Part shown: piece after piece, positions 1 to 64,000 of the stretch
Position numbering within the stretch: the first letter of the stretch is position 1
How the letters are laid out: every line of letters starts with the position of its first letter
Source of the DNA: Methylomonas albis
Lineage (GTDB): Bacteria; Pseudomonadota; Gammaproteobacteria; Methylococcales; Methylomonadaceae
Reading direction: 5' to 3'
Assembly (NCBI RefSeq): GCF_014850955.1
Contig: NZ_JACXSS010000001.1
Location: 4,402,001 to 4,466,000 of the forward strand
DNA: 64,000 nt
The notes under the pieces: model-generated
Database searches by the model: none
What the model saw: only the letters and a program-made list of their open reading frames with translations
Told to the model about the DNA's origin: nothing
Program-made: the position numbers and the translations under genes

Positions 1-15
1 AAGTATTTTGAACCC

Positions 16-897
16 ATGCTGCCAACGGTGCTGCAGAACTGGGCTGAGCATTTGTCAATTGCAATGATTGTGGCAGTAGTCATCGGCTTGACCTATGAAT
101 ATACCTCGCACTTGTTTCGCGAAGAGATTTTGAAGAATTTGCTGCATGAGAGCCAGGAGCAGGTTTACCAGGCGCTCAAAGCTTACAGCGTTCTGACGCC
201 TGTCGAAGTGTTCCGGTTATTGAAGGAGATAGCCTGCCAGATCAATCAGACGCCAACGCTAATGTATCCGGCCAGACCGGAAAGCAACGAGTACACCTTT
301 ACCGAAAGTATGGATTTTTTCGATACGTTGGTAAATATGCGGCCTAAAGAGATCATCAAAATTCTTCATACCTGGGTGGAACCGAAAAGCCATGCCAATC
401 TAAAGTATCTGGCTAGCGATTTTGTCGGCAAGTATCAGCTGACGGACGTGGCCGATGAGTTGCGACGTCAGGCGGAACCCGTGTTGCAGATGGGTAACCT
501 TACGGAAGAAGACCGAGCTTGGGTGTTAAATTATCTCTGGGCGTACTCACGTTGCGAAAAACCTATCTATAAAACTTTGGGCGAAGTGATGCGCACCACC
601 TCTGATCATGATATTGAAAAGTGGATGCTTTTTTTGCCGGTACAAATGCCGTCGATCGAGCTGGCCGCCATGATCAATGATTATCTGGAGCGGGAAGCTC
701 CCATCGCCGACGATAATTTGCTGCTGGTAACTCAGGCGGTTGCCGCTTTACATCGCGCACAAATGACGGATGGTGTGACCTTGTTAAAGAAATTTCCAAA
801 CCGTTTTGGCCCACATCATCAGGACGATGTCGAGCGCATTTGGCGAAATTACGCACTGGTACCTGAGGAGTTGAAGGGAATTTTTTTGCCCGCCTGA
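16..897 (+). CDS. Hypothetical membrane-anchored protein, possibly 5'-truncated
   Basis: I do not recognise this protein. One clear transmembrane segment lies near residues 15-31 (AMIVAVVIGLTYEY). It is followed by about 260 mostly helical, charged residues that look cytosolic, with no Cys-rich or catalytic motif. The reading frame is open to the window edge, so the ATG at 16 may be internal and the true start may lie upstream. No gene follows closely on the same strand. Confidence 0.6.
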   Translation: MLPTVLQNWAEHLSIAMIVAVVIGLTYEYTSHLFREEILKNLLHESQEQVYQALKAYSVLTPVEVFRLLKEIACQINQTPTLMYPARPESNEYTFTESMDFFDTLVNMRPKEIIKILHTWVEPKSHANLKYLASDFVGKYQLTDVADELRRQAEPVLQMGNLTEEDRAWVLNYLWAYSRCEKPIYKTLGEVMRTTSDHDIEKWMLFLPVQMPSIELAAMINDYLEREAPIADDNLLLVTQAVAALHRAQMTDGVTLLKKFPNRFGPHHQDDVERIWRNYALVPEELKGIFLPA

Positions 898-1359
898 TGC
901 ATACGCCGTTTGTTTTTGGGTGTGCGGATAGGCCAGATAGCCTGAGTAGGTATATGTTTCATGGAACCAACGTCAAAACCAGCCTCTGCAACAGCACCAT
1001 TGCCATAACCCATACAAAAACAATACTTTGAATCGCTCTAAACAAAGCCCTGTGATATATTCCCAACACATTCACCTGCCCCTATGGGCAATATAGTCTC
1101 AGCAAAACACAGGGTATAGTGCAGGAAACCTTGAAGCAGTTCCGATAAAGCTAACACCCTCAGCCGCCCCGGAACTATTTCAAGGTTTACCAACATCCCG
1201 CGGGATGCAGTCAAGCGCAAATGCATGGAAACTCGGCCATATGGGCGATCAAGCACTTGCAATGTATACGGTAGCTGGAAGCTTGGAGGATTGGCGGTTT
1301 AATCCTTTTCCGACCGGGTTTAGAAGAGCCTAGTCTCAGCAATAAAGATCGAGAACTTT
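898..1359. other. Gene-free interval
   Basis: There is no convincing coding region between the membrane protein and the lytic transglycosylase. The short reverse-strand frame near 1038-1262 has no ribosome site or recognisable composition. I see no tRNA fold and no strong hairpin. Confidence 0.5.
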
Positions 1360-2220
1360 ATGAACTTAAAACTCCAAGCACTACTTGCCGTGTGTTTAGG
1401 CATCGCCGCCCCAAGCGGCAACGCCCAGGATGTGTCCTTGCCGGTTAATCTCGAGCAAATGCGCAAGACCGCTTCCGATTTCGAACATGGCCGTACCGTC
1501 AAACAAGATTATCGCCAAGCCTTCGATATGTACTGCAAGGCCGCATTACAAGGCGATGCAGAATCCGCTTACAGCATGGGCTTCATGTATTTCAACGGCC
1601 GCGGTGTAGCCCGCAGCATTCCGCTAGCCAGCCATTGGTTTAAACAGGCAGCAGAGCATGGCGATAAGCATGCGCAGCAAATGTTGACCCGTTTTGGCGA
1701 TGTAGCCCCTAGTGATGACGCTGCCTGCCAACCGCCGGCAGCAGAACCCGAGGTTAAACTAGTTGCTGATCCCAACCCTAACCGCCAGCTGGTCGAAGCC
1801 TGGGTAAAAGAGATTGCGCCGATTTACAGCATCGATCCGCAACTGATCATGGCGGTGATTCAAGCCGAATCGGCTTTCAACCCCAGCGCGCTATCCGGCA
1901 AAAATGCCCAAGGCCTGATGCAGTTGATCCCGGAAACCGCCGAACGCTTTGGGGTTAAAGACAGCTGGAATCCGATTCAAAACATCAAAGGCGGCACCGC
2001 TTATTTGCATTGGCTACTACGACATTTCGAAGGTAAAGTCGATTTGGTGCTGGCCGCCTATAACGCCGGCGAAGGTGCGGTAGAGCGTTATCAAGGCATC
2101 CCGCCCTATCAGGAAACCCGCAACTATGTGAAGCAAATACTGGCTGCCTATCAAAAACCGACCCACCCGGTACCGCCGCAAGAACTGCAAAAAAATCTGG
2201 TTATCGAACAAAAAACTTAG
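1360..2220 (+). CDS. Sel1-repeat / SLT-domain lytic transglycosylase
   Basis: This protein probably cleaves peptidoglycan between MurNAc and GlcNAc in the periplasm, giving 1,6-anhydro products. It has a signal peptide (residues 1-22, ending GNAQ). Sel1-like repeats span about residues 45-108 (YSMGFMYFNGRGVA). A family-1 SLT domain spans about 147-262, with the catalytic Glu near residue 170 in AESAFNP and the conserved GLMQLIPETAERFGV and AAYNAGEGAVERY blocks. At 286 residues it is normal for a small Slt/MltC-like enzyme. The Sel1 part may bind partner proteins. It stands alone, followed by two hairpins. Confidence 0.9.
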   Translation: MNLKLQALLAVCLGIAAPSGNAQDVSLPVNLEQMRKTASDFEHGRTVKQDYRQAFDMYCKAALQGDAESAYSMGFMYFNGRGVARSIPLASHWFKQAAEHGDKHAQQMLTRFGDVAPSDDAACQPPAAEPEVKLVADPNPNRQLVEAWVKEIAPIYSIDPQLIMAVIQAESAFNPSALSGKNAQGLMQLIPETAERFGVKDSWNPIQNIKGGTAYLHWLLRHFEGKVDLVLAAYNAGEGAVERYQGIPPYQETRNYVKQILAAYQKPTHPVPPQELQKNLVIEQKT

Positions 2221-2240
2221 TTTGTCGCCATCGCTCTACT

Positions 2241-2295
2241 CCTAAGCTACCCAGGCTTAGGAATACGGTATTTCGTAATATTGACGAAATACCGT
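2241..2295. repeat. Two tandem perfect hairpins
   Basis: The first is CCTAAGC-TACCCAG-GCTTAGG (2241-2261), a 7-bp stem. The second is ACGGTATTTCGT-AATATTG-ACGAAATACCGT (2265-2295), a perfect 12-bp stem. Neither is followed by a T-run, so a simple Rho-independent terminator is unlikely. They lie just after the transglycosylase and could stabilise its mRNA 3' end or be a small intergenic palindromic repeat. Confidence 0.7.
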
Positions 2296-2490
2296 CTGCA
2301 CTTAGTCCCAGCATCTCGCATTACCCCGCTCCACTCCAGCCCTGCCTTAGACCGCAAATCTTTTACACAACAATCAGTTATCTAGCAATTTCCTCTAGGC
2401 CAGCATACCTGGCATAAGAATTGACCCTAGTAAGCCAACAATCCTCGCTTAACGAGAGTTCCGGCCACTCAATTCATACAGGTTTTTGCC

Positions 2491-2583
2491 ATGAAAGTTG
2501 ATAATTCGATCTTATCCATTGCCATGTTAACCACCATCGGTTCCGCCGCCGTTGCGCTAGCCGTTCTGATGGAGGCACTGTGA
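2491..2583 (+). CDS. 30-residue single-pass membrane peptide coupled to a diguanylate cyclase
   Basis: A short frame encodes MKVDNSILSIAMLTTIGSAA and ten more residues, almost entirely one hydrophobic helix. Its TGA (2581-2583) overlaps the ATG of the next gene in a TGATG junction. The Shine-Dalgarno for that gene (GGAGG, 2571-2575) lies inside this frame. That arrangement is typical of translational coupling and is the main reason to call such a short ORF. I infer that the peptide may partner with the downstream cyclase, which has no membrane segment of its own. Its own ribosome site is weak. Confidence 0.55.
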   Translation: MKVDNSILSIAMLTTIGSAAVALAVLMEAL

Positions 2584-3326
2584 TGCATAAGCAAAGCCTT
2601 ATCTCATCCGTCGTCGTCCAACGCTGGCTCAGTCAAACTCCGGAATGCGATAACGCCAGAGAATGCTGCCAATTGAACCAAACCCGCGCGGATATTGCCG
2701 CATTGGAACGCGCCCTGGCAATTAGCCAACAGCAATTGGCCGACGCTCACCGGCAAATCGAGTCGCTAACCCATGCGCGCAAAGCCCTGGAACAACAGCT
2801 ACTGGAGAGTAACGAAAACTACAGACACGCACTGCACTGCGCTCATCACGACGAACTGACCGGCCTCCCCAATCGAATTTTATTGCTGGATAGACTGCAA
2901 CAGGCCATGGCTCAAGCGGATCGCCAGCAACGACCGGTCGCGCTATTGTTTGTCGATCTGGATGAATTCAAAAACATCAACGACGAACTTGGACACGCAG
3001 CCGGCGACCAATTGCTGCAAGAAGTAGCGGGACGCTTATCGACATGTCTTCGCTATGGTGACACCGCATGTCGTTACGGCGGCGACGAATTTTTAGTGTT
3101 GCTGGGCGAAGTCGATGCTGATCGTAGCGTCGCAGCAGTGATAGAAAAGATCCAATCCCACTTGGCTGAAGCGTGCTTGCTCAATGGCCAATCGGTTTCG
3201 ATCACCGCCAGTATTGGCGCGGCCATCTATCACCAAGACGGTCAAACGGGCATCGACTTACTCAAGCGAGCGGATAGTGCCATGTACCGGGCAAAAAAAC
3301 TGAAACTCTCCCAAGCTATCAGCTAA
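2583..3326 (+). CDS. GGDEF diguanylate cyclase with N-terminal coiled coil
   Basis: It is predicted to make c-di-GMP from two GTP. Residues 30-85 form a Gln/Leu-rich coiled coil suited to dimerisation. The GGDEF domain spans about 90-245 and contains DELTGLPNR, the metal Asp in LLFVDLDEFK, and an intact active site (CRYGGDEFLVLL). An RYGD motif five residues before GGDEF matches the inhibitory RxxD site. I prefer the ATG at 2583 over a GTG one codon earlier because of the GGAGG seven bases upstream. There is no transmembrane segment. It converges with ppa, which ends 15 bp away. Confidence 0.92.
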   Translation: MHKQSLISSVVVQRWLSQTPECDNARECCQLNQTRADIAALERALAISQQQLADAHRQIESLTHARKALEQQLLESNENYRHALHCAHHDELTGLPNRILLLDRLQQAMAQADRQQRPVALLFVDLDEFKNINDELGHAAGDQLLQEVAGRLSTCLRYGDTACRYGGDEFLVLLGEVDADRSVAAVIEKIQSHLAEACLLNGQSVSITASIGAAIYHQDGQTGIDLLKRADSAMYRAKKLKLSQAIS

Positions 3327-3341
3327 ATACCGAAAACCGGA

Positions 3342-3887
3342 TTAGCGGCGGCTGCTATGCGAGCTTTTGTAACGGCCGACACTATCCAAAATTTCTTGCC
3401 GAGCATCTTCAACGCCGCCCCAACCCTCCACACTGACCCATTTGCCTTCTTCCAGATCTTTGTAATGTTGGAAAAAATGGGTGATCTTGGCCAGCTTGTC
3501 CGGCTGCAAGTTTTTGTAATCGGTGACGTGGTTGTAAAACGGCGTCAATCTAGCAACCGGCACTGCCAATAATTTAGGGTCAGGGCCAGCCTCGTCTATC
3601 ATCTTTAACACGCCTACCGGTCGGCAATTGATCACGCACCCGCTTAGCAAAGGGGCGGGAGTGATGATCATCACATCCACCGGATCGCCGTCTTCGGACA
3701 AGGTTTGCGGGATGTAACCGTAATTGCAGGGATATTGCATCGCAGTCCCCATAAATCTATCTACCGTCAAAGCCCCGGTGTGTTTATCCACCTCGTACTT
3801 GACCGGATCGCTGAACGCGGGAATCTCAACTACCACATTTATTTCGAACGGAATATTTTCGCCGGCGGCGACTTGCATGAATGACAT
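3342..3887 (-). CDS. ppa: Inorganic pyrophosphatase (family I)
   Basis: It hydrolyses pyrophosphate to two phosphates in the cytosol and so drives biosynthetic reactions. The family I signature with its metal-binding Asp residues is visible as DGDPVDVMI, along with [11 protein letters not shown] and KVDKHTG-like substrate-pocket blocks. The length of 181 residues is normal for the bacterial hexameric enzyme. The start at 3887 (MSFMQV) is preceded by GAGG at suitable spacing. An in-frame TTG one codon upstream is less likely. Confidence 0.95.
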
Positions 3888-3959
3888 CAAATCCTCTTTG
3901 AGTAAGCGGGAAACGCTGTCATTATAGCCGCCGTTATTGAGCTATCGGGGTTAAATCAA

Positions 3960-4775
3960 GTGTTAGGCAGTCTGCAGAAAATGACCAGCGCGTTGGCCGC
4001 GCCAGTGCAATACCGTTTGCCGGTCGGCGCACAGGAAATCGAACTAAACCCTCTCTTGGGCAAAAAACTCACGCTGCGCTACAGCGGCCAAATCTTTTGC
4101 CTGCATTGCGCTAAAAAAACTAACAAAAGCTTTAATCAAGGCTACTGCTACCCCTGCTTCATCAAACTAGCGCAATGCGATATGTGCATCATGAAGCCGG
4201 AAACCTGCCACTACGCCGCCGGCACTTGCCGCGAACCGAGTTGGGGTGAGGAATTTTGCTTTCAACCGCATATCCTTTACCTGGCCAATTCTTCCGGCAT
4301 CAAAGTGGGCATCACCCGCCAATCGCAAACCCCAACCCGCTGGATCGATCAAGGCGCGGTGCAGGCCTTACCCATTTTTAAAGTCGCTTCCCGCCATCTG
4401 TCGGGTTTGATCGAAGTCACCTTGGCCAAGCACGTCAGCGATAAAACCAGCTGGCAGCAAATGCTGAAAAACAACACCGTGCCCTTGGATTTGCCGGCTA
4501 TCCGCGACGACTTGCTCACCGAATGCGCCGAGCAATTGCAAACCATCAACGCGCAATTTCCAGACAGCCCCCCGCAGCTGCTCAGCGATGCCCAACCGCT
4601 AACCCTGGACTATCCGGTATTGCAATACCCCTGCAAAGTGAAATCGTTTAATTTCGATAAAGAACCCTTAGTGTCCGGCATCTTAGTAGGCATCAAAGGC
4701 CAGTATTTGATCTTCGACAACGGCGTAATCAATATCCGCAAATACTCGGGGTACGAAGTGGAAGTGGTGGTTTGA
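3960..4775 (+). CDS. DUF2797 family protein with Cys clusters
   Basis: The sequence matches the DUF2797 pattern as I know it: FCLHCAKKTNKSFNQGYCYPC near residues 47-67, then CDMCIMKPETCHY and GTCREPSWGEE. The Cys residues could bind zinc. A later block (LYLANSSGIKVGITRQSQTP) resembles a GIY-YIG-like strand, as reported for this family. The function is unknown to me. The GTG start keeps the usual family N-terminus (GSLQKM...YRLPVGAQ). An ATG at 3981 would remove part of it. Confidence 0.75.
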   Translation: MLGSLQKMTSALAAPVQYRLPVGAQEIELNPLLGKKLTLRYSGQIFCLHCAKKTNKSFNQGYCYPCFIKLAQCDMCIMKPETCHYAAGTCREPSWGEEFCFQPHILYLANSSGIKVGITRQSQTPTRWIDQGAVQALPIFKVASRHLSGLIEVTLAKHVSDKTSWQQMLKNNTVPLDLPAIRDDLLTECAEQLQTINAQFPDSPPQLLSDAQPLTLDYPVLQYPCKVKSFNFDKEPLVSGILVGIKGQYLIFDNGVINIRKYSGYEVEVVV

Positions 4776-4930
4776 CTGGGCTAAACTGTGCTTGTTTTGG
4801 GCTTTCAATAATTTGTGGTAGTCAGCACCTAACATGTGTTTCGCCAACGTAAGGCCAGATAACCCGATTTGAAGTTTTCGGCCATAACGTTTTTATCAAT
4901 ACACAACTTTGCCTACAGGGAAAAAACATC

Positions 4931-5611
4931 ATGAGGAAATTATCAATTTTTGTATTTCTTATTTCTTTATTTAGTTTTAGTAGCATTTGTTCAGGAAGTA
5001 CTTTTTCTTATTCTTTTTTCAAAAACGCACCATCTATCTACGCGACAAACAATGATATAGAAAACTTAAATCCACCATTTGCTGAAGTATCAATAACCGA
5101 CGTATCTAATAACTCTATTAATATAGATATCTATCTGCCGGACCCAACTGGAATGTTTGAGCAGTTGAATTTCGAGTTTTTGCCTGAAATTGCTTATATA
5201 AAAAGACAAGATTTTTCAAACCCAACATAGGCTAATTTTTTCTTATCTAGAGTAAGTTATTTCACTTCTGAAGATCCCTCGTCAACTTGGTATCTTGGCG
5301 TTACGCCATATTCTGGTGTTGCATATAACATCAACCCTTGGAGTGCAGGCAGCATTATTTTTGGAGTGCAATATGCCTACGCACAATCCGTGCGTCCGTC
5401 GTTTATGCAAATAGCTTTGCGGAATTTGCCCGACACAGTATCGGCCCAGGATTTAATTCCAATTTACTTGACTGCAAAGGATGTGTTCTGGGGAAGACTA
5501 GGAAATGGCCAGGGTCTTTTATTAGCATCGCCTGTTCCGATTCCATCAACACTGTTTTTCTTTATTTCCGGCATAGCCGGTTTTCTTGCACTAAGAAAAA
5601 ATTACCGGTAA
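4931..5611 (+). pseudogene. PEP-CTERM surface protein interrupted by one in-frame TAG
   Basis: A signal peptide starts at 4931 (MRKLSIFVFLISLFSFSS). The frame hits TAG at 5228-5230, then continues without another stop to 5611 and ends in a typical sorting tail: PVPIPSTLFFFISGIAGF then a basic end. Read through, it gives about 226 residues, a normal size for an exosortase-anchored protein. The DNA is clearly AT-richer than its neighbours. It is either a recent nonsense pseudogene, a sequencing error, or less likely suppressed. The N-terminal half alone would be secreted but not anchored. Confidence 0.75.
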
Positions 5612-5644
5612 CTCAATTAAGCCATTTTTATGCGCTATTTGCAG

Positions 5645-5813
5645 CCCACGTGGCTCCGATTAGCGATAGTGTAATCGGAGGAATGTTGACTTCGAAAAGT
5701 GCGATTACGCATGCTAATCGCACCTACATTTTGTAGTGACAGCTTATTCGCCCATTTCTTGTGCCGGGGATTTGTAAATTAAGCCACATTCGGCTGTTTG
5801 GGATCGATAGCAC
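5645..5813 (+). repeat. Dispersed hairpin repeat, copy 1
   Basis: This interval is nearly identical to 8876-9041 in the same orientation. It contains two stems: CTCCGATT/AATCGGAG (5654-5680) and GTGCGATTA/TAATCGCAC (5699-5723). A shared unpaired tail follows (ATTTTGTAGTGACAGC, then TTAAGCCACATTCGGCTG). Copy 1 has perfect stems and copy 2 has decayed ones. The pair brackets a 3-kb island. Confidence 0.8.
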
Positions 5814-6011
5814 GCTCCGTTCAACTCGCGCTAGCAGAGAGACAAGCTTAAAGGTGCCGCCTTCCCGGATAATTTTCTCAAGCCAGCGATTGAAAGCACG
5901 AACGTTCGGCTTTTTTGAGCCCATTGCTCGCCAAGGCCTTAAGGCGCAATAACCAACGGGCATTGCGCCGAATGTAAACCGATTCCATACGGCGCAATAC
6001 GGCTTCGCCAA

Positions 6012-6514
6012 TTGTCGCCCTACCGACTACACCTTACGGCCTTGGGCAAGCTCAAACCAAAACTCAAGAAAGCTCGTGGCCGATGCAAGCGGCAGCTAGC
6101 CCAATATGATGCCATCCTGGCCGCTATAGACGACGTTTACGCCGCCGCGCTGGACCGTGATCGGGTCGTCGACCCCACACAATTAGCCAGATTCACCATC
6201 TGCGTATCTCCGTCAAAAAACTGCGCTACATGCTGGCTTCGGTGCATGTCATGATTACCGGCTTGCCCGATAATCATCTGAAACGCCTCCAGACTTATTA
6301 GACCCGGATGGGCGATATTCAAAACTCGACGGTGTTGCTTGCGGCGTTGGCGTTATTTTTCGCCGCCGACATGCCGCCGACCATCCGCCAGCATTTTCTG
6401 CAACAGCAGCAGGATCTGATAGGGGCGTTCATGCGGTATAGGGAGGATATTTTTGGTTTTTGGCGGCAGGGAGCTGGGGAGAGGCTGCCGTGGGAAACGG
6501 AGATTTCAAACTAG
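6012..6514 (+). pseudogene. Broken CHAD-domain gene remnant
   Basis: Fragments in two frames match the CHAD (conserved histidine alpha-helical) domain. The first is KKARGRCKRQLAQYDAILAA in the frame from 6012. The second, in another frame from about 6205, reads HHLRISVKKLRYMLASV and, after a TAG at 6299-6301, runs on through MGDIQNSTVLLAALALFF. At least one frameshift (about 6180-6205) and one stop separate them, and the expected N-terminal half is absent. CHAD proteins bind polyphosphate. This copy cannot make a complete domain. Confidence 0.7.
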
Positions 6515-6632
6515 GGCGGCGAACACTCAAGCCACCTATCCATTATGATTTCAAGGAAATTCCAGCGCTTAAGTTGACTTCAACACTTGATGTTAGTATC
6601 GTCAAAATCTTTGAATAAGCGAGGCAATCGAC

Positions 6633-7628
6633 ATGGATTCATTTACCGAAGCCTACGGCAAAGCCAGATCAGTCGTCCAAAGTCAGAAATTTGAAGCTGA
6701 ATGGACCAAGTTTTTGAGCACTGAGGTCAAATTAAACAGCCTACTCGCTGCCGATGGTCCTGACCCGCTTTTCGCTTCCGGCCTAGATAAACTGCGCGCA
6801 AAAATTCTCAAGGAAGCGGAAGGCAAGCGCGGGGAAGCAATCCTAGCCGCGTGCAAAACCAGTCCCGCAACGGGTTCTAGCGACGAACGCGCCTCCACCC
6901 TCAAGCTCTTATGGCATCTCTATCGCAGCAGCAAACGCGGCGGACAGGATGTGTGGATTTATTCGCCTCCAAAGGACTTCGCGACTTGGATTTACGCCGA
7001 AATCGCGGGCGCCGAAGCCAGCTACAAAGATAAGCTCGAAAAGACCACGGAAGTTTATTCAGAGGCCGAACGCGAGGTTATGTGCGATGCCTTAGGCCAC
7101 GCGTTGGCTGCCACGCAAAAAGCCTGCGTCAAACTATCGGCACCTGACGCGACAACCACTGCCACCGTTAAAAGCTGGTTTGCCGAAGAGAACACCACCG
7201 ACGATCAAATTAAGCAAGCAATTAAAACGCTGCTTGAAGGCTACAAAAAACTTTCCGATGTGCTCAACTCAACGACCCTGGTGTTCTCGGACGAACCGCT
7301 TGACCGAAATGCGGGAGGCTGGAAAGATTGGGCGTTTGTAAGGCCCACCGAAAAGATGAATGTAGTGTACATCCAGGGGGCTTTTCTCAAGGCCGCTGGC
7401 AGCACGGGCCGACTGTGGATTTGTGTAGAAACCATCATCCACGAAGTGTCGCATCGAGTGCTAGGTACAACCGATCACCAGTACGACTACAAGGGACTCA
7501 AACCCTCCAAGACGGGCCTGACATTTGATAAGGCCTTACAAAATGCAGACACTTGGGGATATTTCTGTGTCGATCTGGTCGGCATGCTCTCGGATAGCGA
7601 TCGCACCAAAACACTCAAGGTTGCCTAA
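6633..7628 (+). CDS. M35-like (aspzincin) zinc metallopeptidase
   Basis: The C-terminal third carries the aspzincin pattern: HEVSH at residues 270-274 for zinc and catalysis, then GTTDHQYDY with the third, aspartate ligand, and NADTWGYF. The first 200 residues are helical and not recognised. I see no classical signal peptide, as in several toxin-like M35 proteins delivered by type VI secretion. Two small paralogous genes follow directly (16-bp gap, AGGAA ribosome site), which is the usual layout of an effector with immunity proteins. The peptidase call is sound. The toxin role is inference. Confidence 0.72.
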   Translation: MDSFTEAYGKARSVVQSQKFEAEWTKFLSTEVKLNSLLAADGPDPLFASGLDKLRAKILKEAEGKRGEAILAACKTSPATGSSDERASTLKLLWHLYRSSKRGGQDVWIYSPPKDFATWIYAEIAGAEASYKDKLEKTTEVYSEAEREVMCDALGHALAATQKACVKLSAPDATTTATVKSWFAEENTTDDQIKQAIKTLLEGYKKLSDVLNSTTLVFSDEPLDRNAGGWKDWAFVRPTEKMNVVYIQGAFLKAAGSTGRLWICVETIIHEVSHRVLGTTDHQYDYKGLKPSKTGLTFDKALQNADTWGYFCVDLVGMLSDSDRTKTLKVA

Positions 7629-7644
7629 AACAGGAAATAAGCAC

Positions 7645-7965
7645 ATGAAAAAACGTTCAGCACCTGAAGAAGTCGAACCCGTTTGCCTTGGCAACACCCG
7701 CTACGAAGCTCCATTGTGGGGTAAGAACCGTGGTCTGGGGCAAAACGGCGGCCATATCGTCGCGATCGACCAATCGACGGGCCAAGAGTTGTGGGTTGTC
7801 TGCCTGTATGAAATACGCTATGACCCCAACATGGAAGAAGACAAGCAAGACATCTTCCTCACCTCCTTGACGGTTGACGCGGCTGGCAGCCGGTTGTTGG
7901 CAGAAGACGAGCGTGGCCGCCAGTTTGCGCTGGACCTCTTCTCGCGTCAGGTCACCACCCTGTGA
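7645..7965 (+). CDS. Small protein downstream of the M35 peptidase, cytosolic paralogue
   Basis: I do not recognise a named family. The 106 residues contain GGHIVAIDQSTGQELW, VCLYEIRYDPNMEEDKQDIF and ERGRQFALDL, shared position by position with the next gene. There is no signal peptide. The ATG at 7645 follows AGGAA. Its TGA overlaps the GTG of the next gene, so the two are probably coupled. A role as immunity protein to the peptidase is inferred from position and duplication alone. Confidence 0.65.
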   Translation: MKKRSAPEEVEPVCLGNTRYEAPLWGKNRGLGQNGGHIVAIDQSTGQELWVVCLYEIRYDPNMEEDKQDIFLTSLTVDAAGSRLLAEDERGRQFALDLFSRQVTTL

Positions 7966-8426
7966 CTGCCGTCCCTCGCTGCGGCAGCCTGCTGCTGACC
8001 ATCGCCTGCCTTGGCGCCTGCGCGGTGCCACCTGCCACCTCCGCTATTGGTGTGGAAACATCCAAAGCGCCAGCAAAAAACTTATCCAAAAAGCGCGTTG
8101 AACCCGAACCCGTAGAACCCGTCGTCATCGGAACCGTGCGTTACGAGGCTTTGCCCTCGGGCAAGGCACGCGGTCTGAGCCAAGACGGCGGCGTCATCGT
8201 AGCCATAGACCAAGCCAGCGGAGCCGAACTATGGCTGCTCAAGATCTATGAAATAAAGCCTGACTCGTCAATAGAGGCCGACAAACAGGAAATCTTCATC
8301 GCACGATTAACGGCAGCACCCGACGGCCAAAGCCTGCTGGTCGAAACCGAGCGTGGCCGACACTACCGCGTCAACCTGCAGACCCGCGCCGTAGCGATTG
8401 AGCCGGAACGGAATTCGTCGCAATAG
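7962..8426 (+). CDS. Lipoprotein paralogue of the preceding protein
   Basis: The N-terminus is a lipoprotein signal (LLLTIACLGAC, lipobox LGAC with Cys20). From about residue 50 it is a clear paralogue of the preceding protein: VEPVVIGTVRYEA, GGVIVAIDQASGAELW, YEIKPDSSIEADKQEIF, ETERGRHY. One copy in the cytosol and one in the envelope would protect both compartments from a peptidase toxin, but that is inference. The GTG start overlaps the upstream stop (GTGA). Confidence 0.68.
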   Translation: MTAVPRCGSLLLTIACLGACAVPPATSAIGVETSKAPAKNLSKKRVEPEPVEPVVIGTVRYEALPSGKARGLSQDGGVIVAIDQASGAELWLLKIYEIKPDSSIEADKQEIFIARLTAAPDGQSLLVETERGRHYRVNLQTRAVAIEPERNSSQ

Positions 8427-8497
8427 TTCGGTAGGCACGGCTTTTTTTGTGTCCACGCGAAAAAATCGTTCATCCAGGCTTTGCGACTTCTAACAAT

Positions 8498-8756
8498 GTG
8501 TCGCTATCGCGACGGATTTTAATGCCGGTTCCCGCACCGGCGGGCGGCCTTCTTTCTTTTGCGTCGCCAAAAGAAAGAAGGCAAAGAAAAGGCGACCCGG
8601 ACGCCGCGTTGATCCTCCGCGCCTCGCTTTTGACCGGAGTTGCCGAAAGGCTTCCAGCCCCTTCGGCAACGCGATGCGTCCCTGCATCGCCCCTGCGGGC
8701 TGTTCCGTTCAAAAGCTCCGGTGCTCGGCGCGGCATACGGAACAAAACCGTCCCGA
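8498..8756 (+). repeat. Structured dispersed repeat, copy A
   Basis: This is the most divergent of four copies. Stems seen: P1 GCCGGT/ACCGGC (8524-8541, loop TCCCGC); P2 CCTTCTTTCTTTT/AAAAGAAAGAAGG (8548-8581); loop GTCGCC (8563-8568) complementary to GGCGAC (8591-8596); P4 GCTTTTGA/TCAAAAGC (8626-8633, 8709-8716); P5 GTTGCCGA/TCGGCAAC (8639-8670); P6 GCGATGC/GCATCGC (8671-8690, loop GTCCCT). Most stems differ in sequence from copy B but still pair. Short ORFs across it on both strands are probably by-products. Confidence 0.85.
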
Positions 8757-8875
8757 GAGTTAAGAGCATATTGCCTGAAGAATGGCAATCAGGGATGATA
8801 AGCAAAACTCTATATTCATCTATTGACTCGGTAGAGGGAACATAATGCAGCCGAAAGTATTCATTTCATATAGTT

Positions 8876-9041
8876 GGCGCCCGCGTAGCTCCGATTCGCG
8901 ATAGCGTAACCGGAGGGATGTTGACTTCGAAACGTGCGATTACGCACGCCAATCACACCTACATTTTGTAGTGACAGCTTATTCGCCCATTTGTTGTGTT
9001 TGTAAATTAAGCCACATTCGGCTGCTTGGACTCGATAGCAC
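8876..9041 (+). repeat. Dispersed hairpin repeat, copy 2
   Basis: This is the second copy of the 5645-5813 repeat in the same orientation, about 90% alike by eye. Its first stem has one mismatch (CTCCGATT against AACCGGAG) and its second stem has decayed. The remaining 8427-9147 interval holds structured repeat copy A and no gene. Confidence 0.8.
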
Positions 9042-9147
9042 AAAATTCGCCCCCCAAAAGCGCCTGCTTTCTAAGATTTACCTGGGCATAAAAACAGGCA
9101 AAATTCAGCCATCGGCCGAATAGTCGCAACTTTACTGGCCTTACTGC

Positions 9148-10260
9148 CTAGTCCAGCCCCTGCTCAATGACCTGTACCCGCTGCGTAATCCCGCACAGCA
9201 AGGTGTAGGGAATGGTTTCCGCGTAACGGGCAATTTCTTCCACCGGCAAGCCTTCGCCCCACAAGGTCACGGGGTCGCCGGGTTGCGCATCCGGTTGTTG
9301 GTTGAGATCGACGGTGATCATGTCCATGGATACCCGACCGATTAAGGGCTCCCGTTGGCCGTTTACCAACACCGGCGCGCCGCTCTTGGTGTGGCGGTGG
9401 TAGCCGTCGCCGTAGCCGATGGAAATCACGCCCAGCCGAGTCGCGGTTTTGCATTGCCAGGTGCCGCTGTAGCCGACAGTTTCGCCGGCGGCGACATCCT
9501 TAACCGCGATCAGCCGTGAATGCAAACTCATCACCGGCTGCAAACCAAAGTCCGCGCCGGTCTTGCCGGCAAACGGCGAACAACCATAGAGCATCAGCCC
9601 CGGCCTAACCCAATCGCTAGCGCGATCTTGAGCGGAACCGAAGCGAACATTCGGCCAGCCGATAATCCCGGCCGAGTTGGCGATGCTGCGCTGGCCGGGG
9701 TAGTCTTTTACCGCATCGTTGAACAAATCGATTTGCCGACGGGTTTTGTCGTCCAGCAAGTCGTCTGCGTTGGCAAAATGGGTGATTAGATTGATCGGTT
9801 GCTCGACCCGCGCGCAGCCCAGCAATTGCTGGTAAGCGGCGTTGAAATCGGCACCCTTAAAACCCAAACGGTTCATGCCTGTGTCCATTTTCAACCAAAC
9901 GGCAAGTTTGCCGTCGGCGTCGGCTTGCTGTTGCAAAATAGCGATTTGCTGCGGGGTGTGGATCACCGCTGCCAATTGATACTTCAATAGCTGCAACAAT
10001 TCATCGACGCAAACAAAGCCCTGCAACACGGTGATGGCTTGTTTAAAGCCGGCTTGCCGGAGCCTGACGCCCTCGTCTACTCGCGCCACCGCAAAACCGT
10101 CGGCTAAATCCAACGCGGTGGCTACTCGCGCCATGCCATGGCCGTAGCCGTTGGCCTTGATCACCGCCATGATTTTGTTGTCTGGCGCGTAACGCTTCAC
10201 TTGCGCCAAGTTGTGGCGCACGGCGTCCAAATCCAGACGCACACAAGCCGCAGGGGTCAT
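9148..10260 (-). CDS. alr: Alanine racemase, biosynthetic
   Basis: This PLP enzyme interconverts L- and D-alanine for peptidoglycan. The PLP-lysine block AVIKANGYGHG sits near residue 32, and the C-terminal domain carries VGYSGTW and GVISIGYGDGYHRH with the catalytic Tyr region. The length of 370 residues is standard. Its ATG overlaps the dnaB stop by 4 bp, so the two are co-transcribed, as in many gammaproteobacteria. Confidence 0.96.
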   Translation of the reverse strand: MTPAACVRLDLDAVRHNLAQVKRYAPDNKIMAVIKANGYGHGMARVATALDLADGFAVARVDEGVRLRQAGFKQAITVLQGFVCVDELLQLLKYQLAAVIHTPQQIAILQQQADADGKLAVWLKMDTGMNRLGFKGADFNAAYQQLLGCARVEQPINLITHFANADDLLDDKTRRQIDLFNDAVKDYPGQRSIANSAGIIGWPNVRFGSAQDRASDWVRPGLMLYGCSPFAGKTGADFGLQPVMSLHSRLIAVKDVAAGETVGYSGTWQCKTATRLGVISIGYGDGYHRHTKSGAPVLVNGQREPLIGRVSMDMITVDLNQQPDAQPGDPVTLWGEGLPVEEIARYAETIPYTLLCGITQRVQVIEQGLD

Positions 10261-11651
10261 TCGTAATCCTCGGGGCCGTTATAGACACCGGCGAAATTCT
10301 CGAAGCGGGTGTATTGACCCAGAAAGGTCAGGCGCACCGTCCCCAAAGGACCATTCCGCTGCTTGCCGATAATCACCTCGGCGATACCTTTGTCCGGGCT
10401 ATCTTCGTGATAGACCTCGTCGCGGTAAACAAAGATGATCAAATCGGCGTCCTGCTCGATCGCGCCGGACTCACGCAAGTCGGACATCACCGGGCGCTTG
10501 TTGGGGCGTTGCTCCAAGTTTCGATTTAACTGCGATAAGGCGATGACTGGGACATTCAGTTCTTTGGCGAGCGCCTTCAGGCCCCTGGAAATATCGGAAA
10601 TCTGCTGCACCCGGTTATCCCCGCTGGCCGGCGATTGCATTAACTGCAAATAGTCCAGTACGATCAAACCCAATTGGCCGTGTTCGCGGGTCAAACGGCG
10701 GGCGCGCGAGCGGACCTCAGTCGGGGTCAGCGCTGGCGTGTCATCTATGAACAGTTTGGTCTCGGCGAGCAAATTAATTGCCGAGGTCAAACGCGGCCAA
10801 TCGTCGTCATCCAGTTTGCCGGTACGCACTTTATGCTGATCGATGCGGCCCAGCGAAGACATCATCCGCATCGCCAAGGATTCGCCTGGCATCTCCATAC
10901 TGAACACTGCCACCGGCATGCCCGTTTTTAACGCCACGTTTTCGGCCATATTCATCGCAATCGTGGTTTTGCCCATCGACGGCCGCCCGGCGACGATAAT
11001 TAAATCGGCAGGCTGCAGACCCGAGGTTTTCTCATCCAGATCGGTGAAGCCAGTGCTGGCGCCGGTGATGTCGCCATCCAGCTCGTAAAGCGTCTCGATT
11101 TTGTCGACCGCTTTGGCCAACAAGGACTTGATGGAATGGAAACCGCCTTGGCCGCGCTGGCGTTGTTCGGCAATTTCGAATACCCGGCGCTCGGCATTTT
11201 CCAATAAATCCGCGGTCTCCCGGCCTTCCGTGGTAAATGCGGAATCGGAAATTTCAGTACCAACATGGATAAGTTGCCGCAATACCGAACGATCCCGAAC
11301 GATGTTGGCATAGGCGACGATGTTCGCGGCGCTGGGCGTATCCCGCGCCAGCATACTTAAGTAAGCCAAGCCGCCGACATCCTGCAATTCACCGGTGGTT
11401 TCTAAAACTTCAGAAAGCGTCACCACATCAAACGGGTCTTGCTTCTCCGCCAACTGCGCGATAGAACGAAAAATCAAGCGATGGTCGCGACGGTAAAAGT
11501 CAGTCTCGATAACTTTGTCGGCCACTGAATCCCAGGTCTGGTTGTCCAGCATCAAACCACCCAGCACCGATTGCTCGGCCTGAATGGAATGCGGCGGCAC
11601 TTTTAAGGATTCGACAGCTTGATCGGGGGTGAAATAGTAGTCTTCGGACAT
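10257..11651 (-). CDS. dnaB: Replicative DNA helicase
   Basis: The hexameric 5'-3' helicase of the replication fork. An N-terminal DnaB domain covers about residues 15-125. The RecA-like ATPase from about 190 has Walker A in GRPSMGKTT and Walker B in LIVLDYLQLM, plus the Arg-finger region (IFVYRDEVY). The length of 464 residues is normal. There is no intein. It is first gene of a dnaB-alr pair. The usual rpsF-rpsR-rplI genes are not upstream. Confidence 0.97.
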   Translation of the reverse strand: MSEDYYFTPDQAVESLKVPPHSIQAEQSVLGGLMLDNQTWDSVADKVIETDFYRRDHRLIFRSIAQLAEKQDPFDVVTLSEVLETTGELQDVGGLAYLSMLARDTPSAANIVAYANIVRDRSVLRQLIHVGTEISDSAFTTEGRETADLLENAERRVFEIAEQRQRGQGGFHSIKSLLAKAVDKIETLYELDGDITGASTGFTDLDEKTSGLQPADLIIVAGRPSMGKTTIAMNMAENVALKTGMPVAVFSMEMPGESLAMRMMSSLGRIDQHKVRTGKLDDDDWPRLTSAINLLAETKLFIDDTPALTPTEVRSRARRLTREHGQLGLIVLDYLQLMQSPASGDNRVQQISDISRGLKALAKELNVPVIALSQLNRNLEQRPNKRPVMSDLRESGAIEQDADLIIFVYRDEVYHEDSPDKGIAEVIIGKQRNGPLGTVRLTFLGQYTRFENFAGVYNGPEDYE

Positions 11652-11995
11652 GGCGGAGAAGGGTTGTCAACAATAGCAGCGGATTATACCCGGCTATGCC
11701 CATAGCAGCAGCGCCGAGCTTCTTGCCGAATGCCGAGAAATTAAACAGATCAACCCTAAATGTCATCAAGCCACAGAATTAACTCACTAGTTATCGATTG
11801 CCTAATTACCTTATATTTCGTACCATAAATTTTGGCGTCTATCTTGGCTTTTATCGGCTTGTTGCCGACCATGGCGCTTCGCTCCATCCTCATTTCCTAC
11901 AACAATTCTAACTATTCGCCTGCCCTACCCGGCTAACCGACAACGTAAACGGGTTGCGGCAAATTGTATTTCTTGACTCCCTAAAGGAGGTTTCT
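11652..11995. other. Divergent gene-free interval upstream of the surface-protein pair
   Basis: The interval separates dnaB (minus) from a secreted protein gene (plus) and must hold both promoters. I cannot place -35/-10 boxes with confidence. The only definite signal is AAAGGAGG at 11983-11990, a near-perfect ribosome site. Confidence 0.45.
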
Positions 11996-13117
11996 ATGAA
12001 CGGAATTAAACGCAAAACCCTATCTACCGCCGCATGCCTGCTGGCTTTGGTCGGCTTGTTCAAGTCTACAGCCCAAGCTGAAACCGGTAATGTGGTGTTA
12101 TGGAACAAATTGGGCAGCAACATCGAAGTCGTCAATAGCGAAGTCGGCCCCAGTGGCAGCATTCAGGGCAACAACTATGCATACGAGCCGGCCAAATTCG
12201 GCAACGGCTACGTCCGAAAGGCCCTTTGGAATTGGGTTGAGTTTCCCGGCCAAATTATGACGAGCTTGGCGCAAAAAGGGACTATATCAATGTGGGTGGT
12301 CCCCAAAGTAACGCAACCTCAGCCCTACAATTACGGTATTTTCGGCTTGGTCGGCCACCCGTATTCAGGGCAACAAGATAGCTTTTTCCTAGCCTGGGGC
12401 GATGGGGTAACTGGCCAGGGCTTCTTCGGCGGCATCTCTTCTACCAATATCATGACGCCATTGGAACCTCGGCAATTTGTCGCACAAATTGGTGTAGCAT
12501 TCCATGCCGCCATCGCCTGGAACGTGAACGGCATAGACGGTGGTAGCGATACATTAAGAGTTTATCGAGACGGACAATTGATAAGCGCGAGTTCCGCACA
12601 ATGGAATCCAGCCACTATTCCCGCCTCGGGCTTTGTGTTGGGATCGGAAGCGGAATCTGACGGTAACTCCTATGACAAATACATCGTTGACAACGTCGTG
12701 GCTTACGACTACGCCAAAACCGACTTTTCCGACAGATTCATCGAAAATCCGGTGGATTGCGAAGTGGGTGGACTACCGGAACTATCAGCAGGTATCAGTA
12801 GTAAAACCGGGACCCAGAGCGGCCGCATCTGGACCATCACGCTAACCAACAACAGCCGGTGTCCGGCGGAAAATACCCAGATCGACGATTTGCGTTTGAC
12901 GCAGCTAAGCGGCAGCACATGCACACCAACGACCACCAGTCCGGCCAGTTTCCCCTTGGGTGTGGGCAATATAGCGGCGGGAACTAAGGTAAGCGGCACA
13001 GCGACCATCAATTTTAACGGCTGCCCCAACACCGCCAGATTTAAAGCGACCGTTACGTTTAGTAGCAACAGCGGCGAAGTAACCGGATCGAAAACCCTAA
13101 CCAATCAATTTCGCTAG
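11996..13117 (+). CDS. Secreted LamG/concanavalin-like protein
   Basis: A signal peptide covers residues 1-28 (LLALVGLFKSTAQAE). The next 230 residues look like a LamG/concanavalin A-like jelly roll (GTISMWVVPK, DTLRVYRDGQLI, YIVDNVVAYDYAK). The last 120 residues are a Thr/Ser/Asn-rich beta domain with paired Cys. There is no PEP-CTERM tail. The ATG at 11996, five bases after AAAGGAGG, is the true start; an in-frame upstream start at 11954 would destroy the signal peptide. A PEP-CTERM gene follows 22 bp later, so the two may form one surface unit. Confidence 0.7.
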   Translation: MNGIKRKTLSTAACLLALVGLFKSTAQAETGNVVLWNKLGSNIEVVNSEVGPSGSIQGNNYAYEPAKFGNGYVRKALWNWVEFPGQIMTSLAQKGTISMWVVPKVTQPQPYNYGIFGLVGHPYSGQQDSFFLAWGDGVTGQGFFGGISSTNIMTPLEPRQFVAQIGVAFHAAIAWNVNGIDGGSDTLRVYRDGQLISASSAQWNPATIPASGFVLGSEAESDGNSYDKYIVDNVVAYDYAKTDFSDRFIENPVDCEVGGLPELSAGISSKTGTQSGRIWTITLTNNSRCPAENTQIDDLRLTQLSGSTCTPTTTSPASFPLGVGNIAAGTKVSGTATINFNGCPNTARFKATVTFSSNSGEVTGSKTLTNQFR

Positions 13118-13139
13118 CCCTTTCTAAGGAGATATTCTC

Positions 13140-13706
13140 ATGATGAAACACCTTATCCTGTTAGCCAGTTTGTTGCTTATTCTTCCCACTTCCCAAGCCG
13201 CGCCCTCATTACAATTAGAGCCGACAAACGGCTTAATCGAAGGCGATGCTGGCGATACCGTGGGCTGGGGCTTCCTGCTCACCAATTCCCAAAACTACCT
13301 CGTCGTGACCGGTGCGGAATTTCAGTCCTCGACCCCCTCCGGTATATTCACGGACTTTATCAGCGCACCCGACAACTTCTTCGTCGTAGGACCGGGCTTT
13401 GGCGCCAGCACCGCCTGGGGACAAACGTTCGATGTCGCCAGCCAAACCGGCGTCGGTAGTTTTAGAATTGCCGACAACGCTGCGCAGGGCACTGTCTTCG
13501 GCCAAATCGTACTGACTTACGATCTATTCACCCGCAGCCCGTTTAATTCCTTGTTCGATCCGGACACCGACACGCTGTCCAACGGCAATTTATTAACGGC
13601 AAATGCCTCGATCAAGATCAACGCCGTACCGCTACCTACAGCGTTCTGGCTGTTCGCGGTCGCAATAGCCGGATTGGGGTGGAATGGGCAACGATGCCGC
13701 GTCTGA
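13140..13706 (+). CDS. PEP-CTERM sorting-domain protein
   Basis: A signal peptide ends at TSQAA (about residue 21). The body is a small beta-rich domain (SLQLEPTNGLIEGDAGDTVG). The C-terminus is an exosortase signal: VPLPTAFWLFAVAIAGLG then a basic GQRCRV. It is therefore exported and probably processed by an exosortase, which is not in this window. AAGGAG precedes the start; translation may begin at 13140 or at the ATG at 13143. It shares an operon with the preceding gene and ends before a clear terminator. Confidence 0.8.
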   Translation: MMKHLILLASLLLILPTSQAAPSLQLEPTNGLIEGDAGDTVGWGFLLTNSQNYLVVTGAEFQSSTPSGIFTDFISAPDNFFVVGPGFGASTAWGQTFDVASQTGVGSFRIADNAAQGTVFGQIVLTYDLFTRSPFNSLFDPDTDTLSNGNLLTANASIKINAVPLPTAFWLFAVAIAGLGWNGQRCRV

Positions 13707-13729
13707 CAATTATTTACTGCTAGGCAAGA

Positions 13730-13757
13730 TCCGCCCCAATACACGGGGCGGACTTTT
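13730..13757 (+). terminator. Rho-independent terminator
   Basis: TCCGCCCC-AATACAC-GGGGCGGA forms an 8-bp GC-rich stem, followed by CTTTT. It ends the two-gene surface-protein operon. Confidence 0.75.
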
Positions 13758-14019
13758 AGCGGAGAAACGTGTGGCCCTGAGGAGATAAGGAAACTGGCCG
13801 TATTATTGATCCGGCCCTATGAGTTTTAAGCAGCATATTTCACGGTCTGATGGTGAAAAAACTCAACAGCTTCTAGAATTTTTAGACTCTCCGTTTCGCA
13901 AACCAGCCCCTTTGCCCGCATGCCAAACACCTAGCCATGCCGGGTGAACCACATCGCCAAGCCAGTAGCTTCCAGCTGTCTTTGGAATTTATACCTCAGT
14001 CCCAAACCCTCTATGACAG

Positions 14020-14039
14020 TCATGCCAAATTTGACATGA
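14020..14039. promoter_or_regulatory. Near-perfect 20-bp palindrome, possible operator
   Basis: TCATGCCAAATTTGACATGA is its own reverse complement except for one base pair. It lies about 130 bp before the next PEP-CTERM gene, inside an otherwise featureless 410-bp interval. A dimeric regulator site is plausible, but no regulator is linked to it here. Confidence 0.35.
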
Positions 14040-14167
14040 GACGAACGGACAATTATCTAGCACCGCCAGCCCGGATACACTGAACCCCAGATGATGCTTG
14101 GTACGCACTTGCCGCTACTTCCAATCATCATCAATATATTTACATTGACTTCTTCCGGGTGCTTGCC

Positions 14168-14842
14168 ATGAAAACTCTATATGCTGCTTCAATTATCTTA
14201 TCTGCGGCGTTTACATCGCCAACATTTGCCTCGAATGCTTTTGAGGACGAGCACGAGACTAAACAAAGTAATTGCGGCAACCAAACCGCTTGCAACTTAC
14301 AAGAGCTGAGCCTGACGCTATCATCCGCCGGCAATGGCACGCTAATTTCCAAAGCCGATAACGATAGCACTAACAATAACTACACCCTTAATTTCGACTA
14401 CCAGCTGAATGCCAATTTTATTAGCAGCGCCTTCCTAAAAGTATGGTTGCGTGACGATTCAACGTCGGCGGACGACGCAACATCCAATGGCTCTGTAAAG
14501 GATAAAAATGAATATGCCAGCATCACATCCATTGACGGTTCGGCTATAGCTGCCGATTGGACTGAAGTCGACGGCTATAAGCAATATATCAATTTAGATG
14601 TCAGCAGTTTCTTGTCCACATCCGGATTCTCGACATTAACTGCACTGCTGGATGTAAAAGACAGCGGCAGTAAAGACTATTATTTCAAAGCAGCAGAACT
14701 GTATATTAAATATTGTTTGAATCCCAGCACGGGTGGGACCGATCCGGTTGCCGCTGTGCCTGTTCCTGCGGCTGCCTGGTTGATGGGTTCCGGCCTGCTA
14801 GGCATGATGGGATTTAATTCCAGAAAGCCACGCAACGCATAA
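14168..14842 (+). CDS. PEP-CTERM sorting-domain protein
   Basis: A signal peptide (residues 1-21, ending FAS) is followed by an Asp/Asn/Ser-rich beta domain with repeated short strands (SAFLKVWLRDDSTSADD, YINLDVSSFLSTSGF). The tail PVPAAAWLMGSGLLGMMGF plus a basic end is the classical methanotroph-style PEP-CTERM. The ATG at 14168 is preferred over an in-frame GTG at 14159. The protein is probably displayed in the envelope or extracellular matrix; its ligand is unknown. It is a single-gene unit ended by a strong terminator. Confidence 0.8.
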   Translation: MKTLYAASIILSAAFTSPTFASNAFEDEHETKQSNCGNQTACNLQELSLTLSSAGNGTLISKADNDSTNNNYTLNFDYQLNANFISSAFLKVWLRDDSTSADDATSNGSVKDKNEYASITSIDGSAIAADWTEVDGYKQYINLDVSSFLSTSGFSTLTALLDVKDSGSKDYYFKAAELYIKYCLNPSTGGTDPVAAVPVPAAAWLMGSGLLGMMGFNSRKPRNA

Positions 14843-14870
14843 TCTACAACGCAGTATCGGGTCACTAAAA

Positions 14871-14904
14871 AGCCGTAGACCTTATTCAAGGTCTACGGCT
14901 TTAT
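14871..14904. terminator. Bidirectional Rho-independent terminator
   Basis: AGCCGTAGACC (14871-14881) pairs perfectly with GGTCTACGGCT (14890-14900) around an 8-base loop. It is flanked by AAAA on the left and TTTA on the right. It serves the PEP-CTERM gene on plus and could stop the HD-GYP transcript on minus. Confidence 0.85.
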
Positions 14905-15002
14905 ATTAAGTGCAGGTGACAAACACTACCCAAGGCTATTTCATATAAATCTCAGGACAACCGATGCAGCATCGGCAATGAGCAAAGACTCCGGCTATTG
15001 GG

Positions 15003-16256
15003 TTAATCCATCGGGCAATAGCCCTGCGCCAATTCATAATACGCATCCGCATTTTCGACCAACTTGGCGACCACAACGCTGTCCAATACGCCTTCAGCGA
15101 CGCGATGCTGTAAATGCTCGATAATGTCGGCCAGTTGCATACCCTCACGATACGGTCGCGACTGCGCCAAAGCCTGAAAGATATCGGCGACGCTGATAAT
15201 CCGGCATTCCAGCTCCAGGGATTTGCCTACAGTCTTGAATGGATAACCTTCGCCGCGCAGGTTTTCATGGTGCAAACCGGCCCATTGCGGAATCTTGGAC
15301 TCGGTAAATACCCGCTGCAAAATCCGATAAGTATCGTAACTATGCCGCTGCATACAGGCTCTTTCCTCGACGGTCAGGCTGCTGGGCTTATCAATAATAT
15401 CCTCGGACACTCTTAGCTTACCGATGTCGTGTAGCAGCCCCGCAATCTCTACTTGCTCCAGTTCGCAGCCGGTAACCCCCAATTCCATCGCCAAGTGCCG
15501 AGCGATTTGCGCAACCCGCTCCGAATGCTGCTCGGTATAGGGGCTTTTCGCATCCACCACCCGCGAGAACAAACGCGCCATTTCTCGCAATGACGGATAA
15601 GCTAAATCCACAGCCGGTAAATCCCGTCCTAGTTCGCGTAAATCCTCGTCCAGATAATCCGGGTCCATCGCCAGCCAAAACGCCTGACTTTTGGCCAGTT
15701 CGGCAAAAGCTGCCAACAATTCCGGCGCAAACAACGATCCGGAATAGCTCAGCAATCGCTCAACAATGTTTGGCGCAGCCACCAGGATTTGCTCGCTAGC
15801 TAGATAGGGTGCTTGCAACACATCGATACGATCCGCCAGAAACAGCAAATTGGCTCGTAAGCGCACCCTGGGTGACAACGGCAACTCGAGTAAATGCTCC
15901 CAGCGGGTGTGATGGTAGCGAATCTCCTCGGCCAAATAAGCCAGGGGTGGGCAGACGTCTAAATACTCGGCACCGCGGATACAATGCGCTTCCGCACCAT
16001 CCCATTCCAGTGACTCGGTCAATTGCCGATGCTCACGAATTTTGGCCACCCCACAATCATGCAGCATACCAGCATACAGAATGCTCAAGCGGTCAACCGC
16101 CGGCCACTCGAGTTTGCCGGCAATATGCCAAGCCATCATCGCCACTCGCTTGCCATGTTTCACTTCGTCGATACCGACCAAATCCAACGCGCAACTCAAA
16201 GAAATAATTGAGCGGTGCAAATCGATATGCTGACTATCCATTGGGCTGGACTCCAT
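15003..16256 (-). CDS. HD-GYP domain protein, probable c-di-GMP phosphodiesterase
   Basis: Two HD-type halves are visible. The first (about residues 20-190) is divergent (AGMLHDCGVAKIREH). The second (about 225-400) is a full HD-GYP core: HSERVAQIA, AGLLHDIGKLRVSE, HSYDTYRIL, HHENLRGEGYPF and SVADIFQAL. The GYP loop is kept, although the usual HHExxDGxGYP has Arg at the D position. It would linearise c-di-GMP to pGpG or GMP. There is no membrane or receiver domain. An alternative start is Met6. Confidence 0.85.
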   Translation of the reverse strand: MESSPMDSQHIDLHRSIISLSCALDLVGIDEVKHGKRVAMMAWHIAGKLEWPAVDRLSILYAGMLHDCGVAKIREHRQLTESLEWDGAEAHCIRGAEYLDVCPPLAYLAEEIRYHHTRWEHLLELPLSPRVRLRANLLFLADRIDVLQAPYLASEQILVAAPNIVERLLSYSGSLFAPELLAAFAELAKSQAFWLAMDPDYLDEDLRELGRDLPAVDLAYPSLREMARLFSRVVDAKSPYTEQHSERVAQIARHLAMELGVTGCELEQVEIAGLLHDIGKLRVSEDIIDKPSSLTVEERACMQRHSYDTYRILQRVFTESKIPQWAGLHHENLRGEGYPFKTVGKSLELECRIISVADIFQALAQSRPYREGMQLADIIEHLQHRVAEGVLDSVVVAKLVENADAYYELAQGYCPMD

Positions 16257-16461
16257 GATGAGGTGTGAATCGCGATGCTAACGCACTTTTAGCCGCCCGG
16301 TAAAGGACGGACCCTGTAACGCGAAGCCTGACACTCACAGTGTGGCCCTGGCTTCTGTTGGCCTTCGTCCCCGAATACCGGCACCCGCTAGAGCATTTCG
16401 AGAACCCATACCAGCTTAGATTAATGGCTTTGACAGACAACGCCAATCCAAGGGCATTCTT

Positions 16462-19400
16462 CTATGATAACGCTATTGCGTCGATCCGCCGTTCGAAATC
16501 AGGCAGCGGCTCGGGCTGACCAAACAGAAAACCTTGAAAATATCGGCAACCGTTGGCCAGTAAATAGAGGCGCTGTTGTTCGGTTTCCACGCCTTCGGCA
16601 ATGACGTCTATGCCAAGACTGTCACCCAATAGCAAAATAGTACGAATGATGGCAGCATCGTGACTGTTTGTGAGTACATTGCCGACAAATGAACGATCAA
16701 TCTTTAATTGCGACAACGGCAATCGTTGCAAATAAGCCAAAGAAGAATAGCCGGTGCCGAAATCGTCCATCGAAACCCTCACCCCCAAACCCTGCAGTTT
16801 GCCAATCTTTGCAATGGCTTCCTCAATGTCACCCAGCACCAGACTTTCGGTAATTTCCAGCTTCAACTGCTGCGGATTACAGCCATAGTGGCCAATCAAC
16901 ACCGCCAATTGCTCCACAAAATGATGTTGATTGAATTGTTTGGCGCTGACATTAATAGCCAGCGTCAAATCGCTGCTTACAGGACTTTGTGCCCAAACCG
17001 CCAGCGTTTTGCAACTCTCGGCCAAAATCCATTCGCCCAATTCATTGATCAGTCCGGTCTCCTCGGCAAGCGGAATAAAGTCAGCCGGCGCCACCCAACC
17101 GCGCAACGGATGCAGCCAACGCAATAAAACCTCGGCACCCAAGACGTTGCCGCTGACATCCACCTGAACCTGGTAATAAAGCGTAAATTGCTTGTCTTGC
17201 AGAGCCTGACGCAGCTCAGTTTCAAGCACTGCACGGGCATTGATATGCGCCTGCATCTGAATATTGTAGGCGCATAATTTATTGCGACCGGCTTGTTTGG
17301 CCTGATACATCGCCACATCGGCTTGCTTAAGTAAATCCTCGCCATGAATCGCCGCTCCCTGAAACAGCGTCATGCCGATACTGGCGCTGGAATGATGCAT
17401 CACCGACGCCGGCAATCCTTCCCTGTCGAGTCGAGACAATTGATAGGGCTGCCTTAGACTGGTGAGTAATTTGTCACCAATGCGTTGCGCAATCACAATC
17501 GCGCTGCTCTGATCGTCAGCCAGGGCTTCGAGCATAACCACAAACTCATCACCGCCGAGTCGGGCAACCGTATCCTGTTCCCGTACGCATTCACTGATGC
17601 GTTTACCGGCCTCGATCAATAACTGATCACCCATATCGTGCCCCTGGGTATCGTTGAGTATCTTAAACCGATCCAGGTCCATGAACATCAGCGCCCCATA
17701 CAACTGGCTGCGCTGGCTTTCGACCAAGGCCTGACGCAGGCGCTCGATTAACAGGCGACGATTGGGTAACTGAGTCAGCGGGTCGTAAAACGCCAGTTTA
17801 TGAATACGTTCTTCATCGAGTTTTCGGTCGGTAATATCGACAAATGTGCCGACATAGTGCGTAACGCAGCCGTCCGCATCCAGTACGCGGGTAATGCATA
17901 ACCATTCCGGAAACAGTTCGCCGCTTTTACGCCGATTAATAACTTCCCCTTGCCAATAACCCTGCGTGCCAATGCGCTCCCACATAGCCTGGTAAAACAG
18001 TCGGTCGTGACTGCCCGATGCCATAATTCTAGGCGTTTGCCCTAGCACTTCGTTCGGAGAGTATCCGCTCAATTTAGAAAAAGTAGAATTGACGCGGATA
18101 ATCACTTCCTGGGCGTCAGTAATAATGATGCCTTCCTGACTGTTGTCGAACACCGATGCCGCTAGGCGTAGCTCGGTTTCACTTTGTCGGCGTTGAGTTT
18201 CGCGGTCAATATTATCCAAGGCAAAAGAAATATCTATACTCAAACCGTTCAGCAAGGCGATCAAATCGGCATTGAAAAAATCGAGTTCAATCGAATAGAC
18301 CGCAATCCCGCCCACGATTTTGCCGCCGCGCGATAACGGAAACGTGGCGACCGAGCGTATCGACTCGGCGGCGGCTATTGCGTGCCAAAGTCCGGTAGTA
18401 GGCGAAGATTGAAAGTCATTCACAATTTCCGGGTGTTGGCTGCGCAGTGCTCGCCCCCAAGCCCCTTGACCTTCCGGCCTATCCGCGCGCGCAGACAACT
18501 TTAAGGCTTTCAGAAATGACAACTCCCAATCGCTGGCCGCGGCAATGTCCACCCAGTCCGCCATGGCATCGGTAAAACCGATGAATACCAAGCGTAAACC
18601 GATGGTTTCCGCCAAAATTTGGCACAACCGATCGAGTAATACAGACTCCCTGGGTTCACGGGCAATGGTATTGACGCATTCCGTCCAAGCAGCATAAACC
18701 CGATTCAATTTGCCAAGATCTTGCTCGGAACGCGTGATGGTATCCAGCATGTGATTAACATTGACGGCCAAATTGCTGATTTCGTCGCCCGCACCGCTAA
18801 CCGCCCGCACCGAGCGGTCACCGTCGGCGATGCGCTGAGCAACGCTGCCCAATTGTCGCAAGCGATCGCTCATACGCTGCCCCAGCCAGATGGAAGCGGC
18901 AATCAGCACCAAGGAGGTAATGGCGATAAACTCAAAATGGTTGACAGCCAGCGCGCGTAAACTGGCTTTAGTGTCGTCCTGATTCAATTCCACTCTTGCC
19001 CAACCCACGTGCCGCTGCTCAACCATGACAGGCGCCGCGACATCGATCAGATTTTTGCTGACGATCAATATCCGCGACTCGGGCGTTTGTTTTAACAACG
19101 CCAGGCTGACGCTATCGTTCAGGTATCGTCCCACTTCGCCCGACTGGGTTGATGCCAACACTTTGCCGCCCGGGTCCAATATAAAAATGTGCTCCAAGCT
19201 GGGTGTATCAATATAGCCTTGCACAATTTCATCCAGCCCGACCAGATCGTTGGCCAACACCCAGGATTCGCTACTGCGGGCCAAACCGTTTGCCAGGGCC
19301 ATGGCCCGACGCATGTTGGCCTCGTCAAGAAAGTGCCATTGTTGCCTCAGCAACAGTCCGGCCAGTGCCAACATCGCAACCAAAGCCACGCTGCCAAACG

Positions 19401-19470
19401 CAATAGCCAGTTGTCGTTTTAACGACGCTCTTATCCAAAGTCTAAAGCCTGATTGCGGACATTTAATCAT
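16462..19470 (-). CDS. Membrane HAMP-GAF-PAS-GGDEF-EAL c-di-GMP protein
   Basis: Domains in order: TM1 (about 18-36), a periplasmic sensor (37-178), TM2 (about 180-198), HAMP (200-250), GAF (270-410), PAS (430-545), GGDEF (560-725) and EAL (745-1000). GGDEF is intact (ARLGGDEFVVML). In the EAL domain the motif reads EVL (GAEVLLRW), but the metal and catalytic residues in LEITES, MDDFGTGYSSL and DVIAEGVET are kept, so dual activity is possible. Its start overlaps the upstream PhnD-like gene by 4 bp. The pair looks like a ligand-sensing c-di-GMP switch. Confidence 0.93.
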   Translation of the reverse strand: MIKCPQSGFRLWIRASLKRQLAIAFGSVALVAMLALAGLLLRQQWHFLDEANMRRAMALANGLARSSESWVLANDLVGLDEIVQGYIDTPSLEHIFILDPGGKVLASTQSGEVGRYLNDSVSLALLKQTPESRILIVSKNLIDVAAPVMVEQRHVGWARVELNQDDTKASLRALAVNHFEFIAITSLVLIAASIWLGQRMSDRLRQLGSVAQRIADGDRSVRAVSGAGDEISNLAVNVNHMLDTITRSEQDLGKLNRVYAAWTECVNTIAREPRESVLLDRLCQILAETIGLRLVFIGFTDAMADWVDIAAASDWELSFLKALKLSARADRPEGQGAWGRALRSQHPEIVNDFQSSPTTGLWHAIAAAESIRSVATFPLSRGGKIVGGIAVYSIELDFFNADLIALLNGLSIDISFALDNIDRETQRRQSETELRLAASVFDNSQEGIIITDAQEVIIRVNSTFSKLSGYSPNEVLGQTPRIMASGSHDRLFYQAMWERIGTQGYWQGEVINRRKSGELFPEWLCITRVLDADGCVTHYVGTFVDITDRKLDEERIHKLAFYDPLTQLPNRRLLIERLRQALVESQRSQLYGALMFMDLDRFKILNDTQGHDMGDQLLIEAGKRISECVREQDTVARLGGDEFVVMLEALADDQSSAIVIAQRIGDKLLTSLRQPYQLSRLDREGLPASVMHHSSASIGMTLFQGAAIHGEDLLKQADVAMYQAKQAGRNKLCAYNIQMQAHINARAVLETELRQALQDKQFTLYYQVQVDVSGNVLGAEVLLRWLHPLRGWVAPADFIPLAEETGLINELGEWILAESCKTLAVWAQSPVSSDLTLAINVSAKQFNQHHFVEQLAVLIGHYGCNPQQLKLEITESLVLGDIEEAIAKIGKLQGLGVRVSMDDFGTGYSSLAYLQRLPLSQLKIDRSFVGNVLTNSHDAAIIRTILLLGDSLGIDVIAEGVETEQQRLYLLANGCRYFQGFLFGQPEPLPDFERRIDAIALS

Positions 19471-20453
19471 TGTTCGATCGGCCGAATCGTACGGTTAAAA
19501 TTTTCCAAAAATATCCGCACCGGCTGATAGGTTTGCTCGGTGGCCGGCTCGAATCGCGAAACAGGCACCGCTTGCAGCAACTTGCGGCCGGCTTCGTCGT
19601 CTTGCAGACTGAATAGCTGCCGGGCAAAGCGCTCAACCAATTCGGCCGGCACATCGGCGCGAGCCACCCAACCATTATTGACCATCGCTTCGGTCTGCCA
19701 TTTGACATCCAGCTGCGCCGCCTGCTCCGGATGCTCGGCCATAAAGATTTTCCAAGGCACCGGCCAAGTGGCGGCGGCGGCAACGTCACCAAGCAGCACA
19801 TTCATGATCGAGGATTCCTGAGACCCCACATAACGGTTTTCAATGTCGGTATTAATGTCGATACCGTGGCTATGCAGATATTGTTGCGGAATCATTGTCG
19901 CAGCCAGAGCCGTGGCGGCGGGATAGGCGACCGCTTTGCCCTTTAGATCGCTAACCTGCTGTATACCACTGTCCTTGCGTACCAGTATGATGCCGCGAAA
20001 ATCCTCGTCATCGGCCATCTTGCCGAATACACGGTAACCATGGGCCAGCGAGCGCACGGTTTGGTAGGGATTGGGCATCGCAAAGTCAAAGTGGCCGCTA
20101 TAGAGCTTTTTATCGAATTCTTCGTAATTACGCGATGCTTCCAACCTTACTGTCACATCCGGTAAATCACTGTTTATACGGTCGACGATAGGCCCGTATA
20201 CGGCAAACAGCCGCTTGGGGTTATGCAAAGGATGAACTCCAACGATATATTCTTTGCGCGCCTGCTGGCTCCGATCGCTAACACTGGGGCTATAGCTGTC
20301 GCTGGTGGTGAGCTTGCTAAATCGTTGCCATTGCCAACTCAACCAATCCACAAGAGTCGCGCTATGTTCCGCGCCCACGTCCTCCGCTCCCGCTGGCTGG
20401 CAAACCAATACCCACAACAACAAAAAATATTTACACACATTCGAGATCGACAT
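19467..20453 (-). CDS. PhnD-like periplasmic solute-binding protein, probable sensor
   Basis: It has a signal peptide (ending PAGA) and a PhnD/SsuA2-type fold: EYIVGVHPLHNPKRLF, a YGP/RINSDLPDV block, FDFAMPNPYQTVR, and DLKGKAVAYPAATALAA. Relatives bind phosphonate, phosphite or similar oxyanions. No ABC permease or ATPase is nearby. Instead it is coupled by ATGA overlap to a membrane GGDEF-EAL protein, so I infer that it delivers ligand status to that protein's periplasmic domain rather than feeding transport. The ligand cannot be read from sequence. Confidence 0.8.
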   Translation of the reverse strand: MSISNVCKYFLLLWVLVCQPAGAEDVGAEHSATLVDWLSWQWQRFSKLTTSDSYSPSVSDRSQQARKEYIVGVHPLHNPKRLFAVYGPIVDRINSDLPDVTVRLEASRNYEEFDKKLYSGHFDFAMPNPYQTVRSLAHGYRVFGKMADDEDFRGIILVRKDSGIQQVSDLKGKAVAYPAATALAATMIPQQYLHSHGIDINTDIENRYVGSQESSIMNVLLGDVAAAATWPVPWKIFMAEHPEQAAQLDVKWQTEAMVNNGWVARADVPAELVERFARQLFSLQDDEAGRKLLQAVPVSRFEPATEQTYQPVRIFLENFNRTIRPIEQ

Positions 20454-20672
20454 GATCTACCTCTTAGCCAAAGCCCCGAGAACTACTGCAAGCCATTAAT
20501 CGTTTAAAACAATAGTCGATAAACACCGTAACGTGCGGATAATCCAGCACACTGGAAACACGCCTTAGATTTTTCCAGGTGCTAAATACTGCCTGAGTGG
20601 CGAGAGGCCCACAATAGACCAATGTCCGGCAAACAGGCACAATACCCGGCTAAATAAACCGCCCTGTCACTC

Positions 20673-23600
20673 ATGCTCGCACTTCTGGTCCGTTTTTCCA
20701 TCCGTTATTCCGGCATCGTCGTGGCCTTGGCCATGCTGCTATTCGTTTACGGGATCTACCGCCTGGCTAACGCCGGTTTGGATATTTTTCCGGAATTCGC
20801 CCCCAAGCAGGTCATCATCCAAACAGAAGCGCCCGGCCTGGCCGCCGAACAAGTGGAAGTGTTAGTCACCCAGCAAATCGAAAATACCATCAGCGGCTTG
20901 ATCGGTTTGCAGACCTTGCGTTCCCAATCTATCCAGGGCTTGTCCATCGTTACCGCTACCTTTAACGAAAACAGCGATGTGTACCGCAACCGGCAATTGG
21001 TCAGCGAACGCATGAACAGCCTGGGCCAGCGCTTGCCGACCAGTGTAGGCACCCCGGTCGCCGTCCCACTGTCGTCGTCATCGGCCACGGTACTGACGAT
21101 AGGTGTCAGTTCGGATAGTAAAACTTTGATGGAATTGCGCAGCTTGGTGGACTGGACGCTGGTGCCGCGTCTTTTAGCCGTGCCGGGCGTAGCCGACGTC
21201 AATGTCTTCGGCGGCGATATTCAGCAACTACAAGTACAGTTACAACCGGCAGCCTTACAGCGCTTCAATCTGTCGATAGACGACATCGTCAACGCAGCGG
21301 CCGGCGCAGCGGAAATGAACGGCGCCGGCTTCATCGAAAACGCCAATCAGCGCTTTACCTTACAAATTAGCGGCCAGCCGGCCAATCCCGAGCAATTCAA
21401 GCAACTGATCGTCAAACGCCAGGATGGCATGAACGTGACTTTGGGCGATGTAGCGCAGATCAGCTATGGTGCCGAGCCACCCATCGGTGCCGCGCAAATC
21501 ATGGGCAAACCCGGCATCGTGATGATGGTTATCGGTCAGTACGGTGCCAACACCTTGTCGGTGTCGCGGCAAGTGGAGGCAGTGTTGGAAGAGTTTCAAC
21601 CCATCTTCAAGCAGCAGGCCGTGGATTTCTACTCACATTTATTCCGACCGGCCGATTACATCGAAACCTCCGTACATAATCTGTCCGGGCATTTACTGGC
21701 TGGCGGCCTGTTCGTGCTGGCGGTGCTGTATGTGTTTTTATTCAATCTGCGCAGTGCCTTTATCGCCGCTACCGCAATACCGTTGTCGCTGTTGACCGCC
21801 GCCCTGGTGCTGCTGGAATCCGGCGTCAATCTGAATATCATGGTGTTGGGCGGACTGGCGATTGCGCTGGGCGAAGTGGTGGACGACGCCATCATCGACA
21901 CCGAAAACATCTTTAGACGCCTGCGCGAAAACCGCTTAAAAATCTTCCCTGACAGCGCCGAAACAGTGATTTACCACGCCTCGCTGGAAGTGCGCAGTTC
22001 GGTGGTTTACGCCAGCTTCATCGTCGCATTGGTGTTTGTGCCGCTGCTGACCCTGGATGGCGTCAGTGGTCGGCTGTTCGCCCCGTTGGGCGTGTCTTAT
22101 ATTCTGGCGATTTTGATGTCCTTGCTGGTGGCGCTAACACTCACCCCGGCGCTATGCCATTTGCTGTTTCGTAACAAACTACCGGACGACAGCGATCCGC
22201 CCGTATTACGCCGGCTTAAACCGCTGTATGCCAAGCAATTACTCTGGGCTATAAAGCACTTCAAAACCGTGGTGGTGATAGGCGCGATAGCCTGCCTAAT
22301 CGGCATAGCCGCCTTTCTGCAACTGGACCATAAATTTCTGCCCGAACTGCGCGAGGGCCATTTCATCGTCCACACCGCCAGCGTACCGGGTACTTCGTTA
22401 CAGGAATCGATTCGCGTCGGCAGTTTACTCACCGAGCAAATCATGGCAATCGACGGTGTGGAATCGGTATCGCAATGGGCCGGCCGCGCCGAACGCGGTG
22501 CCGACACCTACGGCAGCCATTACAGCGAATACGAAGTACGGCTAAAGCCCTTGTCCGGCCAGGATCAGCAGCAAGTGTTGGACAGTTTGCGCGAGATATT
22601 GGCGCAATTCCCCGGCATCAATTTCGAAGCCAACACCTTTTTAACCGAACGGGTCGACGAAACCATTTCCGGCTACACCGCACCGGTGGTGGTGAATATC
22701 TACGGTAACGATTTGGCCGAATTGGACCGCAAGGCCCAACAACTGGCCGCGCTGATCAATACGATTCCCGGCGCGGCAGACGTGCAACTGCGCTCGCCGC
22801 CGGCCACTGCCCTGCTGCAAGTGGAACTGAATCTGGAGCAATTAAAGTTTCGCGGCATCAGCCCGGCGCAAGTGATGACCGCCCTGCAAACCGCTTACGA
22901 GGGCCGCATCGTCGGCAAAAATCTGCAAGGCAACCGGATTTTCAATGTCGCGGTGGCCTTAGCCCCAGAATGGCGCAGTCAGCCGGATTACCTTGCTCAA
23001 CTACCCTTGAAAAACACTGAAGGCCAGCGCGTGCTGCTCGGCGAGGTCGCCGAAATCCGCCACGGCGAAGGCCGCTATAACATCCTGCATCAAGGCGCAC
23101 AGCGCATCCAGACCGTAACCTGCAAGGTGACAGACCGCGATATGGATGCCTTCATGGCCGAGCTGAAACAGCGGGTACAAAACGAGCTTAGTTGGCGCGA
23201 CGGCAGTTACCCTGAGTTCATCGGCGCGGCGCTGGAACAAGCCAAAGCCCGCGAGACGCTGATCATCCACGCCCTGCTGGCCGGCGCCGGCGTGCTGATT
23301 TTCGTGTTCATCGCCTTGGGTAGCCTGCGGCACATGCTGCTGACTTTGCTAAACCTGCCGTTTGCCTTATTGGGCGGGGTGGCGGCGGTCGTGATCACCG
23401 ATGCCACGCTGTCGGTGGGCTCCTTCGTTGGCTTTATCACCTTGTTCGGCATCACCGTGCGCAACTGCATCATGCTGATTTCGCATTACCGGCATCTGGT
23501 TGAACTGGAAGGTCAGATTTGGTCGACAGAGACCTTGATCCGCGGCGCCCAGGAACGCCTGCCGGCCATTCTGATGACTGCGTTGGTCACAGCCCTGGCC

Positions 23601-23771
23601 ATGCTGCCGATTGCGATAGGCAGTGATAATCCTGGTAGAGAAATCATGGGGCCGATGGCGGCCATCATTATCGGCGGCTTAGCCTCGTCGACCATGCTGA
23701 ACTTGCTGCTGTTACCGGCGATTTTGCAGCGTTATGGCCGGTTTGAGGTGGCGTTTGAGAAGCAGATTTAG
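20673..23771 (+). CDS. RND efflux permease, heavy-metal (CzcA/CusA) type
   Basis: A proton-driven tripartite efflux pump subunit of 1032 residues with the RND two-fold repeat: TM1 at 12-30, a large periplasmic loop, TM2-6 at about 340-500, TM7 at about 540, a second loop, and TM8-12 at 870-1015. NAGLDIFPEFAPKQV and the TM4 motif LGGLAIALGEVVDDAIIDTE fit the HME subfamily, with the acidic proton-relay residues kept. No adaptor or outer-membrane gene is adjacent. An RND-type adaptor lies 29 kb away at 53065, with no evidence that they pair. Metal specificity is unknown. Confidence 0.88.
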   Translation: MLALLVRFSIRYSGIVVALAMLLFVYGIYRLANAGLDIFPEFAPKQVIIQTEAPGLAAEQVEVLVTQQIENTISGLIGLQTLRSQSIQGLSIVTATFNENSDVYRNRQLVSERMNSLGQRLPTSVGTPVAVPLSSSSATVLTIGVSSDSKTLMELRSLVDWTLVPRLLAVPGVADVNVFGGDIQQLQVQLQPAALQRFNLSIDDIVNAAAGAAEMNGAGFIENANQRFTLQISGQPANPEQFKQLIVKRQDGMNVTLGDVAQISYGAEPPIGAAQIMGKPGIVMMVIGQYGANTLSVSRQVEAVLEEFQPIFKQQAVDFYSHLFRPADYIETSVHNLSGHLLAGGLFVLAVLYVFLFNLRSAFIAATAIPLSLLTAALVLLESGVNLNIMVLGGLAIALGEVVDDAIIDTENIFRRLRENRLKIFPDSAETVIYHASLEVRSSVVYASFIVALVFVPLLTLDGVSGRLFAPLGVSYILAILMSLLVALTLTPALCHLLFRNKLPDDSDPPVLRRLKPLYAKQLLWAIKHFKTVVVIGAIACLIGIAAFLQLDHKFLPELREGHFIVHTASVPGTSLQESIRVGSLLTEQIMAIDGVESVSQWAGRAERGADTYGSHYSEYEVRLKPLSGQDQQQVLDSLREILAQFPGINFEANTFLTERVDETISGYTAPVVVNIYGNDLAELDRKAQQLAALINTIPGAADVQLRSPPATALLQVELNLEQLKFRGISPAQVMTALQTAYEGRIVGKNLQGNRIFNVAVALAPEWRSQPDYLAQLPLKNTEGQRVLLGEVAEIRHGEGRYNILHQGAQRIQTVTCKVTDRDMDAFMAELKQRVQNELSWRDGSYPEFIGAALEQAKARETLIIHALLAGAGVLIFVFIALGSLRHMLLTLLNLPFALLGGVAAVVITDATLSVGSFVGFITLFGITVRNCIMLISHYRHLVELEGQIWSTETLIRGAQERLPAILMTALVTALAMLPIAIGSDNPGREIMGPMAAIIIGGLASSTMLNLLLLPAILQRYGRFEVAFEKQI

Positions 23772-23803
23772 CGTCCACCATAACTTATGGGCAATCTAAG
23801 TAT

Positions 23804-26209
23804 TTAATGATGCCTCGCCGCTGCAATCATCGCCTGTCCCAAAGCCAGCCCACCATCGTTCATCGGATAGCGTTGCGGCGATAGCAGGGTTTTACCCTGT
23901 TGCCGCAGTTGCTCGCTGACCGCTTCCAGCAACAAGCGGTTTTGAAACACGCCGCCGCTTAAGACAATGCTATCCGCGCCGGTTTGACCACTCAATCGAT
24001 TCAGCACTCCGACCGTCGCGGCAGCCAGGGTGTGATGGATACGGGCGGCGATGCGAGCCTTGTCGGTGCCGCATGCCAAATCGTCCAATACCGCTTGCCA
24101 GAGACCTTGCCAACTCAATACTAAAAAGTCGCCGCTCCGGTCCATAGACCAGGTCGCCGGGTAAGCCTGTTCGTAACTAAATACCGGCGTCGCCAAAACT
24201 TCCATCGCAATCGCGGCTTGGCCTTCGAAATGGACTTGCTCCGGATGCAAGCCCAAGGCGGCGGCGAAGGCGTCGAACCAGCGCCCACAAGAACTGCTGA
24301 GCGGCGAGTTGAGTGTCTTATCGATCATCGTATCCAGCGTCGCCAACGGCTTGCCGGCTAACAAGCGCATGATCTCCAAATCCGCATACTTACTTTGTAA
24401 GGTTTGCCAGTCGAAATAATGCCGCAATTGCGCATAGGCGTTGCGCCAGGGTTCACGCATGGCCTGCGAGCCGCCGGGTAAGGCAATCGGTTGAAAATGG
24501 CCAAGCCGGGTATAGTGACGGTAATCGCCCAGCAAAAATTCGCCGCCCCATAACTCACCGTGTTCGCCTAAACCCAAGCCATCGAAGATCGCCGCCAATA
24601 CCGGCGGTGCGTCCAGTTCAACCCCGTGTTCCGCCAGACTAGCGGCCAAATGGGCATGATGATGTTGGACGCTGACGACTTGCAAACCGGTTTCGGCGGC
24701 CAGTTGCCGGCCGTACTGGTTTGATAGATAACCGTCATGACTGTCGATGGCAAGGCAAGTAGGCGTAAAAGCGTGCAGTTGCCGATAAAGCGCAATGGCA
24801 TGGCGATAATCTTGTTGCACGGCGGCGTTTTCCAAATCGCCGATGTGTTGGCTGACAATGGCTTGGCCGTTTTTCAGCAAGCAAAAGCTGTTCTTCAATT
24901 CCGCACCCATTGCCAGAACCGGCATGCTGGATTCGAAGCCCTTGGGCAATGTCAGCGCTTCCGGCGCGTAGCCGCGCGCCCGGCGTAATAGGCGGATCTC
25001 GCCGGCCATCAACCGCGCCACCGAATCGTCCAGACGGTTGACGATAGCGCGGTCGTGCAGCAACAAAAAATCGGCGATGCCGACCAGTTTTTCCCGGGCT
25101 TCGTCGTTACTGATGCACTGCGGTTCGTCTGAGACATTGCCGGAGGTCAGCACGATAGGGGCGTGCAATTCGGCCAACAATAACGCGTGCAGCGGCGTGT
25201 ACGGCAGCATAAAACCGAGTTTATCGTCGCCCGGCGCGATAGCTTCCGCCAATTGTTCCCCGGTCGCTGGCAGCAACACAATCGGCGCGGCTGTCGACTG
25301 CAGCGCGATCAGCTCGAGGTCGTTGATTGCCGCATAGCGGCGTATGGTGTCGACGTCCCGCGCCATCAAGGCAAACGGCTTAGCGTAACGGCGCTTGCGG
25401 CGGCGTAGTTCGTCCACTGCAATGGCGTTACCGGCGTCACAAGCCAGATGAAAACCGCCCAAACCTTTGATGGCGACAATGTAGCCTTGACGGATCAGGT
25501 CGGCGGTTTGGCGGATGAATTCGTTCATGCCGCTCATGGTTCCCACGCTCTGCGTGGGAACCCCGTCTTGGACGCTCCAGCGTCCCGAACCGCCTAGCGG
25601 CTCCAGCTGCATTCCCTCGCCCAGCGTGTGAATGCTAGCAGCCTCCAACCACAGCTTCGGCCCGCACACCGGACAGCAGTTGGCCTGGGCATGAAAGCGT
25701 CTATCGGCCGGGTCGTCGTATTCGCGTTGGCATGCAGGACACATCGCAAATGCCGCCATGCTGGTATGGCAGCGGTCGTAAGGCACACGCTTAACGATGG
25801 ACAAACGCGGCCCGCAGTGGGTGCAGTTGGTGAACGGGTAACGGTAGCGGCGGTTGCCGGGATCGGCTATGTCCGCCAAACAATCCGGGCAGGTGGCGGC
25901 GTCGGCGGCGATTGCCGTTTCGGCGCGGCCGGATTGGCTAGCGAGAATACGAAATTCGCTGTCCGCCGCCTCCTCCACTAAATCACTGATTTCCAAGGCA
26001 TCCAAACGCGCCAACGGCGGTAGCTGTTTGGGAATGGCAGCGGCGAAGCCTTCCAGAGCGGCAGCGTCGCCATGCACATGAATCATCACGCCTTCGGCGT
26101 CGTTCCACACCGATCCCGTCAAACCAAACTCGCGCGCCAGATGCCAGATCGCCGGCCGAAAACCGACGCCCTGCACCACGCCGCGCGCGCGGATGGCCTT
26201 GCCGGGCAT
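23804..26209 (-). CDS. hypF: Hydrogenase maturation carbamoyltransferase HypF
   Basis: HypF turns carbamoyl phosphate and ATP into a carbamoyl group on HypE, the source of the CN ligands of the NiFe centre. In order: acylphosphatase (GVVQGVGFRP), two zinc fingers (CPDC...CTHC and CPAC...CCPVC), a YrdC-like domain (IKGLGGFHLACDAGN) and a Kae1-like carbamoyltransferase (HHHAHLAASLAEHG, LSGGVFQN). I place the start at 26209 (MPGKAIRARG), overlapping hypE by 1 bp; the open frame upstream is not HypF-like. At 801 residues it is longer than usual because a palindromic repeat inserts about 30 codons between the zinc fingers and YrdC. Confidence 0.95.
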   Translation of the reverse strand: MPGKAIRARGVVQGVGFRPAIWHLAREFGLTGSVWNDAEGVMIHVHGDAAALEGFAAAIPKQLPPLARLDALEISDLVEEAADSEFRILASQSGRAETAIAADAATCPDCLADIADPGNRRYRYPFTNCTHCGPRLSIVKRVPYDRCHTSMAAFAMCPACQREYDDPADRRFHAQANCCPVCGPKLWLEAASIHTLGEGMQLEPLGGSGRWSVQDGVPTQSVGTMSGMNEFIRQTADLIRQGYIVAIKGLGGFHLACDAGNAIAVDELRRRKRRYAKPFALMARDVDTIRRYAAINDLELIALQSTAAPIVLLPATGEQLAEAIAPGDDKLGFMLPYTPLHALLLAELHAPIVLTSGNVSDEPQCISNDEAREKLVGIADFLLLHDRAIVNRLDDSVARLMAGEIRLLRRARGYAPEALTLPKGFESSMPVLAMGAELKNSFCLLKNGQAIVSQHIGDLENAAVQQDYRHAIALYRQLHAFTPTCLAIDSHDGYLSNQYGRQLAAETGLQVVSVQHHHAHLAASLAEHGVELDAPPVLAAIFDGLGLGEHGELWGGEFLLGDYRHYTRLGHFQPIALPGGSQAMREPWRNAYAQLRHYFDWQTLQSKYADLEIMRLLAGKPLATLDTMIDKTLNSPLSSSCGRWFDAFAAALGLHPEQVHFEGQAAIAMEVLATPVFSYEQAYPATWSMDRSGDFLVLSWQGLWQAVLDDLACGTDKARIAARIHHTLAAATVGVLNRLSGQTGADSIVLSGGVFQNRLLLEAVSEQLRQQGKTLLSPQRYPMNDGGLALGQAMIAAARHH
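25536..25625 (-). repeat. Palindromic repeat inserted in frame inside hypF
   Basis: It contains three consecutive inverted repeats: GGTTCCCACGC/GCGTGGGAACC (25538-25562), GGACGCT/AGCGTCC (25570-25585) and CCGC/GCGG (25590-25600). On the minus strand it is read in frame as a linker (GSGRWSVQDGVPTQSVGT) that has no counterpart in HypF proteins as I know them. The flanking HypF domains are intact. Ends are approximate. Confidence 0.8.
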
Positions 26210-27246
26210 CAGCAGATGCGCGGTAGTTGTTCGCCGACCGGCCAATCGACGATACGCCGGCCGCCGAAAGCCGTGGTCATTTGCACGAAATGATGCGGGT
26301 CGGCGATGACTTGGCCGATGATGGCCGCGTCGCGACCCAAAGGATGCTTGCGCATCGCCGCCAACAAGGTCTCGGCGGCAGCGGCGTCGCAGATACACAC
26401 CAGCTTGCCTTCGTTGGCGACATACAGAGGATCGAGACCGAGGATTTCGCAAGCCGCCTTGACCTGAGCTTTGACCGGAATCGCCGCCTCGTCGATGACC
26501 ATGCCTACACCGGACTGACCAGCCAGTTCGTTCAAGGCCGTCGCCAAGCCGCCGCGGGTTGGATCGCGCAAACAGCGGATCGCTGCCGGCGCCGCGGCCA
26601 CCATGTCGGCCACCAAACCGTGCAGCGCCGCCGAATCGGAGATGATGCTGGTTTCAAATTGCAGATTCTCGCGGCTGGCCATAATCGCCACGCCGTGGTC
26701 GCCGATGCTGCCGCTGAGCAAAATCGCGCAACCGGGTTCTGCGCGGTCGCTGGAAATATTCACCCCGTCCGGCACGATGCCGACGCCGGTGGTGGTGATG
26801 AACACCCCGTCGCCCTTGCCGCGCTCCACCACCTTGGTATCGCCGGTGACAATCGGCGTGCCGGCGACCTTGGCGGCGGCGGCCATGCTGATGACGATGC
26901 GTTCCAGGTCGGCCAGCGGCAAGCCCTCTTCCAATATGAAGCCGGCGCTCAGGTAAAGCGGTTTGGCGCCGGACATTGCCACGTCGTTGACCGTGCCATG
27001 CACCGCCAGCGAGCCGATGTCGCCGCCCGGAAAAAACAGCGGCGAAATCACATGGCCGTCGGTGCTGATCGCCAAGCGCCCGGCCGGCACATCGAACAAG
27101 GCCTGATCGTTCTGCCGGCGCAGCAAGTCGTTGTCGAAATGCTTGACGAACAGTTCTGCAATCAATTGCGCCATCGCCCGGCCACCACCGCCGTGGGTGA
27201 GATCGACTTGGCCGGATTTTAGGTTGAGGGAGTGGGAGTAGGGCAT
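26209..27246 (-). CDS. hypE: Hydrogenase maturation protein HypE
   Basis: HypE dehydrates the carbamoyl group placed by HypF on its C-terminal Cys to a thiocyanate, giving the cyanide ligands. It is a PurM/AIR-synthase-fold ATPase: THGGGGRAM, STDGHVISPLFFPGGDIG, SGSIGDHG and DPTRGGLATALNE. The protein ends in PRIC, the carbamoyl-accepting cysteine. At 345 residues it is normal. It is directly upstream of hypF (TGATG overlap) but separated from hypD by about 3.6 kb of foreign-looking DNA. Confidence 0.97.
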   Translation of the reverse strand: MPYSHSLNLKSGQVDLTHGGGGRAMAQLIAELFVKHFDNDLLRRQNDQALFDVPAGRLAISTDGHVISPLFFPGGDIGSLAVHGTVNDVAMSGAKPLYLSAGFILEEGLPLADLERIVISMAAAAKVAGTPIVTGDTKVVERGKGDGVFITTTGVGIVPDGVNISSDRAEPGCAILLSGSIGDHGVAIMASRENLQFETSIISDSAALHGLVADMVAAAPAAIRCLRDPTRGGLATALNELAGQSGVGMVIDEAAIPVKAQVKAACEILGLDPLYVANEGKLVCICDAAAAETLLAAMRKHPLGRDAAIIGQVIADPHHFVQMTTAFGGRRIVDWPVGEQLPRIC

Positions 27247-27284
27247 GAGTTTAAGTTATTGAAGTTCGGGCGAATAGATTGGAT

Positions 27285-27358
27285 GTAGGGTACGCACCGC
27301 GTACCTAGGAGGCCACGACAATTGAAGCGCAAAAAAAGGTATGCGATGCATACCCTAC
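27285..27358. repeat. Two-hairpin element with GTAGGGT ends
   Basis: The outer ends GTAGGGTA (27285-27292) and TACCCTAC (27351-27358) are complementary. Inside are GGTACGC-ACC-GCGTACC (27289-27305) and GGTATGC-GAT-GCATACC (27338-27354). It has the same plan as 42162-42231. It lies at the junction of hypE and the inserted block, and its right end supplies the stop codon of the next gene. Confidence 0.75.
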
Positions 27359-28206
27359 TTGGTTAAATCGATTTTATAGTCATCGTAGTAGGGAGGTTGA
27401 TTACAGAAATTATTGTGGTAATTCGCCGTCCATAGATATTTTTCTAAATAACGTGGTTTATCTTTATATTCGGCGAGTTTCAACTCTATTATATTTTTGT
27501 GTTTTTCCAGTTCAGATACAAATTGAAAATCGTCCTCTCCAATCTTAATGGATTCAAGGTAACTGATAAAAAGCTGTCCATCACTGTCCTTGAAAAAGAA
27601 TTTATTAATATAGTTTTCAAGCTGCTGATCTTCAAATCCTTTGCAGATTTCTGCGAGAACAGATGATGCAGATTTTGTCAGAATTATGCGCGGATATTTG
27701 GCTTTACTTGCTTCTGCTTCGTAAGCTTCTATGGCCCCATTTCCATAAATAATCACTTCATCCATATAGAGTTCGTCAACCGCAATAGCACCTCGAACAA
27801 AATAACCTTGATTTACCATTTCCGCTTGAAGAAGATAAATCGTTGACAATATGTCAAAGAACTCATCGCATCCTTCTATAAAATTGTAGCTTCGCCCACT
27901 CTTGCTAATTGGGCAACCGATCAGAATGCAGTCTGTAAAAATGCGAATTTTATATCTGTCCTTTTTGCCCCCAATAAAAGGCATCTTAAATTTTGTTTCG
28001 TAATATTCTTCTTCGCGTTTATGCCAAGAAGATAGTGCTTGATGGAAATTTAAAAATACTTCTTGCGATTTGTCTTCATCTTTTGCCTTCCGAACAAGTT
28101 CTTTAAATCCAAGGACATCAATGAAGGCTATTATTGATTTACGTAGCTCACGTTGACCCGCTGAGTTTATATAAGGGTTACGTTTGTCTTTTGTGCTGTC
28201 AGTCAT
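27355..28206 (-). CDS. Divergent nucleotidyl-cyclase-like protein
   Basis: No named family is certain. The pattern resembles a class III cyclase core: IAFIDVLGFKELV (residues 26-38, Asp as metal ligand), IRIFTDCILIGCPIS (second Asp), and YFVRGAIAVDELYMDEVIIYGNGA-like block (about 145-170). A conserved AYEAEASKAKYPRI follows. The DNA is much AT-richer than the flanking hyp genes, which indicates transfer. It sits beside three toxin-antitoxin pairs, so a defence role is conceivable but unproven. Catalytic activity is not established. Its TAG stop lies in the end of the repeat at 27285-27358. Confidence 0.5.
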   Translation of the reverse strand: MTDSTKDKRNPYINSAGQRELRKSIIAFIDVLGFKELVRKAKDEDKSQEVFLNFHQALSSWHKREEEYYETKFKMPFIGGKKDRYKIRIFTDCILIGCPISKSGRSYNFIEGCDEFFDILSTIYLLQAEMVNQGYFVRGAIAVDELYMDEVIIYGNGAIEAYEAEASKAKYPRIILTKSASSVLAEICKGFEDQQLENYINKFFFKDSDGQLFISYLESIKIGEDDFQFVSELEKHKNIIELKLAEYKDKPRYLEKYLWTANYHNNFCNQPPYYDDYKIDLTK

Positions 28207-28222
28207 TTAAATAGGGCCATAG

Positions 28223-28288
28223 ACGCGCTGAGCGCAAGCGAATCAATCGCGAACGATGCGCCTCACGTTGTTCGGCAAATCCTACAAT
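28223..28288. repeat. Dispersed repeat, GCGAACGATGC type, copy 1
   Basis: It shares GCGAACGATGC, CCTC and CGGCA-ATCCTACA with 39555-39624, and both contain a TCGCGA-like centre. One copy lies at the left edge of each of two separate insertions in the hydrogenase cluster. Confidence 0.55.
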
Positions 28289-28341
28289 TTGGCTAACCCT
28301 TGCATCAAGCCTTTGCCTGCCAAGTTCGCGGACAGACAGCA

Positions 28342-28626
28342 TCAAACCGGTTCGGCATGTAATTTAACCCCCAATGCCCGGATGACTTTCAACACCGTGT
28401 CAAAGCGCGGTTTGGCACCGGGCGCCAACGCTTTGTACAAACTTTCGCGGCCCAGGCCGGATTCCTTGGCGATCATGGCCATGCCCTTGGCCTTGGCGAT
28501 ATATCCTAGTGCTCTAATCAGTTCGTCGCTATCGCCGTCTTCCAACACTTGGTTAAGGTATTCGCTGACGGCTTCGTCGCTATCCAACAGCGTGGTCATG
28601 TCGAAGAGCAGTAGTTGTTCACTCAT
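28342..28626 (-). CDS. HTH addiction-module antitoxin (HI1420 / HigA-like type)
   Basis: A 94-residue antitoxin with an XRE-like helix-turn-helix: MAMIAKESGLGRESLYKAL, then RFDTVLKVIRALGVKL. It fits the 'putative addiction module antidote' family that follows its toxin gene. It is expected to bind and neutralise the toxin encoded 3 bp upstream and to repress the shared promoter through the HTH. Confidence 0.85.
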   Translation of the reverse strand: MSEQLLLFDMTTLLDSDEAVSEYLNQVLEDGDSDELIRALGYIAKAKGMAMIAKESGLGRESLYKALAPGAKPRFDTVLKVIRALGVKLHAEPV

Positions 28627-28629
28627 GTT

Positions 28630-28923
28630 TCAAACCTCTTTAGCCAGTTTAATTGCGCGTTGAATATCAGACTGTTGGGTGGACTTATCGTCGCCGGCCA
28701 ACAAAATAATCATCATGCCGTTACGTATTGTGTAATAAACGCGGTAACCCGCACCGAGATCGATGCGCATCTCGCAAACACCTTCGCCCACCGCTTTGGT
28801 GTCGCCAAGATTGCCGGCCTGCGCCCGGTCAATGCGGCGGTAGATTGCAGTTTTGGCGCGCAGGTCTTTTAATGACGCCAGCCATTTTGCAAACGATTCC
28901 GTTTGCTGCACAAAATAATTCAC
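28630..28923 (-). CDS. RelE/HigB-like addiction-module toxin
   Basis: A 97-residue RelE/ParE-fold protein: FAKWLASLKDLRAKTAIYRRI, GVCEMRIDLGAGYRVYY, MIILLAGDDKSTQQSDI. This is the 'addiction module killer' subgroup, likely a ribosome-dependent mRNA interferase. The toxin-first order (toxin, 3-bp gap, antitoxin) is the usual order for this subgroup. Confidence 0.85.
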   Translation of the reverse strand: MNYFVQQTESFAKWLASLKDLRAKTAIYRRIDRAQAGNLGDTKAVGEGVCEMRIDLGAGYRVYYTIRNGMMIILLAGDDKSTQQSDIQRAIKLAKEV

Positions 28924-29054
28924 GGGCCAATTGTATCCGTTTAGATACTAACCCTCAACCGTCATTCAAGCTTATTTGGCGTACATCAAAAATGGTCCGC
29001 CTATGTTCGATGATATACAATTCAAAGCCGTATATTTTCATTGAGGGCTACACC

Positions 29055-29288
29055 ATGCAAGTAGCCAAATGGGGTAATAGTTTAGCGGTTCGTTTGCCAG
29101 CCGCCGTAGTCGAAGCCTTGCAACTGAAGGAAGGCGACGACGTGGAGATTCAGATTGCCGGCGAACGGCTGTTCGAAATCGACAAAAAAGCCAGTAATCT
29201 GGAACTGCTGGGCCGGTTACGCAAATTCCGTGGCCGCATGCCGGCGGATTTCAAGTTTGATCGCTTGGAAGCGAATGAAGACCGCTAA
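29055..29288 (+). CDS. vapB: AbrB/VagC-type antitoxin (VapB)
   Basis: A 77-residue SpoVT/AbrB-fold protein: MQVAKWGNSLAVRLPAAVVEALQ within the first 25 residues forms the swapped-hairpin DNA-binding domain. The C-terminal stretch (about 50-77) would occupy the toxin. It overlaps vapC by 14 bp. The ATG at 29055 matches the family N-terminus. Confidence 0.88.
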   Translation: MQVAKWGNSLAVRLPAAVVEALQLKEGDDVEIQIAGERLFEIDKKASNLELLGRLRKFRGRMPADFKFDRLEANEDR

Positions 29289-29700
29289 AGCATTTTTCGA
29301 CAGCAACGTGCTGTTGTATTTGCTGTCTGCCGACAATGCCAAGGCAGACCAAGCCGAAACCTTGCTTGCCGGCTGCGGCGCGATCAGCGTGCAAGTGCTG
29401 AACGAATTTACTTCGGTAGCCACCCGCACGTTCAAAATGTCTTATCCCGAAGTGAGGGAAGCCCTACAAATCGTCAAATCGGTCTGCCAAATCCACCCGC
29501 TTAGCGTCGATATTCACGAACGGGGTCTGGATATCGCCGAACGTTACGGTTTTTCCTGGTACGACAGCCTGATCGTCGGTGCGGCGCTGGCCGCCGAATG
29601 CGACTGTTTGTATTCGGAAGACCTGCAGCGCGGCCAAGTCGTCGACAATCAATTGCGCATCGTCAATCCGTTTATCGATCTCGCCGTTTGGGCTCCATAG
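29275..29700 (+). CDS. vapC: PIN-domain ribonuclease toxin (VapC)
   Basis: A 141-residue PIN nuclease with the acidic active site: Asp in FFDSNVLLYLL, Glu in VLNEF, Asp in WYDSLIVGAAL and Asp in SEDLQRG. VapC toxins cut tRNA or rRNA. The start overlaps the antitoxin and gives the standard MKTAKAFFDSN N-terminus. Confidence 0.9.
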   Translation: MKTAKAFFDSNVLLYLLSADNAKADQAETLLAGCGAISVQVLNEFTSVATRTFKMSYPEVREALQIVKSVCQIHPLSVDIHERGLDIAERYGFSWYDSLIVGAALAAECDCLYSEDLQRGQVVDNQLRIVNPFIDLAVWAP

Positions 29701-29778
29701 TTGGATACGAAACACCGCTTGCTTAATCACACTATTAAGCACACCATTGACATCCTAAATTAACTGCCGGGAATAACC

Positions 29779-30033
29779 ATGTCGCAAATTAGCGCCAACG
29801 ATTTAAAAACCAAAGGTGTCGCTGCTATCGAGGCGGCGCTGGCCGAGGCACCGGAAGCGGTGGTGTCGGTGCGCGGCAAGGAGCGTTTTGTGGTGATGGA
29901 CATCGCCCATTACCACTATTTGCGCGAATGCGAACTGGATGCAGCGTTGGCGCAAACCCGCACGGATTTGGCGGCCGGCCGCTTCACGCAGGAGTCGCCG
30001 GAAGCACATTTGGCGCGACTGGATACCCTGTAA
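29779..30033 (+). CDS. Phd/YefM-type antitoxin
   Basis: An 84-residue Phd/YefM-fold antitoxin: MSQISANDLKTKGVAAIEAAL, VVSVRGKERFVVMDIAHYHYL. The Asp/Glu-rich C-terminus would bind the toxin. Its TAA overlaps the ATG of the next gene (TAATG), so they are coupled. Confidence 0.85.
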   Translation: MSQISANDLKTKGVAAIEAALAEAPEAVVSVRGKERFVVMDIAHYHYLRECELDAALAQTRTDLAAGRFTQESPEAHLARLDTL

Positions 30034-30308
30034 TGGCGTATGCCTTGGTTTTTACCGAGCAATACAACAAAAAAGCCGCACGCTTTATCAAACGCCATCC
30101 GGCACTACGGCAACCGTATTTAAAGACCTTGCAGTTACTGGAAGCCAATCCGTTTCACCCGTCGCTCCGTTTGCATCCGTTACAAGGCAAGTGGGCTGGG
30201 CTGCATTCGGTTTCCATCAATTTGTCTTACCGCATTACCCTGGAATTATTGATCGAGGACGGCCGGATTATTCCCATCAATATTGGCGATCACGACGCGG
30301 TTTACTGA
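30033..30308 (+). CDS. RelE/YafQ-like toxin
   Basis: A 91-residue RelE/ParE-superfamily toxin: YNKKAARFIKRHPALR, PFHPSLRLHPLQGKWAGLHSVSINLSYRITLEL, INIGDHDAVY. It probably cleaves mRNA at the ribosome. It is the third toxin-antitoxin pair in 2 kb and is partner of the Phd/YefM antitoxin. Confidence 0.85.
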   Translation: MAYALVFTEQYNKKAARFIKRHPALRQPYLKTLQLLEANPFHPSLRLHPLQGKWAGLHSVSINLSYRITLELLIEDGRIIPINIGDHDAVY

Positions 30309-30548
30309 ACCCAAGCGCAGCCCGTCACCTCCTAAAACAGTTATTCAATACCCGTCAATATACGGCATGACCATACTCGCCATACCCCGCGACACCGGTT
30401 ATCGCCTCGCCCAAACCCTTAAGCGATTGCCTGGAATTTCCGGCTATGGTAGAAAACCCATGCTGATGCCTAAAATCATCCGCACCAGCGGTTTGGGCGC
30501 TTGTCCGGGCCGTAGTCTAAAAATAATAATTAACACGAGGTAACGTTC

Positions 30549-30806
30549 ATGAAAACAAATCTACTCGCTTTATTGGCACTGGCAGCTGTTGCCATCACGC
30601 CTTCACTGGCCAGCGCCGATGCGGCGGCTACTTGCAAAGGTTGCCATAACGGTTCGGTCGCGCCGGCCGTCGATGCCTTGAAAGCTAAATTCAAAACCGC
30701 CGACGATTTGGTCGCCGGCGCCAAAGCGTCGACAAACCCCATGATGAAACCGATGCAAGGCGACGAAGCGAAACTGAAAGCGGCGGCGGCAGAAATCTAT
30801 AAATAA
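30549..30806 (+). CDS. Small periplasmic c-type cytochrome (c553-like)
   Basis: A signal peptide (residues 1-23, ending ASA) precedes a single heme site CKGCH near residue 30. A Met-rich block (NPMMKPM) supplies the likely axial Met. The 85-residue precursor is a minimal class I cytochrome. The second half of the usual c553 fold is present but short. It lies between the TA block and hypD on the opposite strand. An electron-acceptor role for the hydrogenase is possible but not shown. Confidence 0.85.
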   Translation: MKTNLLALLALAAVAITPSLASADAAATCKGCHNGSVAPAVDALKAKFKTADDLVAGAKASTNPMMKPMQGDEAKLKAAAAEIYK

Positions 30807-30819
30807 GCCACATCGCCTA

Positions 30820-30870
30820 GCCCGCTAAACACGGGCCACCCAAGCGGGCGTTAAAAGACGTCCGCTTTTT
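30820..30870. terminator. Terminator with two competing hairpins
   Basis: GCCCGCT (30820-30826) pairs with AGCGGGC (30843-30849). The same segment also pairs as GCGGGCGT/ACGTCCGC (30844-30851 with 30858-30865), followed by TTTTT. The second is a canonical terminator for the cytochrome gene, and the first is a mutually exclusive alternative. hypD ends immediately beyond on the other strand. Confidence 0.75.
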
Positions 30871-31980
30871 CTAACTGTGCCGCAGCCGCCCGTAACTCCA
30901 GTAGGCCGCGCAAGCCCCTTCCGACGACACCATACACGAGCCCATCGGGTTTTCCGGGGTGCAGACGGTGCCTAGCAGTTTGCAATCCTGCGGCTTTTTT
31001 GCGCCGCGCAGTATGGCTGGACACTCGCAGCCTTTGACATCGCTGGCTTGGATGGCTGGAATATCGAAGCGCTGTTCGGCGTCGAACTCGGCGTAATCAG
31101 CTTTTAACTTCAATGCACTGTGCGGAATCAAACCCAAACCGCGCCACTCGAAGTGCGGCCTTAACTCGAATATCTCGGCCACCAAAGCTTGGGCTTTAAG
31201 ATTGCCGTCGCGGGTCACCGCGCGGCTGTATTCATTTTCCACTGTATGCTGGCCGGCATTGAGTTGGCGGATCAACATCAAGGCCGATTGCATCACGTCC
31301 AGCGGCTCGAAACCGGCGATGACGATGGGCTTGGCGTAGTGTTCGGCAAAGGTTTCGTAGGGTTTGCTGCCGATCACGCTGCTGACGTGCGAGGGGCCGA
31401 GAAACGCGTCGATTTGCACCGGCTCCGGCGCATCCAGAATGGCTTGCATCGCCGCTGGGGTTAGTACGTGGTTGCAGAACACGCTGAAATTGCCCAAGCC
31501 TCCGGCTTGAGCTTGTTTGATAGCCACCGCCGTCGGCGGCGTGGTGGTTTCGAAACCGATGGCGAAGAACACTACCTGTGTGTCTGGATTATCGCGGGCG
31601 ATTTTCAAGGCATCTTGCGTGGAATACACCATGCGAATATCGCCGCCAGCCGCTTTAGCTTTCAACAAACTGTTCCGCTGCGAGGCCGGCACCCGCATCA
31701 GGTCGGCATAAGTGCAAAGTATCACCTCATGCTGCTCGACCAATTGAATCGCATTATCGATGCGCCCGGTCGGCAACACGCACACCGGACAACCGGGGCC
31801 GTGGATGAATTCGACATTGCTCGGCATTAAATCTTGCACGCCGTAACGGAAAATCGCGTGGGTATGGCCGCCGCAGAACTCCATCAACCGGTAATGGCGG
31901 TCCGGATTAACGGTTTGCGCAATGCTGTTAGCCAGTTGCTTGGCCAGGTCGTGCTGCCGAAATTCGTCTATGTATTTCAT
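30871..31980 (-). CDS. hypD: Hydrogenase maturation protein HypD
   Basis: A [4Fe-4S] scaffold protein that, with HypC and HypE, assembles the Fe(CN)2CO unit. Conserved blocks: EFCGGHTHAIFRYG, GPGCPVCVLP, AIGFETTTP and the C-terminal Cys set (CPAILRG, CTPENPMGSCMVSSEGACAAYW). The length of 369 residues is normal. Its ATG overlaps the hypC stop by 4 bp. Confidence 0.97.
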   Translation of the reverse strand: MKYIDEFRQHDLAKQLANSIAQTVNPDRHYRLMEFCGGHTHAIFRYGVQDLMPSNVEFIHGPGCPVCVLPTGRIDNAIQLVEQHEVILCTYADLMRVPASQRNSLLKAKAAGGDIRMVYSTQDALKIARDNPDTQVVFFAIGFETTTPPTAVAIKQAQAGGLGNFSVFCNHVLTPAAMQAILDAPEPVQIDAFLGPSHVSSVIGSKPYETFAEHYAKPIVIAGFEPLDVMQSALMLIRQLNAGQHTVENEYSRAVTRDGNLKAQALVAEIFELRPHFEWRGLGLIPHSALKLKADYAEFDAEQRFDIPAIQASDVKGCECPAILRGAKKPQDCKLLGTVCTPENPMGSCMVSSEGACAAYWSYGRLRHS

Positions 31981-32204
31981 GACGCCGTCAGACCCGCTTC
32001 GGCGAACAGCGCCAAGGTTTTTAAGGCCTCTTCTTCGTCGATCTTGTTCAGCGCATAACCGACGTGCACCAGCACATAGTCACCCACTTTCACGTCATCA
32101 ACCAGCGCCAGCGAGACTTCGACTTTAACCCCGTCCACAGCGGCGGTCGCCATTTGCGAGGAGAAATCAATATCGGTAATTTGGGCAGGTAGGGCTAGGC
32201 ACAT
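31977..32204 (-). CDS. hypC: Hydrogenase maturation chaperone HypC
   Basis: This small chaperone carries the iron unit from HypD to the large subunit. It starts MCLALPAQI with the essential N-terminal Cys, and GDYVLVHVGYALNKIDEEEA is the family C-terminal block. It has 75 residues and is coupled to hypD. Confidence 0.96.
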   Translation of the reverse strand: MCLALPAQITDIDFSSQMATAAVDGVKVEVSLALVDDVKVGDYVLVHVGYALNKIDEEEALKTLALFAEAGLTAS

Positions 32205-32752
32205 AAAAATAAGGTTAATAGGTTAAATTAATTCGCTGACTACTTTTTACCACTTTTTGCCAGAGGGCTTACAGGTCATAGTCTATTGATCCGGCTTTTA
32301 AATGCTTTTACCACGCGTACCGAGCTTGTCGAAGCACGGCCGTGTTTCGGCAAGCTAAAGACAAATGCATAGTAAACCTTCACATGCTCCGATCTATAAC
32401 TGAACGAGCTTTCGATGATTTTAGCTATAGTAGCGGTAATCACTAATCCCCAACCAGGGTTTAGATATCTGCGTAACCAAGACACACTTTTGTTGCTCTG
32501 GTTTACATAATCTCATGGCTTTAACGTCGATCAAGGCATTATCCGAGAATGCCCTATCCCAACGACGCGAAGGGGTTTTGCAAGCATTGCCACAGTGTGT
32601 TAGCGTTAGCCTGCTGCGCTTGCGTTGCCTCGGACCCATTCTTTCGGTCAAACCATGTTTCATGAATCGAACCAGCCGTATGATCCGGCGCTAAGCTGTC
32701 AACGCCTACCTTCAAGTAACAGCACAATCAACACTAGAAATAGGAGAAACCA
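32205..32752. other. Gene-free interval between hypC and a PEP-CTERM gene
   Basis: There is no supported gene; a reverse-strand frame at 32421-32663 has no family match that I recognise. The interval contains a 34-bp palindrome at 32323-32356 (AGCTTG...CAAGCT around CACGGCCGTG), a typical small extragenic repeat. It also carries the promoter region of the next gene, whose ribosome site is AGGAGA just before 32753. Confidence 0.5.
32323..32356. repeat. 34-bp extragenic palindrome
   Basis: AGCTTGTCGAAGCACGG faces CCGTGTTTCGGCAAGCT. Fifteen of 17 positions pair as Watson-Crick and two as G-T. No T-run follows. It lies in one of the three breaks in the hydrogenase cluster. Confidence 0.6.
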
Positions 32753-33598
32753 ATGTTTATCGATATTCAAAGACATCAATCCACCTTCCTTTCGCTGAGT
32801 CCTGGCCATCACAAAAAGACAAAAACAAACAAAACCGTTTGGCGCACTTTGTTGCTCCAGGTGCTATTCGCTGCCTGTCTGCCTGCTAACGCGGCAACGC
32901 TGGTAGCCAGTTACTCCTTTAATGACAGCTTGGCCGCCAATGAAGCGTCGGCACCCGACTTATTATCGATTGATCCTCTGGGCTTAAGCGGATTCGAAAC
33001 CACAACCGTCAACGGCCAAAACCAACGGGTATTTCACTGGAACGGCAATGGTAGCGATTCTGCACAAAACGCCGGACTGCAACTAAATGCCAGCGGACTG
33101 GTTTCCTACAACAACTATTCCGTCGAATTAACCTTCGAATTCCTGGAACAAGCTGCGTTTGGCAGTGGCTGGCGCAGAATCATCGACACACAAAACCGTC
33201 AATCCGACGACGGCTTTTATGTCGATCCAAGCAACAAATTGTTTGTGTATCCCGTAATAAGCGGGAATACCTTATTCACCACCCCCGGATTTCATAATGT
33301 AGTGCTCACCAACAACGTGGTCAACGGCACACGTGAGGTGAAGGCCTATCTGGACGGCATCCTGGAACTGACTTCCGACTCGGACCAGCTAAACCTAGAC
33401 AACCCCAATAATCCCAGCCACCTATTGCACTTCTTTGTAGACAACCTTGCCGGTCCCGCCCAACAAGAGTTTGCCGACGGTCGCATCGCCTCATTGAAGC
33501 TCTATGACGGCATCATAATACCCACTCCAGTCCCTGCACCAAGCGCCGGATGGCTATTTGCCAGCGGCCTTTTAGGTCTTTTGCGTCGCCGCACCTGA
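32753..33598 (+). CDS. PEP-CTERM protein with LamG-like domain
   Basis: A long N-terminus leads to a signal segment (TLLLQVLFAACLPANA, about residues 32-47). A LamG/concanavalin-like domain follows (LVASYSFNDSLAANE, FHNVVLTNNVV, EVKAYLDGILEL). The tail TPVPAPSAGWLFASGLLGLL with terminal RRRT is a PEP-CTERM signal. The extended N-terminus may mean that the true start is later, but the AGGAGA site supports 32753. It is a surface protein of unknown ligand, set on the opposite strand inside the hydrogenase cluster. Confidence 0.8.
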   Translation: MFIDIQRHQSTFLSLSPGHHKKTKTNKTVWRTLLLQVLFAACLPANAATLVASYSFNDSLAANEASAPDLLSIDPLGLSGFETTTVNGQNQRVFHWNGNGSDSAQNAGLQLNASGLVSYNNYSVELTFEFLEQAAFGSGWRRIIDTQNRQSDDGFYVDPSNKLFVYPVISGNTLFTTPGFHNVVLTNNVVNGTREVKAYLDGILELTSDSDQLNLDNPNNPSHLLHFFVDNLAGPAQQEFADGRIASLKLYDGIIIPTPVPAPSAGWLFASGLLGLLRRRT

Positions 33599-33685
33599 GA
33601 GCAAATACTAAATACTCTAAGATATTCTCCACGGCATTATTACGGCTCACATTTGAGTACAGGGATGGGAGTCGTAAGCATTCGA

Positions 33686-34510
33686 TCAAGCATAAGCAAT
33701 CCGCTGCAAAGCCATCTCCGCCCGCAGCCAGGTCAGCCAGTTTTCCATACCTTCGCCGGTCTTGGCCGATAGCGACAATACCTTGATGCGCGGATTAACC
33801 TGCTTCGCATATTGAATGCATTGCGCACTATCGAAATCCAGATACGGCAGCAAATCGGTTTTGTTCAGGATCATCAAATCGGCGGCATGGAACATGTCCG
33901 GGTATTTGATTGGCTTATCTTCGCCTTCGGTCACCGACAAAATCACCACCTTGTGCGCTTCGCCTAAATCAAACGCCGACGGGCAGACCAGATTGCCGAC
34001 GTTTTCGATAAACAACAAGCTGTGCTCGGGCAGATTCAGACTTTCCAAGCCATGACCCACCCGGTGCGCGTCCAAATGACAGCCCTTGCCGGTATTGATT
34101 TGCAAGGCCGGTACGCCGGTGGCGCGAATGCGGTCGGCATCGCGAGCGGTTTGTTGGTCGCCTTCGATTACCGCTATGCTCAACTCGTCTTTTAAACGCA
34201 GTATCGTTTCGGTCAACAGCGTGGTCTTACCGGAGCCGGGACTGGACACCAAATTCAACGCCAGCATGCCGCGCTCGCTAAAATAGCGGCGGTTTTCGTC
34301 GGCATAGCGATTGTTTTTAGCCAGAATATCCTGCTCGATCTGCACCATCCGCGCCTGGGTCAAACCCGGCGCGTGCGCGTGTTCTGCCGTATGTTCGTGA
34401 TGGTGATGACCATGGTCATGACCGTGGTGGTGATCATGAGCATGCTCGTGATCGTGTGGTTCGTCGTGCGAGTGAATATGGCCCTCGCCGCAGCCGCATA
34501 CGCCGCACAT
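33686..34510 (-). CDS. hypB: Nickel-inserting GTPase HypB
   Basis: HypB uses GTP to drive nickel insertion with HypA. The N-terminal 50 residues are a His-rich nickel-storage tail ([20 protein letters not shown]) after an N-terminal [10 protein letters not shown] nickel site. The G domain has [11 protein letters not shown] (P-loop), [32 protein letters not shown] and LNKTDLLPY. At 274 residues it is normal for His-rich HypB. It overlaps hypA by 1 bp. Confidence 0.97.
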
Positions 34511-34851
34511 TACTCTACCTCCAGTTCTTTAATTCGCATTTGATCGCCATCGACGATCTGTAATTGATGACTGCCGCAGTGCGGGCATTCGTCGTACAAC
34601 TGTTGCACCAGCACCTCGCAGCCGCAGGGCATACACCAGGCCACGCCCGGCACGGGGATAATTTCCAGCTTGGCCTGTGCGGCCAGGGAGCCTTGCATCA
34701 CCACTTCAAAACTAAACTGCATCGCCTCCGGCTCCACGCCGGACAAGGCACCAATCTCAAGCCACACGGTTTTGACCTTGGCAAATTGCTGGGCCTTGGC
34801 CTGCTGTTCGATGATCTGTAACACGCTCTCGCAGAGCGACATTTCGTGCAT
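34510..34851 (-). CDS. hypA: Nickel metallochaperone HypA
   Basis: It starts [12 protein letters not shown] with the nickel-binding His2. The zinc site is two Cys pairs (WCMPCGC and ECPHCGS). It has 113 residues. It delivers nickel to the large subunit together with HypB, encoded immediately downstream. Confidence 0.96.
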
Positions 34852-34888
34852 GATGATTACCAGCTCTCGATGATAAGCGGTGCGTAGC

Positions 34889-36040
34889 CTACTGTTTATG
34901 CAATGTCACACGATAGGCCACGCAAGGGTCCACCGCCTGAATTAACCATTCCGCCTGCTGCCGCAAATCATCGGCATCGGTCGCCTGCAAAGCCTTTAAA
35001 CCTTGGGCCAGCACGCCGTCGGGATGAACATTCCATTCGGTCGGCGCGACAATGCGGTAATCGTACACCCGGCTTTGACGTAAGGCCAGACGATGAATCA
35101 ACAAGCCGCGCGCGGCCTGTACTTGTGCCAGACCAACACCATCTGCCCCGCCGCCTGTCGCGCGAGTGGGCAGCGCGACGAGCTTTGGCACAGCCGTTAC
35201 TTCCAGCAATACCGCCACAAATCGCACCAACAAACCCGTGCCGTATCGGCTTTGTAATTCCACGATCAGAGGCTGCGCTTGTTGGCGACTGAGTGGCGTC
35301 GCTTCGTAACAACGGCCTTGCCACTGTGGCGTCCGGCAAAATGCCGATAAATCCGCGTGTTGCATATGCTGATGCAACTCGGCGTACTCTAGTTCCGGCA
35401 AACAAGACACTGAACTAGCGCCCAGCGCCAACCAATCCCGTTGGTACAGAGCGTTCAATAGTTGAGCAGCCAAACCCGTGTTGCCAACCACAAAATCACG
35501 CAATTGCGCTGCGTCGGTAATCGCCAGAAACCGGTCCAAACCACCTGCGAAAATCGCGTGATCGATTAAGTCAGTCAGCTCGGCGCTCAAGCCGTTAAAG
35601 CTCGGCTCATCGATCTGCAAACGGCTATCCAATCTAAACGCCTCGCCATCCGCAAACAAACAGGCTTTGAATTGCCTATCCAGTTTCAATAAGGCCACCA
35701 TAGCGGCTTTATCTGCAGGCTTTCCCAATAAAGCCGGCCAGTCCAACAATATACGCCAAGCGTGTTCGCGCACGGTCTCCAGTCGCAGCAAGCATTCCCG
35801 AGCAGCGTCGGCTGCCGGCTCGGCAGCCAATCCCAAGGCGGCGCGACAAGCTAATAACGCGGCGTAGGCCTGGGCATTGCCACATAAAGAAAACAGCAGC
35901 GGCAGCATACTCAACAGCTGTTCCGGGGTTTTACCGACCAAGGCTTGCGCCGCCTCTGGCCGGGTAGAAGCTATCTTCACCGAACCAACCTGGCCGGCGC
36001 GATGCGTCAGTTCGATATGAATCTCACCCGCCGGCGTCAC
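34889..36040 (-). CDS. hupK: Hydrogenase assembly protein HupK
   Basis: HupK resembles the large subunit but lacks a full NiFe site. It is known from aerobic uptake hydrogenases as a scaffold for the iron ligands. The N-terminal block LFSLCGNAQAYAAL and the C-terminal DPCVAYRVTLHK replace the RxCGxCxxxH and DPCxxCxxH motifs of HupL. The GTG start follows the hupJ stop directly. Presence of hupF and hupK normally goes with hydrogenases made under air. Confidence 0.85.
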   Translation of the reverse strand: MTPAGEIHIELTHRAGQVGSVKIASTRPEAAQALVGKTPEQLLSMLPLLFSLCGNAQAYAALLACRAALGLAAEPAADAARECLLRLETVREHAWRILLDWPALLGKPADKAAMVALLKLDRQFKACLFADGEAFRLDSRLQIDEPSFNGLSAELTDLIDHAIFAGGLDRFLAITDAAQLRDFVVGNTGLAAQLLNALYQRDWLALGASSVSCLPELEYAELHQHMQHADLSAFCRTPQWQGRCYEATPLSRQQAQPLIVELQSRYGTGLLVRFVAVLLEVTAVPKLVALPTRATGGGADGVGLAQVQAARGLLIHRLALRQSRVYDYRIVAPTEWNVHPDGVLAQGLKALQATDADDLRQQAEWLIQAVDPCVAYRVTLHKQ

Positions 36041-36502
36041 TTAAGATCGTACCAAATTGCCGCGCAACAAATCGCGGCGACTGATTGCGCGCGGCGCGGG
36101 TACGGCCAACAACGCTTGTAAGGCGCTGTTGGCAGCAGCCTCAGCCGCCGCTTGATCGGCAAATTGAAACATCGGCGAAAACAGCGAACACTGGGCGTAG
36201 CGCCCCAGTTGCGCTTCGTCGGCAACCGTAAACTCGAAACTACCGTAGGGAAATGCCTGTTCAAACTTGCTGCCGGGCGGCTGTGTTATCCACGCGCTCT
36301 CCGGCCCCGGCAGCAGCAGTACATTCATATACCACGGCGTAATCAACACCCCCGCCCAATCCGCGTTGTAGCGGTTAAAACCCAGCGCCCGCACCGCCAG
36401 CGCATGATTCACTACCGGCACGTCGTGCATGCGCTGGCTGAGGATGTCGTTAAACACGCGTTCCAGCGTCCACCGAATCTGCTCGCCGTCCTGCCATTGC
36501 AT
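36041..36502 (-). CDS. hupJ: Hydrogenase chaperone HupJ (HybE family)
   Basis: A 153-residue HybE-family protein: MNDILSQRM-like helix (FNDILSQRMHDVPVVN), ALGFNRYNADWAGVLITPWYM, PYGSFEFTVADEAQLG, CSLFSPMFQFADQ. It is thought to help maturation of the small subunit. I take the ATG at 36502 (MQWQDGEQ); the longer open frame upstream overlaps hupI and hupH and is not conserved. The start lies two bases past the hupI stop. Confidence 0.9.
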   Translation of the reverse strand: MQWQDGEQIRWTLERVFNDILSQRMHDVPVVNHALAVRALGFNRYNADWAGVLITPWYMNVLLLPGPESAWITQPPGSKFEQAFPYGSFEFTVADEAQLGRYAQCSLFSPMFQFADQAAAEAAANSALQALLAVPAPRAISRRDLLRGNLVRS

Positions 36503-36504
36503 GT

Positions 36505-36726
36505 TTAGTCGTCCAACACCAAAAAACCTTGTTTGGGTGCGCCGCATTGTGGGCAGCTCCAATGGTCCGGCAAGTCGGCAAAGGCGGTGCCGGGCGGCAC
36601 TTGCCAGACGGCGTCGCCTGCGGCGGGGTCGTAGACATGCCAGCAAATTTTGCATTCCAGCTTGGCGTCTACTGGCAAGTTGGCGGCATCGCCACCGTAA
36701 GCACCGGCGAAGAAGCCTTCGCTCAC
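36505..36726 (-). CDS. hupI: Rubredoxin-like protein HupI
   Basis: A 73-residue rubredoxin with the iron site CKIC...CPQC (LECKICWHVYD, WSCPQCGAPKQGF). It has the N-terminal extension typical of HupI/HoxR. It is required in aerobic hydrogenases for maturation of the small-subunit clusters in air. The GTG start overlaps the hupH stop (GTGA). Confidence 0.92.
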   Translation of the reverse strand: MSEGFFAGAYGGDAANLPVDAKLECKICWHVYDPAAGDAVWQVPPGTAFADLPDHWSCPQCGAPKQGFLVLDD

Positions 36727-37571
36727 AAATACACCTGCAAAATTTCCTGCAACCGCTGGTAGCTGTCGGCAATGTCTTCCGCCGAGGCACAGGCCACATT
36801 GGGTACGTCGCTGACTTCCAGGGTGTTGAGGATCAAGGTATCTTGAGAATTGAAATAACGCACCCACCAAACATTACGGGTGGCCGTGGCGTCGATCCGG
36901 CAATTACCGTAACCGCGCGACAAAATAGTCACCGCCCCCTTGCCCAAGCGCTGTTCCAGTAGCGCCAAATCCTGCTCGGTTTGCGGCAACAAACTTAAAT
37001 TGATGACATGCGCCTCAGCACCCGGTTGATACTCGGCGATCTTGGCATTCAACTCGGCCAGCAGCGGCGGCGCGTTCATCACGCCGTCCGGCAGCGCACG
37101 CATGTCGGTATCAATATGCTCGGCGGCACCGGCAAACGTGGTTTGCAAGATGGCTTGCGGGATGATGCCGACTTCCAAGGTATCGGTGACGATCTGCTTT
37201 TGCGCATCGAGGCGTTGCGAGCGCCAGACCCCGGCCAGTACCGACTCCTGTATCCGCAGGGTTTGGGCGCCTTTACACAGCATGCTGACCTCACCCTCAC
37301 CCAGCAGTTCGTCGACGAACTGGCGATTGGTTTGATCCAGTTTGATCAAGTCTATGGCTTGGCTGGTTGCTGGATACTTTGCCAAATTCTGCTCGAGCTG
37401 CTGCAACGCGGTTTTGGCCTGCGCCAGATCGGCCGCATTCAAGTCCACCGAAATCGTCGGCATCCGGTAGGTCGTCATTTCTTCCGGCATCGCCAGATAG
37501 TCGAGTTCGACGCCGTCTTCCTCGGCGGGTTGGCTGCCTTGGCCGAAAATAGGGAGAGATATGCTGGTCAT
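36723..37571 (-). CDS. hupH: Hydrogenase expression/formation protein HupH (HyaF-like)
   Basis: A 282-residue protein of the HupH/HyaF family. It has an N-terminal segment (LDYLAMPEEMTTYRMP), two homologous halves (LGEGEVSMLCKGAQTLRIQES and LGKGAVTILSRGYGNCRI), and VWRSQRLD / VWWVRYFNSQDTLILNTLEV repeats. Its role in maturation is poorly defined. It heads the hupHIJK-hypAB run, 3.2 kb from hupG. Confidence 0.92.
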   Translation of the reverse strand: MTSISLPIFGQGSQPAEEDGVELDYLAMPEEMTTYRMPTISVDLNAADLAQAKTALQQLEQNLAKYPATSQAIDLIKLDQTNRQFVDELLGEGEVSMLCKGAQTLRIQESVLAGVWRSQRLDAQKQIVTDTLEVGIIPQAILQTTFAGAAEHIDTDMRALPDGVMNAPPLLAELNAKIAEYQPGAEAHVINLSLLPQTEQDLALLEQRLGKGAVTILSRGYGNCRIDATATRNVWWVRYFNSQDTLILNTLEVSDVPNVACASAEDIADSYQRLQEILQVYL

Positions 37572-37611
37572 GTTTCAGTTATTTGTTGGTTTCGGGATGT
37601 TTGTTTTATTG

Positions 37612-37879
37612 GTGTCGCTATCGCGAGGATGGTTTTAAATGTCGGGTCTCGGCCCGACAGCCGAAATACTTTCTTTTGCGTGGCCAAAAGAAAGTATTCA
37701 AAGAAAAGGCCACCCGGTATTCCGCCTTAATCCTGCGCGTCTTGCTTTTGGCGAGGGTTTTCGGAAGGGCCATCCCTGGCCCTCCGAAAACGAGCGGCAT
37801 CCCTGCCGCTCCCCTATCGGGCTAGTCTCGCCAAAAGCTGCGATGCTCGGGGCGGAATAACGGGACTAAAACGTCCCGG
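37612..37879 (+). repeat. Structured dispersed repeat, copy B (reference copy)
   Basis: Stems: P1 GTCGGG/CCCGAC (37641-37658, loop TCTCGG); P2 AATACTTTCTTTT/AAAAGAAAGTATT (37665-37698); loop GTGGCC (37680-37685) pairing with GGCCAC (37708-37713) as a pseudoknot; P4 GCTTTTGGCGA/TCGCCAAAAGC (37744-37754, 37828-37838); P5 GTTTTCGGA/TCCGAAAAC (37757-37791) with inner GGGCC/GGCCC; P6 GAGCGGC/GCCGCTC (37792-37811, loop ATCCCT); P7 CGGGAC/GTCCCG (37861-37877). It faces copy C across the two AT-rich membrane genes. Confidence 0.9.
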
Positions 37880-37911
37880 AATTTGAAGCGTTCATGTTTG
37901 CTTTAAATAAT

Positions 37912-37992
37912 GTAGCCTCGATGCAGTGTAACGAAATCGAGGGTTGGATAGCTTCGATCATCCTCGATTCCACTGCGTTTCATCGAGGCTAC
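37912..37992. repeat. 81-bp palindromic element with GTAGCCTCGATG ends
   Basis: GTAGCCTCGATG (37912-37923) is the exact reverse complement of CATCGAGGCTAC (37981-37992). Internal arms AATCGAGG and CCTCGATT also pair. It is MITE-like in form, with no coding capacity. Its right end provides the TAG stop of the next gene. Confidence 0.75.
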
Positions 37993-38951
37993 TTGCTTTT
38001 GACCCATGCTCCGACAAAAATGGCAATAACCCCTAATATTAAGATCACGCTGTAAAGCATATTAGTTCTGGAAATTTCTTGACGCCGTTTTTCAAACTCC
38101 CCCGATGTTTCTGTCATCAATTCCTGTAATCGTTTCATTCTTTGTTGCGATGTTTGTATTGAAGATATTTCATCTACTACTTTTCTTGAAATTGTTTGTT
38201 CGATAGTCCGTGCTCCGGCATAGTTTGCATAACCTTTTGCAACGCCGTCAACTATTCTGGCATCTTGCTCCGACAGCGGCAAAGGGAGTGATAATCCACC
38301 GGGCTCAAGTTTATGAAATACTCGCAACCAGCGGGGAAGCCGTGCCAGATAAATCGACTTATTTATGGTTGCGACCCGCAAAGAGAATACCTGGTTTCCT
38401 TTAATTACTGCGGCTTGGAGAAAAACATCAGTTACCTCGCTCCAAGGTATGAAGCCGAAGCGAAAATGCTTCACGCCACGTAAATCAAGGCGAATCACCG
38501 GACGGCCGATCAACCGTTTTCCCGATGCAAACGATGCGATACCAAATAATATTCCGCCAGATAGAAAAGCGGCCCCTAACAACCACTCAGTTGACGGTAA
38601 ATCGGAAAGTAAATAAACACCTAAATAGATAGACCCTAAACTCAAGATAAATATAAATACCAAGAATCCGAATTGGGACGGTTTTGCATAAAATTCAACG
38701 GGGTGTTTGTAATTCAGCGCAACCCTGACCCTTGCATCAACACGTTGCCGTAATTCAAATTCTTCCTTTTGAATGCGTCTTTTATCCCATCGAAATAGCA
38801 GTATAAAAGCACCAATAATCAATATAGCAAGAATGCCGTAGTACATACTGGCACTAGTATTCCCTTCGTCCATTGATTTTGAGAAGAAGGACAGGATAAC
38901 CATTCCTGCCAATGTCGCAAGAATTACTAGAAATTGAATAATTGATTTCAT
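37989..38951 (-). CDS. AT-rich polytopic membrane protein, possibly STM3941-like
   Basis: I infer about five membrane segments: near residues 4-23, 34-56, 95-118, 121-143, and a C-terminal one at about 295-317. A soluble middle domain holds RPVIRLDLRGVKHFRFGFIP and WSEVTDVFL, which recalls the STM3941 family, but I am not sure. A coiled coil precedes the last helix (SSIQTSQQRMKRLQELM). I start at Met 38951 (MKSIIQFL), which begins the first helix. Composition is AT-rich compared with hup genes. The stop codon falls in the palindromic element. Confidence 0.6.
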   Translation of the reverse strand: MKSIIQFLVILATLAGMVILSFFSKSMDEGNTSASMYYGILAILIIGAFILLFRWDKRRIQKEEFELRQRVDARVRVALNYKHPVEFYAKPSQFGFLVFIFILSLGSIYLGVYLLSDLPSTEWLLGAAFLSGGILFGIASFASGKRLIGRPVIRLDLRGVKHFRFGFIPWSEVTDVFLQAAVIKGNQVFSLRVATINKSIYLARLPRWLRVFHKLEPGGLSLPLPLSEQDARIVDGVAKGYANYAGARTIEQTISRKVVDEISSIQTSQQRMKRLQELMTETSGEFEKRRQEISRTNMLYSVILILGVIAIFVGAWVKSK

Positions 38952-39011
38952 GGCCTTTGTATTAGGCAGTTTTCCGCCTGGGCACGAAAAACATATGCCC
39001 ACCCAACATTG

Positions 39012-39539
39012 CTACGTTGAATAACTATTGCGACAATTGTTACTGAAACGCACAATAAAATAAAAAAACACAGCGACGCAAAAAAACATAGGCCAAACAT
39101 AAATATAAGATTCCTTAATTTTGATATATTTATTTCGTTGATCTAAATAGTTAATTACTAGCTTTCCATCCACCTCAAGCTGTAGAAGCCGATTTTCAGT
39201 AAAAAATCCATTTATTCTTGCTTCATACCACCATGCCTTCGCATTTTTACCTTTAAATGGATTTTTATCTTCAGTAGCAAAACAATCCTTCGTCCCAACA
39301 CTTGTTATCCAGCAGTTCAATTCTATTGTTTTACCCTTATTGCCAAGTATTAATGAACTGCCTCTGCTTAGTGGAGTAAGGCTAAAATTTATAGAGCCAT
39401 GACCAGTTTCTAATTGATTAAACTCTGGAATTTTTAATAAAAAAACATCCAGATCGGCTAACGACAATATAAATGTTAATAAAACAAAGAATAAAGTAGT
39501 TCTAGCTAAATTTGATTTATTATTCATAATGCCTGACAA
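39012..39539 (-). CDS. AT-rich hypothetical membrane-anchored protein
   Basis: Not recognised. It has one hydrophobic segment near the N-terminus (TTLFFVLLTFILSL) and one at the C-terminus (IYVWPMFFCVAVFFYFIV), with a beta-rich exoplasmic domain of about 110 residues between them (NCWITSVGTKDCFATEDKNP). Met5 (MNNKSN) is an alternative start. It is 60 bp upstream of the preceding AT-rich gene, and the two are probably one transferred unit. Confidence 0.55.
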   Translation of the reverse strand: MSGIMNNKSNLARTTLFFVLLTFILSLADLDVFLLKIPEFNQLETGHGSINFSLTPLSRGSSLILGNKGKTIELNCWITSVGTKDCFATEDKNPFKGKNAKAWWYEARINGFFTENRLLQLEVDGKLVINYLDQRNKYIKIKESYIYVWPMFFCVAVFFYFIVRFSNNCRNSYST

Positions 39540-39554
39540 ATCTAGTCCTATAAG

Positions 39555-39624
39555 ATGTGCTGAACGGAGAGAAGCGCATCGGTCGCGAACGATGCACCTC
39601 CTTACGTCGGCAGCATCCTACAAC
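39555..39624. repeat. Dispersed repeat, GCGAACGATGC type, copy 2
   Basis: It is similar to 28223-28288: both carry GCTGA, GCGAACGATGC, CCTC and CGGCA-ATCCTACA. It lies between the AT-rich membrane gene and structured repeat copy C. Confidence 0.55.
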
Positions 39625-39674
39625 ACAATTACAAACCTAGCGTTCAAAATAATCTTATAACCTTTCGTCTGGCG

Positions 39675-39936
39675 ACGGGGTTGTTCCCGTTATTCCGCCC
39701 CGAGCATCGCAGCTTTTGGCGAGATCAGCCCGCAGGGGAGCGGCAGGGATGCCGCTCGTTTTCGGAGGGCCAGGGATGGCCCTTCCGAAAACCCTCGCCA
39801 AAAGCGAGACGCGCAGGATTAAGGCGGAATACCGGGTGGCCTTTTCTTTGAATACTTTCTTTTGGCCACGCAAAAGAAAGTATTTCGGCTGTCGGGCCGA
39901 GACCCGACTTCAAAACAACCGTCGCGACAGCGACAC
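39675..39936 (-). repeat. Structured dispersed repeat, copy C
   Basis: Nearly identical to copy B through P1-P6 but on the opposite strand. P7 differs yet still pairs (ACGGG/CCCGT around AACAA-type loop). Together with copy B it forms an inverted pair around 37.9-39.6 kb. Confidence 0.88.
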
Positions 39937-39975
39937 ATTGAATCAACAAGCTTGGAAACTAGGAAAACTCACTCA

Positions 39976-40251
39976 TCAAGCATCAAATTTAATCTTCCCA
40001 TTCGCATACTGATGTATTAACGAACTAATCAAAACCTGATACGGCAATCCCTGGCTAACCGACTGCGCCTTCAAACGTTCGAGATCGCTTTCCAACAACC
40101 GAATACTGACCGTTTTCTTTTTGCCGATTTGATCACGGGCAATCTGGCTGTACCGGCTTTTTTCATCGTCCAGATTATTGATACTAATAGCCGCACCGCC
40201 TTCGACATAATCGACAACCTCTTGTTCTTCAACCGTTAGTTCAGTGGTCAT
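39976..40251 (-). CDS. Solitary CopG/RHH-type antitoxin-like protein
   Basis: A 91-residue protein with a C-terminal ribbon-helix-helix: KTVSIRLLESDLERLKAQSV, then GLPYQVLISSLIHQYANGKI. It resembles the CopG/BrnA antitoxins. No partner toxin gene is adjacent on either side; both flanks are structured repeats. It may be an orphan regulator left by loss of a toxin. Confidence 0.75.
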   Translation of the reverse strand: MTTELTVEEQEVVDYVEGGAAISINNLDDEKSRYSQIARDQIGKKKTVSIRLLESDLERLKAQSVSQGLPYQVLISSLIHQYANGKIKFDA

Positions 40252-40372
40252 GATGAGCCTCTTTAAAATATTGCTTGTGATATTTACGGCTTGGAATGAT
40301 ATTTTTCAAATCTCTAGAACTCAGCCTACCAAAAAAAATCCGTTGCACACAATAGCCTTTGGAGTGGCGCCT

Positions 40373-40621
40373 TCCCGTATGCCGCGCCGAGCACCGGAGC
40401 TTTTGAACGGATCAGCCCGCTAGGGGCGCCGCAGGGATGCGGCGCGTTGCCGAAGGGGCAGGAAGCCCCTTTTCGGCAACCCCGTTCAAAAGCGAGGAGC
40501 GCAGGGAATAAGCGGCGTCCGGGTGGCCTTTTCTTTGAATACTTTCTTTTGGCCACGCAAAAGAAAGTATTTCGGCTGTCGGGCCGAGACCCGACATCAA
40601 AATAAATCGCGATAGCGACAC
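40373..40621 (-). repeat. Structured dispersed repeat, copy D
   Basis: P1, P2 and the pseudoknot match copy B. The second half differs in sequence but pairs: P4 GCTTTTGAACGG/CCGTTCAAAAGC, P5 GTTGCCGA/TCGGCAAC, P6 GCGCCGC/GCGGCGC with loop ATCCCT (read on the minus strand; 40426-40445). The P7 end is missing, so it may be truncated. Confidence 0.87.
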
Positions 40622-40701
40622 CAAATTGTTAAAGAGCAGGTGAGCCTAAATCCTCGACCACAAAGCCCGCAAGCTATAGACAGGCTTCCGGCTTCAACAT
40701 G

Positions 40702-40730
40702 TTGGGTTACGCTCTATCGAGCTAACCCAA
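40702..40730. repeat. Extragenic inverted repeat TTGGGTTA/TAACCCAA
   Basis: TTGGGTTA (40702-40709) and TAACCCAA (40723-40730), with an inner GCTC/GAGC. It lies 16 bp after the hupG stop (minus strand) and may act as a 3' stem-loop or weak terminator of the hupSL...G transcript. Confidence 0.6.
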
Positions 40731-40746
40731 CCTACATTTTTAAAAA

Positions 40747-41166
40747 CTAAGCATGCCCACCACAAACCTTCCCAAGATCAAACCCCGGCGGCTGCCCAGG
40801 CTCGGCAGCTAAAATCCGCGCAAATTCCTGCCCGTATTCCCCCCAATCCTTGATGCCGGTAATCACGCCCAAATACTCACCGCCGCGCAAAAACACCAAA
40901 GACGGCCAACTGCTAAAGTGAAACCTGGCCTGCAACTCGCGTTCGATGGTTTTATCGACCAGCGCGCCTTGCACCCGGCCGGCAAACACCTTTAACAGCT
41001 CCGGCAAGATCACCGCGACGTCGTGGCTTTCCGGGAACATCACCGGATCGTTGGCAAAGAACAGCACCACGGTATCGTGGCCGTAAATAAAGTTGTCGTA
41101 GCTGTCGGCATCCAGCAGCGGCAGGCCATGGCGGGTTTGCAACTGTTGCAGCAAGGGCGTGCTCAT
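40747..41166 (-). CDS. hupG: Hydrogenase accessory thioredoxin-like protein HupG (HyaE-like)
   Basis: A 139-residue thioredoxin-fold protein lacking the CxxC motif: VVLFFANDPVMFPESHDVAVILPELL, then FSSWPSLVFLRGGEYLGVI. HyaE/HupG proteins are believed to act as chaperones for the Tat-exported small subunit. The start at 41166 (MSTPLLQQL) overlaps the hupF stop (ATGA). Confidence 0.88.
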   Translation of the reverse strand: MSTPLLQQLQTRHGLPLLDADSYDNFIYGHDTVVLFFANDPVMFPESHDVAVILPELLKVFAGRVQGALVDKTIERELQARFHFSSWPSLVFLRGGEYLGVITGIKDWGEYGQEFARILAAEPGQPPGFDLGKVCGGHA

Positions 41167-41459
41167 GTTCTTAAAAACTCCGGCAGTTCGGGTTCGCGGT
41201 CGACCAGATCGGCGAATAAATGATCGAAGTTGGTTTCGCCTTGCATGGCTAAGCGCATGGCTTCCAAGGCATCGGTGATATGCGCGGCGCGTTCGGCGGT
41301 GATCACTTCCCGCGCCGCGTCCAGGAATACCAGCAACCAAGTGCCGGGTGCTTGTTCGCCGACCAACATCATGTCGATCAGCGTGGTTTGGCCGCGGTAT
41401 TCACACAGTGCGGTATCGCCACGCGATTCGATGACTTGCATGGGGATGCCGATGCACAT
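41163..41459 (-). CDS. hupF: HypC-like chaperone HupF
   Basis: A HypC paralogue dedicated to the large subunit in air. It starts MCIGIPMQVIES with the conserved Cys2, and has YRGQTTLIDMMLVGEQAPGT plus a helical C-terminal extension absent from HypC. It has 98 residues. It is coupled to hupD upstream (TGATG) and hupG downstream (ATGA). Confidence 0.92.
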   Translation of the reverse strand: MCIGIPMQVIESRGDTALCEYRGQTTLIDMMLVGEQAPGTWLLVFLDAAREVITAERAAHITDALEAMRLAMQGETNFDHLFADLVDREPELPEFLRT

Positions 41460-42145
41460 CAGTATTTGCCCCGGAAATCGACATCGACTTGCAGGCTGGG
41501 CTGGTCGAACGCCGGTGGCGGTTTCACTGCAAACGCAGCGGATAATACGATGCGTTCGTCGCCCAGCCGGCAGGCTTGTTCGGGCGTAGGACGTTCCTGT
41601 TCGTAGCGTTGGATATTTAAGATGGGATCGGCCAATTCCTGAGGGGTAGCGACGCATTCGGCCTGCACAGCAAAGTCTTGTAAATAGGTCAAAGCCATAT
41701 CGATGGCCGGTTGAATCTGCGCCTTGACGGCGGGCCGCAGGCTGCCGCCATAATCTTCCAGCTCTTCGGGCTGCACTCCAATTAACAATAGATGCTGCGG
41801 ATATTGTCCGAGCATTTGTGCCAGCGCCAAGACTTCCTGAAAGCCGGTTTGATGCAGGCTCATTTTCTTGGCGCCCAGGAAATTCGGCACTTCGTCGTTT
41901 TCGATCCGCTTCATCGTGGCCGGTGGCAGCCCGTAATCGACCGCGTCGAACACCACCAGCACATCTGCCGCCTGCACATGTTCGATCAGATATACGCCCT
42001 GCGTGCCACCATCCACCACTTGTACGTTATCCGGAAAACGGTAATGTTTTTGCAGATGCTCGACCACCCGCACGCCAAAGCCTTCGTCGGCCCACAGCAG
42101 ATTGCCGATGCCGAGCAGCAGGATGTTGGCTGAAGCGCTTGCCAT
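41459..42145 (-). CDS. hupD: Hydrogenase maturation endopeptidase HupD
   Basis: It cleaves the C-terminal tail of HupL after nickel insertion. Family marks: LLLGIGNLLWADEGFGVRV with the nickel-sensing Glu/Asp, VVDGGTQGVYLI, FDAVDYG, and LIGVQPEELEDYGGSLRP. The start is at 42145 (MASASANILLLG). At 228 residues it carries about 60 extra C-terminal residues with no family motif that I know. It is tightly coupled to hupF. Confidence 0.93.
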   Translation of the reverse strand: MASASANILLLGIGNLLWADEGFGVRVVEHLQKHYRFPDNVQVVDGGTQGVYLIEHVQAADVLVVFDAVDYGLPPATMKRIENDEVPNFLGAKKMSLHQTGFQEVLALAQMLGQYPQHLLLIGVQPEELEDYGGSLRPAVKAQIQPAIDMALTYLQDFAVQAECVATPQELADPILNIQRYEQERPTPEQACRLGDERIVLSAAFAVKPPPAFDQPSLQVDVDFRGKY

Positions 42146-42161
42146 GGATCGCTCAGACAAG

Positions 42162-42231
42162 CGTAGGGTGGGTACAATCAAGTGCCCACCGTTCTGTTCC
42201 GCGTGGGCACCAAAACCGTGCCCACCCTACG
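42162..42231. repeat. Two-hairpin element with GTAGGGT ends, between hupD and hupC
   Basis: The outer arms CGTAGGGTGGG and CCCACCCTACG (42162-42172, 42221-42231) are perfect complements, with inner GTGCCCAC/GTGGGCAC (42182-42210). The plan is the same as 27285-27358. It occupies the otherwise short hupC-hupD junction and could attenuate or separate transcription there. Confidence 0.75.
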
Positions 42232-42234
42232 AGT

Positions 42235-42930
42235 TTAATGCGCATCATCAACCGGCTTATCGTCTTTAAAAGTTCGCCAACCATTCACGATGGTGGACAG
42301 CATGCTTTGCCCCGACAATTTGTCCTCGCGCACCGCGACATAGATATGAATCAACACAAAGCAGACGATGAACCACATCACCAGGTGATGCCAGGTGTGT
42401 ACGGTTTGACTATCGCCGAACAGCGGCAGCAGCCAACTGCTGAACAAAGCATATTGCCAACTGCCTTGGCCCTCGCCTTCGCCATACAAGGCAAAACCGG
42501 TGAAGATCATGAACAGCGAGCCCCACACCAATACAAAATGCATCGCCAAAATCGCCAGCGGATTGTGACCGATGTAGTGACGCGGTGCTTTGGCGATAAA
42601 GGCATACCAACGCACTTCCTGCAGGACGCCGTCCCAAAAATGCGCTTGCAACAAGGGCGGAAAAAAGATTTGCCTGGCATGTTCGTTGCCAGCATAAGCC
42701 CAGTACAAGCGCCCCAACAAGCCAATCACCAAGACATAGCCAGCGGCAAAATGCGCGAAGCGGATATAGCCCATCAGAAAATGTTCGCTGGCTTCGCCGA
42801 CCGGGGATGGTATCGGCGATGCAATCAAATAGCCGCTAACCGCCAGCACGGTAATTGCCAAGGCATTGACCGCGTGCCAAAGCCTGACCGGCAATTCGTA
42901 AACATAAACCGGAGCCAGCGGCGCGCTCAT
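42235..42930 (-). CDS. hupC: Hydrogenase cytochrome b subunit HupC
   Basis: The di-heme membrane cytochrome b that anchors HupSL and passes electrons to quinone. It has four membrane helices (AVNALAITVLAVSGYLIA, FAHFAAGYVLVIGLLGRL, AMHFVLVWGSLFMIFTGFAL, HLVMWFIVCFVLIHIYVAV). Candidate heme His are in LWHAVN, RFAHFAAGY, YIGHNPLA and HLVMW/HIYVAV. The start at 42930 (MSAPLAPVYVYELPVRLWH) overlaps the small upstream gene (ATGA). It has 231 residues. Confidence 0.94.
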   Translation of the reverse strand: MSAPLAPVYVYELPVRLWHAVNALAITVLAVSGYLIASPIPSPVGEASEHFLMGYIRFAHFAAGYVLVIGLLGRLYWAYAGNEHARQIFFPPLLQAHFWDGVLQEVRWYAFIAKAPRHYIGHNPLAILAMHFVLVWGSLFMIFTGFALYGEGEGQGSWQYALFSSWLLPLFGDSQTVHTWHHLVMWFIVCFVLIHIYVAVREDKLSGQSMLSTIVNGWRTFKDDKPVDDAH

Positions 42931-43142
42931 AAAGGTCTCCGCCAGCGGCTCGCCCAACAGACCGCAGCCACGGCCAATACCAGCAATAGCAAACTGCCGC
43001 CTAAGGCGTAAGGCATGGGCAGAGCTTGACTCCAAAACAGATGCTCCAGGGCATGGGTAAAGCTATCGATACCCGGATGACTGTGGGCGTGGGCGTTGCC
43101 GGCCAGCGCCAGCAGAAACAGAAGCGAAAACAAATTTTTCAT
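42927..43142 (-). CDS. Small His-containing membrane protein between hupL and hupC
   Basis: Not recognised. It has a signal peptide (MKNLFSLLFLLALAGNAHA), then a short exoplasmic segment with four His in HSHPGIDSFTHALEHLFW, then one membrane helix (ALGGSLLLLVLAVAAVCWA) and a basic end. That gives 71 residues. It starts 9 bp after hupL and overlaps hupC by 4 bp, so it is translated with the structural genes. Oxygen-tolerant systems such as hoxKGZ lack a gene here. It might bind metal or heme, or stabilise the HupC complex. Both are inference. Confidence 0.7.
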   Translation of the reverse strand: MKNLFSLLFLLALAGNAHAHSHPGIDSFTHALEHLFWSQALPMPYALGGSLLLLVLAVAAVCWASRWRRPL

Positions 43143-43151
43143 GGCTATTCC

Positions 43152-44948
43152 TTATCTGACCTTGACGCGAGTTAATTCGGTACCATCGGGGCTGATCACA
43201 TGGGTCGAGCAAGCTAGGCACGGGTCGAAACTATGCAGTGTGCGCAAAATTTCTACCGGCTCGTCCGGCACCTCGACTTTAGTGTTCATCAACGAGGCCT
43301 CGAAGGCGCCAATATTGCCTTGCTCGTCGCGCGGCGAACCGTTCCAGGTGGTGGGCACTACGCATTGGTAATTGGCGATTTTGGTGTCTTCGATTTTCAG
43401 CCAGTGCCCCAAAGCCCCGCGCGGCGCTTCGGTGAAGCCTACGCCTTTGACGCTGCTCGGCCAGGTTTCCGGGTCCCAACGCTCGACGTTGGCGGTGGCT
43501 AAATCACCGGTTTTCAGATTGGCGATCATCTTGTCCATGAAATAACGCATTTTGCCGGCCGCCCATTGCGCTTCCAGACCACGGGCAGCGGTACGGCCCA
43601 AGGTGGAGAACAAGGCGCTGACCGGCACGTCCAGGGTTTTTAAAACAAAATTGATCTGCTCGGTAATTTCCTTGTTGCCTTGGGCATAGCCGATCACATA
43701 GCGCGCCAGCGGACCCACTTCCATGGCGTGACCGCGCCAGCGCGGAGCCTTGATCCAAGAATATTTGGCGCTTTCATCCAGTTCCTGGATGTTAGTGCGG
43801 TCGCCCTTGGTTTTGGCACCGATTTTATAGTTCGGTTCGGTGATGCCATCATAGGGATGCAATCCCAGTGCTTCGTCAGGGTATTTGTACCAAGAGTGCG
43901 GCACGTATTCCTTGATTTGCTCGGGGTCGGTCAAATCAACTTCATGGACTTTAGTCAGATCGCCGTTGATGATCGCGCCGCGCGGCATCAATAAATTGGC
44001 GGCGGAATAATCGTTGGCCTTGTCGGGAATATCGCCATAAGACAGCATGCTGGCGCCGGCCAGACCACCGCCGTACATCCAGCCTTTGTAGAACTGGGCG
44101 ATCGCCAATAAATCCGGGATATAAACCTGATCGATGAAAGTGATCGTGCGGTCGATGATCGAAGAAACCAGATTCAAGCGCTCCATATTGATCGCACCCA
44201 CCGCGCCGACGCCATCCAGATTGATCGCGCACGGCACGCCGCCTACCAGCCAGTTCGGATGCGGGTCTTTACCGCCGAAGATGGTGCGGATTTTCATGAT
44301 GTCTTTTTGAAAATCCAACGCTTCCAGATAATGGGTGACCGCCAACAAATCGGCTTCCGGCGGTAGCAAATAGGCCGGATTGGTCCAGTAGCCGTTCTTG
44401 AACGGACCCAACTGGCCGGATTCGACAAATTTTTTCAGACGGTTTTGCGTGTCGCGAAAATAACCTGGCGAAGATTTGGGATTGCTAGGCGAAATCTGTT
44501 GCTGCAAAGCCGAAGTCGCGACCGGATCGGCCTTCAAGGCATTGACCGGATTGACCCAATCCAAAGCATGCAAATGATAGAAATGCACCAAGTGATCGTG
44601 CGCCTGCAAACTCAGCTGCATGATGTTGCGGATCGAGTTGGCGTTTTCCGGAATCTTGATTTTCAGCGCATCTTCCACCGCCCGCACCGAGGTCAGTGCA
44701 TGGGTACCGGTACAAACGCCGCAGATACGTTGCACGAAGGCCCAGGCATCACGCGGGTCGCGACCTTTTAAAATCACTTCCAGCCCGCGCCACATGGTGC
44801 CGCTGGAGATAGCGTTACGGATGATGTTGTCGTCGTCGATGTTGACTTCGCAGCGCATGTGGCCTTCGATGCGGGTCACCGGATCGACCACGACGCGGCG
44901 GCCGGCATCGTTTAAGTTAAAACCGTTGGGGGTGTTTCGGACTGTCAT
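43152..44948 (-). CDS. hupL: [NiFe]-hydrogenase large subunit HupL
   Basis: The catalytic subunit that splits H2 in the periplasm. The NiFe ligands are Cys76 and Cys79 in [10 protein letters not shown], and Cys577 and Cys580 in DPCLACSTH. After His583 a 15-residue tail ([15 protein letters not shown]) remains for removal by HupD. The 598-residue length and internal blocks ([20 protein letters not shown]) match HoxG-type group 1d enzymes. It is co-exported with HupS on the Tat signal. Its ATG overlaps the hupS stop by 1 bp. Confidence 0.98.
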
Positions 44949-46039
44949 TATTGCTGCGCTCCTGGTTGTTTATCCCCGGCTTGTTTGGCGTTGTTTAGAG
45001 CCGTCAAACCGGCATGCGCGGCAACGCCGGCACCCACAATCGCGGCGGCAGTGCCACCGACCACATCGGCATTGGCTTCGATACCAAATTGATTGATACC
45101 GGTGAGGCGGTCGTAAAAGCTGCCTTTATCCCAGAAACCGTCTTCGGAACAACCGATACAGCCGTGGCCGGATTGAATCGGAAACGAGGTGCCTTCGTTC
45201 CATTTCACCGTGGAGCAGGCGTTATACGTGGTTGGCCCCTTGCAACCCATTTTGTACAGACAATGGCCTTGGCGCGCGGCTTCGTCGTCCCATTGTTCGA
45301 CGAATTGGCCGGCGTCGAAATGCGGCCGCCGGTAGCATTTGTCGTGAATGCGTTGGCTGTAGAACATCTGCGGCCGGCCTTGTTTGTCCAGGGTCGGCAG
45401 TTTGTCGAAGGTTAAGAGATAAGCCACCACGGCGGTCATCACTTCGGCAATCGGCGGGCAGCCTGGGACTTTAATAATGGGTTTGTCGGCCAAGCCGGGT
45501 ACTTTATGCACCGGCGTCGCCCGAGTTGGATTGGGTTTGGCAGCTTGCACGCAACCCCAGGAAGCGCAAGAGCCCCAGGAAATGATGGCTTTGCAGCTTT
45601 CGGCAGCGTATTTGAGTTGTTCTACAAACGGTTTGCCGCCGATGATGCAATACATGCCGTCTTCGGCCAGCGGCGGATTGCCTTCCACGGCCAGGATGTA
45701 ATTGCCTTTGTATTTTTCGACAATCTCGGTGACGATAGCTTCGGCGTTATGACCGGCGGCGGCCATGATGGTGTCGTCATAATCCAGCGACAGCATCGAG
45801 AGAATCACGTCTTTGGCCAAGGGATGGCCGGAGCGGATAAACGATTCCGAGCAGCAGGTACATTCCAGACCGTGCAGCCACAGTACCGGGATGCGCGGTT
45901 TGGTTTCCATCGCATGGGCGATTTTCGGCGCGAAGGCCGGCGACAAGCCCAGCGACGCAGCCGTTAAGCTGCAAAACTTCAGAAAGCTGCGGCGGGTGAT
46001 GCCTTGTCGGCGCATCACATCGTAAAAGGTTTCGATCAT
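44948..46039 (-). CDS. hupS: [NiFe]-hydrogenase small subunit HupS, oxygen-tolerant type
   Basis: The electron-transfer subunit with three Fe-S clusters. A Tat signal (RRSFLKF; cleavage probably after AHA, residue 43) exports the HupSL dimer. Cys60, Cys62 and Cys63 (LECTCCSES) and Cys158 and Cys163 ([10 protein letters not shown]) with Cys194 (VPGCPP) give six proximal-cluster cysteines. That is the signature of the [4Fe-3S] cluster of oxygen-tolerant enzymes such as HoxK and HyaA. Medial and distal ligands are in [29 protein letters not shown] and [15 protein letters not shown]-terminal helix (about 325-350) anchors it. First gene of the operon. Confidence 0.98.
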
Positions 46040-46559
46040 GGATACTCCAGTCGTCGTTATGGCTAATCAAAGTGACTGGCTTGACGAAACCACGCGAGCT
46101 TAGGCGTTGCTTGTTGATATCCAGTAGCTTCAATAGCAAGTTTTCAAAACCGCCCCCGCGGTTGTGCCGATCCAGTTAATCGCGGACGGTGAAAACCTTT
46201 GATTGTTATTATTCGAGTTGCAAGCCCTGCCACCGTGGTGACTAGGTTTGCCCCGCAAAGCCAGAGCAACATCTATGCCGGCCAACCGACAGGCGTAAAA
46301 CCTTTGAAATGGTAAGACAATTGGCGTTTTGATCAACCTAGCCTCTGTCTGCTACCTAACAAACCCAACAATACCATGCAAAGATTGCCGGAAATACGAC
46401 ACAAGGTTAACTGTACGACTGAATATTCGAATACCTGCCGCACAATTGATTGACAGGCCTGAGGAGGCGCGACTACAGTGAATAGCCGTCTGCAAAGACT
46501 TTTTCGATTAGATTGAACAACCCACAATAATTAAAATCGCATCCCCAGGAGACCTCTTC
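46040..46559. other. Divergent gene-free interval upstream of hupS
   Basis: It must hold the hydrogenase promoter (minus) and that of the next gene (plus). I looked for a sigma-54 -24/-12 element before hupS. The closest match (46215-46236, minus strand TGGCAGGGCTTGC) has GG and GC only 8 bases apart instead of 10, so I do not call it. No regulator gene (hoxA/hupR type) lies in the window. Confidence 0.5.
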
Positions 46560-47009
46560 ATGAATCGCGTTATCGTACTGATCTTGATCACAGTATTTAA
46601 CACCAATGTCCTGGCCGACTGGGACCCGGAACTGGAAGCGCAAGAACAAGCACAGCGGGAAGCCACGCAGCGCGCCGAACAAGCCAAACAACGCGAGGCA
46701 CAAAAAATGATCGACGCCGCGAATGCCAAAGCCAACCAGGAAATGATGGAGAGCAAGCGCAAAAACCTGGGTGCGGCGGCCAAGGGCAAATCAGATGCGG
46801 AAGTGAATCGCTTGTACGATGCCAAGATCAAACAAACCACGGACGAGGCCAATCGCTTGGCTCAAGAAGCCCGCAGTGCGCTTAACCAAGGCCAAGGCGC
46901 AGCGGCGGTAAAACAAGTGACCGGAAAAAGTCTGCACGAATTGGAAAACATGTCCGACGAGGAAGCCGACGCCTTATCACGGGAATTGGAAAAGAAATAC
47001 GGGCAATGA
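46560..47009 (+). CDS. Secreted coiled-coil hypothetical protein
   Basis: A signal peptide (MNRVIVLILITVFNTNVLA) precedes about 130 highly charged helical residues rich in Glu, Gln, Ala and Lys (EAQEQAQREATQRAEQAKQR), predicted to form a coiled coil. AGGAG (46547-46551) stands 8 bases before the ATG. There is no known domain. It is a single gene and a likely periplasmic helical protein. Confidence 0.65.
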   Translation: MNRVIVLILITVFNTNVLADWDPELEAQEQAQREATQRAEQAKQREAQKMIDAANAKANQEMMESKRKNLGAAAKGKSDAEVNRLYDAKIKQTTDEANRLAQEARSALNQGQGAAAVKQVTGKSLHELENMSDEEADALSRELEKKYGQ

Positions 47010-47113
47010 AGGCAGTCCCTGCACACAAAATTAAATAGGCTAGCCTCTAAACCACGCTGGATTTTTTCGTTAATCCAACTCACGCACTCACCCAAGGAAT
47101 TGCCTGCACTTGC

Positions 47114-47443
47114 TTACCCGCTGTCTATTTCTTGTTCCAGCAAAGTCCGCAAGCCAGCCGGCATTTCCAGGGTTTCCGGGTCCCAGCCTTCCAGTTCCAG
47201 GATGTCTTTCAGACACTGTTCCATGATCAGATGAGCTTTTTCAGTGGCGTCGGCGATGCGTTGATGCACCTTGGTTTGTATGTCGCTGGCGCTACGTTCG
47301 GCACAATTGGCCTGGTAATCGAACAGCTTACGCAAGCTATCGATCTGCCCGCCAACTTGCGACGGACAGGAACACATGTAAAGTATGCCTTGAACGTTGA
47401 TGCGCTTGAGTTGCTGATTGCTAAATTGGGTTTCCAGTTTCAT
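47114..47443 (-). CDS. Small Cys-containing helical protein
   Basis: Not recognised with certainty. The 109 residues include MCSCPSQVGGQIDSLRKLFD, a later Cys (YQANCAERS), and AHLIMEQCLKDILELEGWD. The GQI...C...H..C spacing loosely recalls CsoR/FrmR metal-sensing repressors, but the N-terminal half does not fit. Treat as unknown. Confidence 0.5.
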   Translation of the reverse strand: MKLETQFSNQQLKRINVQGILYMCSCPSQVGGQIDSLRKLFDYQANCAERSASDIQTKVHQRIADATEKAHLIMEQCLKDILELEGWDPETLEMPAGLRTLLEQEIDSG

Positions 47444-47630
47444 GGTACGAGCTCTCGATTTTCTCGTTTATTATAATTATCGGGTTGGTACCAACCCTGG
47501 CTCATTTTTTTCCGCCAAATACCCCGCGAAGCTCCGGCCGGCGGCATAGGCTATCAAGGCCACGGACAGTTATCAACTTTAGGCAAATTCGGTACGATTC
47601 AAGAGGCGAATTTCAGCAATCAATGCAAGA

Positions 47631-48164
47631 TCAAGCCGGTGCTAATCCACCATTAATCAATTGCCGGGTACGCGCATAGGTTTCCTGAATGATTAAGGCA
47701 TCGGTACTGGCTCGGTGACGCATCAGGGCTAAATCCTGGATCACTTGCCGTTTGGTTTGGCTCCAGATATCCATTTGCGCTTCTTTCAATATCATTTCCA
47801 ACGCGCTGAGATAAAAGCCCGGCTGTACGCCGCACCGAAAAAACAAGCGAGATAACCACGGCTTGTCGACCACCCAACCGTCGCTATACACTGTTTTACC
47901 CGCTAAAAAATCATTTAGTTCGCTGGCCACCAGAGAGATAGGCTTTCCGGAACTGTATAGTGTCTCGCGGCTCAAGCCATGCACCCGTTCGGCCTGCTCA
48001 TCCCAATAACTCCAATCACTCGCAGGCTTGATCAGCGCGCAATATTTTTGCCCGTTACCCAACACCACGCCTACTTCGATGGGATAACTATCGAAGCCAA
48101 AACCGGAGGCTTCGATATCGATGACATTGGGTCTAATAGTTTGCAACTTAGTATCCCTTTGCAA
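47631..48164 (-). CDS. DEDDh-family 3'-5' exonuclease-like protein
   Basis: The DEDDh pattern is readable: Asp and Glu in NVIDIEASGFG, HGLS for the substrate loop, Asp in SDGWVVDKPWL, and the general-base His with Asp in MRHRASTDALI. The 177 residues form a single domain, like RNase T or a short DnaQ relative. The substrate (RNA or DNA) cannot be told from sequence. Confidence 0.8.
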   Translation of the reverse strand: MQRDTKLQTIRPNVIDIEASGFGFDSYPIEVGVVLGNGQKYCALIKPASDWSYWDEQAERVHGLSRETLYSSGKPISLVASELNDFLAGKTVYSDGWVVDKPWLSRLFFRCGVQPGFYLSALEMILKEAQMDIWSQTKRQVIQDLALMRHRASTDALIIQETYARTRQLINGGLAPA

Positions 48165-48187
48165 AGCGTAAAAAGTATAAGCCTAGT

Positions 48188-48820
48188 CTAAACCGAGGAA
48201 TATGAACGACGTAAACGGCTAGCTCTAAAACGATAAAACCAGCGCAAGCCCAATAACACGGCCAGCACTGCGCCAAACAGCAAGGGCCTGCTTAAATCTT
48301 TTTTTACCAGCCAGGCAAAGTGCGCTACGCCGGCGCCGGCGATCAGGTAGGCTAAGCGGTGTAAGCGTTTCCAATTTTTGCCGCCGAGTCGGCGCTGCAT
48401 AGCATTGGTGGAGGTTACGGCCAAAGGAATCAGGAGCAAGAACGCCGCAAAACCGACAGTAATGTAGGGGCGTTTCAGGATGTCTTTGGCTATTGCTGAC
48501 CAATCGAAAAACTGATCCAAAACCAGATAAGTCAGAAAGTGCAGACAGGCGTAAAAAAAGGCAAACAAGCCCAGCATACGCCTTAGCCGTATCAACCAAT
48601 TTACCCCGCTCAGTTGCCTTAGCGGGGTGACGCCCAGGCTTATAAGTAAAAACGTCAATGTCCAATAACCGGTGTTGTGGGTGATTTTTTCGATGGGATT
48701 AGCACCCAATTTATCTTGCCAGGCGGCCGTCAACAATAGCGCCAGGGGCAACAAAGCCGTCAAAAACACCAGCACTTTTAGCCGGCGGAGGTTTACATCG
48801 TCAAGCGTTTGCCAACTCAC
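48188..48820 (-). CDS. msrQ: MsrQ heme membrane subunit
   Basis: The integral membrane heme b protein (formerly YedZ) that feeds quinol electrons to MsrP. It has six predicted helices with ferric-reductase-like His (HNTGYW, YACLHFLTYL, RLHRLAYLIAGAGVAHF). It has 210 residues. It follows msrP by 3 bp. Confidence 0.92.
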   Translation of the reverse strand: MSWQTLDDVNLRRLKVLVFLTALLPLALLLTAAWQDKLGANPIEKITHNTGYWTLTFLLISLGVTPLRQLSGVNWLIRLRRMLGLFAFFYACLHFLTYLVLDQFFDWSAIAKDILKRPYITVGFAAFLLLIPLAVTSTNAMQRRLGGKNWKRLHRLAYLIAGAGVAHFAWLVKKDLSRPLLFGAVLAVLLGLRWFYRFRASRLRRSYSSV

Positions 48821-48823
48821 GAT

Positions 48824-49753
48824 TCAAAAATTTTTAGTCAAATCCATACCGGTATACAAGCTAGCAACTTGCTCGGCATAGCCGTTGAACGGCAAGGTTG
48901 GCCGCTTCAGAAAATTGCCCAGGCGGCGTTCTTTGGCTTGGCTCCAGCGCGGGTGATCGACTTCCGGATTGACGTTGGCATAAAAACCGTATTCGCCGGG
49001 ACCGGCTTGCATCCAACTGGTCGTGGGTTGTTGCTTGAGCAAGCGAATCTTGACGATGGACTTGGCGCTTTTGAAACCGTATTTCCAGGGCACGACCATT
49101 CTGACCGGCGCGCCGTTTTGATTGGGCAACACTTCGCCGTATAAACCAAAAGTTAGCAAAGCCAGGGGATGCATGGCTTCGTCTATCCGCAATCCTTCCC
49201 GATACGGCCATTCCAGTACAGCGCGACGCTGACCGGGCAGTTGCTCGGGGTCGTGCAGGCTGACAAACTCCACATAACGCGCTTCGCTGGTCGGCTCTAC
49301 CTGTTTCAGCAGCTCCGCTAAGGGATAACCCAACCAAGGAATCACCATCGACCAGGCTTCCACGCAACGCAAACGATAAATACGTTCTTGCATCGGCGCT
49401 AGCTTTAATAAATCCTCGATGGCGAATTGTTTAGGTTTTCGGACTTCGCCTTCCACGCTGACCGTCCAGGGCCGGGTTTTCAAGCTACCGGCCAGTTTGG
49501 CAGGGCCTTCTTTGCTGGTATCGAATTCGTAGAAATTATTGTATTGGCTGACGTCTTCCAAAGGCGTCAGTTTATCGGTCAGGCCGTAAGCTTCGGAGAG
49601 ACTGCTTGCCAGTTTTTCCCCGCCAACAGCAGCTCCCGCCAGCAACGCGGCAGATCCGCCGAGTGCCAACTGCATAAAATGCCGGCGCTGGTAAAACAGC
49701 TCGCGAGGCGTGATTTCGGAAGCAGGAATTGCGGGGATGCCGGGAAGTTTCAT
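48824..49753 (-). CDS. msrP: MsrP periplasmic methionine-sulfoxide reductase
   Basis: The molybdopterin enzyme (formerly YedY) that repairs oxidised methionine in periplasmic proteins. A Tat signal ([19 protein letters not shown]) is present. The molybdenum-ligand Cys lies in [15 protein letters not shown], and [16 protein letters not shown] is a conserved cofactor block. It has 309 residues. It is first gene of msrPQ. Confidence 0.95.
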
Positions 49754-49841
49754 TGCGACGCCTCTTATAAAGTTTAGATCTACTCGACCATAAGCCGGGT
49801 CGTCAGTTCCGCTTGCGCCAAAAGTCAGGATTGGGCTTTGG

Positions 49842-50303
49842 CTACTTGCGCGGCTTTTTGGCTGCCGTCTTTTTTGTGGCAGTCTTTTTTACCGACTTAC
49901 TGGGCTTGGCTACTTTTTTATGCGCGGGTTTCTGCGGCTTTTCCTGCGTAGTAACTTTCGCGGCGTCAGTCTGCGTAGACTGCTCTGCGAGGTCCGCGCT
50001 ATCCGGTGGCAAATCCGGCATCGGCAGTGCTGCGGTTTCGTTGCCGTCATCAACGGCCGACCGGTCGCAGTCGGGCAAGTCTTGATCTTCAGGCGAGCAA
50101 ATTACTCGATAGATAATTTTCCGGTCATCGTTTTTGCCGGTCTTAGGTCCGAGCGGCTTGGTAACCGGCGCGGTTTCATCGGAGATTGTCCCCAATAATT
50201 CGGCCGTTGCGCTTGGACTATATACCCAGATGCTGAAAAGCACACTCAAACAGCACGCTTTGTAAATTGAGGGATTGAAGCCACCCTTAAGCGAATTAGC
50301 CAT
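49842..50303 (-). CDS. Hypothetical secreted protein with Lys/Ala-rich tail
   Basis: A signal-like segment ([19 protein letters not shown]) is followed by about 60 residues with two Cys ([17 protein letters not shown]). The last 45 residues are a Lys/Ala/Pro-rich tail ([20 protein letters not shown]) like histone H1 tails. It overlaps the mazG stop by 8 bp. The function is unknown; the tail could bind polyanions. Confidence 0.55.
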
Positions 50304-51111
50304 CTTTGTGCGCTGCCTTTAAATGAATTTTGGCTTCGTTCCATAAACCATCCAGTTCCGCCAATTCGCAATCGCGCAACTCGCGGCCGGAGGCTTCCAC
50401 CTGTTTTTCTATGTAATTAAACCGGCGGGTGAATTTTTTAGTGGCTTCGCGCAAGGCAATTTCCGGATTGACTTTCAGGTGTCGGGCGAGATTGACAACC
50501 ACCAGCAGCAAATCGCCGATTTCTTCCTGAATATGTGGCTGATCGCCGGATTGCCAAGCTTCGTGGACTTCCTGCAATTCTTCGCGCACTTTGTCGAATA
50601 CCGGTTCCGCTTCCGGCCAGTCGAAACCGTGGCTGGCAGCGCGGTTCTGAATTTTCTCGCACTGCACCAGAGCGGGCAGACTTTGTGCGACCCCGGCCAA
50701 TACGCTTTCGGTCTGCTGAGCCGGTTGCTTTTGCCGCCGTTCTTCGGCTTTCGCGTCATCCCAGGCTTGTTGACGCTGTTCGTCAGTGTCGAATTTGACG
50801 TCGGCAAACACGTGCGGGTGTCGGCTGACCAACTTCTCGCTGATCGCCGCCGCTACTTGTTCAAAATTGAATAAGCCGCGCTCTTCGGCAATCCGCGAGT
50901 GAAACACTACTTGTAACAGCAGATCGCCCAATTCGCCGCGCAAATCGTCGAAATCCTTACGTTCGATGGCGTCGGCCACCTCGTAGGCTTCTTCGATAGT
51001 GTAGGGAATCAGGCTATGGAAATCCTGTTTGACGTCCCAGGCGCAACCCTTTTCGGGGTCGCGCAAGCGGGCCATCAAAGCCAACAGTTCCTGGGTTTTA
51101 GTCAAACTCAA
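50296..51111 (-). CDS. mazG: Nucleoside triphosphate pyrophosphohydrolase MazG
   Basis: It hydrolyses NTPs and dNTPs to monophosphates. There are two tandem MazG domains: the first with CAWDVKQDFHSLIPYTIEEAYEVADAIE and DDLRGELGDLLLQVVFHSRIA, the second with EVHEAWQSGDQPHIQEEIGDLLLVVVN; ExxE...ExxD metal sites are kept. It has 271 residues. It overlaps the upstream kinase by 4 bp. Confidence 0.95.
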   Translation of the reverse strand: MSLTKTQELLALMARLRDPEKGCAWDVKQDFHSLIPYTIEEAYEVADAIERKDFDDLRGELGDLLLQVVFHSRIAEERGLFNFEQVAAAISEKLVSRHPHVFADVKFDTDEQRQQAWDDAKAEERRQKQPAQQTESVLAGVAQSLPALVQCEKIQNRAASHGFDWPEAEPVFDKVREELQEVHEAWQSGDQPHIQEEIGDLLLVVVNLARHLKVNPEIALREATKKFTRRFNYIEKQVEASGRELRDCELAELDGLWNEAKIHLKAAHKDG

Positions 51112-52040
51112 AATGTCGAACCGAAGGTATCCTCATAGCGTTTTTTGAATTCCGCCATGCTAAAGGTGTGATTCTGGGTGCCGTTATGCTCGATTTTGAT
51201 CGCGCCCAACAGGGAAGCAATCCGACCGGTCACATCCCAATCGTAATCGTTGATCAAACCGTATAGCAGACCGGCCCGATAAGCATCGCCGCAGCCGGTG
51301 GGATCCAACAATTGTTTGGGTTTGGCGGGCGGAATGTCTATGCATTCGCCGCGCGTGTACACTTTCGAACCATTGCCGCCCAAGGTGATGATCAAGGCAT
51401 CGACTTTTTCGGCAACTTGCTCCAAAGTCAAGCCGGTGCGTTGCTGCATCAATTCCGACTCATAGTCGTTAAAGGTGGCGTAATTGGCCAGTTCCAGGAA
51501 CGCCAACAACTCGTCGCCATCGAACATCGGCATACCTTGGCCGGGATCGAAAATAAACGGTATGCCTTGTTCGACAAACTGCTGCGCATGTTCCTGCATA
51601 CCTTGTTTACCATCGGGCGAGACGATGCCGATGGTAATACCTGAGTCGGCAGGCACGGCGTTTAAATGCGAAAAGCTCATGGCACCGGGATGGAAAGCGG
51701 TGATTTGGTTGTCGTCTACGTCGGTGGTGATGTAAGCTTGGCCGGTGTAATGATCGTCCAACACTTTGATATAACGACTGGAAATGCCACATTGGCTCAG
51801 CCAATGCGCATAAGGTTCGAAATCGTGACCGACGGTAGCCATGATGGATGGCTCTTCCTGCAACAATTTCAAATTATAGGCAATGTTACCGGCGCAACCG
51901 CCGTATTCGCGGCGCATGGCCGGCACCAGGAAAGACACATTGAGCATGTGTACTTTCTCTGGGAGGATGTGATGTTTAAATTTGTCGTGAAACACCATGA
52001 TGGTGTCGTAGGCCATGGAGCCACAGATCAATGCACTCAT
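51108..52040 (-). CDS. PfkB-family carbohydrate/nucleoside kinase
   Basis: A ribokinase-fold kinase, similar to bacterial adenosine-kinase-like proteins. It has an N-terminal GGCAGNIAYNLKLL and the catalytic signature DPTGCGDAYRAGLLYG, with the base Asp. The substrate could be adenosine or a sugar; its operon with mazG (a nucleotide hydrolase) slightly favours a nucleoside. It has 310 residues. Confidence 0.85.
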   Translation of the reverse strand: MSALICGSMAYDTIMVFHDKFKHHILPEKVHMLNVSFLVPAMRREYGGCAGNIAYNLKLLQEEPSIMATVGHDFEPYAHWLSQCGISSRYIKVLDDHYTGQAYITTDVDDNQITAFHPGAMSFSHLNAVPADSGITIGIVSPDGKQGMQEHAQQFVEQGIPFIFDPGQGMPMFDGDELLAFLELANYATFNDYESELMQQRTGLTLEQVAEKVDALIITLGGNGSKVYTRGECIDIPPAKPKQLLDPTGCGDAYRAGLLYGLINDYDWDVTGRIASLLGAIKIEHNGTQNHTFSMAEFKKRYEDTFGSTF

Positions 52041-52143
52041 TATTATCCTTGGTTAACGATTTCAGCAGCCTAAGGTAACGGATGTTTGAAATAGGCACAA
52101 GACGAAAGCGACAAAATCAGCCGCTCTTCTTCGTCTTTACCAC

Positions 52144-52503
52144 TTACAAAAGAATCAACGCCCAGGTCACGCCGGCCCATATCAAGGACAACATGACCGC
52201 CGCCGAACCTATGTCCTTGGCACGTCCGGATAGTTCGTGATGCTCGAAACCTACTCTATCCACCACGGCTTCCACCGCGGAATTCAACAGCTCCACCAGT
52301 AACACCAATACCATACTGCCGATTAACAAGACTTTTTCGATGGCGGTTTGGCCCAGCCAGATCGCCAGCGGCGTCGTTATCACGAACAAGGCCACTTCCT
52401 GGCGAAACGCCTCTTCATGTTGCCAAGTGGCTTTGAAACCGGCTATCGAAAAAAAACAGGCATTAATCAGCCGCTTAAATCCCTTTGCATTTTGGTTTGC
52501 CAT
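52144..52503 (-). CDS. dgkA: Diacylglycerol kinase
   Basis: A small trimeric membrane kinase that recycles diacylglycerol to phosphatidate. It has three helices, the conserved EEAFRQE-type start (HEEAFRQEVALFV), and the active-site block LLNSAVEAVVDRVG followed by HELSGRAKDIGSAAVM. It has 119 residues. It lies 8 bp downstream of gcvH. Confidence 0.94.
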   Translation of the reverse strand: MANQNAKGFKRLINACFFSIAGFKATWQHEEAFRQEVALFVITTPLAIWLGQTAIEKVLLIGSMVLVLLVELLNSAVEAVVDRVGFEHHELSGRAKDIGSAAVMLSLIWAGVTWALILL

Positions 52504-52511
52504 TGGTATTC

Positions 52512-52895
52512 CTAATCCTCGATCAAAGCCCGATAAGCATCGGCATCCAACAATTGTTCCAGTTCAGCCGGATTATCGGCTTTGATGCAAAACAACCAGG
52601 TTTGGTAAGCGCCGTCATTCACCTGCTCCGGCTCGTCCGATACCGCATCGTTGACCGCAAGCACACTGCCGCTCACCGGGCTGAACAGATCGGACGCGGT
52701 TTTAACCGATTCCACCACCGCCAGCTGTTCTCCCGCGGCTACGACCCGGCCCACATCGGGCAAGCCGATAAAGACGATGTCGCCCAACTCGGACTGCGCG
52801 AAGTCGGTGATACCGACGCGCACCACATTGCCATCTTCCAGCTTGGCCCATTCATGGGTCTCGGCATATTTCAAATCTTCAGGTGTTTCACTCAT
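52512..52895 (-). CDS. gcvH: Glycine cleavage system H protein
   Basis: The lipoyl carrier of glycine cleavage. The lipoylated Lys is in VESVKTASDLFSPVSG, and THEWAKLEDGNVVRVGIT is the family N-terminus. I start at 52895 (MSETPEDLKY) because GAGGG lies 8 bases upstream. It has 127 residues. gcvT and gcvP are not nearby. Confidence 0.95.
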   Translation of the reverse strand: MSETPEDLKYAETHEWAKLEDGNVVRVGITDFAQSELGDIVFIGLPDVGRVVAAGEQLAVVESVKTASDLFSPVSGSVLAVNDAVSDEPEQVNDGAYQTWLFCIKADNPAELEQLLDADAYRALIED

Positions 52896-53064
52896 TTGCA
52901 TTTCCCTCAAGCCGTAACAGTAATTCAAAAGGATAACCGGCTATTTTTTTAACACAACAAAAAATTACAGTCCCCGCCAGCCCAAACTTTATAATTGCCG
53001 GACACACGGAGAGCCGTTAACTAAGTCCGGCCACTAAGGCGTTCAACTACATTCCATAAAATTC

Positions 53065-54084
53065 ATGCGAATAGCACTTTTCCTCACTGGCTTGTTGGGC
53101 GTTTTTAGTCTTATGCCAAACGCCGCATTGGCGGACGATGACGATGCGCGGTCAAGCACCCGGCAAACCAACCCAAATACCGATCCGGACATCTTACAGC
53201 TGGACCAAACCGGCCAGAGATTAGCCGGCATTCAAACCCAAACACTGACAGCGGTCCAGCAAACGCCGGAATTTGCCGCTTACGGCACGGTGCTCAATCC
53301 GGAACCGTTACTCAATATTCGCCAGCAATTCCTGGCCGCCAGCGCCCAGCAAGACAGCGCAAAAGCCCGATACAGCGAGGCGGCGCAAAATTTGAATCGC
53401 ACCCGCGACCTGCATCAACACGATATTGTCTCCACCCGCCGCCTGCAGGAACAGCAAGCCATTTGGCAGGCCGACAAAGCCAATCTGGCCTCCAACAGCT
53501 ATCAGCAACAACTGATCGCGGCCAACAGCCGGCTCCTTTGGGGCGACACTTTGAGCAATTGGTTTACCAAAGCCCAGGATAAAAACGCCATACAACTGTT
53601 GGAACATCGCGCCCAATTGCTGCAAATCACCCTGCCCGCTAATAGCCAGCTCGATCCATCCGTCAACGTGATTCATATCCACGAACGCGGCCTACGTCAG
53701 GCCGCCTTGCCCGCCATCTTGATCTCCTCGGCACCGCAAGTCGATCCGGTGTCGCAAGGTCCTCGTTACTTTTTCAAATGCGCGGATTGCCGCCTGCCGT
53801 TCGGCACCCATATTACCGCCTGGATTCCGGAGGGCGGCAGAGCCGACAGCGGCGTCACTATTCCACAATCAGCCTTGATCTGGCATCTGGGCCAAGCTTT
53901 TGCATTTATCAAAACCGATGCAAACCATTTCAGCCGGTGTGCGCTCAACCACTACAGCGGCAATAGCCAAGGTTATTTCGTGGCCGACGGCTTACCGCCT
54001 GGCGCGGAAATCGTAACTACCGGCGCGCAAACGCTGTTATCGCAACAATTGAAAGGTCTGATACCCGACGAGGATAAGGATTAG
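53065..54084 (+). CDS. RND-type periplasmic adaptor (membrane fusion protein)
   Basis: A signal peptide (ending ALA) and Asp-rich linker precede a short coiled-coil hairpin (about 100-175) and beta-barrel segments with IPQSALIW and VADGLPPGAEIVTTGAQTLL, typical of CusB/HlyD-family adaptors. An unusual FKCADCRLPFG near residue 235 could be a metal site. No permease or outer-membrane channel is next to it. Confidence 0.75.
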   Translation: MRIALFLTGLLGVFSLMPNAALADDDDARSSTRQTNPNTDPDILQLDQTGQRLAGIQTQTLTAVQQTPEFAAYGTVLNPEPLLNIRQQFLAASAQQDSAKARYSEAAQNLNRTRDLHQHDIVSTRRLQEQQAIWQADKANLASNSYQQQLIAANSRLLWGDTLSNWFTKAQDKNAIQLLEHRAQLLQITLPANSQLDPSVNVIHIHERGLRQAALPAILISSAPQVDPVSQGPRYFFKCADCRLPFGTHITAWIPEGGRADSGVTIPQSALIWHLGQAFAFIKTDANHFSRCALNHYSGNSQGYFVADGLPPGAEIVTTGAQTLLSQQLKGLIPDEDKD

Positions 54085-54092
54085 GAGTTGGC

Positions 54093-55136
54093 TTAGTATT
54101 TTATCTGCAACACCTGAACCGACTCCCAAACCCGCTCGGTGAATTCCGCGTCCATTGCCGGCATGCCGTCCTTGAGCCACTGCACGATCACTTTGGCGAT
54201 ATTGGGATAGGTAACATGCACCGCATGGGGATTGTGCAGCCAGTCCTCGATCACCGCCTCGTCCAAATCAAACATGGTGTGACCGTAGCCCAGCTGCTTT
54301 AACGCCGCGGCATTGGAAATCTGCTCCATTTGCGCATGCAAGGGCTTCACTAAAATCTTCTTGCCCAATTGCAAAGACTCACTGGCCAGTTCGAAGCCGG
54401 CATTGCTGATGATGCCGGCGCAGTCGTACAAGTCACGCTGGAAGCCTTCTCTGGACAGCTGTTTGCAAACGATGTGCGGATATTTCGACACCGCCGGTTC
54501 CGGCGAGTACAGATGAAACTCAAAATTTTCGAACGGGCACAACAGCTTAACGACTGCATGCGGATCTTCGAAGGGCAAATACACCACAATCTTATTGGCT
54601 TGGGTGTTTTGTGGAAACTCAGGGGTTTCGATAATCGGCGGCAAAATCGGTTGGCCGAAATGATGCCAGTGCAAACCGATACCGATGTCGGCCGGCGCGA
54701 AATACTTCATCACCTGCTCGGCGATCGGATCACCGCCGGCCCGAGGAATACTGTGCCTAAACGCATATTGATGGCCGATGCCCAGCACTTTTTTCTTTTG
54801 CCGTTTCGCGGCCCAGGCGGTAACCGGCTCGAAATCACTGATCACCAAATCGTAAGCGCTTAAATCCAGGCTATTGATGTCTCTGACAAACCGAATAGGA
54901 CTGGCGTCCAACGCGGTTTTCATATAACTGACCTGGCCGTTGTGGGTGTTAAAGGTCAGGCCGGTTTTGACTTGATAACCATTGAACACTTCCATGTCGA
55001 AGTATTTATCCGCAGGCCGTCCGGTAAACTGGAAAGTTACATCAAAACCCGCCGCATACAGCTCTTTTGCCATCACTCTGGCACGGGTGATATGACCATT
55101 GCCCGTGCCTTGCACACCATAAAAAATTTTCATCAT
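54093..55136 (-). CDS. MJ1255/VC2487-type glycosyltransferase-like protein
   Basis: A GT-B-like protein of about 347 residues: FYGVQGTGNGHITRARVMAKEL at the N-terminus (nucleotide-sugar transferase start), LVISDFEPVTAWAA, and GIISNAGFELASESLQLGKKILVKPL near the C-terminus, resembling the UDP-sugar-binding half of MurG-like enzymes. The acceptor is unknown. It overlaps the PAP2 gene by 4 bp, which suggests a glycolipid or lipid-linked glycan pathway. Confidence 0.8.
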   Translation of the reverse strand: MMKIFYGVQGTGNGHITRARVMAKELYAAGFDVTFQFTGRPADKYFDMEVFNGYQVKTGLTFNTHNGQVSYMKTALDASPIRFVRDINSLDLSAYDLVISDFEPVTAWAAKRQKKKVLGIGHQYAFRHSIPRAGGDPIAEQVMKYFAPADIGIGLHWHHFGQPILPPIIETPEFPQNTQANKIVVYLPFEDPHAVVKLLCPFENFEFHLYSPEPAVSKYPHIVCKQLSREGFQRDLYDCAGIISNAGFELASESLQLGKKILVKPLHAQMEQISNAAALKQLGYGHTMFDLDEAVIEDWLHNPHAVHVTYPNIAKVIVQWLKDGMPAMDAEFTERVWESVQVLQIKY

Positions 55137-55654
55137 AAAATATAATCGAGACTAAAAATTGCGGTACTAACACCCAACACCACGCCCATCAGCGTGTCGG
55201 TGGGAAAATGCACACCCAAAACCACTCGGGAAAAACCCACCAATGCGGCCCAAACATAAAGACCAGGCATCAGTGCAGGCGCGAAATACCCTACCAAGGT
55301 AGCCACCATGAATGCGGCAGAGGTATGTCCGGAGGGAAAACTGAATTGATCCGATGGTGTGATCACACTCTTAAAATCCTGCAACGCTTGCTGCGGCCGG
55401 TTGCGCTTGAAGCCTTTTTTCAGCAGCGTATAAACCGGTCTTTCGATCAAAAATGCCAGAATCATTGCCCGCAACAAGGCATCATTGATGCCTTGATCCC
55501 AGTAAAGCCAAGCCGCGAGAATGACATAAAGGAAGCCGTCGGCGGTGCGGGAAATCATGCGGCAAGAGCGCACTAAGTAGGCATGAATGGCAACGCTGTT
55601 CAGCCAGGTAAACATCGTCACGTCGTACTTATGAATAGAGTAAATCAGCTTCAT
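55133..55654 (-). CDS. PAP2-family membrane phosphatase
   Basis: Phosphatidate phosphatase type 2 motifs are complete: KKGFKRNRPQQ (motif 1), SFPSGHTSAAF (motif 2) and SRVVLGVHFPTDTL (motif 3) with the catalytic His residues. There are five or six predicted helices and 173 residues. The start at 55654 (MKLIYS) has GAGGA seven bases upstream. It may act on undecaprenyl or lipid pyrophosphates for the adjacent glycosyltransferase. Confidence 0.9.
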   Translation of the reverse strand: MKLIYSIHKYDVTMFTWLNSVAIHAYLVRSCRMISRTADGFLYVILAAWLYWDQGINDALLRAMILAFLIERPVYTLLKKGFKRNRPQQALQDFKSVITPSDQFSFPSGHTSAAFMVATLVGYFAPALMPGLYVWAALVGFSRVVLGVHFPTDTLMGVVLGVSTAIFSLDYIL

Positions 55655-55936
55655 GGTCTGGTCCTCGTTCATTGCCGCACGTGTCGACCGCGATCAGCGC
55701 GCAGCGGTTGGAAATTCTTGGTTTTCCGTTTGGTATAAATTCCCTGATAACGAGTCCAGCTTAGAGAGACTTTATGACAGCTAGGTGAAGCTTTTTTTAA
55801 GGTTGTGTGACAAGGTCATTTTTTGTGATTGTTTGTTACAATTGCCGGCTGCGACGCGCTCAGCTATTTGGAACGCTCGAGACCCGCGATCCATAACAAC
55901 ACGGCAAAACCTTTTCGGTTTTAAAATCAGGGCACT

Positions 55937-57394
55937 ATGCAACGTTTTTGCACTCTAGGTTTTGTACTCGGCCTGATCTTGATGGTCTTCGGCGTCACCT
56001 ATGCGCTACCGATAGCCACTTCGCTGTATTTTGAGGACGGCATGGTCGAGCATTTCCTGAACGGCATGTCGCTGAATATTGGCGTCGGCAGCCTGCTTTC
56101 CGGCTTGACGATGCGCTTTCGCGGCGATGTAAAGACCAGAGACGGCTATTTACTGGTCGCCTCGTTCTGGATATTGATGTCCTCGGCAGCCACATTGCCC
56201 TTGTTATGGGGCATTCCGGGCTTGTCATTCACCGATGCATTTTTCGAAACGATGTCCGGCTTCACTACCACCGGTGCCACAGTATTGGTGGGACTGGACA
56301 ATCTGGCGCCCTCACTGAATTTGTGGAGGCACGAGCTCAACTGGATAGGTGGATTAGGAATCATTGTGTTGGCGGTGGCGATCCTTCCTTTGCTTGGCGT
56401 CGGCGGCATGCAGCTGTATAAAGCCGAGATAGCCGGCCCGGTAAAGGACAGCAAAATCACCCCCCGAATTGCCGAAACCGCGCGCCTGCTGTGGCTGGTC
56501 TATGCCGGTATCACCTTGTTTTGTATCCTGGCTCTTAAATTAGCCGGCATGGGTTGGTTCGATGCCATTTGCCACGCCTTCGCCACACTGGGCCTAGGCG
56601 GCTTTTCCACCCACGATGCCAGCATCGGCTTTTACGACTCGGCAGCTATCGAGCTGGTACTCACCATTTTCATGTTGATTGCCGCGATGAATTTCGCCAC
56701 CCATTACACGGTGTTGCACAATCGCAGCCTTAAGCCTTACCTGCTTGATCCGGAAGCGATACCGATGCTGGGCGTAATTGCCGGCAGCACGCTGCTTTGC
56801 GCCGGTTATCTTTGGCACTTCAATGTGTACGAAGATTTCTCGACGAATTTGCGCCATGTGACTTTCAACCTGGTGTCGATTGCCACCGACTGCGGTTTTG
56901 CCAGCACCGATTTTGATAAATGGCCGCCATTCGTGCCATGGTGGATGCTGTATCTGAGCTGCGTGACCGCCTGCACGGGTTCTACCGGCGGCGGTATTAA
57001 GATGTTCCGTACCCTGCTGTTGTGGAAACAGGCCGGCCGGGAAATGTTCAGCCTGCTGCATCCGCGCGCCGTCAATCCGGTCCGCATAGGCAACACGCCG
57101 ATTGCTAACAAAATCATATTCGCGGTGCTGGCGTTTATTTTCCTGTATTTCATTTCCATCGTGGTATTGACTTTTTCCTTGATTTTTTCCGGACTGGATC
57201 CTATCTCCGCACTCAGCGCCGTGATTGCCTGCATCAACAACGCCGGCCCAGGCTTGAATCAAGTCGGGCCTGCCGGGAATTACCAAAGTCTCAGCGATTT
57301 TCAAACCTGGATTTGTGCTATCGCCATGTTATTGGGACGCCTGGAAGTGTTCACGCTCATCGTGCTTTTTACACCCACTTTCTGGAGAAAATAG
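55937..57394 (+). CDS. trkH: Potassium uptake transporter TrkH
   Basis: The channel-like subunit of Trk K+ uptake. It has four MPM repeats with selectivity-filter loops, for example MSGFTTTGATVL, HAFATLGLGGFSTHDAS, STDCGFASTDFDKWPP and CINNAGPGLNQVGPAGNY, plus TACTGSTGGGIKMFR. The 485-residue length is normal. The partner trkA is not in the window. Confidence 0.95.
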   Translation: MQRFCTLGFVLGLILMVFGVTYALPIATSLYFEDGMVEHFLNGMSLNIGVGSLLSGLTMRFRGDVKTRDGYLLVASFWILMSSAATLPLLWGIPGLSFTDAFFETMSGFTTTGATVLVGLDNLAPSLNLWRHELNWIGGLGIIVLAVAILPLLGVGGMQLYKAEIAGPVKDSKITPRIAETARLLWLVYAGITLFCILALKLAGMGWFDAICHAFATLGLGGFSTHDASIGFYDSAAIELVLTIFMLIAAMNFATHYTVLHNRSLKPYLLDPEAIPMLGVIAGSTLLCAGYLWHFNVYEDFSTNLRHVTFNLVSIATDCGFASTDFDKWPPFVPWWMLYLSCVTACTGSTGGGIKMFRTLLLWKQAGREMFSLLHPRAVNPVRIGNTPIANKIIFAVLAFIFLYFISIVVLTFSLIFSGLDPISALSAVIACINNAGPGLNQVGPAGNYQSLSDFQTWICAIAMLLGRLEVFTLIVLFTPTFWRK

Positions 57395-57491
57395 TACAAT
57401 TCTCCGCCTTATCGTCCGCAAGCCCTCTATTTGACACTGTAGATTCAGCGTGATCGGATAGCAACACTTACCATTTATCAGGAACATTGGC

Positions 57492-58418
57492 ATGACTTCC
57501 GCTAGACACATTGATTTTCTCAGCAAAAGAAAGCTGGCGTTTTTCTTTTCCGGCACCTTATTTTTAATTTCTCTGGTGTCCTTTTTCGTAAAAGGCCTGG
57601 ACCTGGGTATCGATTTCACCGGCGGCAGTGTCTACGAACTGCATTACAACCAAGCGGCAGACCTGGACAAAATGCGCGCAACCCTTGAGCAACAAGGCCT
57701 TGCCGACGCCAATCTGCAACATTTCGGCAGCGCCGCCGATGTGTTGATCCGCCTGAAACCGGTGGAAAACATCACGCAAAAAGAGCTGAGCGAAAAAGTC
57801 CTCAGCATCGCCAACAGCAGTCAAAGCCAACCCGGCGAACTCCGCCGCGTCGAATTTGTCGGCCCGCAAGTGGGTGAAGACTTGGTCAACGACGGCGGCT
57901 TGGCTCTATTCTTTGCCTTTATCGGCATCATGATTTATGTCAGCATCAGGTTTGAATGGAAACTGTCGGTCGGTGCGATTGCCGCGCTGTTTCACGACAC
58001 CATCATTACCATGGGCTTTTTCTCGGTATTCGGCTGGGAGTTCGATATGACCGTATTGTCGGCGATCTTGGCGCTGGTCGGTTATTCGATCAACGACACC
58101 ATCGTGGTCTACGACCGGATCAGAGAAACCGTGCGCAGCAGCAGAAAAGGCGCTATCAATGAAATCGTCAACACCGCTTTGAACGACACCTTAAGCCGGA
58201 CCATCCTGACCTCCCTGACCGTATTTCTGACTCTGTTGGCCCTGGCATTCCTGGGCGGCAAAACCATCCACGGCTTCGCGATCGCGATGCTTATCGGCGT
58301 CATCAAAGGTACTTACTCGTCCATTTATATCGCCAGCTCGCTGGCTCTGACTTTTGGCTTGAGCCGCGAAGATTTGATGCCGCCAGCCAAAGATAGCGTC
58401 GTCGACGACCGTCCTTAA
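57492..58418 (+). CDS. secF: Protein-export membrane protein SecF
   Basis: An RND-like Sec accessory subunit using proton motive force. It has six helices and the family blocks GIDFTGGSVYEL, VEFVGPQVGEDL and LVGYSINDTIVVYDRIRE. It has 308 residues. The usual yajC-secD genes are absent upstream, where trkH sits 97 bp away. AGGA lies at suitable spacing from the ATG. Confidence 0.96.
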   Translation: MTSARHIDFLSKRKLAFFFSGTLFLISLVSFFVKGLDLGIDFTGGSVYELHYNQAADLDKMRATLEQQGLADANLQHFGSAADVLIRLKPVENITQKELSEKVLSIANSSQSQPGELRRVEFVGPQVGEDLVNDGGLALFFAFIGIMIYVSIRFEWKLSVGAIAALFHDTIITMGFFSVFGWEFDMTVLSAILALVGYSINDTIVVYDRIRETVRSSRKGAINEIVNTALNDTLSRTILTSLTVFLTLLALAFLGGKTIHGFAIAMLIGVIKGTYSSIYIASSLALTFGLSREDLMPPAKDSVVDDRP

Positions 58419-58466
58419 TTCAGAACTTTATTTACAACTTCAAGCGAACGCTCACGGAATAACTTG

Positions 58467-61400
58467 ATGACACAAAAGCTTAATAATCGCGACCTTACCC
58501 AACTCACCCTCGGCATCCCCGGCTTTGCTTATAAAGACCTCTACGATGCCAAACGCCTGGCCGACTTGCTGACTGTGTTCGATCAGTCCGTGCAACAGCA
58601 TGACGCGGCTTTGTTTGCGGACATTACCGCTTACCGCGCCTGCGGCGGCGAGGGGATGAAGCCGGAAGATATTTCCGAGTTATTGGTGAAAATGGCGCCG
58701 CTGGTCGGCACCTTTGTTGCGCGTTTATTCAATGTCAGCGATGTGCGCGACCAACAAATCGACAATATTCACGGCGAATTCGACGCAGTATTTGTCTATC
58801 GCACCGAAATCGTCGGTAATTTGAGCAAGTTGTTCAAAGGCCAGACTATCGAAGGCTGGGATATTGCCGCGCTGCGTACCCAGCTAGACGGCTTGCTGAC
58901 TGCCACCGACAGACAGGATTTATTTCAGGCTGACCAGGAGTTAGCTGTCAGCCAACTTGGCGCCGATTTATGGCGTTTATCACAACAAACCGAACTTAGC
59001 GATGCCGATGTTGCTCACCTGAAAGATCAACTGAGCGGCTACGACAGCCCCGCAGCACTGGTAGCCGGCCTACTGGACATCGTCTGCCGCTGGAGTTTTG
59101 CCGCCAAACAAGATCCTGAATTGCAGACCTTGGTAGCCAAATGGCTAAGCTTCAAAATCCCTGAAAAAACCAATCTGGAAAACCTGGTCGAACACGACAC
59201 TGTTGCGAAAAACGGCTATGGCGTGTGGGCTTGCGACGATCACCATCATCGCCGCCGCGACGGTTTTGCGTTGACCGACAAACGTTTCAAACAACGTCAG
59301 GCGCTGTATGAAATCGACCATTGCATCTACTGCCACGACCGCGACAACGATTCCTGCTCGAAAGGCATTAAGAATAAGAAAGACGGTAGCTTCAAGGCCA
59401 ATCATTTGGGTTCATTGATGACCGGCTGCCCCTTGGAAGAAAAAATTTCCGAGATGCATGTGGTCAAGCGTCAGGGCGACAATATCGGCGCGTTGGCGAT
59501 GATCATCATCGACAATCCGATGTGCCCCGGCACCGGCCATCGGATTTGCAACGACTGCATGCGTGGTTGTATTTATCAAAAAACCGAAGCCGTCAACATC
59601 CCGCAAATCGAAACCAATGTGCTGACCGACGTGCTGTTCATGCCGTGGGGTTTCGAGATTTACAGCTTGTTGACCCGCTGGAATCCGCTCAACGTCAAGC
59701 GCTCTAGCGCCTTGCCTTATAACGGCAAGAACGTGCTGGTCGCCGGCATGGGCCCAGCCGGTTACACCCTGTCGCACTATTTGCTAAATGAAGGTTTTGG
59801 CGTGGTTGGTATCGACGCTCTGAAAATCGAACCCTTACCCTTGCATTTGACCGGCGACCGCGACAACGTGCCAATGCCTATCATGGACTTCCAAAGTCTT
59901 TACGAAGACCTGGATAAGCGAGTGTTGCTGGGCTTCGGCGGCGTGGCCGAATACGGTATCACCGTGCGTTGGGATAAAAACTTTTTGAAAGTCATTTACC
60001 TGACCCTGCTGCGTCGCAACGCTTTCAAATGTTATGGCGGCGTGCGTTTCGGCGGCACCATCACTATCGATGAAGCTTGGGAAATGGGTTTCGATCATAT
60101 TGCCATTGCCAGCGGCGCCGGCAAGCCGACCGTGATCGATCTGAAAAATAACCTGATTCGCGGTATCCGCAAGGCATCCGACTTTTTGATGGGCCTGCAA
60201 TTGACCGGTGCGGCGAAAAAATCCTCACTGGCCAATCTGCAAGTACGACTACCGGCCGGCGTCATCGGCGGCGGCTTAACCGCCATCGACACCACCACCG
60301 AGCTGCTCGCCTACTACCCTGGACAAGTAAGCAAAATTTTGCATCGCTACGAAAAGCTTGTGGCTAAATACGGTGAAGCGACAGTGCGCGGCCGTTACGA
60401 TGGCGAAGAACTGGAAATTTTGGAAGAGTTCCTGGCACATGGCCGAGTAATCGAGCAAGAGCGCGAACGTGCCGCAGCTGCAGGCGAAACCCCTAACTTT
60501 CTGCCCTTCCTGAAACAATGGGGCGGCGTGACGCTGTTCTATCGGAAAGGTATCAAGGATTCGCCGGCTTATCGCCAAAACCACGAAGAAATCCACGAAG
60601 CGCTATCGGAGGGTATTTATCTGGCCGAAGGCATGAGCCCCTTGGAAGCCATCGAAGATCAATATGGCCATTTGCAGGCAGTACGCTTTGAGAAACTGAC
60701 CGAAGAAGACGGCAAATGGCGTAAAACCGATGAAGTGGAAGTGAAGCTGCGCGGCCTGTTCATCGCCGCCGGCACCGCGCCTAACACCATTTACCAATCC
60801 GAGCACCCCGGCACCTTTGTCATGGATCGCAAATTCTACAAACGCCACGAGCCGGAATGGTTACAAGGCCAAACGGAATTGGTAGCGACCACCGACGAGA
60901 CACAAGTCAAAGTCGGTAAACCAGCGCCGTTTACCTCTTACCACAGCAACGGCCGTTACATTACATTCTATGGTGACAACCATCCGGTTTACGCCGGCAA
61001 CGTGGTGAAAGCGATGGCCAGCGCAAAAGACGGCTATCCCTACATCGTCAAGCTGTTTGCCGACCAAATTGCTTCGCAGGACGCTACACAACAAGCACAA
61101 CGCGATGCGCAGTTGACCGACTTACAAGACAGACTGGATGCAACCTTCCGGGCGCATGTCGTTGAAGTGAATCGCCTGACGCCGACCATCATCGAAGTGG
61201 TGATTAAAGCGCCCGCGGCTGCGAAACATTTCGAACCCGGCCAGTTTTACCGGGTGCAAAACTATGAATCACTGGCCCCAGTAGTCGAAGGCACCACGCT
61301 GGCTGCCGAAGGCTTGGCCTTGACCGGCGCCTGGGTAGACAAGGAAAAAGGTCTAGTATCTTTGATTGCCTTGGAAATGGGCAGCTCCAGCCGCTTGTGC

Positions 61401-62117
61401 GCGACCTGGAAAGTGGGCGACCCCCTGGTATTAATGGGGGTTACCGGTGCGCCAACCGAAATTCCAACCGGCAAAACGGTTTTGCTGCTGGGCGGCGGCT
61501 TGGGTAACGCGGTATTGTTCTCAATCGGTAAAGCCATGCGCAATGCCGGTAACAAAGTACTGTATTTCGCTGGCTACCGTAACAGCGAAGACTTGTTCAA
61601 GGTCCCGGAAATCGAAGAAGCGTCCGACGTGATCGTTTGGGCGGTCGATGATAGACCCGGTAACGAGGCTATACCCGTCACTCGGCCACAGGATAAAACC
61701 TTCGTCGGCAATATTGTTGAAGCCATGGTGTCCTATGCCACCGGAAAATTGGGCGAAACCGGCTTGCGCCTGCAAGATGTAGAACATCTGATCGTAATCG
61801 GTTCCGACCGGATGATGGCCGCGGTCAAAGCAGCGCGTTTTGCCGCACTGAAACCATACTTGAAGGAAGGCCACGAAGCGGTTGGCTCGATCAACTCACC
61901 GATGCAATGCATGATGAAAGGCGTCTGCGCCCAATGTTTATGCAAACATGTGGACCCGGAAAGCGGCGAAGAGAGCTTTATGTATTCCTGTTACAACCAG
62001 GATCAGGCCCTGGACTATGTCGATTTCCCAAACTTAGCTGCCCGCCTACGGCAAAACACGGTTCAGGAAAAGCTGTCCTCGCTCTGGCTGACTTATTTGC
62101 TGGAAGCCGAACGATAA
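58467..62117 (+). CDS. Giant NfnB-NfnA-like FAD/Fe-S oxidoreductase
   Basis: A 1216-residue cytosolic flavoprotein in three parts. Residues 1-270: an unknown helical domain. Residues 280-880: a GltD/NfnB-like module with N-terminal Cys sets (HCIYCHDRDNDSC, CPLEE, MCPGTGHRICNDCMRGC) for [4Fe-4S] clusters, an FAD site (VAGMGPAGYTL, about 426) and an NAD(P) site (GVIGGGLTAIDTT, about 599). Residues 890-1216: a PyrK/NfnA-like ferredoxin-reductase module (FEPGQFYRVQNY, about 923; LLLGGGLGNAVLF, about 1008) ending in a [2Fe-2S]-type set CMMKGVCAQCLC (about 1147). I infer NAD(P)H/ferredoxin electron transfer, perhaps bifurcating. The ATG at 58467 is chosen over TTG at 58464. Confidence 0.8.
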   Translation: MTQKLNNRDLTQLTLGIPGFAYKDLYDAKRLADLLTVFDQSVQQHDAALFADITAYRACGGEGMKPEDISELLVKMAPLVGTFVARLFNVSDVRDQQIDNIHGEFDAVFVYRTEIVGNLSKLFKGQTIEGWDIAALRTQLDGLLTATDRQDLFQADQELAVSQLGADLWRLSQQTELSDADVAHLKDQLSGYDSPAALVAGLLDIVCRWSFAAKQDPELQTLVAKWLSFKIPEKTNLENLVEHDTVAKNGYGVWACDDHHHRRRDGFALTDKRFKQRQALYEIDHCIYCHDRDNDSCSKGIKNKKDGSFKANHLGSLMTGCPLEEKISEMHVVKRQGDNIGALAMIIIDNPMCPGTGHRICNDCMRGCIYQKTEAVNIPQIETNVLTDVLFMPWGFEIYSLLTRWNPLNVKRSSALPYNGKNVLVAGMGPAGYTLSHYLLNEGFGVVGIDALKIEPLPLHLTGDRDNVPMPIMDFQSLYEDLDKRVLLGFGGVAEYGITVRWDKNFLKVIYLTLLRRNAFKCYGGVRFGGTITIDEAWEMGFDHIAIASGAGKPTVIDLKNNLIRGIRKASDFLMGLQLTGAAKKSSLANLQVRLPAGVIGGGLTAIDTTTELLAYYPGQVSKILHRYEKLVAKYGEATVRGRYDGEELEILEEFLAHGRVIEQERERAAAAGETPNFLPFLKQWGGVTLFYRKGIKDSPAYRQNHEEIHEALSEGIYLAEGMSPLEAIEDQYGHLQAVRFEKLTEEDGKWRKTDEVEVKLRGLFIAAGTAPNTIYQSEHPGTFVMDRKFYKRHEPEWLQGQTELVATTDETQVKVGKPAPFTSYHSNGRYITFYGDNHPVYAGNVVKAMASAKDGYPYIVKLFADQIASQDATQQAQRDAQLTDLQDRLDATFRAHVVEVNRLTPTIIEVVIKAPAAAKHFEPGQFYRVQNYESLAPVVEGTTLAAEGLALTGAWVDKEKGLVSLIALEMGSSSRLCATWKVGDPLVLMGVTGAPTEIPTGKTVLLLGGGLGNAVLFSIGKAMRNAGNKVLYFAGYRNSEDLFKVPEIEEASDVIVWAVDDRPGNEAIPVTRPQDKTFVGNIVEAMVSYATGKLGETGLRLQDVEHLIVIGSDRMMAAVKAARFAALKPYLKEGHEAVGSINSPMQCMMKGVCAQCLCKHVDPESGEESFMYSCYNQDQALDYVDFPNLAARLRQNTVQEKLSSLWLTYLLEAER

Positions 62118-62170
62118 TATATAGGCAGACATTAAGCCTATCCCCGGTAGACTAGCGCAAGGCTGATAAT

Positions 62171-62204
62171 CGAGGGGCGTGCCTACGGGACTTCCCCTCG
62201 TTTT
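62171..62204 (+). terminator. Rho-independent terminator after the flavoprotein gene
   Basis: CGAGGGG (62171-62177) pairs with CCCCTCG (62194-62200) across a 16-base loop, followed by TTTT. It probably ends the large oxidoreductase transcript. Confidence 0.65.
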
Positions 62205-62262
62205 AGCAATGCTAGGCTACACTGGCTATACAGCTACAAACTTGTAATATCGTGATCGCCAA

Positions 62263-62360
62263 GCCCGTAACTAAACGGGCACGGCAAAAAGCAGTCACGG
62301 TCGAGGAACACACTCCCTGCCGTGAAAGTCCTGCACCCAGTTATTGAAAGGAGTTCACCC
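62263..62360 (+). promoter_or_regulatory. Structured leader upstream of nhaD
   Basis: GCCCGT-AACTAA-ACGGGC (62263-62280) is followed at once by CACGGCA (62280-62286), which pairs with TGCCGTG (62318-62324) around a 31-base insert. Then come AAAGGAG and GTG. Ion-exchanger genes often carry cation riboswitches, but I cannot match this to a known class. Confidence 0.35.
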
Positions 62361-63797
62361 GTGTTTTCGCGCATCTTTCTATTATTGCTCGGACTTTTTC
62401 CAGTTATAGCCTGGGCAGACGCAGAACAAGCCTCACAAGCCCTCAATCTCACCAAACATTGGGTCGGTTATTCAGCTATCGCTATTTTTGCAGTTGCGTA
62501 CCTGCTGGCAATGACCGAAGAAGTCACCGAATTAAATAAATCCAAACCCATGGTTTTAGCGGCGAGCTTAATCTGGGCTTTTATCGCCGGTATTTACGTT
62601 AATAACGGCATGAGTGAAATCGCCCGCCATGCGTTCCGCGGCTGCCTGGAGGGCTATGCGGAACTGTTTTTGTTTATCATGGTTTCGATGGCCTATCTCA
62701 ACGCAATGGAAGACCGCGGCGTCTTTGATAATCTGCGGGTTTGGTTGCTCAGCAAGGGGTTTAGCTACCGAAAATTGTTCTGGATTACCGGCGTCATGTC
62801 GTTCTTTATGTCCTCGGTTTGCAACAACTTGACCACAGCCCTGCTAATGGGAGCGGTGATCGCTGCAATGGGCAAAGACAATCGGCAGTTTGTTACATTA
62901 GCCTGCATCAACGTGGTGGTAGCGACCAATGCCGGCGGATCGTTCAGCCCATTCGGCGACATCACCACACTGCTGGTTTGGCAAAGCGGGATAGTACCTT
63001 TTAAGGATTTTTATTCTCTATTCATTCCTGCCGTGGTCAATTTCACACTGCCCGCAATAATTATGCATTTCTGGATACCCAAGCAACATCCAGCGGCAGT
63101 GGGTAAAGCGCCAAAAATGAAACGTGGCGCGTTGACTATGATTGTGCTGTTTTTGCTGACCATTATTACTGCGGTCTGTTTTGAAAACATGCTGAAATTA
63201 CCGCCTGCGGCCGGCATGCTGGCGGGTCTGACCTATCTGAAATTCCTGGGCTTTTATCTACAAAAAACCGCCGACAAAGACAATGGCAAAATTAGCGACT
63301 TTGCCCACGTTTATAAATTATTTAATGTTGCGGTTCCCGACGCGAGACCAAATCAGAAATTCGACGTATTCAAAAGCGTTGCCACGCTGGAATGGGACAC
63401 CTTGCTGTTTTTTTACGGCGTCATGATCAGCGTCGGCGGTTTGAGTTTCATCGGTTATTTGACCATGGCCTCTGATGTGTTGTACGTCGGAATGGACCCA
63501 ACCATCGCCAATATAGTGGTCGGCATCCTGTCGGCATTCATCGATAACGGTACTATCATGTTTGCGGTACTGACCATGCATCCGGAAATATCCCAAGGAC
63601 AATGGCTGCTGGTCACCTTGACCGCCGGCGTCGGCGGAAGTTTGCTGGCTATCGGCTCGGCGGCCGGAGTCGGTTTGATGGGACAGATGAAAGGCCTTTA
63701 CACCTTTAGCGCGCACTTGAAATGGATGCCGATCATTTTGATCGGCTTTTTCGGCAGCATTGCCACCCATTTCCTGATTAACGGCAATTATTTTTAA
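62361..63797 (+). CDS. nhaD: Na+/H+ antiporter NhaD
   Basis: It exports Na+ in exchange for protons. The N-terminus is signal-like (FLLLLGLFPVIAWADA), as in other NhaD proteins. About 12 helices follow with ion-transporter motifs SSVCNNLTTALLMG, TNAGGSFSPFGDITTLLVW and SAFIDNGTIMFAVL. I start at the GTG at 62361 because AAAGGAG is 7 bases upstream, giving 478 residues; the longer in-frame start at 62322 would bury the signal segment. Confidence 0.92.
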   Translation: MFSRIFLLLLGLFPVIAWADAEQASQALNLTKHWVGYSAIAIFAVAYLLAMTEEVTELNKSKPMVLAASLIWAFIAGIYVNNGMSEIARHAFRGCLEGYAELFLFIMVSMAYLNAMEDRGVFDNLRVWLLSKGFSYRKLFWITGVMSFFMSSVCNNLTTALLMGAVIAAMGKDNRQFVTLACINVVVATNAGGSFSPFGDITTLLVWQSGIVPFKDFYSLFIPAVVNFTLPAIIMHFWIPKQHPAAVGKAPKMKRGALTMIVLFLLTIITAVCFENMLKLPPAAGMLAGLTYLKFLGFYLQKTADKDNGKISDFAHVYKLFNVAVPDARPNQKFDVFKSVATLEWDTLLFFYGVMISVGGLSFIGYLTMASDVLYVGMDPTIANIVVGILSAFIDNGTIMFAVLTMHPEISQGQWLLVTLTAGVGGSLLAIGSAAGVGLMGQMKGLYTFSAHLKWMPIILIGFFGSIATHFLINGNYF

Positions 63798-64000
63798 AGC
63801 GACAAGCTTATTGGGCGGTTTTTTTAGGGCCTGCCCAATAGGTCAATTGCAAAATCCAGTAATTTTTTGTTTATTTTGCGGCGATTCATTTGCTGTATCC
63901 AATCGGCAGAAAACGGGTTTGAGCATTACAGCAACACAAAAAAACCTCGTAAAAAACCACTTCATTTCAATATCTTAGCCACCCGCAACCTGCGTTAGCC
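63798..64000. other. Gene-free end of window
   Basis: ATTGGGC and GCCCAAT arms surround a T-rich loop just after nhaD, possibly a weak terminator. The remaining sequence is AT-rich with no supported feature. Confidence 0.4.

Follow-up and report, generated by a model that had tools for sequence, protein, structure and literature searches.

Introduction

The question raised by this locus is what a repeat of about 265 nt, whose stems change sequence from copy to copy while their pairing is kept, is doing in the genome of Methylomonas albis and what relation it bears to the genes beside it. The stretch of DNA analysed (the window) is 64,000 nucleotides long. An earlier sequence-only reading had reported four copies with one shared architecture and had taken them for a selected RNA or single-stranded DNA fold, not a protein. 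Here, one copy of about 265 nt is called an arm, and the orientation used in that reading is called the reference strand. In our view, the arms are paired structured RNAs that frame exchangeable cargo genes and bind CsrA where CsrA is present, a reading to which we assign a probability of roughly one half.

Arms in the window

All four copies were found when the window was read directly and aligned, and they share the architecture claimed for them. A strict hairpin-plus-linker detector gives exactly four sites in the window, which are the four arms. As a copy number, four holds for the window and is too low for the genome: a search of the 5.4-Mb genome with a covariance model (R1) built from 37 of its full-length copies returned at least 65 matches at E ≤ 0.01, at least 50 of which score no less than 114 bits, with 150 of 1665 candidates scored. 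A blast search with copy D gave at least 46 matches (40 of 67 candidates scored).

Arm A (8498–8754; R1 match of 250.9 bits) is a single copy, with the element on the plus strand and the RNA probably on the minus strand; the strict detector places its pseudoknot and putative triple-helix core, consisting of the P2 hairpin and a linker, at 8547–8590 (minus). Arm B (37612–37876; 273.7 bits), the left arm of the B/C pair, likewise has the element on the plus strand and the RNA probably on the minus strand, and its core of P2 hairpin and linker lies at 37665–37707 (minus), as indicated by the strict detector and by covariation. Its P5 hairpin (37757–37791, minus; loop AGGGAU on the RNA strand) and P6 hairpin (37792–37811, minus; CAGGGAUG at the loop on the RNA strand) are each identified from the sequence and a covarying helix. 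Judged from wobble pairs and loops, the RNA of arm B would point away from the cargo. Arm C (39674–39936; 288.7 bits), the right arm of the pair, has the element on the minus strand and the RNA probably on the plus strand, with its core at 39842–39884 (plus, strict detector). Arm D (40361–40621; 282.7 bits) is a third arm of the locus, oriented like C with its RNA probably on the plus strand, and its core was detected in the same way at 40529–40571 (plus).

Two genes lie between B and C, neither with a Pfam family above the cut-off. Cargo gene 1 (37989–39002, minus; 337 aa) resembles a membrane protein by eye and has relatives at the same locus in genomes G338 and G342, and a relative of cargo gene 2 (39012–39539, minus; 175 aa) is the cargo of another pair (L038) in the same genome. 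The small gene between C and D (39976–40251, minus; 91 aa) is similar to CopG/ribbon-helix-helix antitoxins, below the Pfam cut-offs, and its relative in G333 and G344 adjoins a second small gene that is toxin-like by eye. We also note a separate palindromic repeat (GTAGCCTCGATG...CATCGAGGCTAC) just inside arm B, at 37912–37992 of the window, with a similar sequence within the L286 unit. Palindromes of the GTAG-tagged type GTGGGCAC are recurrent beside arms as well.

Covariation and non-coding character

The compensated stem changes described between copies A and B are visible by eye: GCCGGT/ACCGGC becomes GTCGGG/CCCGAC in P1, CCTTC/GAAGG becomes AATAC/GTATT in the outer part of P2, and GTCGCC/GGCGAC becomes GTGGCC/GGCCAC in the pseudoknot, while the P5 and P6 stems change around loops with an invariant TCC. 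Folded as RNA, copy D has a z score of −6.5, or −7.0 when its complement is folded, and none of 200 shuffles is equally stable. The RNAalifold consensus has 76 pairs, of which 31 show at least one double compensatory change. Our alignment A2 holds 37 full-length copies from this genome, and in it an 81-pair structure that includes the pseudoknot places standard pairs in 97.2% of cells (shuffles, 87.5), shows two-sided changes in 34 of the 81 pairs (shuffles, 21.0) and has a covariation score of 0.253 (shuffles, 0.082). None of 500 shuffles matches the observed value in any of these three measures. For further pair types the observed value is no higher than in the shuffles, being equalled in 467 of the 500. 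When partners were slid by one to three columns, 38–47% of cells were paired and five to nine pairs had two-sided changes. The pseudoknot helix itself is 81.5% paired in these copies and three of its five pairs are doubly changed; its outermost pair forms in just six of 36 copies. Loss of covariation in a larger alignment had been named as what would tell against the fold, and in the 37 copies the covariation persists.

A protein-coding origin is rejected on the analysis of frames and lengths. No reading frame is free of stops in more than 13 of the 37 copies, and the distance separating P1 from the core's end, taken modulo 3, equals 0 in 13 of them, 1 in 13 and 2 in 11. The view that these are ordinary or coding repeats with incidental palindromes can point to the open frames present over the arms. 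Against it stand the covariation of pairs, the covariation of a third strand described below and the lack of frame conservation, and we regard it as very improbable. Together with the conservation of the fold in distant genomes, the absence of a conserved frame and the covariation bear out the earlier claim of a selected single-strand fold that is not a protein. The repeats form an RNA-like structured family with a covarying fold.

The sequence-only reading had recognized no named RNA family, and no Rfam family reaches its gathering score over any arm in the window, in nine loci of the family f190 discussed below or in 20 other arm-bearing sources; the three Rfam matches found all fall outside arms. 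HEARO/omega RNA, group II introns and other known Rfam families were rejected on these grounds as the identity of the arms.

Pseudoknot and third strand

On the probable RNA strand, one strand of stem 1 is followed by a pyrimidine linker and then by a hairpin that carries the stem-1 partner in its loop. This is the order of an H-type pseudoknot, with the linker oriented parallel to the hairpin's purine strand. The hairpin was recognized in 225 of 245 arms, and among these the linker covaries with the P2 hairpin: 119 of 136 distinct combinations match perfectly, and when linkers were shuffled 1000 times the average was 62.4 and no shuffle exceeded 77. Linker TTTCTTTT occurs with hairpin AAAGAAAA and TTTTCTTT with AAAAGAAA, and the rare hairpin variants AAAGAGAA, AAAGGAA and AAGAAGAA are also matched by their linkers (TTTCTCTT, TTTCCTT and TTCTTCTT, respectively). 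U-A-U and C-G-C triples predict linker–hairpin covariation of the kind observed. Since the linker covaries with the hairpin as a third strand would, the arm RNA is likely to contain a triple-helix pseudoknot.

The same covariation is what a DNA triplex formed by a mirror repeat would predict, and this mirror-repeat character would also fit a different reading, considered further below, in which the arms act as folded single-stranded DNA. The pseudoknot between loop and linker and the strand bias described in the next section favour RNA over a DNA triplex.

Telomerase RNA and the SAM-II riboswitch contain H-type pseudoknots in which a pyrimidine loop forms major-groove triples. The arms resemble them at the level of the fold, in having an H-type pseudoknot with a pyrimidine strand suited to triples; what sets them apart is that stem and third strand vary together throughout a family of bacterial repeats.

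RNA strand and GGA loops

Wobble pairs and loops both suggest that the RNA corresponds to the complement of the reference strand. Among isolated non-Watson–Crick stem pairs in 192 distinct arms, A-C/C-A occurs 86 times and G-T/T-G 26 times on the reference strand, which on the complementary strand become 86 G-U and 26 A-C pairs. Because the copies are related, we take this bias as support and not as proof. Alignments fitted to the model tell otherwise, with more G-T than A-C pairs in three helix groups (P0, P1 and the core) and the reverse in P2 alone; such an alignment leans towards the strand that was modelled. The RNA strand is probably the opposite of the reference strand.

The loops differ strongly between the strands. 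In the 37 arms of this genome GGA lies in the apical loop of 79 of 189 hairpins on the probable RNA strand and of two of 192 on the reference strand; a single simple shuffle of each arm gives six of 120. The corresponding counts elsewhere are 110 of 278 (53 arms of the genus), 69 of 184 (40 arms of the class) and 77 of 331 (77 arms of named taxa). The motif CARGGAUG is present in 27 of the 37 arms on the probable RNA strand and in none on the other. Plain arms of this genome (37) have two or three GGA hairpins; modules inserted in arms add hairpins that again have GGA loops, so that of 14 chosen arms with such modules 12 have four to six and the other two have three and two. GGA loops on this strand are a supported feature of the arms. 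In the named-taxa arms the stricter A-N-GGA loop shows a small excess over shuffles (41 of 331 hairpins versus 14 of 241) and is absent from 46 of these 77 arms.

GGA in a hairpin loop is the feature of published CsrA sites, for which one account gives the SELEX consensus RUACARGGAUGU and an NMR loop ANGGAN (PMC7652899). The loop motif of the arms fits both the consensus and the ANGGAN hexaloop as stated there, while a point against CsrA as the ligand is that the P5 and P6 stems are longer than most of the SELEX hairpins. A weak match to RsmW also lies on the probable RNA strand (30.8 bits, E = 0.0017), below the gathering score of 52.

The csrA gene (PF02599) is present in the genome analysed here. 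Its frequency is no higher in genomes with arms (57 of 66) than in armless ones (13 of 14). A second arm-bearing set, in which G167 and G284 appear again, has it in 12 of 20 genomes. The number of loops does differ. Excluding arms shorter than 150 nt (that of G563 among them) and the csrA-less genome G524, two or more GGA loops occur in 31 of 45 arms from 33 csrA-bearing genomes and in none of 14 arms from seven csrA-less genomes of 100% estimated completeness, all of which have zero or one; six of these seven genomes belong to one family. Counted by hand per genome, at a threshold chosen post hoc, the figures are 24 of 33 and none of seven. If a single loop is taken as the threshold for a genome, 25 of 33 and three of seven genomes pass it, and the association does not reach significance (p = 0.17). 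Some arms lack GGA loops altogether in csrA-bearing genomes (11 of 45), and in four incomplete assemblies with no csrA match five of six arms have two or more.

In arms outside Methylomonas at four loci (L147, L215, L140 and L216), GGA hairpins are by eye replaced by a hairpin with a TGTCTGAG-like sequence and CGAGTT at its flanks, which may be a different internal-loop motif. We also note a TwoAYGGAY motif of Rfam, from the same clan as RsmW (CL00106), in Aeromonas salmonicida (L141, 7902–7971), about 3.5 kb from an arm.

Distribution

A covariance-model search of this genome and its relatives, which had been proposed along with the fold, found the family to be widespread. Counting the genome analysed here, R1 matches occur in 28 of 61 sampled genomes of its family and in 69 of 274 of its class (61 of 222 genera). 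In a phylum-wide draw 31 of 249 genomes are positive at E ≤ 1e-5, and ten of these belong to a family outside the class, f190, with one or two weak matches each. The hairpin–linker core is recognizable by eye in nine f190 loci, in one of which the strict detector is positive at the matched place. These f190 relatives are low-copy (L320–L328). One lies, by eye, between two similar ParE-like genes (L320), and another is near an RNase P RNA (L328), where a second hairpin–linker at 1246–1275 (plus) may be a convergent partner.

A search with the core pattern gave at least 119 stretches. Among the 80 matches listed are Methylomonas, Methylobacter, Crenothrix, Polaromonas, Acidovorax, Thiobacillus, Dechloromonas, Azonexus, Silvimonas, Luteimonas, Lysobacter, Dyella, Rheinheimera, Aeromonas salmonicida, Halopseudomonas and two Desulfobacterota-type assemblies. 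With copy B as the query, blastn gave no match in plasmid or phage collections, and carriage of the arms by either was set aside for this reason.

Inverted pairs

The earlier account of the copies stands as regards the fold; it overlooked their inverted pairing, the third strand, the probable RNA strand on the opposite side and the exchangeable genes. The arms are arranged as inverted pairs. Using 55 of the 65 genomic matches, with antisense, partial or weak rows dropped, neighbours within 3 kb of each other are convergent in 16 cases, divergent in none, and in the same direction in five (one plus/plus and four minus/minus). The same treatment of 114 of 134 rows from named taxa (80 loci listed) gives 27 convergent, two divergent, two plus/plus and one minus/minus neighbours. 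In the sole two divergent cases (L196 and L149) the matches are 54 bp apart or overlapping. In a convergent pair the 5' end on the reference strand, GTGTCGC in this genome, is outermost, and these outer ends are constant in this genome.

The spacer between paired arms ranges overall from −9 to 3909 bp and often contains genes. In a set of 62 pairs, drawn mainly from Methylomonas plus eight genomes of other genera, 52 gaps measure 532–1760 bp and most contain genes, and in Methylomonas most pairs frame genes. Among the named convergent pairs, 16 of 27 have at most 127 bp between the arms, mostly outside Methylomonas, and several spacers outside Methylomonas are shorter than 130 bp with no promoter evident by eye.

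Triple-helix elements at 3' ends stabilize RNAs in other systems. The arms might be 3'-end RNA elements (terminators, insulators or stabilizers) that close transcripts from both sides and shield neighbours from foreign genes. The downstream arm would indeed be a trailer of the cargo transcript on the probable RNA strand, and units are seldom found between divergent genes in the 62-pair set (three of 59, compared with 18 convergent and 38 in the same direction, using crude ORF calls). The named set shows no such placement bias (seven divergent and one convergent of 23), no U-tract is seen by eye past the terminal hairpin on this strand, and the arms greatly exceed a terminator in elaboration, with the GGA loops and the pseudoknot left unexplained. 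We consider this reading unlikely.

Turnover of the cargo

The cargo turns over while the arms stay. The 62 pairs contain 77 ORFs in 65 clusters, of which 56 are singletons. Some have Pfam names, which include, among the 25 of 36 families listed, KAP NTPase, FRG, GIY-YIG, AAA_15/AAA_21, ankyrin, DUF1152, GGDEF, methyltransferase and two transposases, and PADLOC models match some of the cargo ATPases (25 of 137 families listed). We make no claim of defence enrichment, as Pfam and PADLOC matched just some of the 65 representatives.

Comparison of the window locus between two anchor genes yielded 19 intervals with both anchors out of 21 (20 fetched loci and the window). At least one clear arm is present in 15 of the 19; G341 has weak fragments, and G343, G347 and G360 have none, the G360 interval being merely 302 bp long. 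The main cargo gene is common to the genome analysed here (G000), G338 and G342, and another is common to G350 and G354. The remaining cargo differs among the species, save for a RAYT-like gene in G348, G359 and G366 and in the armless G343 and G347. For four two-arm loci, 14 intervals (708–4204 bp) were recovered from further genomes, and each of them has arms at its two sides. Among all fetched units, 14 of 170 unit pairs with matching outer flanks share at least 150 bp of cargo DNA, a comparison in which one large group fuses several loci through common flanking DNA; in the L050 group six of ten pairs share about 160 bp. One DUF1152 gene lies between arms in both G000 and G011 (87% identity), and there neither the loci nor the arms are related.

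Similarity is higher among orthologous than among non-orthologous arms at the outer end (identities of 0.56 versus 0.31 and 0.86 versus 0.72), at P6 (0.90 versus 0.79) and at the inner edge (0.65 versus 0.45). Over P1–P2 this locus-specific identity is lost (0.86 versus 0.85 and 0.83 versus 0.83), so that sequence is homogenized between loci in the middle of the arm. At one orthologous site G355 has another type of pseudoknot and hairpin, swapped as a unit. Exchange by crossover solely in the outer arm was rejected because identity returns in the inner half and no single crossover site stands out. Simple crossing-over in arms is also insufficient for all of the turnover, since the inner flanks are locus-specific and the arms around the DUF1152 genes are unrelated.

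Comparison with mobile elements and known RNAs

Dispersed copies, and inverted pairs whose outer ends in this genome are constant, would also be expected if the arms were folded single-stranded DNA, forming the ends of a non-autonomous mobile unit recognized by a recombinase or an HUH-type transposase such as RAYT, in the manner of attC sites or REPINs, with the cargo as passenger. A single-arm site (G000:4530564) is consistent with this, in that the arm is absent from G344, where 29 bp replace 322, and the G342 interval of 166 bp is armless. At another single-arm locus (L031) the flank spacing is similar in six genomes. RAYT genes also lie between arms at several units, and all three tested exceed the cut-off of the RAYT model (NCBIfam NF047646; L039, 4072–4614; L033, 5669–6205; L129, 3140–3685). 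As PF01797 (Y1_Tnp) had missed two of these three proteins at its cut-off, the presence test was repeated with the RAYT model.

RAYT matches occur in 46 of 55 arm-bearing genomes, with 25 in the genome analysed here, and in eight of 14 armless genomes; Y1_Tnp is likewise found in 46 of the 55, and among the 14 armless genomes six lack RAYT and five lack Y1_Tnp. RAYT and Y1_Tnp are thus each absent from nine of 55 arm-bearing genomes, and RAYT was rejected as a required mobilizer on this count. Both are absent from seven of the 55, all of 99–100% estimated completeness, so neither is required. Further points against a mobile DNA unit are that no constant target duplication is seen by eye in the flanks and that the G-U-like pairs and GGA loops are strand-specific, which recognition of a DNA hairpin would not need. 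We regard this reading as possible, with the odds clearly against it.

REPINs are described as inverted doublets of REPs (PMC3116915). The arms resemble them as inverted dispersed doublets that also occur singly, and in the presence of RAYT genes in most arm-bearing genomes, sometimes between arms. Unlike REPINs, the arms are about ten times longer, have a complex covarying fold and often enclose a gene-bearing spacer; two short REPs around a short hairpin-forming spacer, the arrangement that defines a REPIN, are not what is seen here. With integron attC cassettes and mobile insertion cassettes the units have in common a turnover of mostly unfamiliar genes flanked by structured repeats. They differ in having two inverted 265-nt arms per cassette, scattered loci and strand-specific RNA-like features, and their mostly convergent neighbours (see above) do not form the head-to-tail array of an integron.

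Among RNAs, the closest likeness is to the CsrB/RsmZ/RsmW type (CL00106), with which the arms share several GGA-loop hairpins on one strand, modular gain of hairpins and the weak RsmW match. Unlike these RNAs, the arms occur in dozens and inverted around other genes, and they conserve a pseudoknot with a probable triple helix; they score below the Rfam threshold, and some genomes keep the core without GGA loops. A search of the literature by topic, which covered few subscription papers or preprints, gave no description of these repeats. Searches with six core strings gave matches that by their titles do not concern them, one of which is a synthetic promoter (PMC6146998). The family is new relative to the Rfam release and the literature searched.

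Proposed model and significance

In the model that we prefer, each arm would encode a structured RNA of about 265 nt, read from the cargo side outwards and against the reference strand, with a long stem bearing two A-N-GGA-like hairpins, an H-type pseudoknot and two small terminal hairpins. The pyrimidine linker would occupy the hairpin's major groove as its third strand, forming U-A-U and C-G-C triples. As the two arms are inverted, any transcript across a unit, in either direction, would end with one sense arm. In gammaproteobacteria with CsrA the GGA hairpins would probably bind CsrA/RsmA, and the units would then be dispersed CsrA-binding RNAs attached to the gene between the arms. The space between the arms would be an exchange site, its cargo replaced presumably by recombination aided by the many similar arms. 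Transcription, CsrA binding, the route of cargo exchange and the first arrival of the arms are steps that we infer from sequence. In its fullest form, in which an RNA with a triple-helix pseudoknot, doubly encoded in inverted orientation, frames cargo, helps to keep or swap it and doubles as a CsrA ligand across beta- and gammaproteobacteria, the proposal is doubtful.

The analysis would add a widespread structured RNA family, present in a quarter of the species sampled in its class and missing from the Rfam release searched. The family would offer a triple-helix pseudoknot encoded by a bacterial repeat that can be tested through compensatory changes in three strands. The arms would also provide a search handle with which the contents of the exchange sites, mostly unfamiliar genes with some defence-like ATPases and toxin–antitoxin-like genes, could be catalogued. 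If CsrA does bind the arms, global regulation in these bacteria would be tied to their load of repeats.
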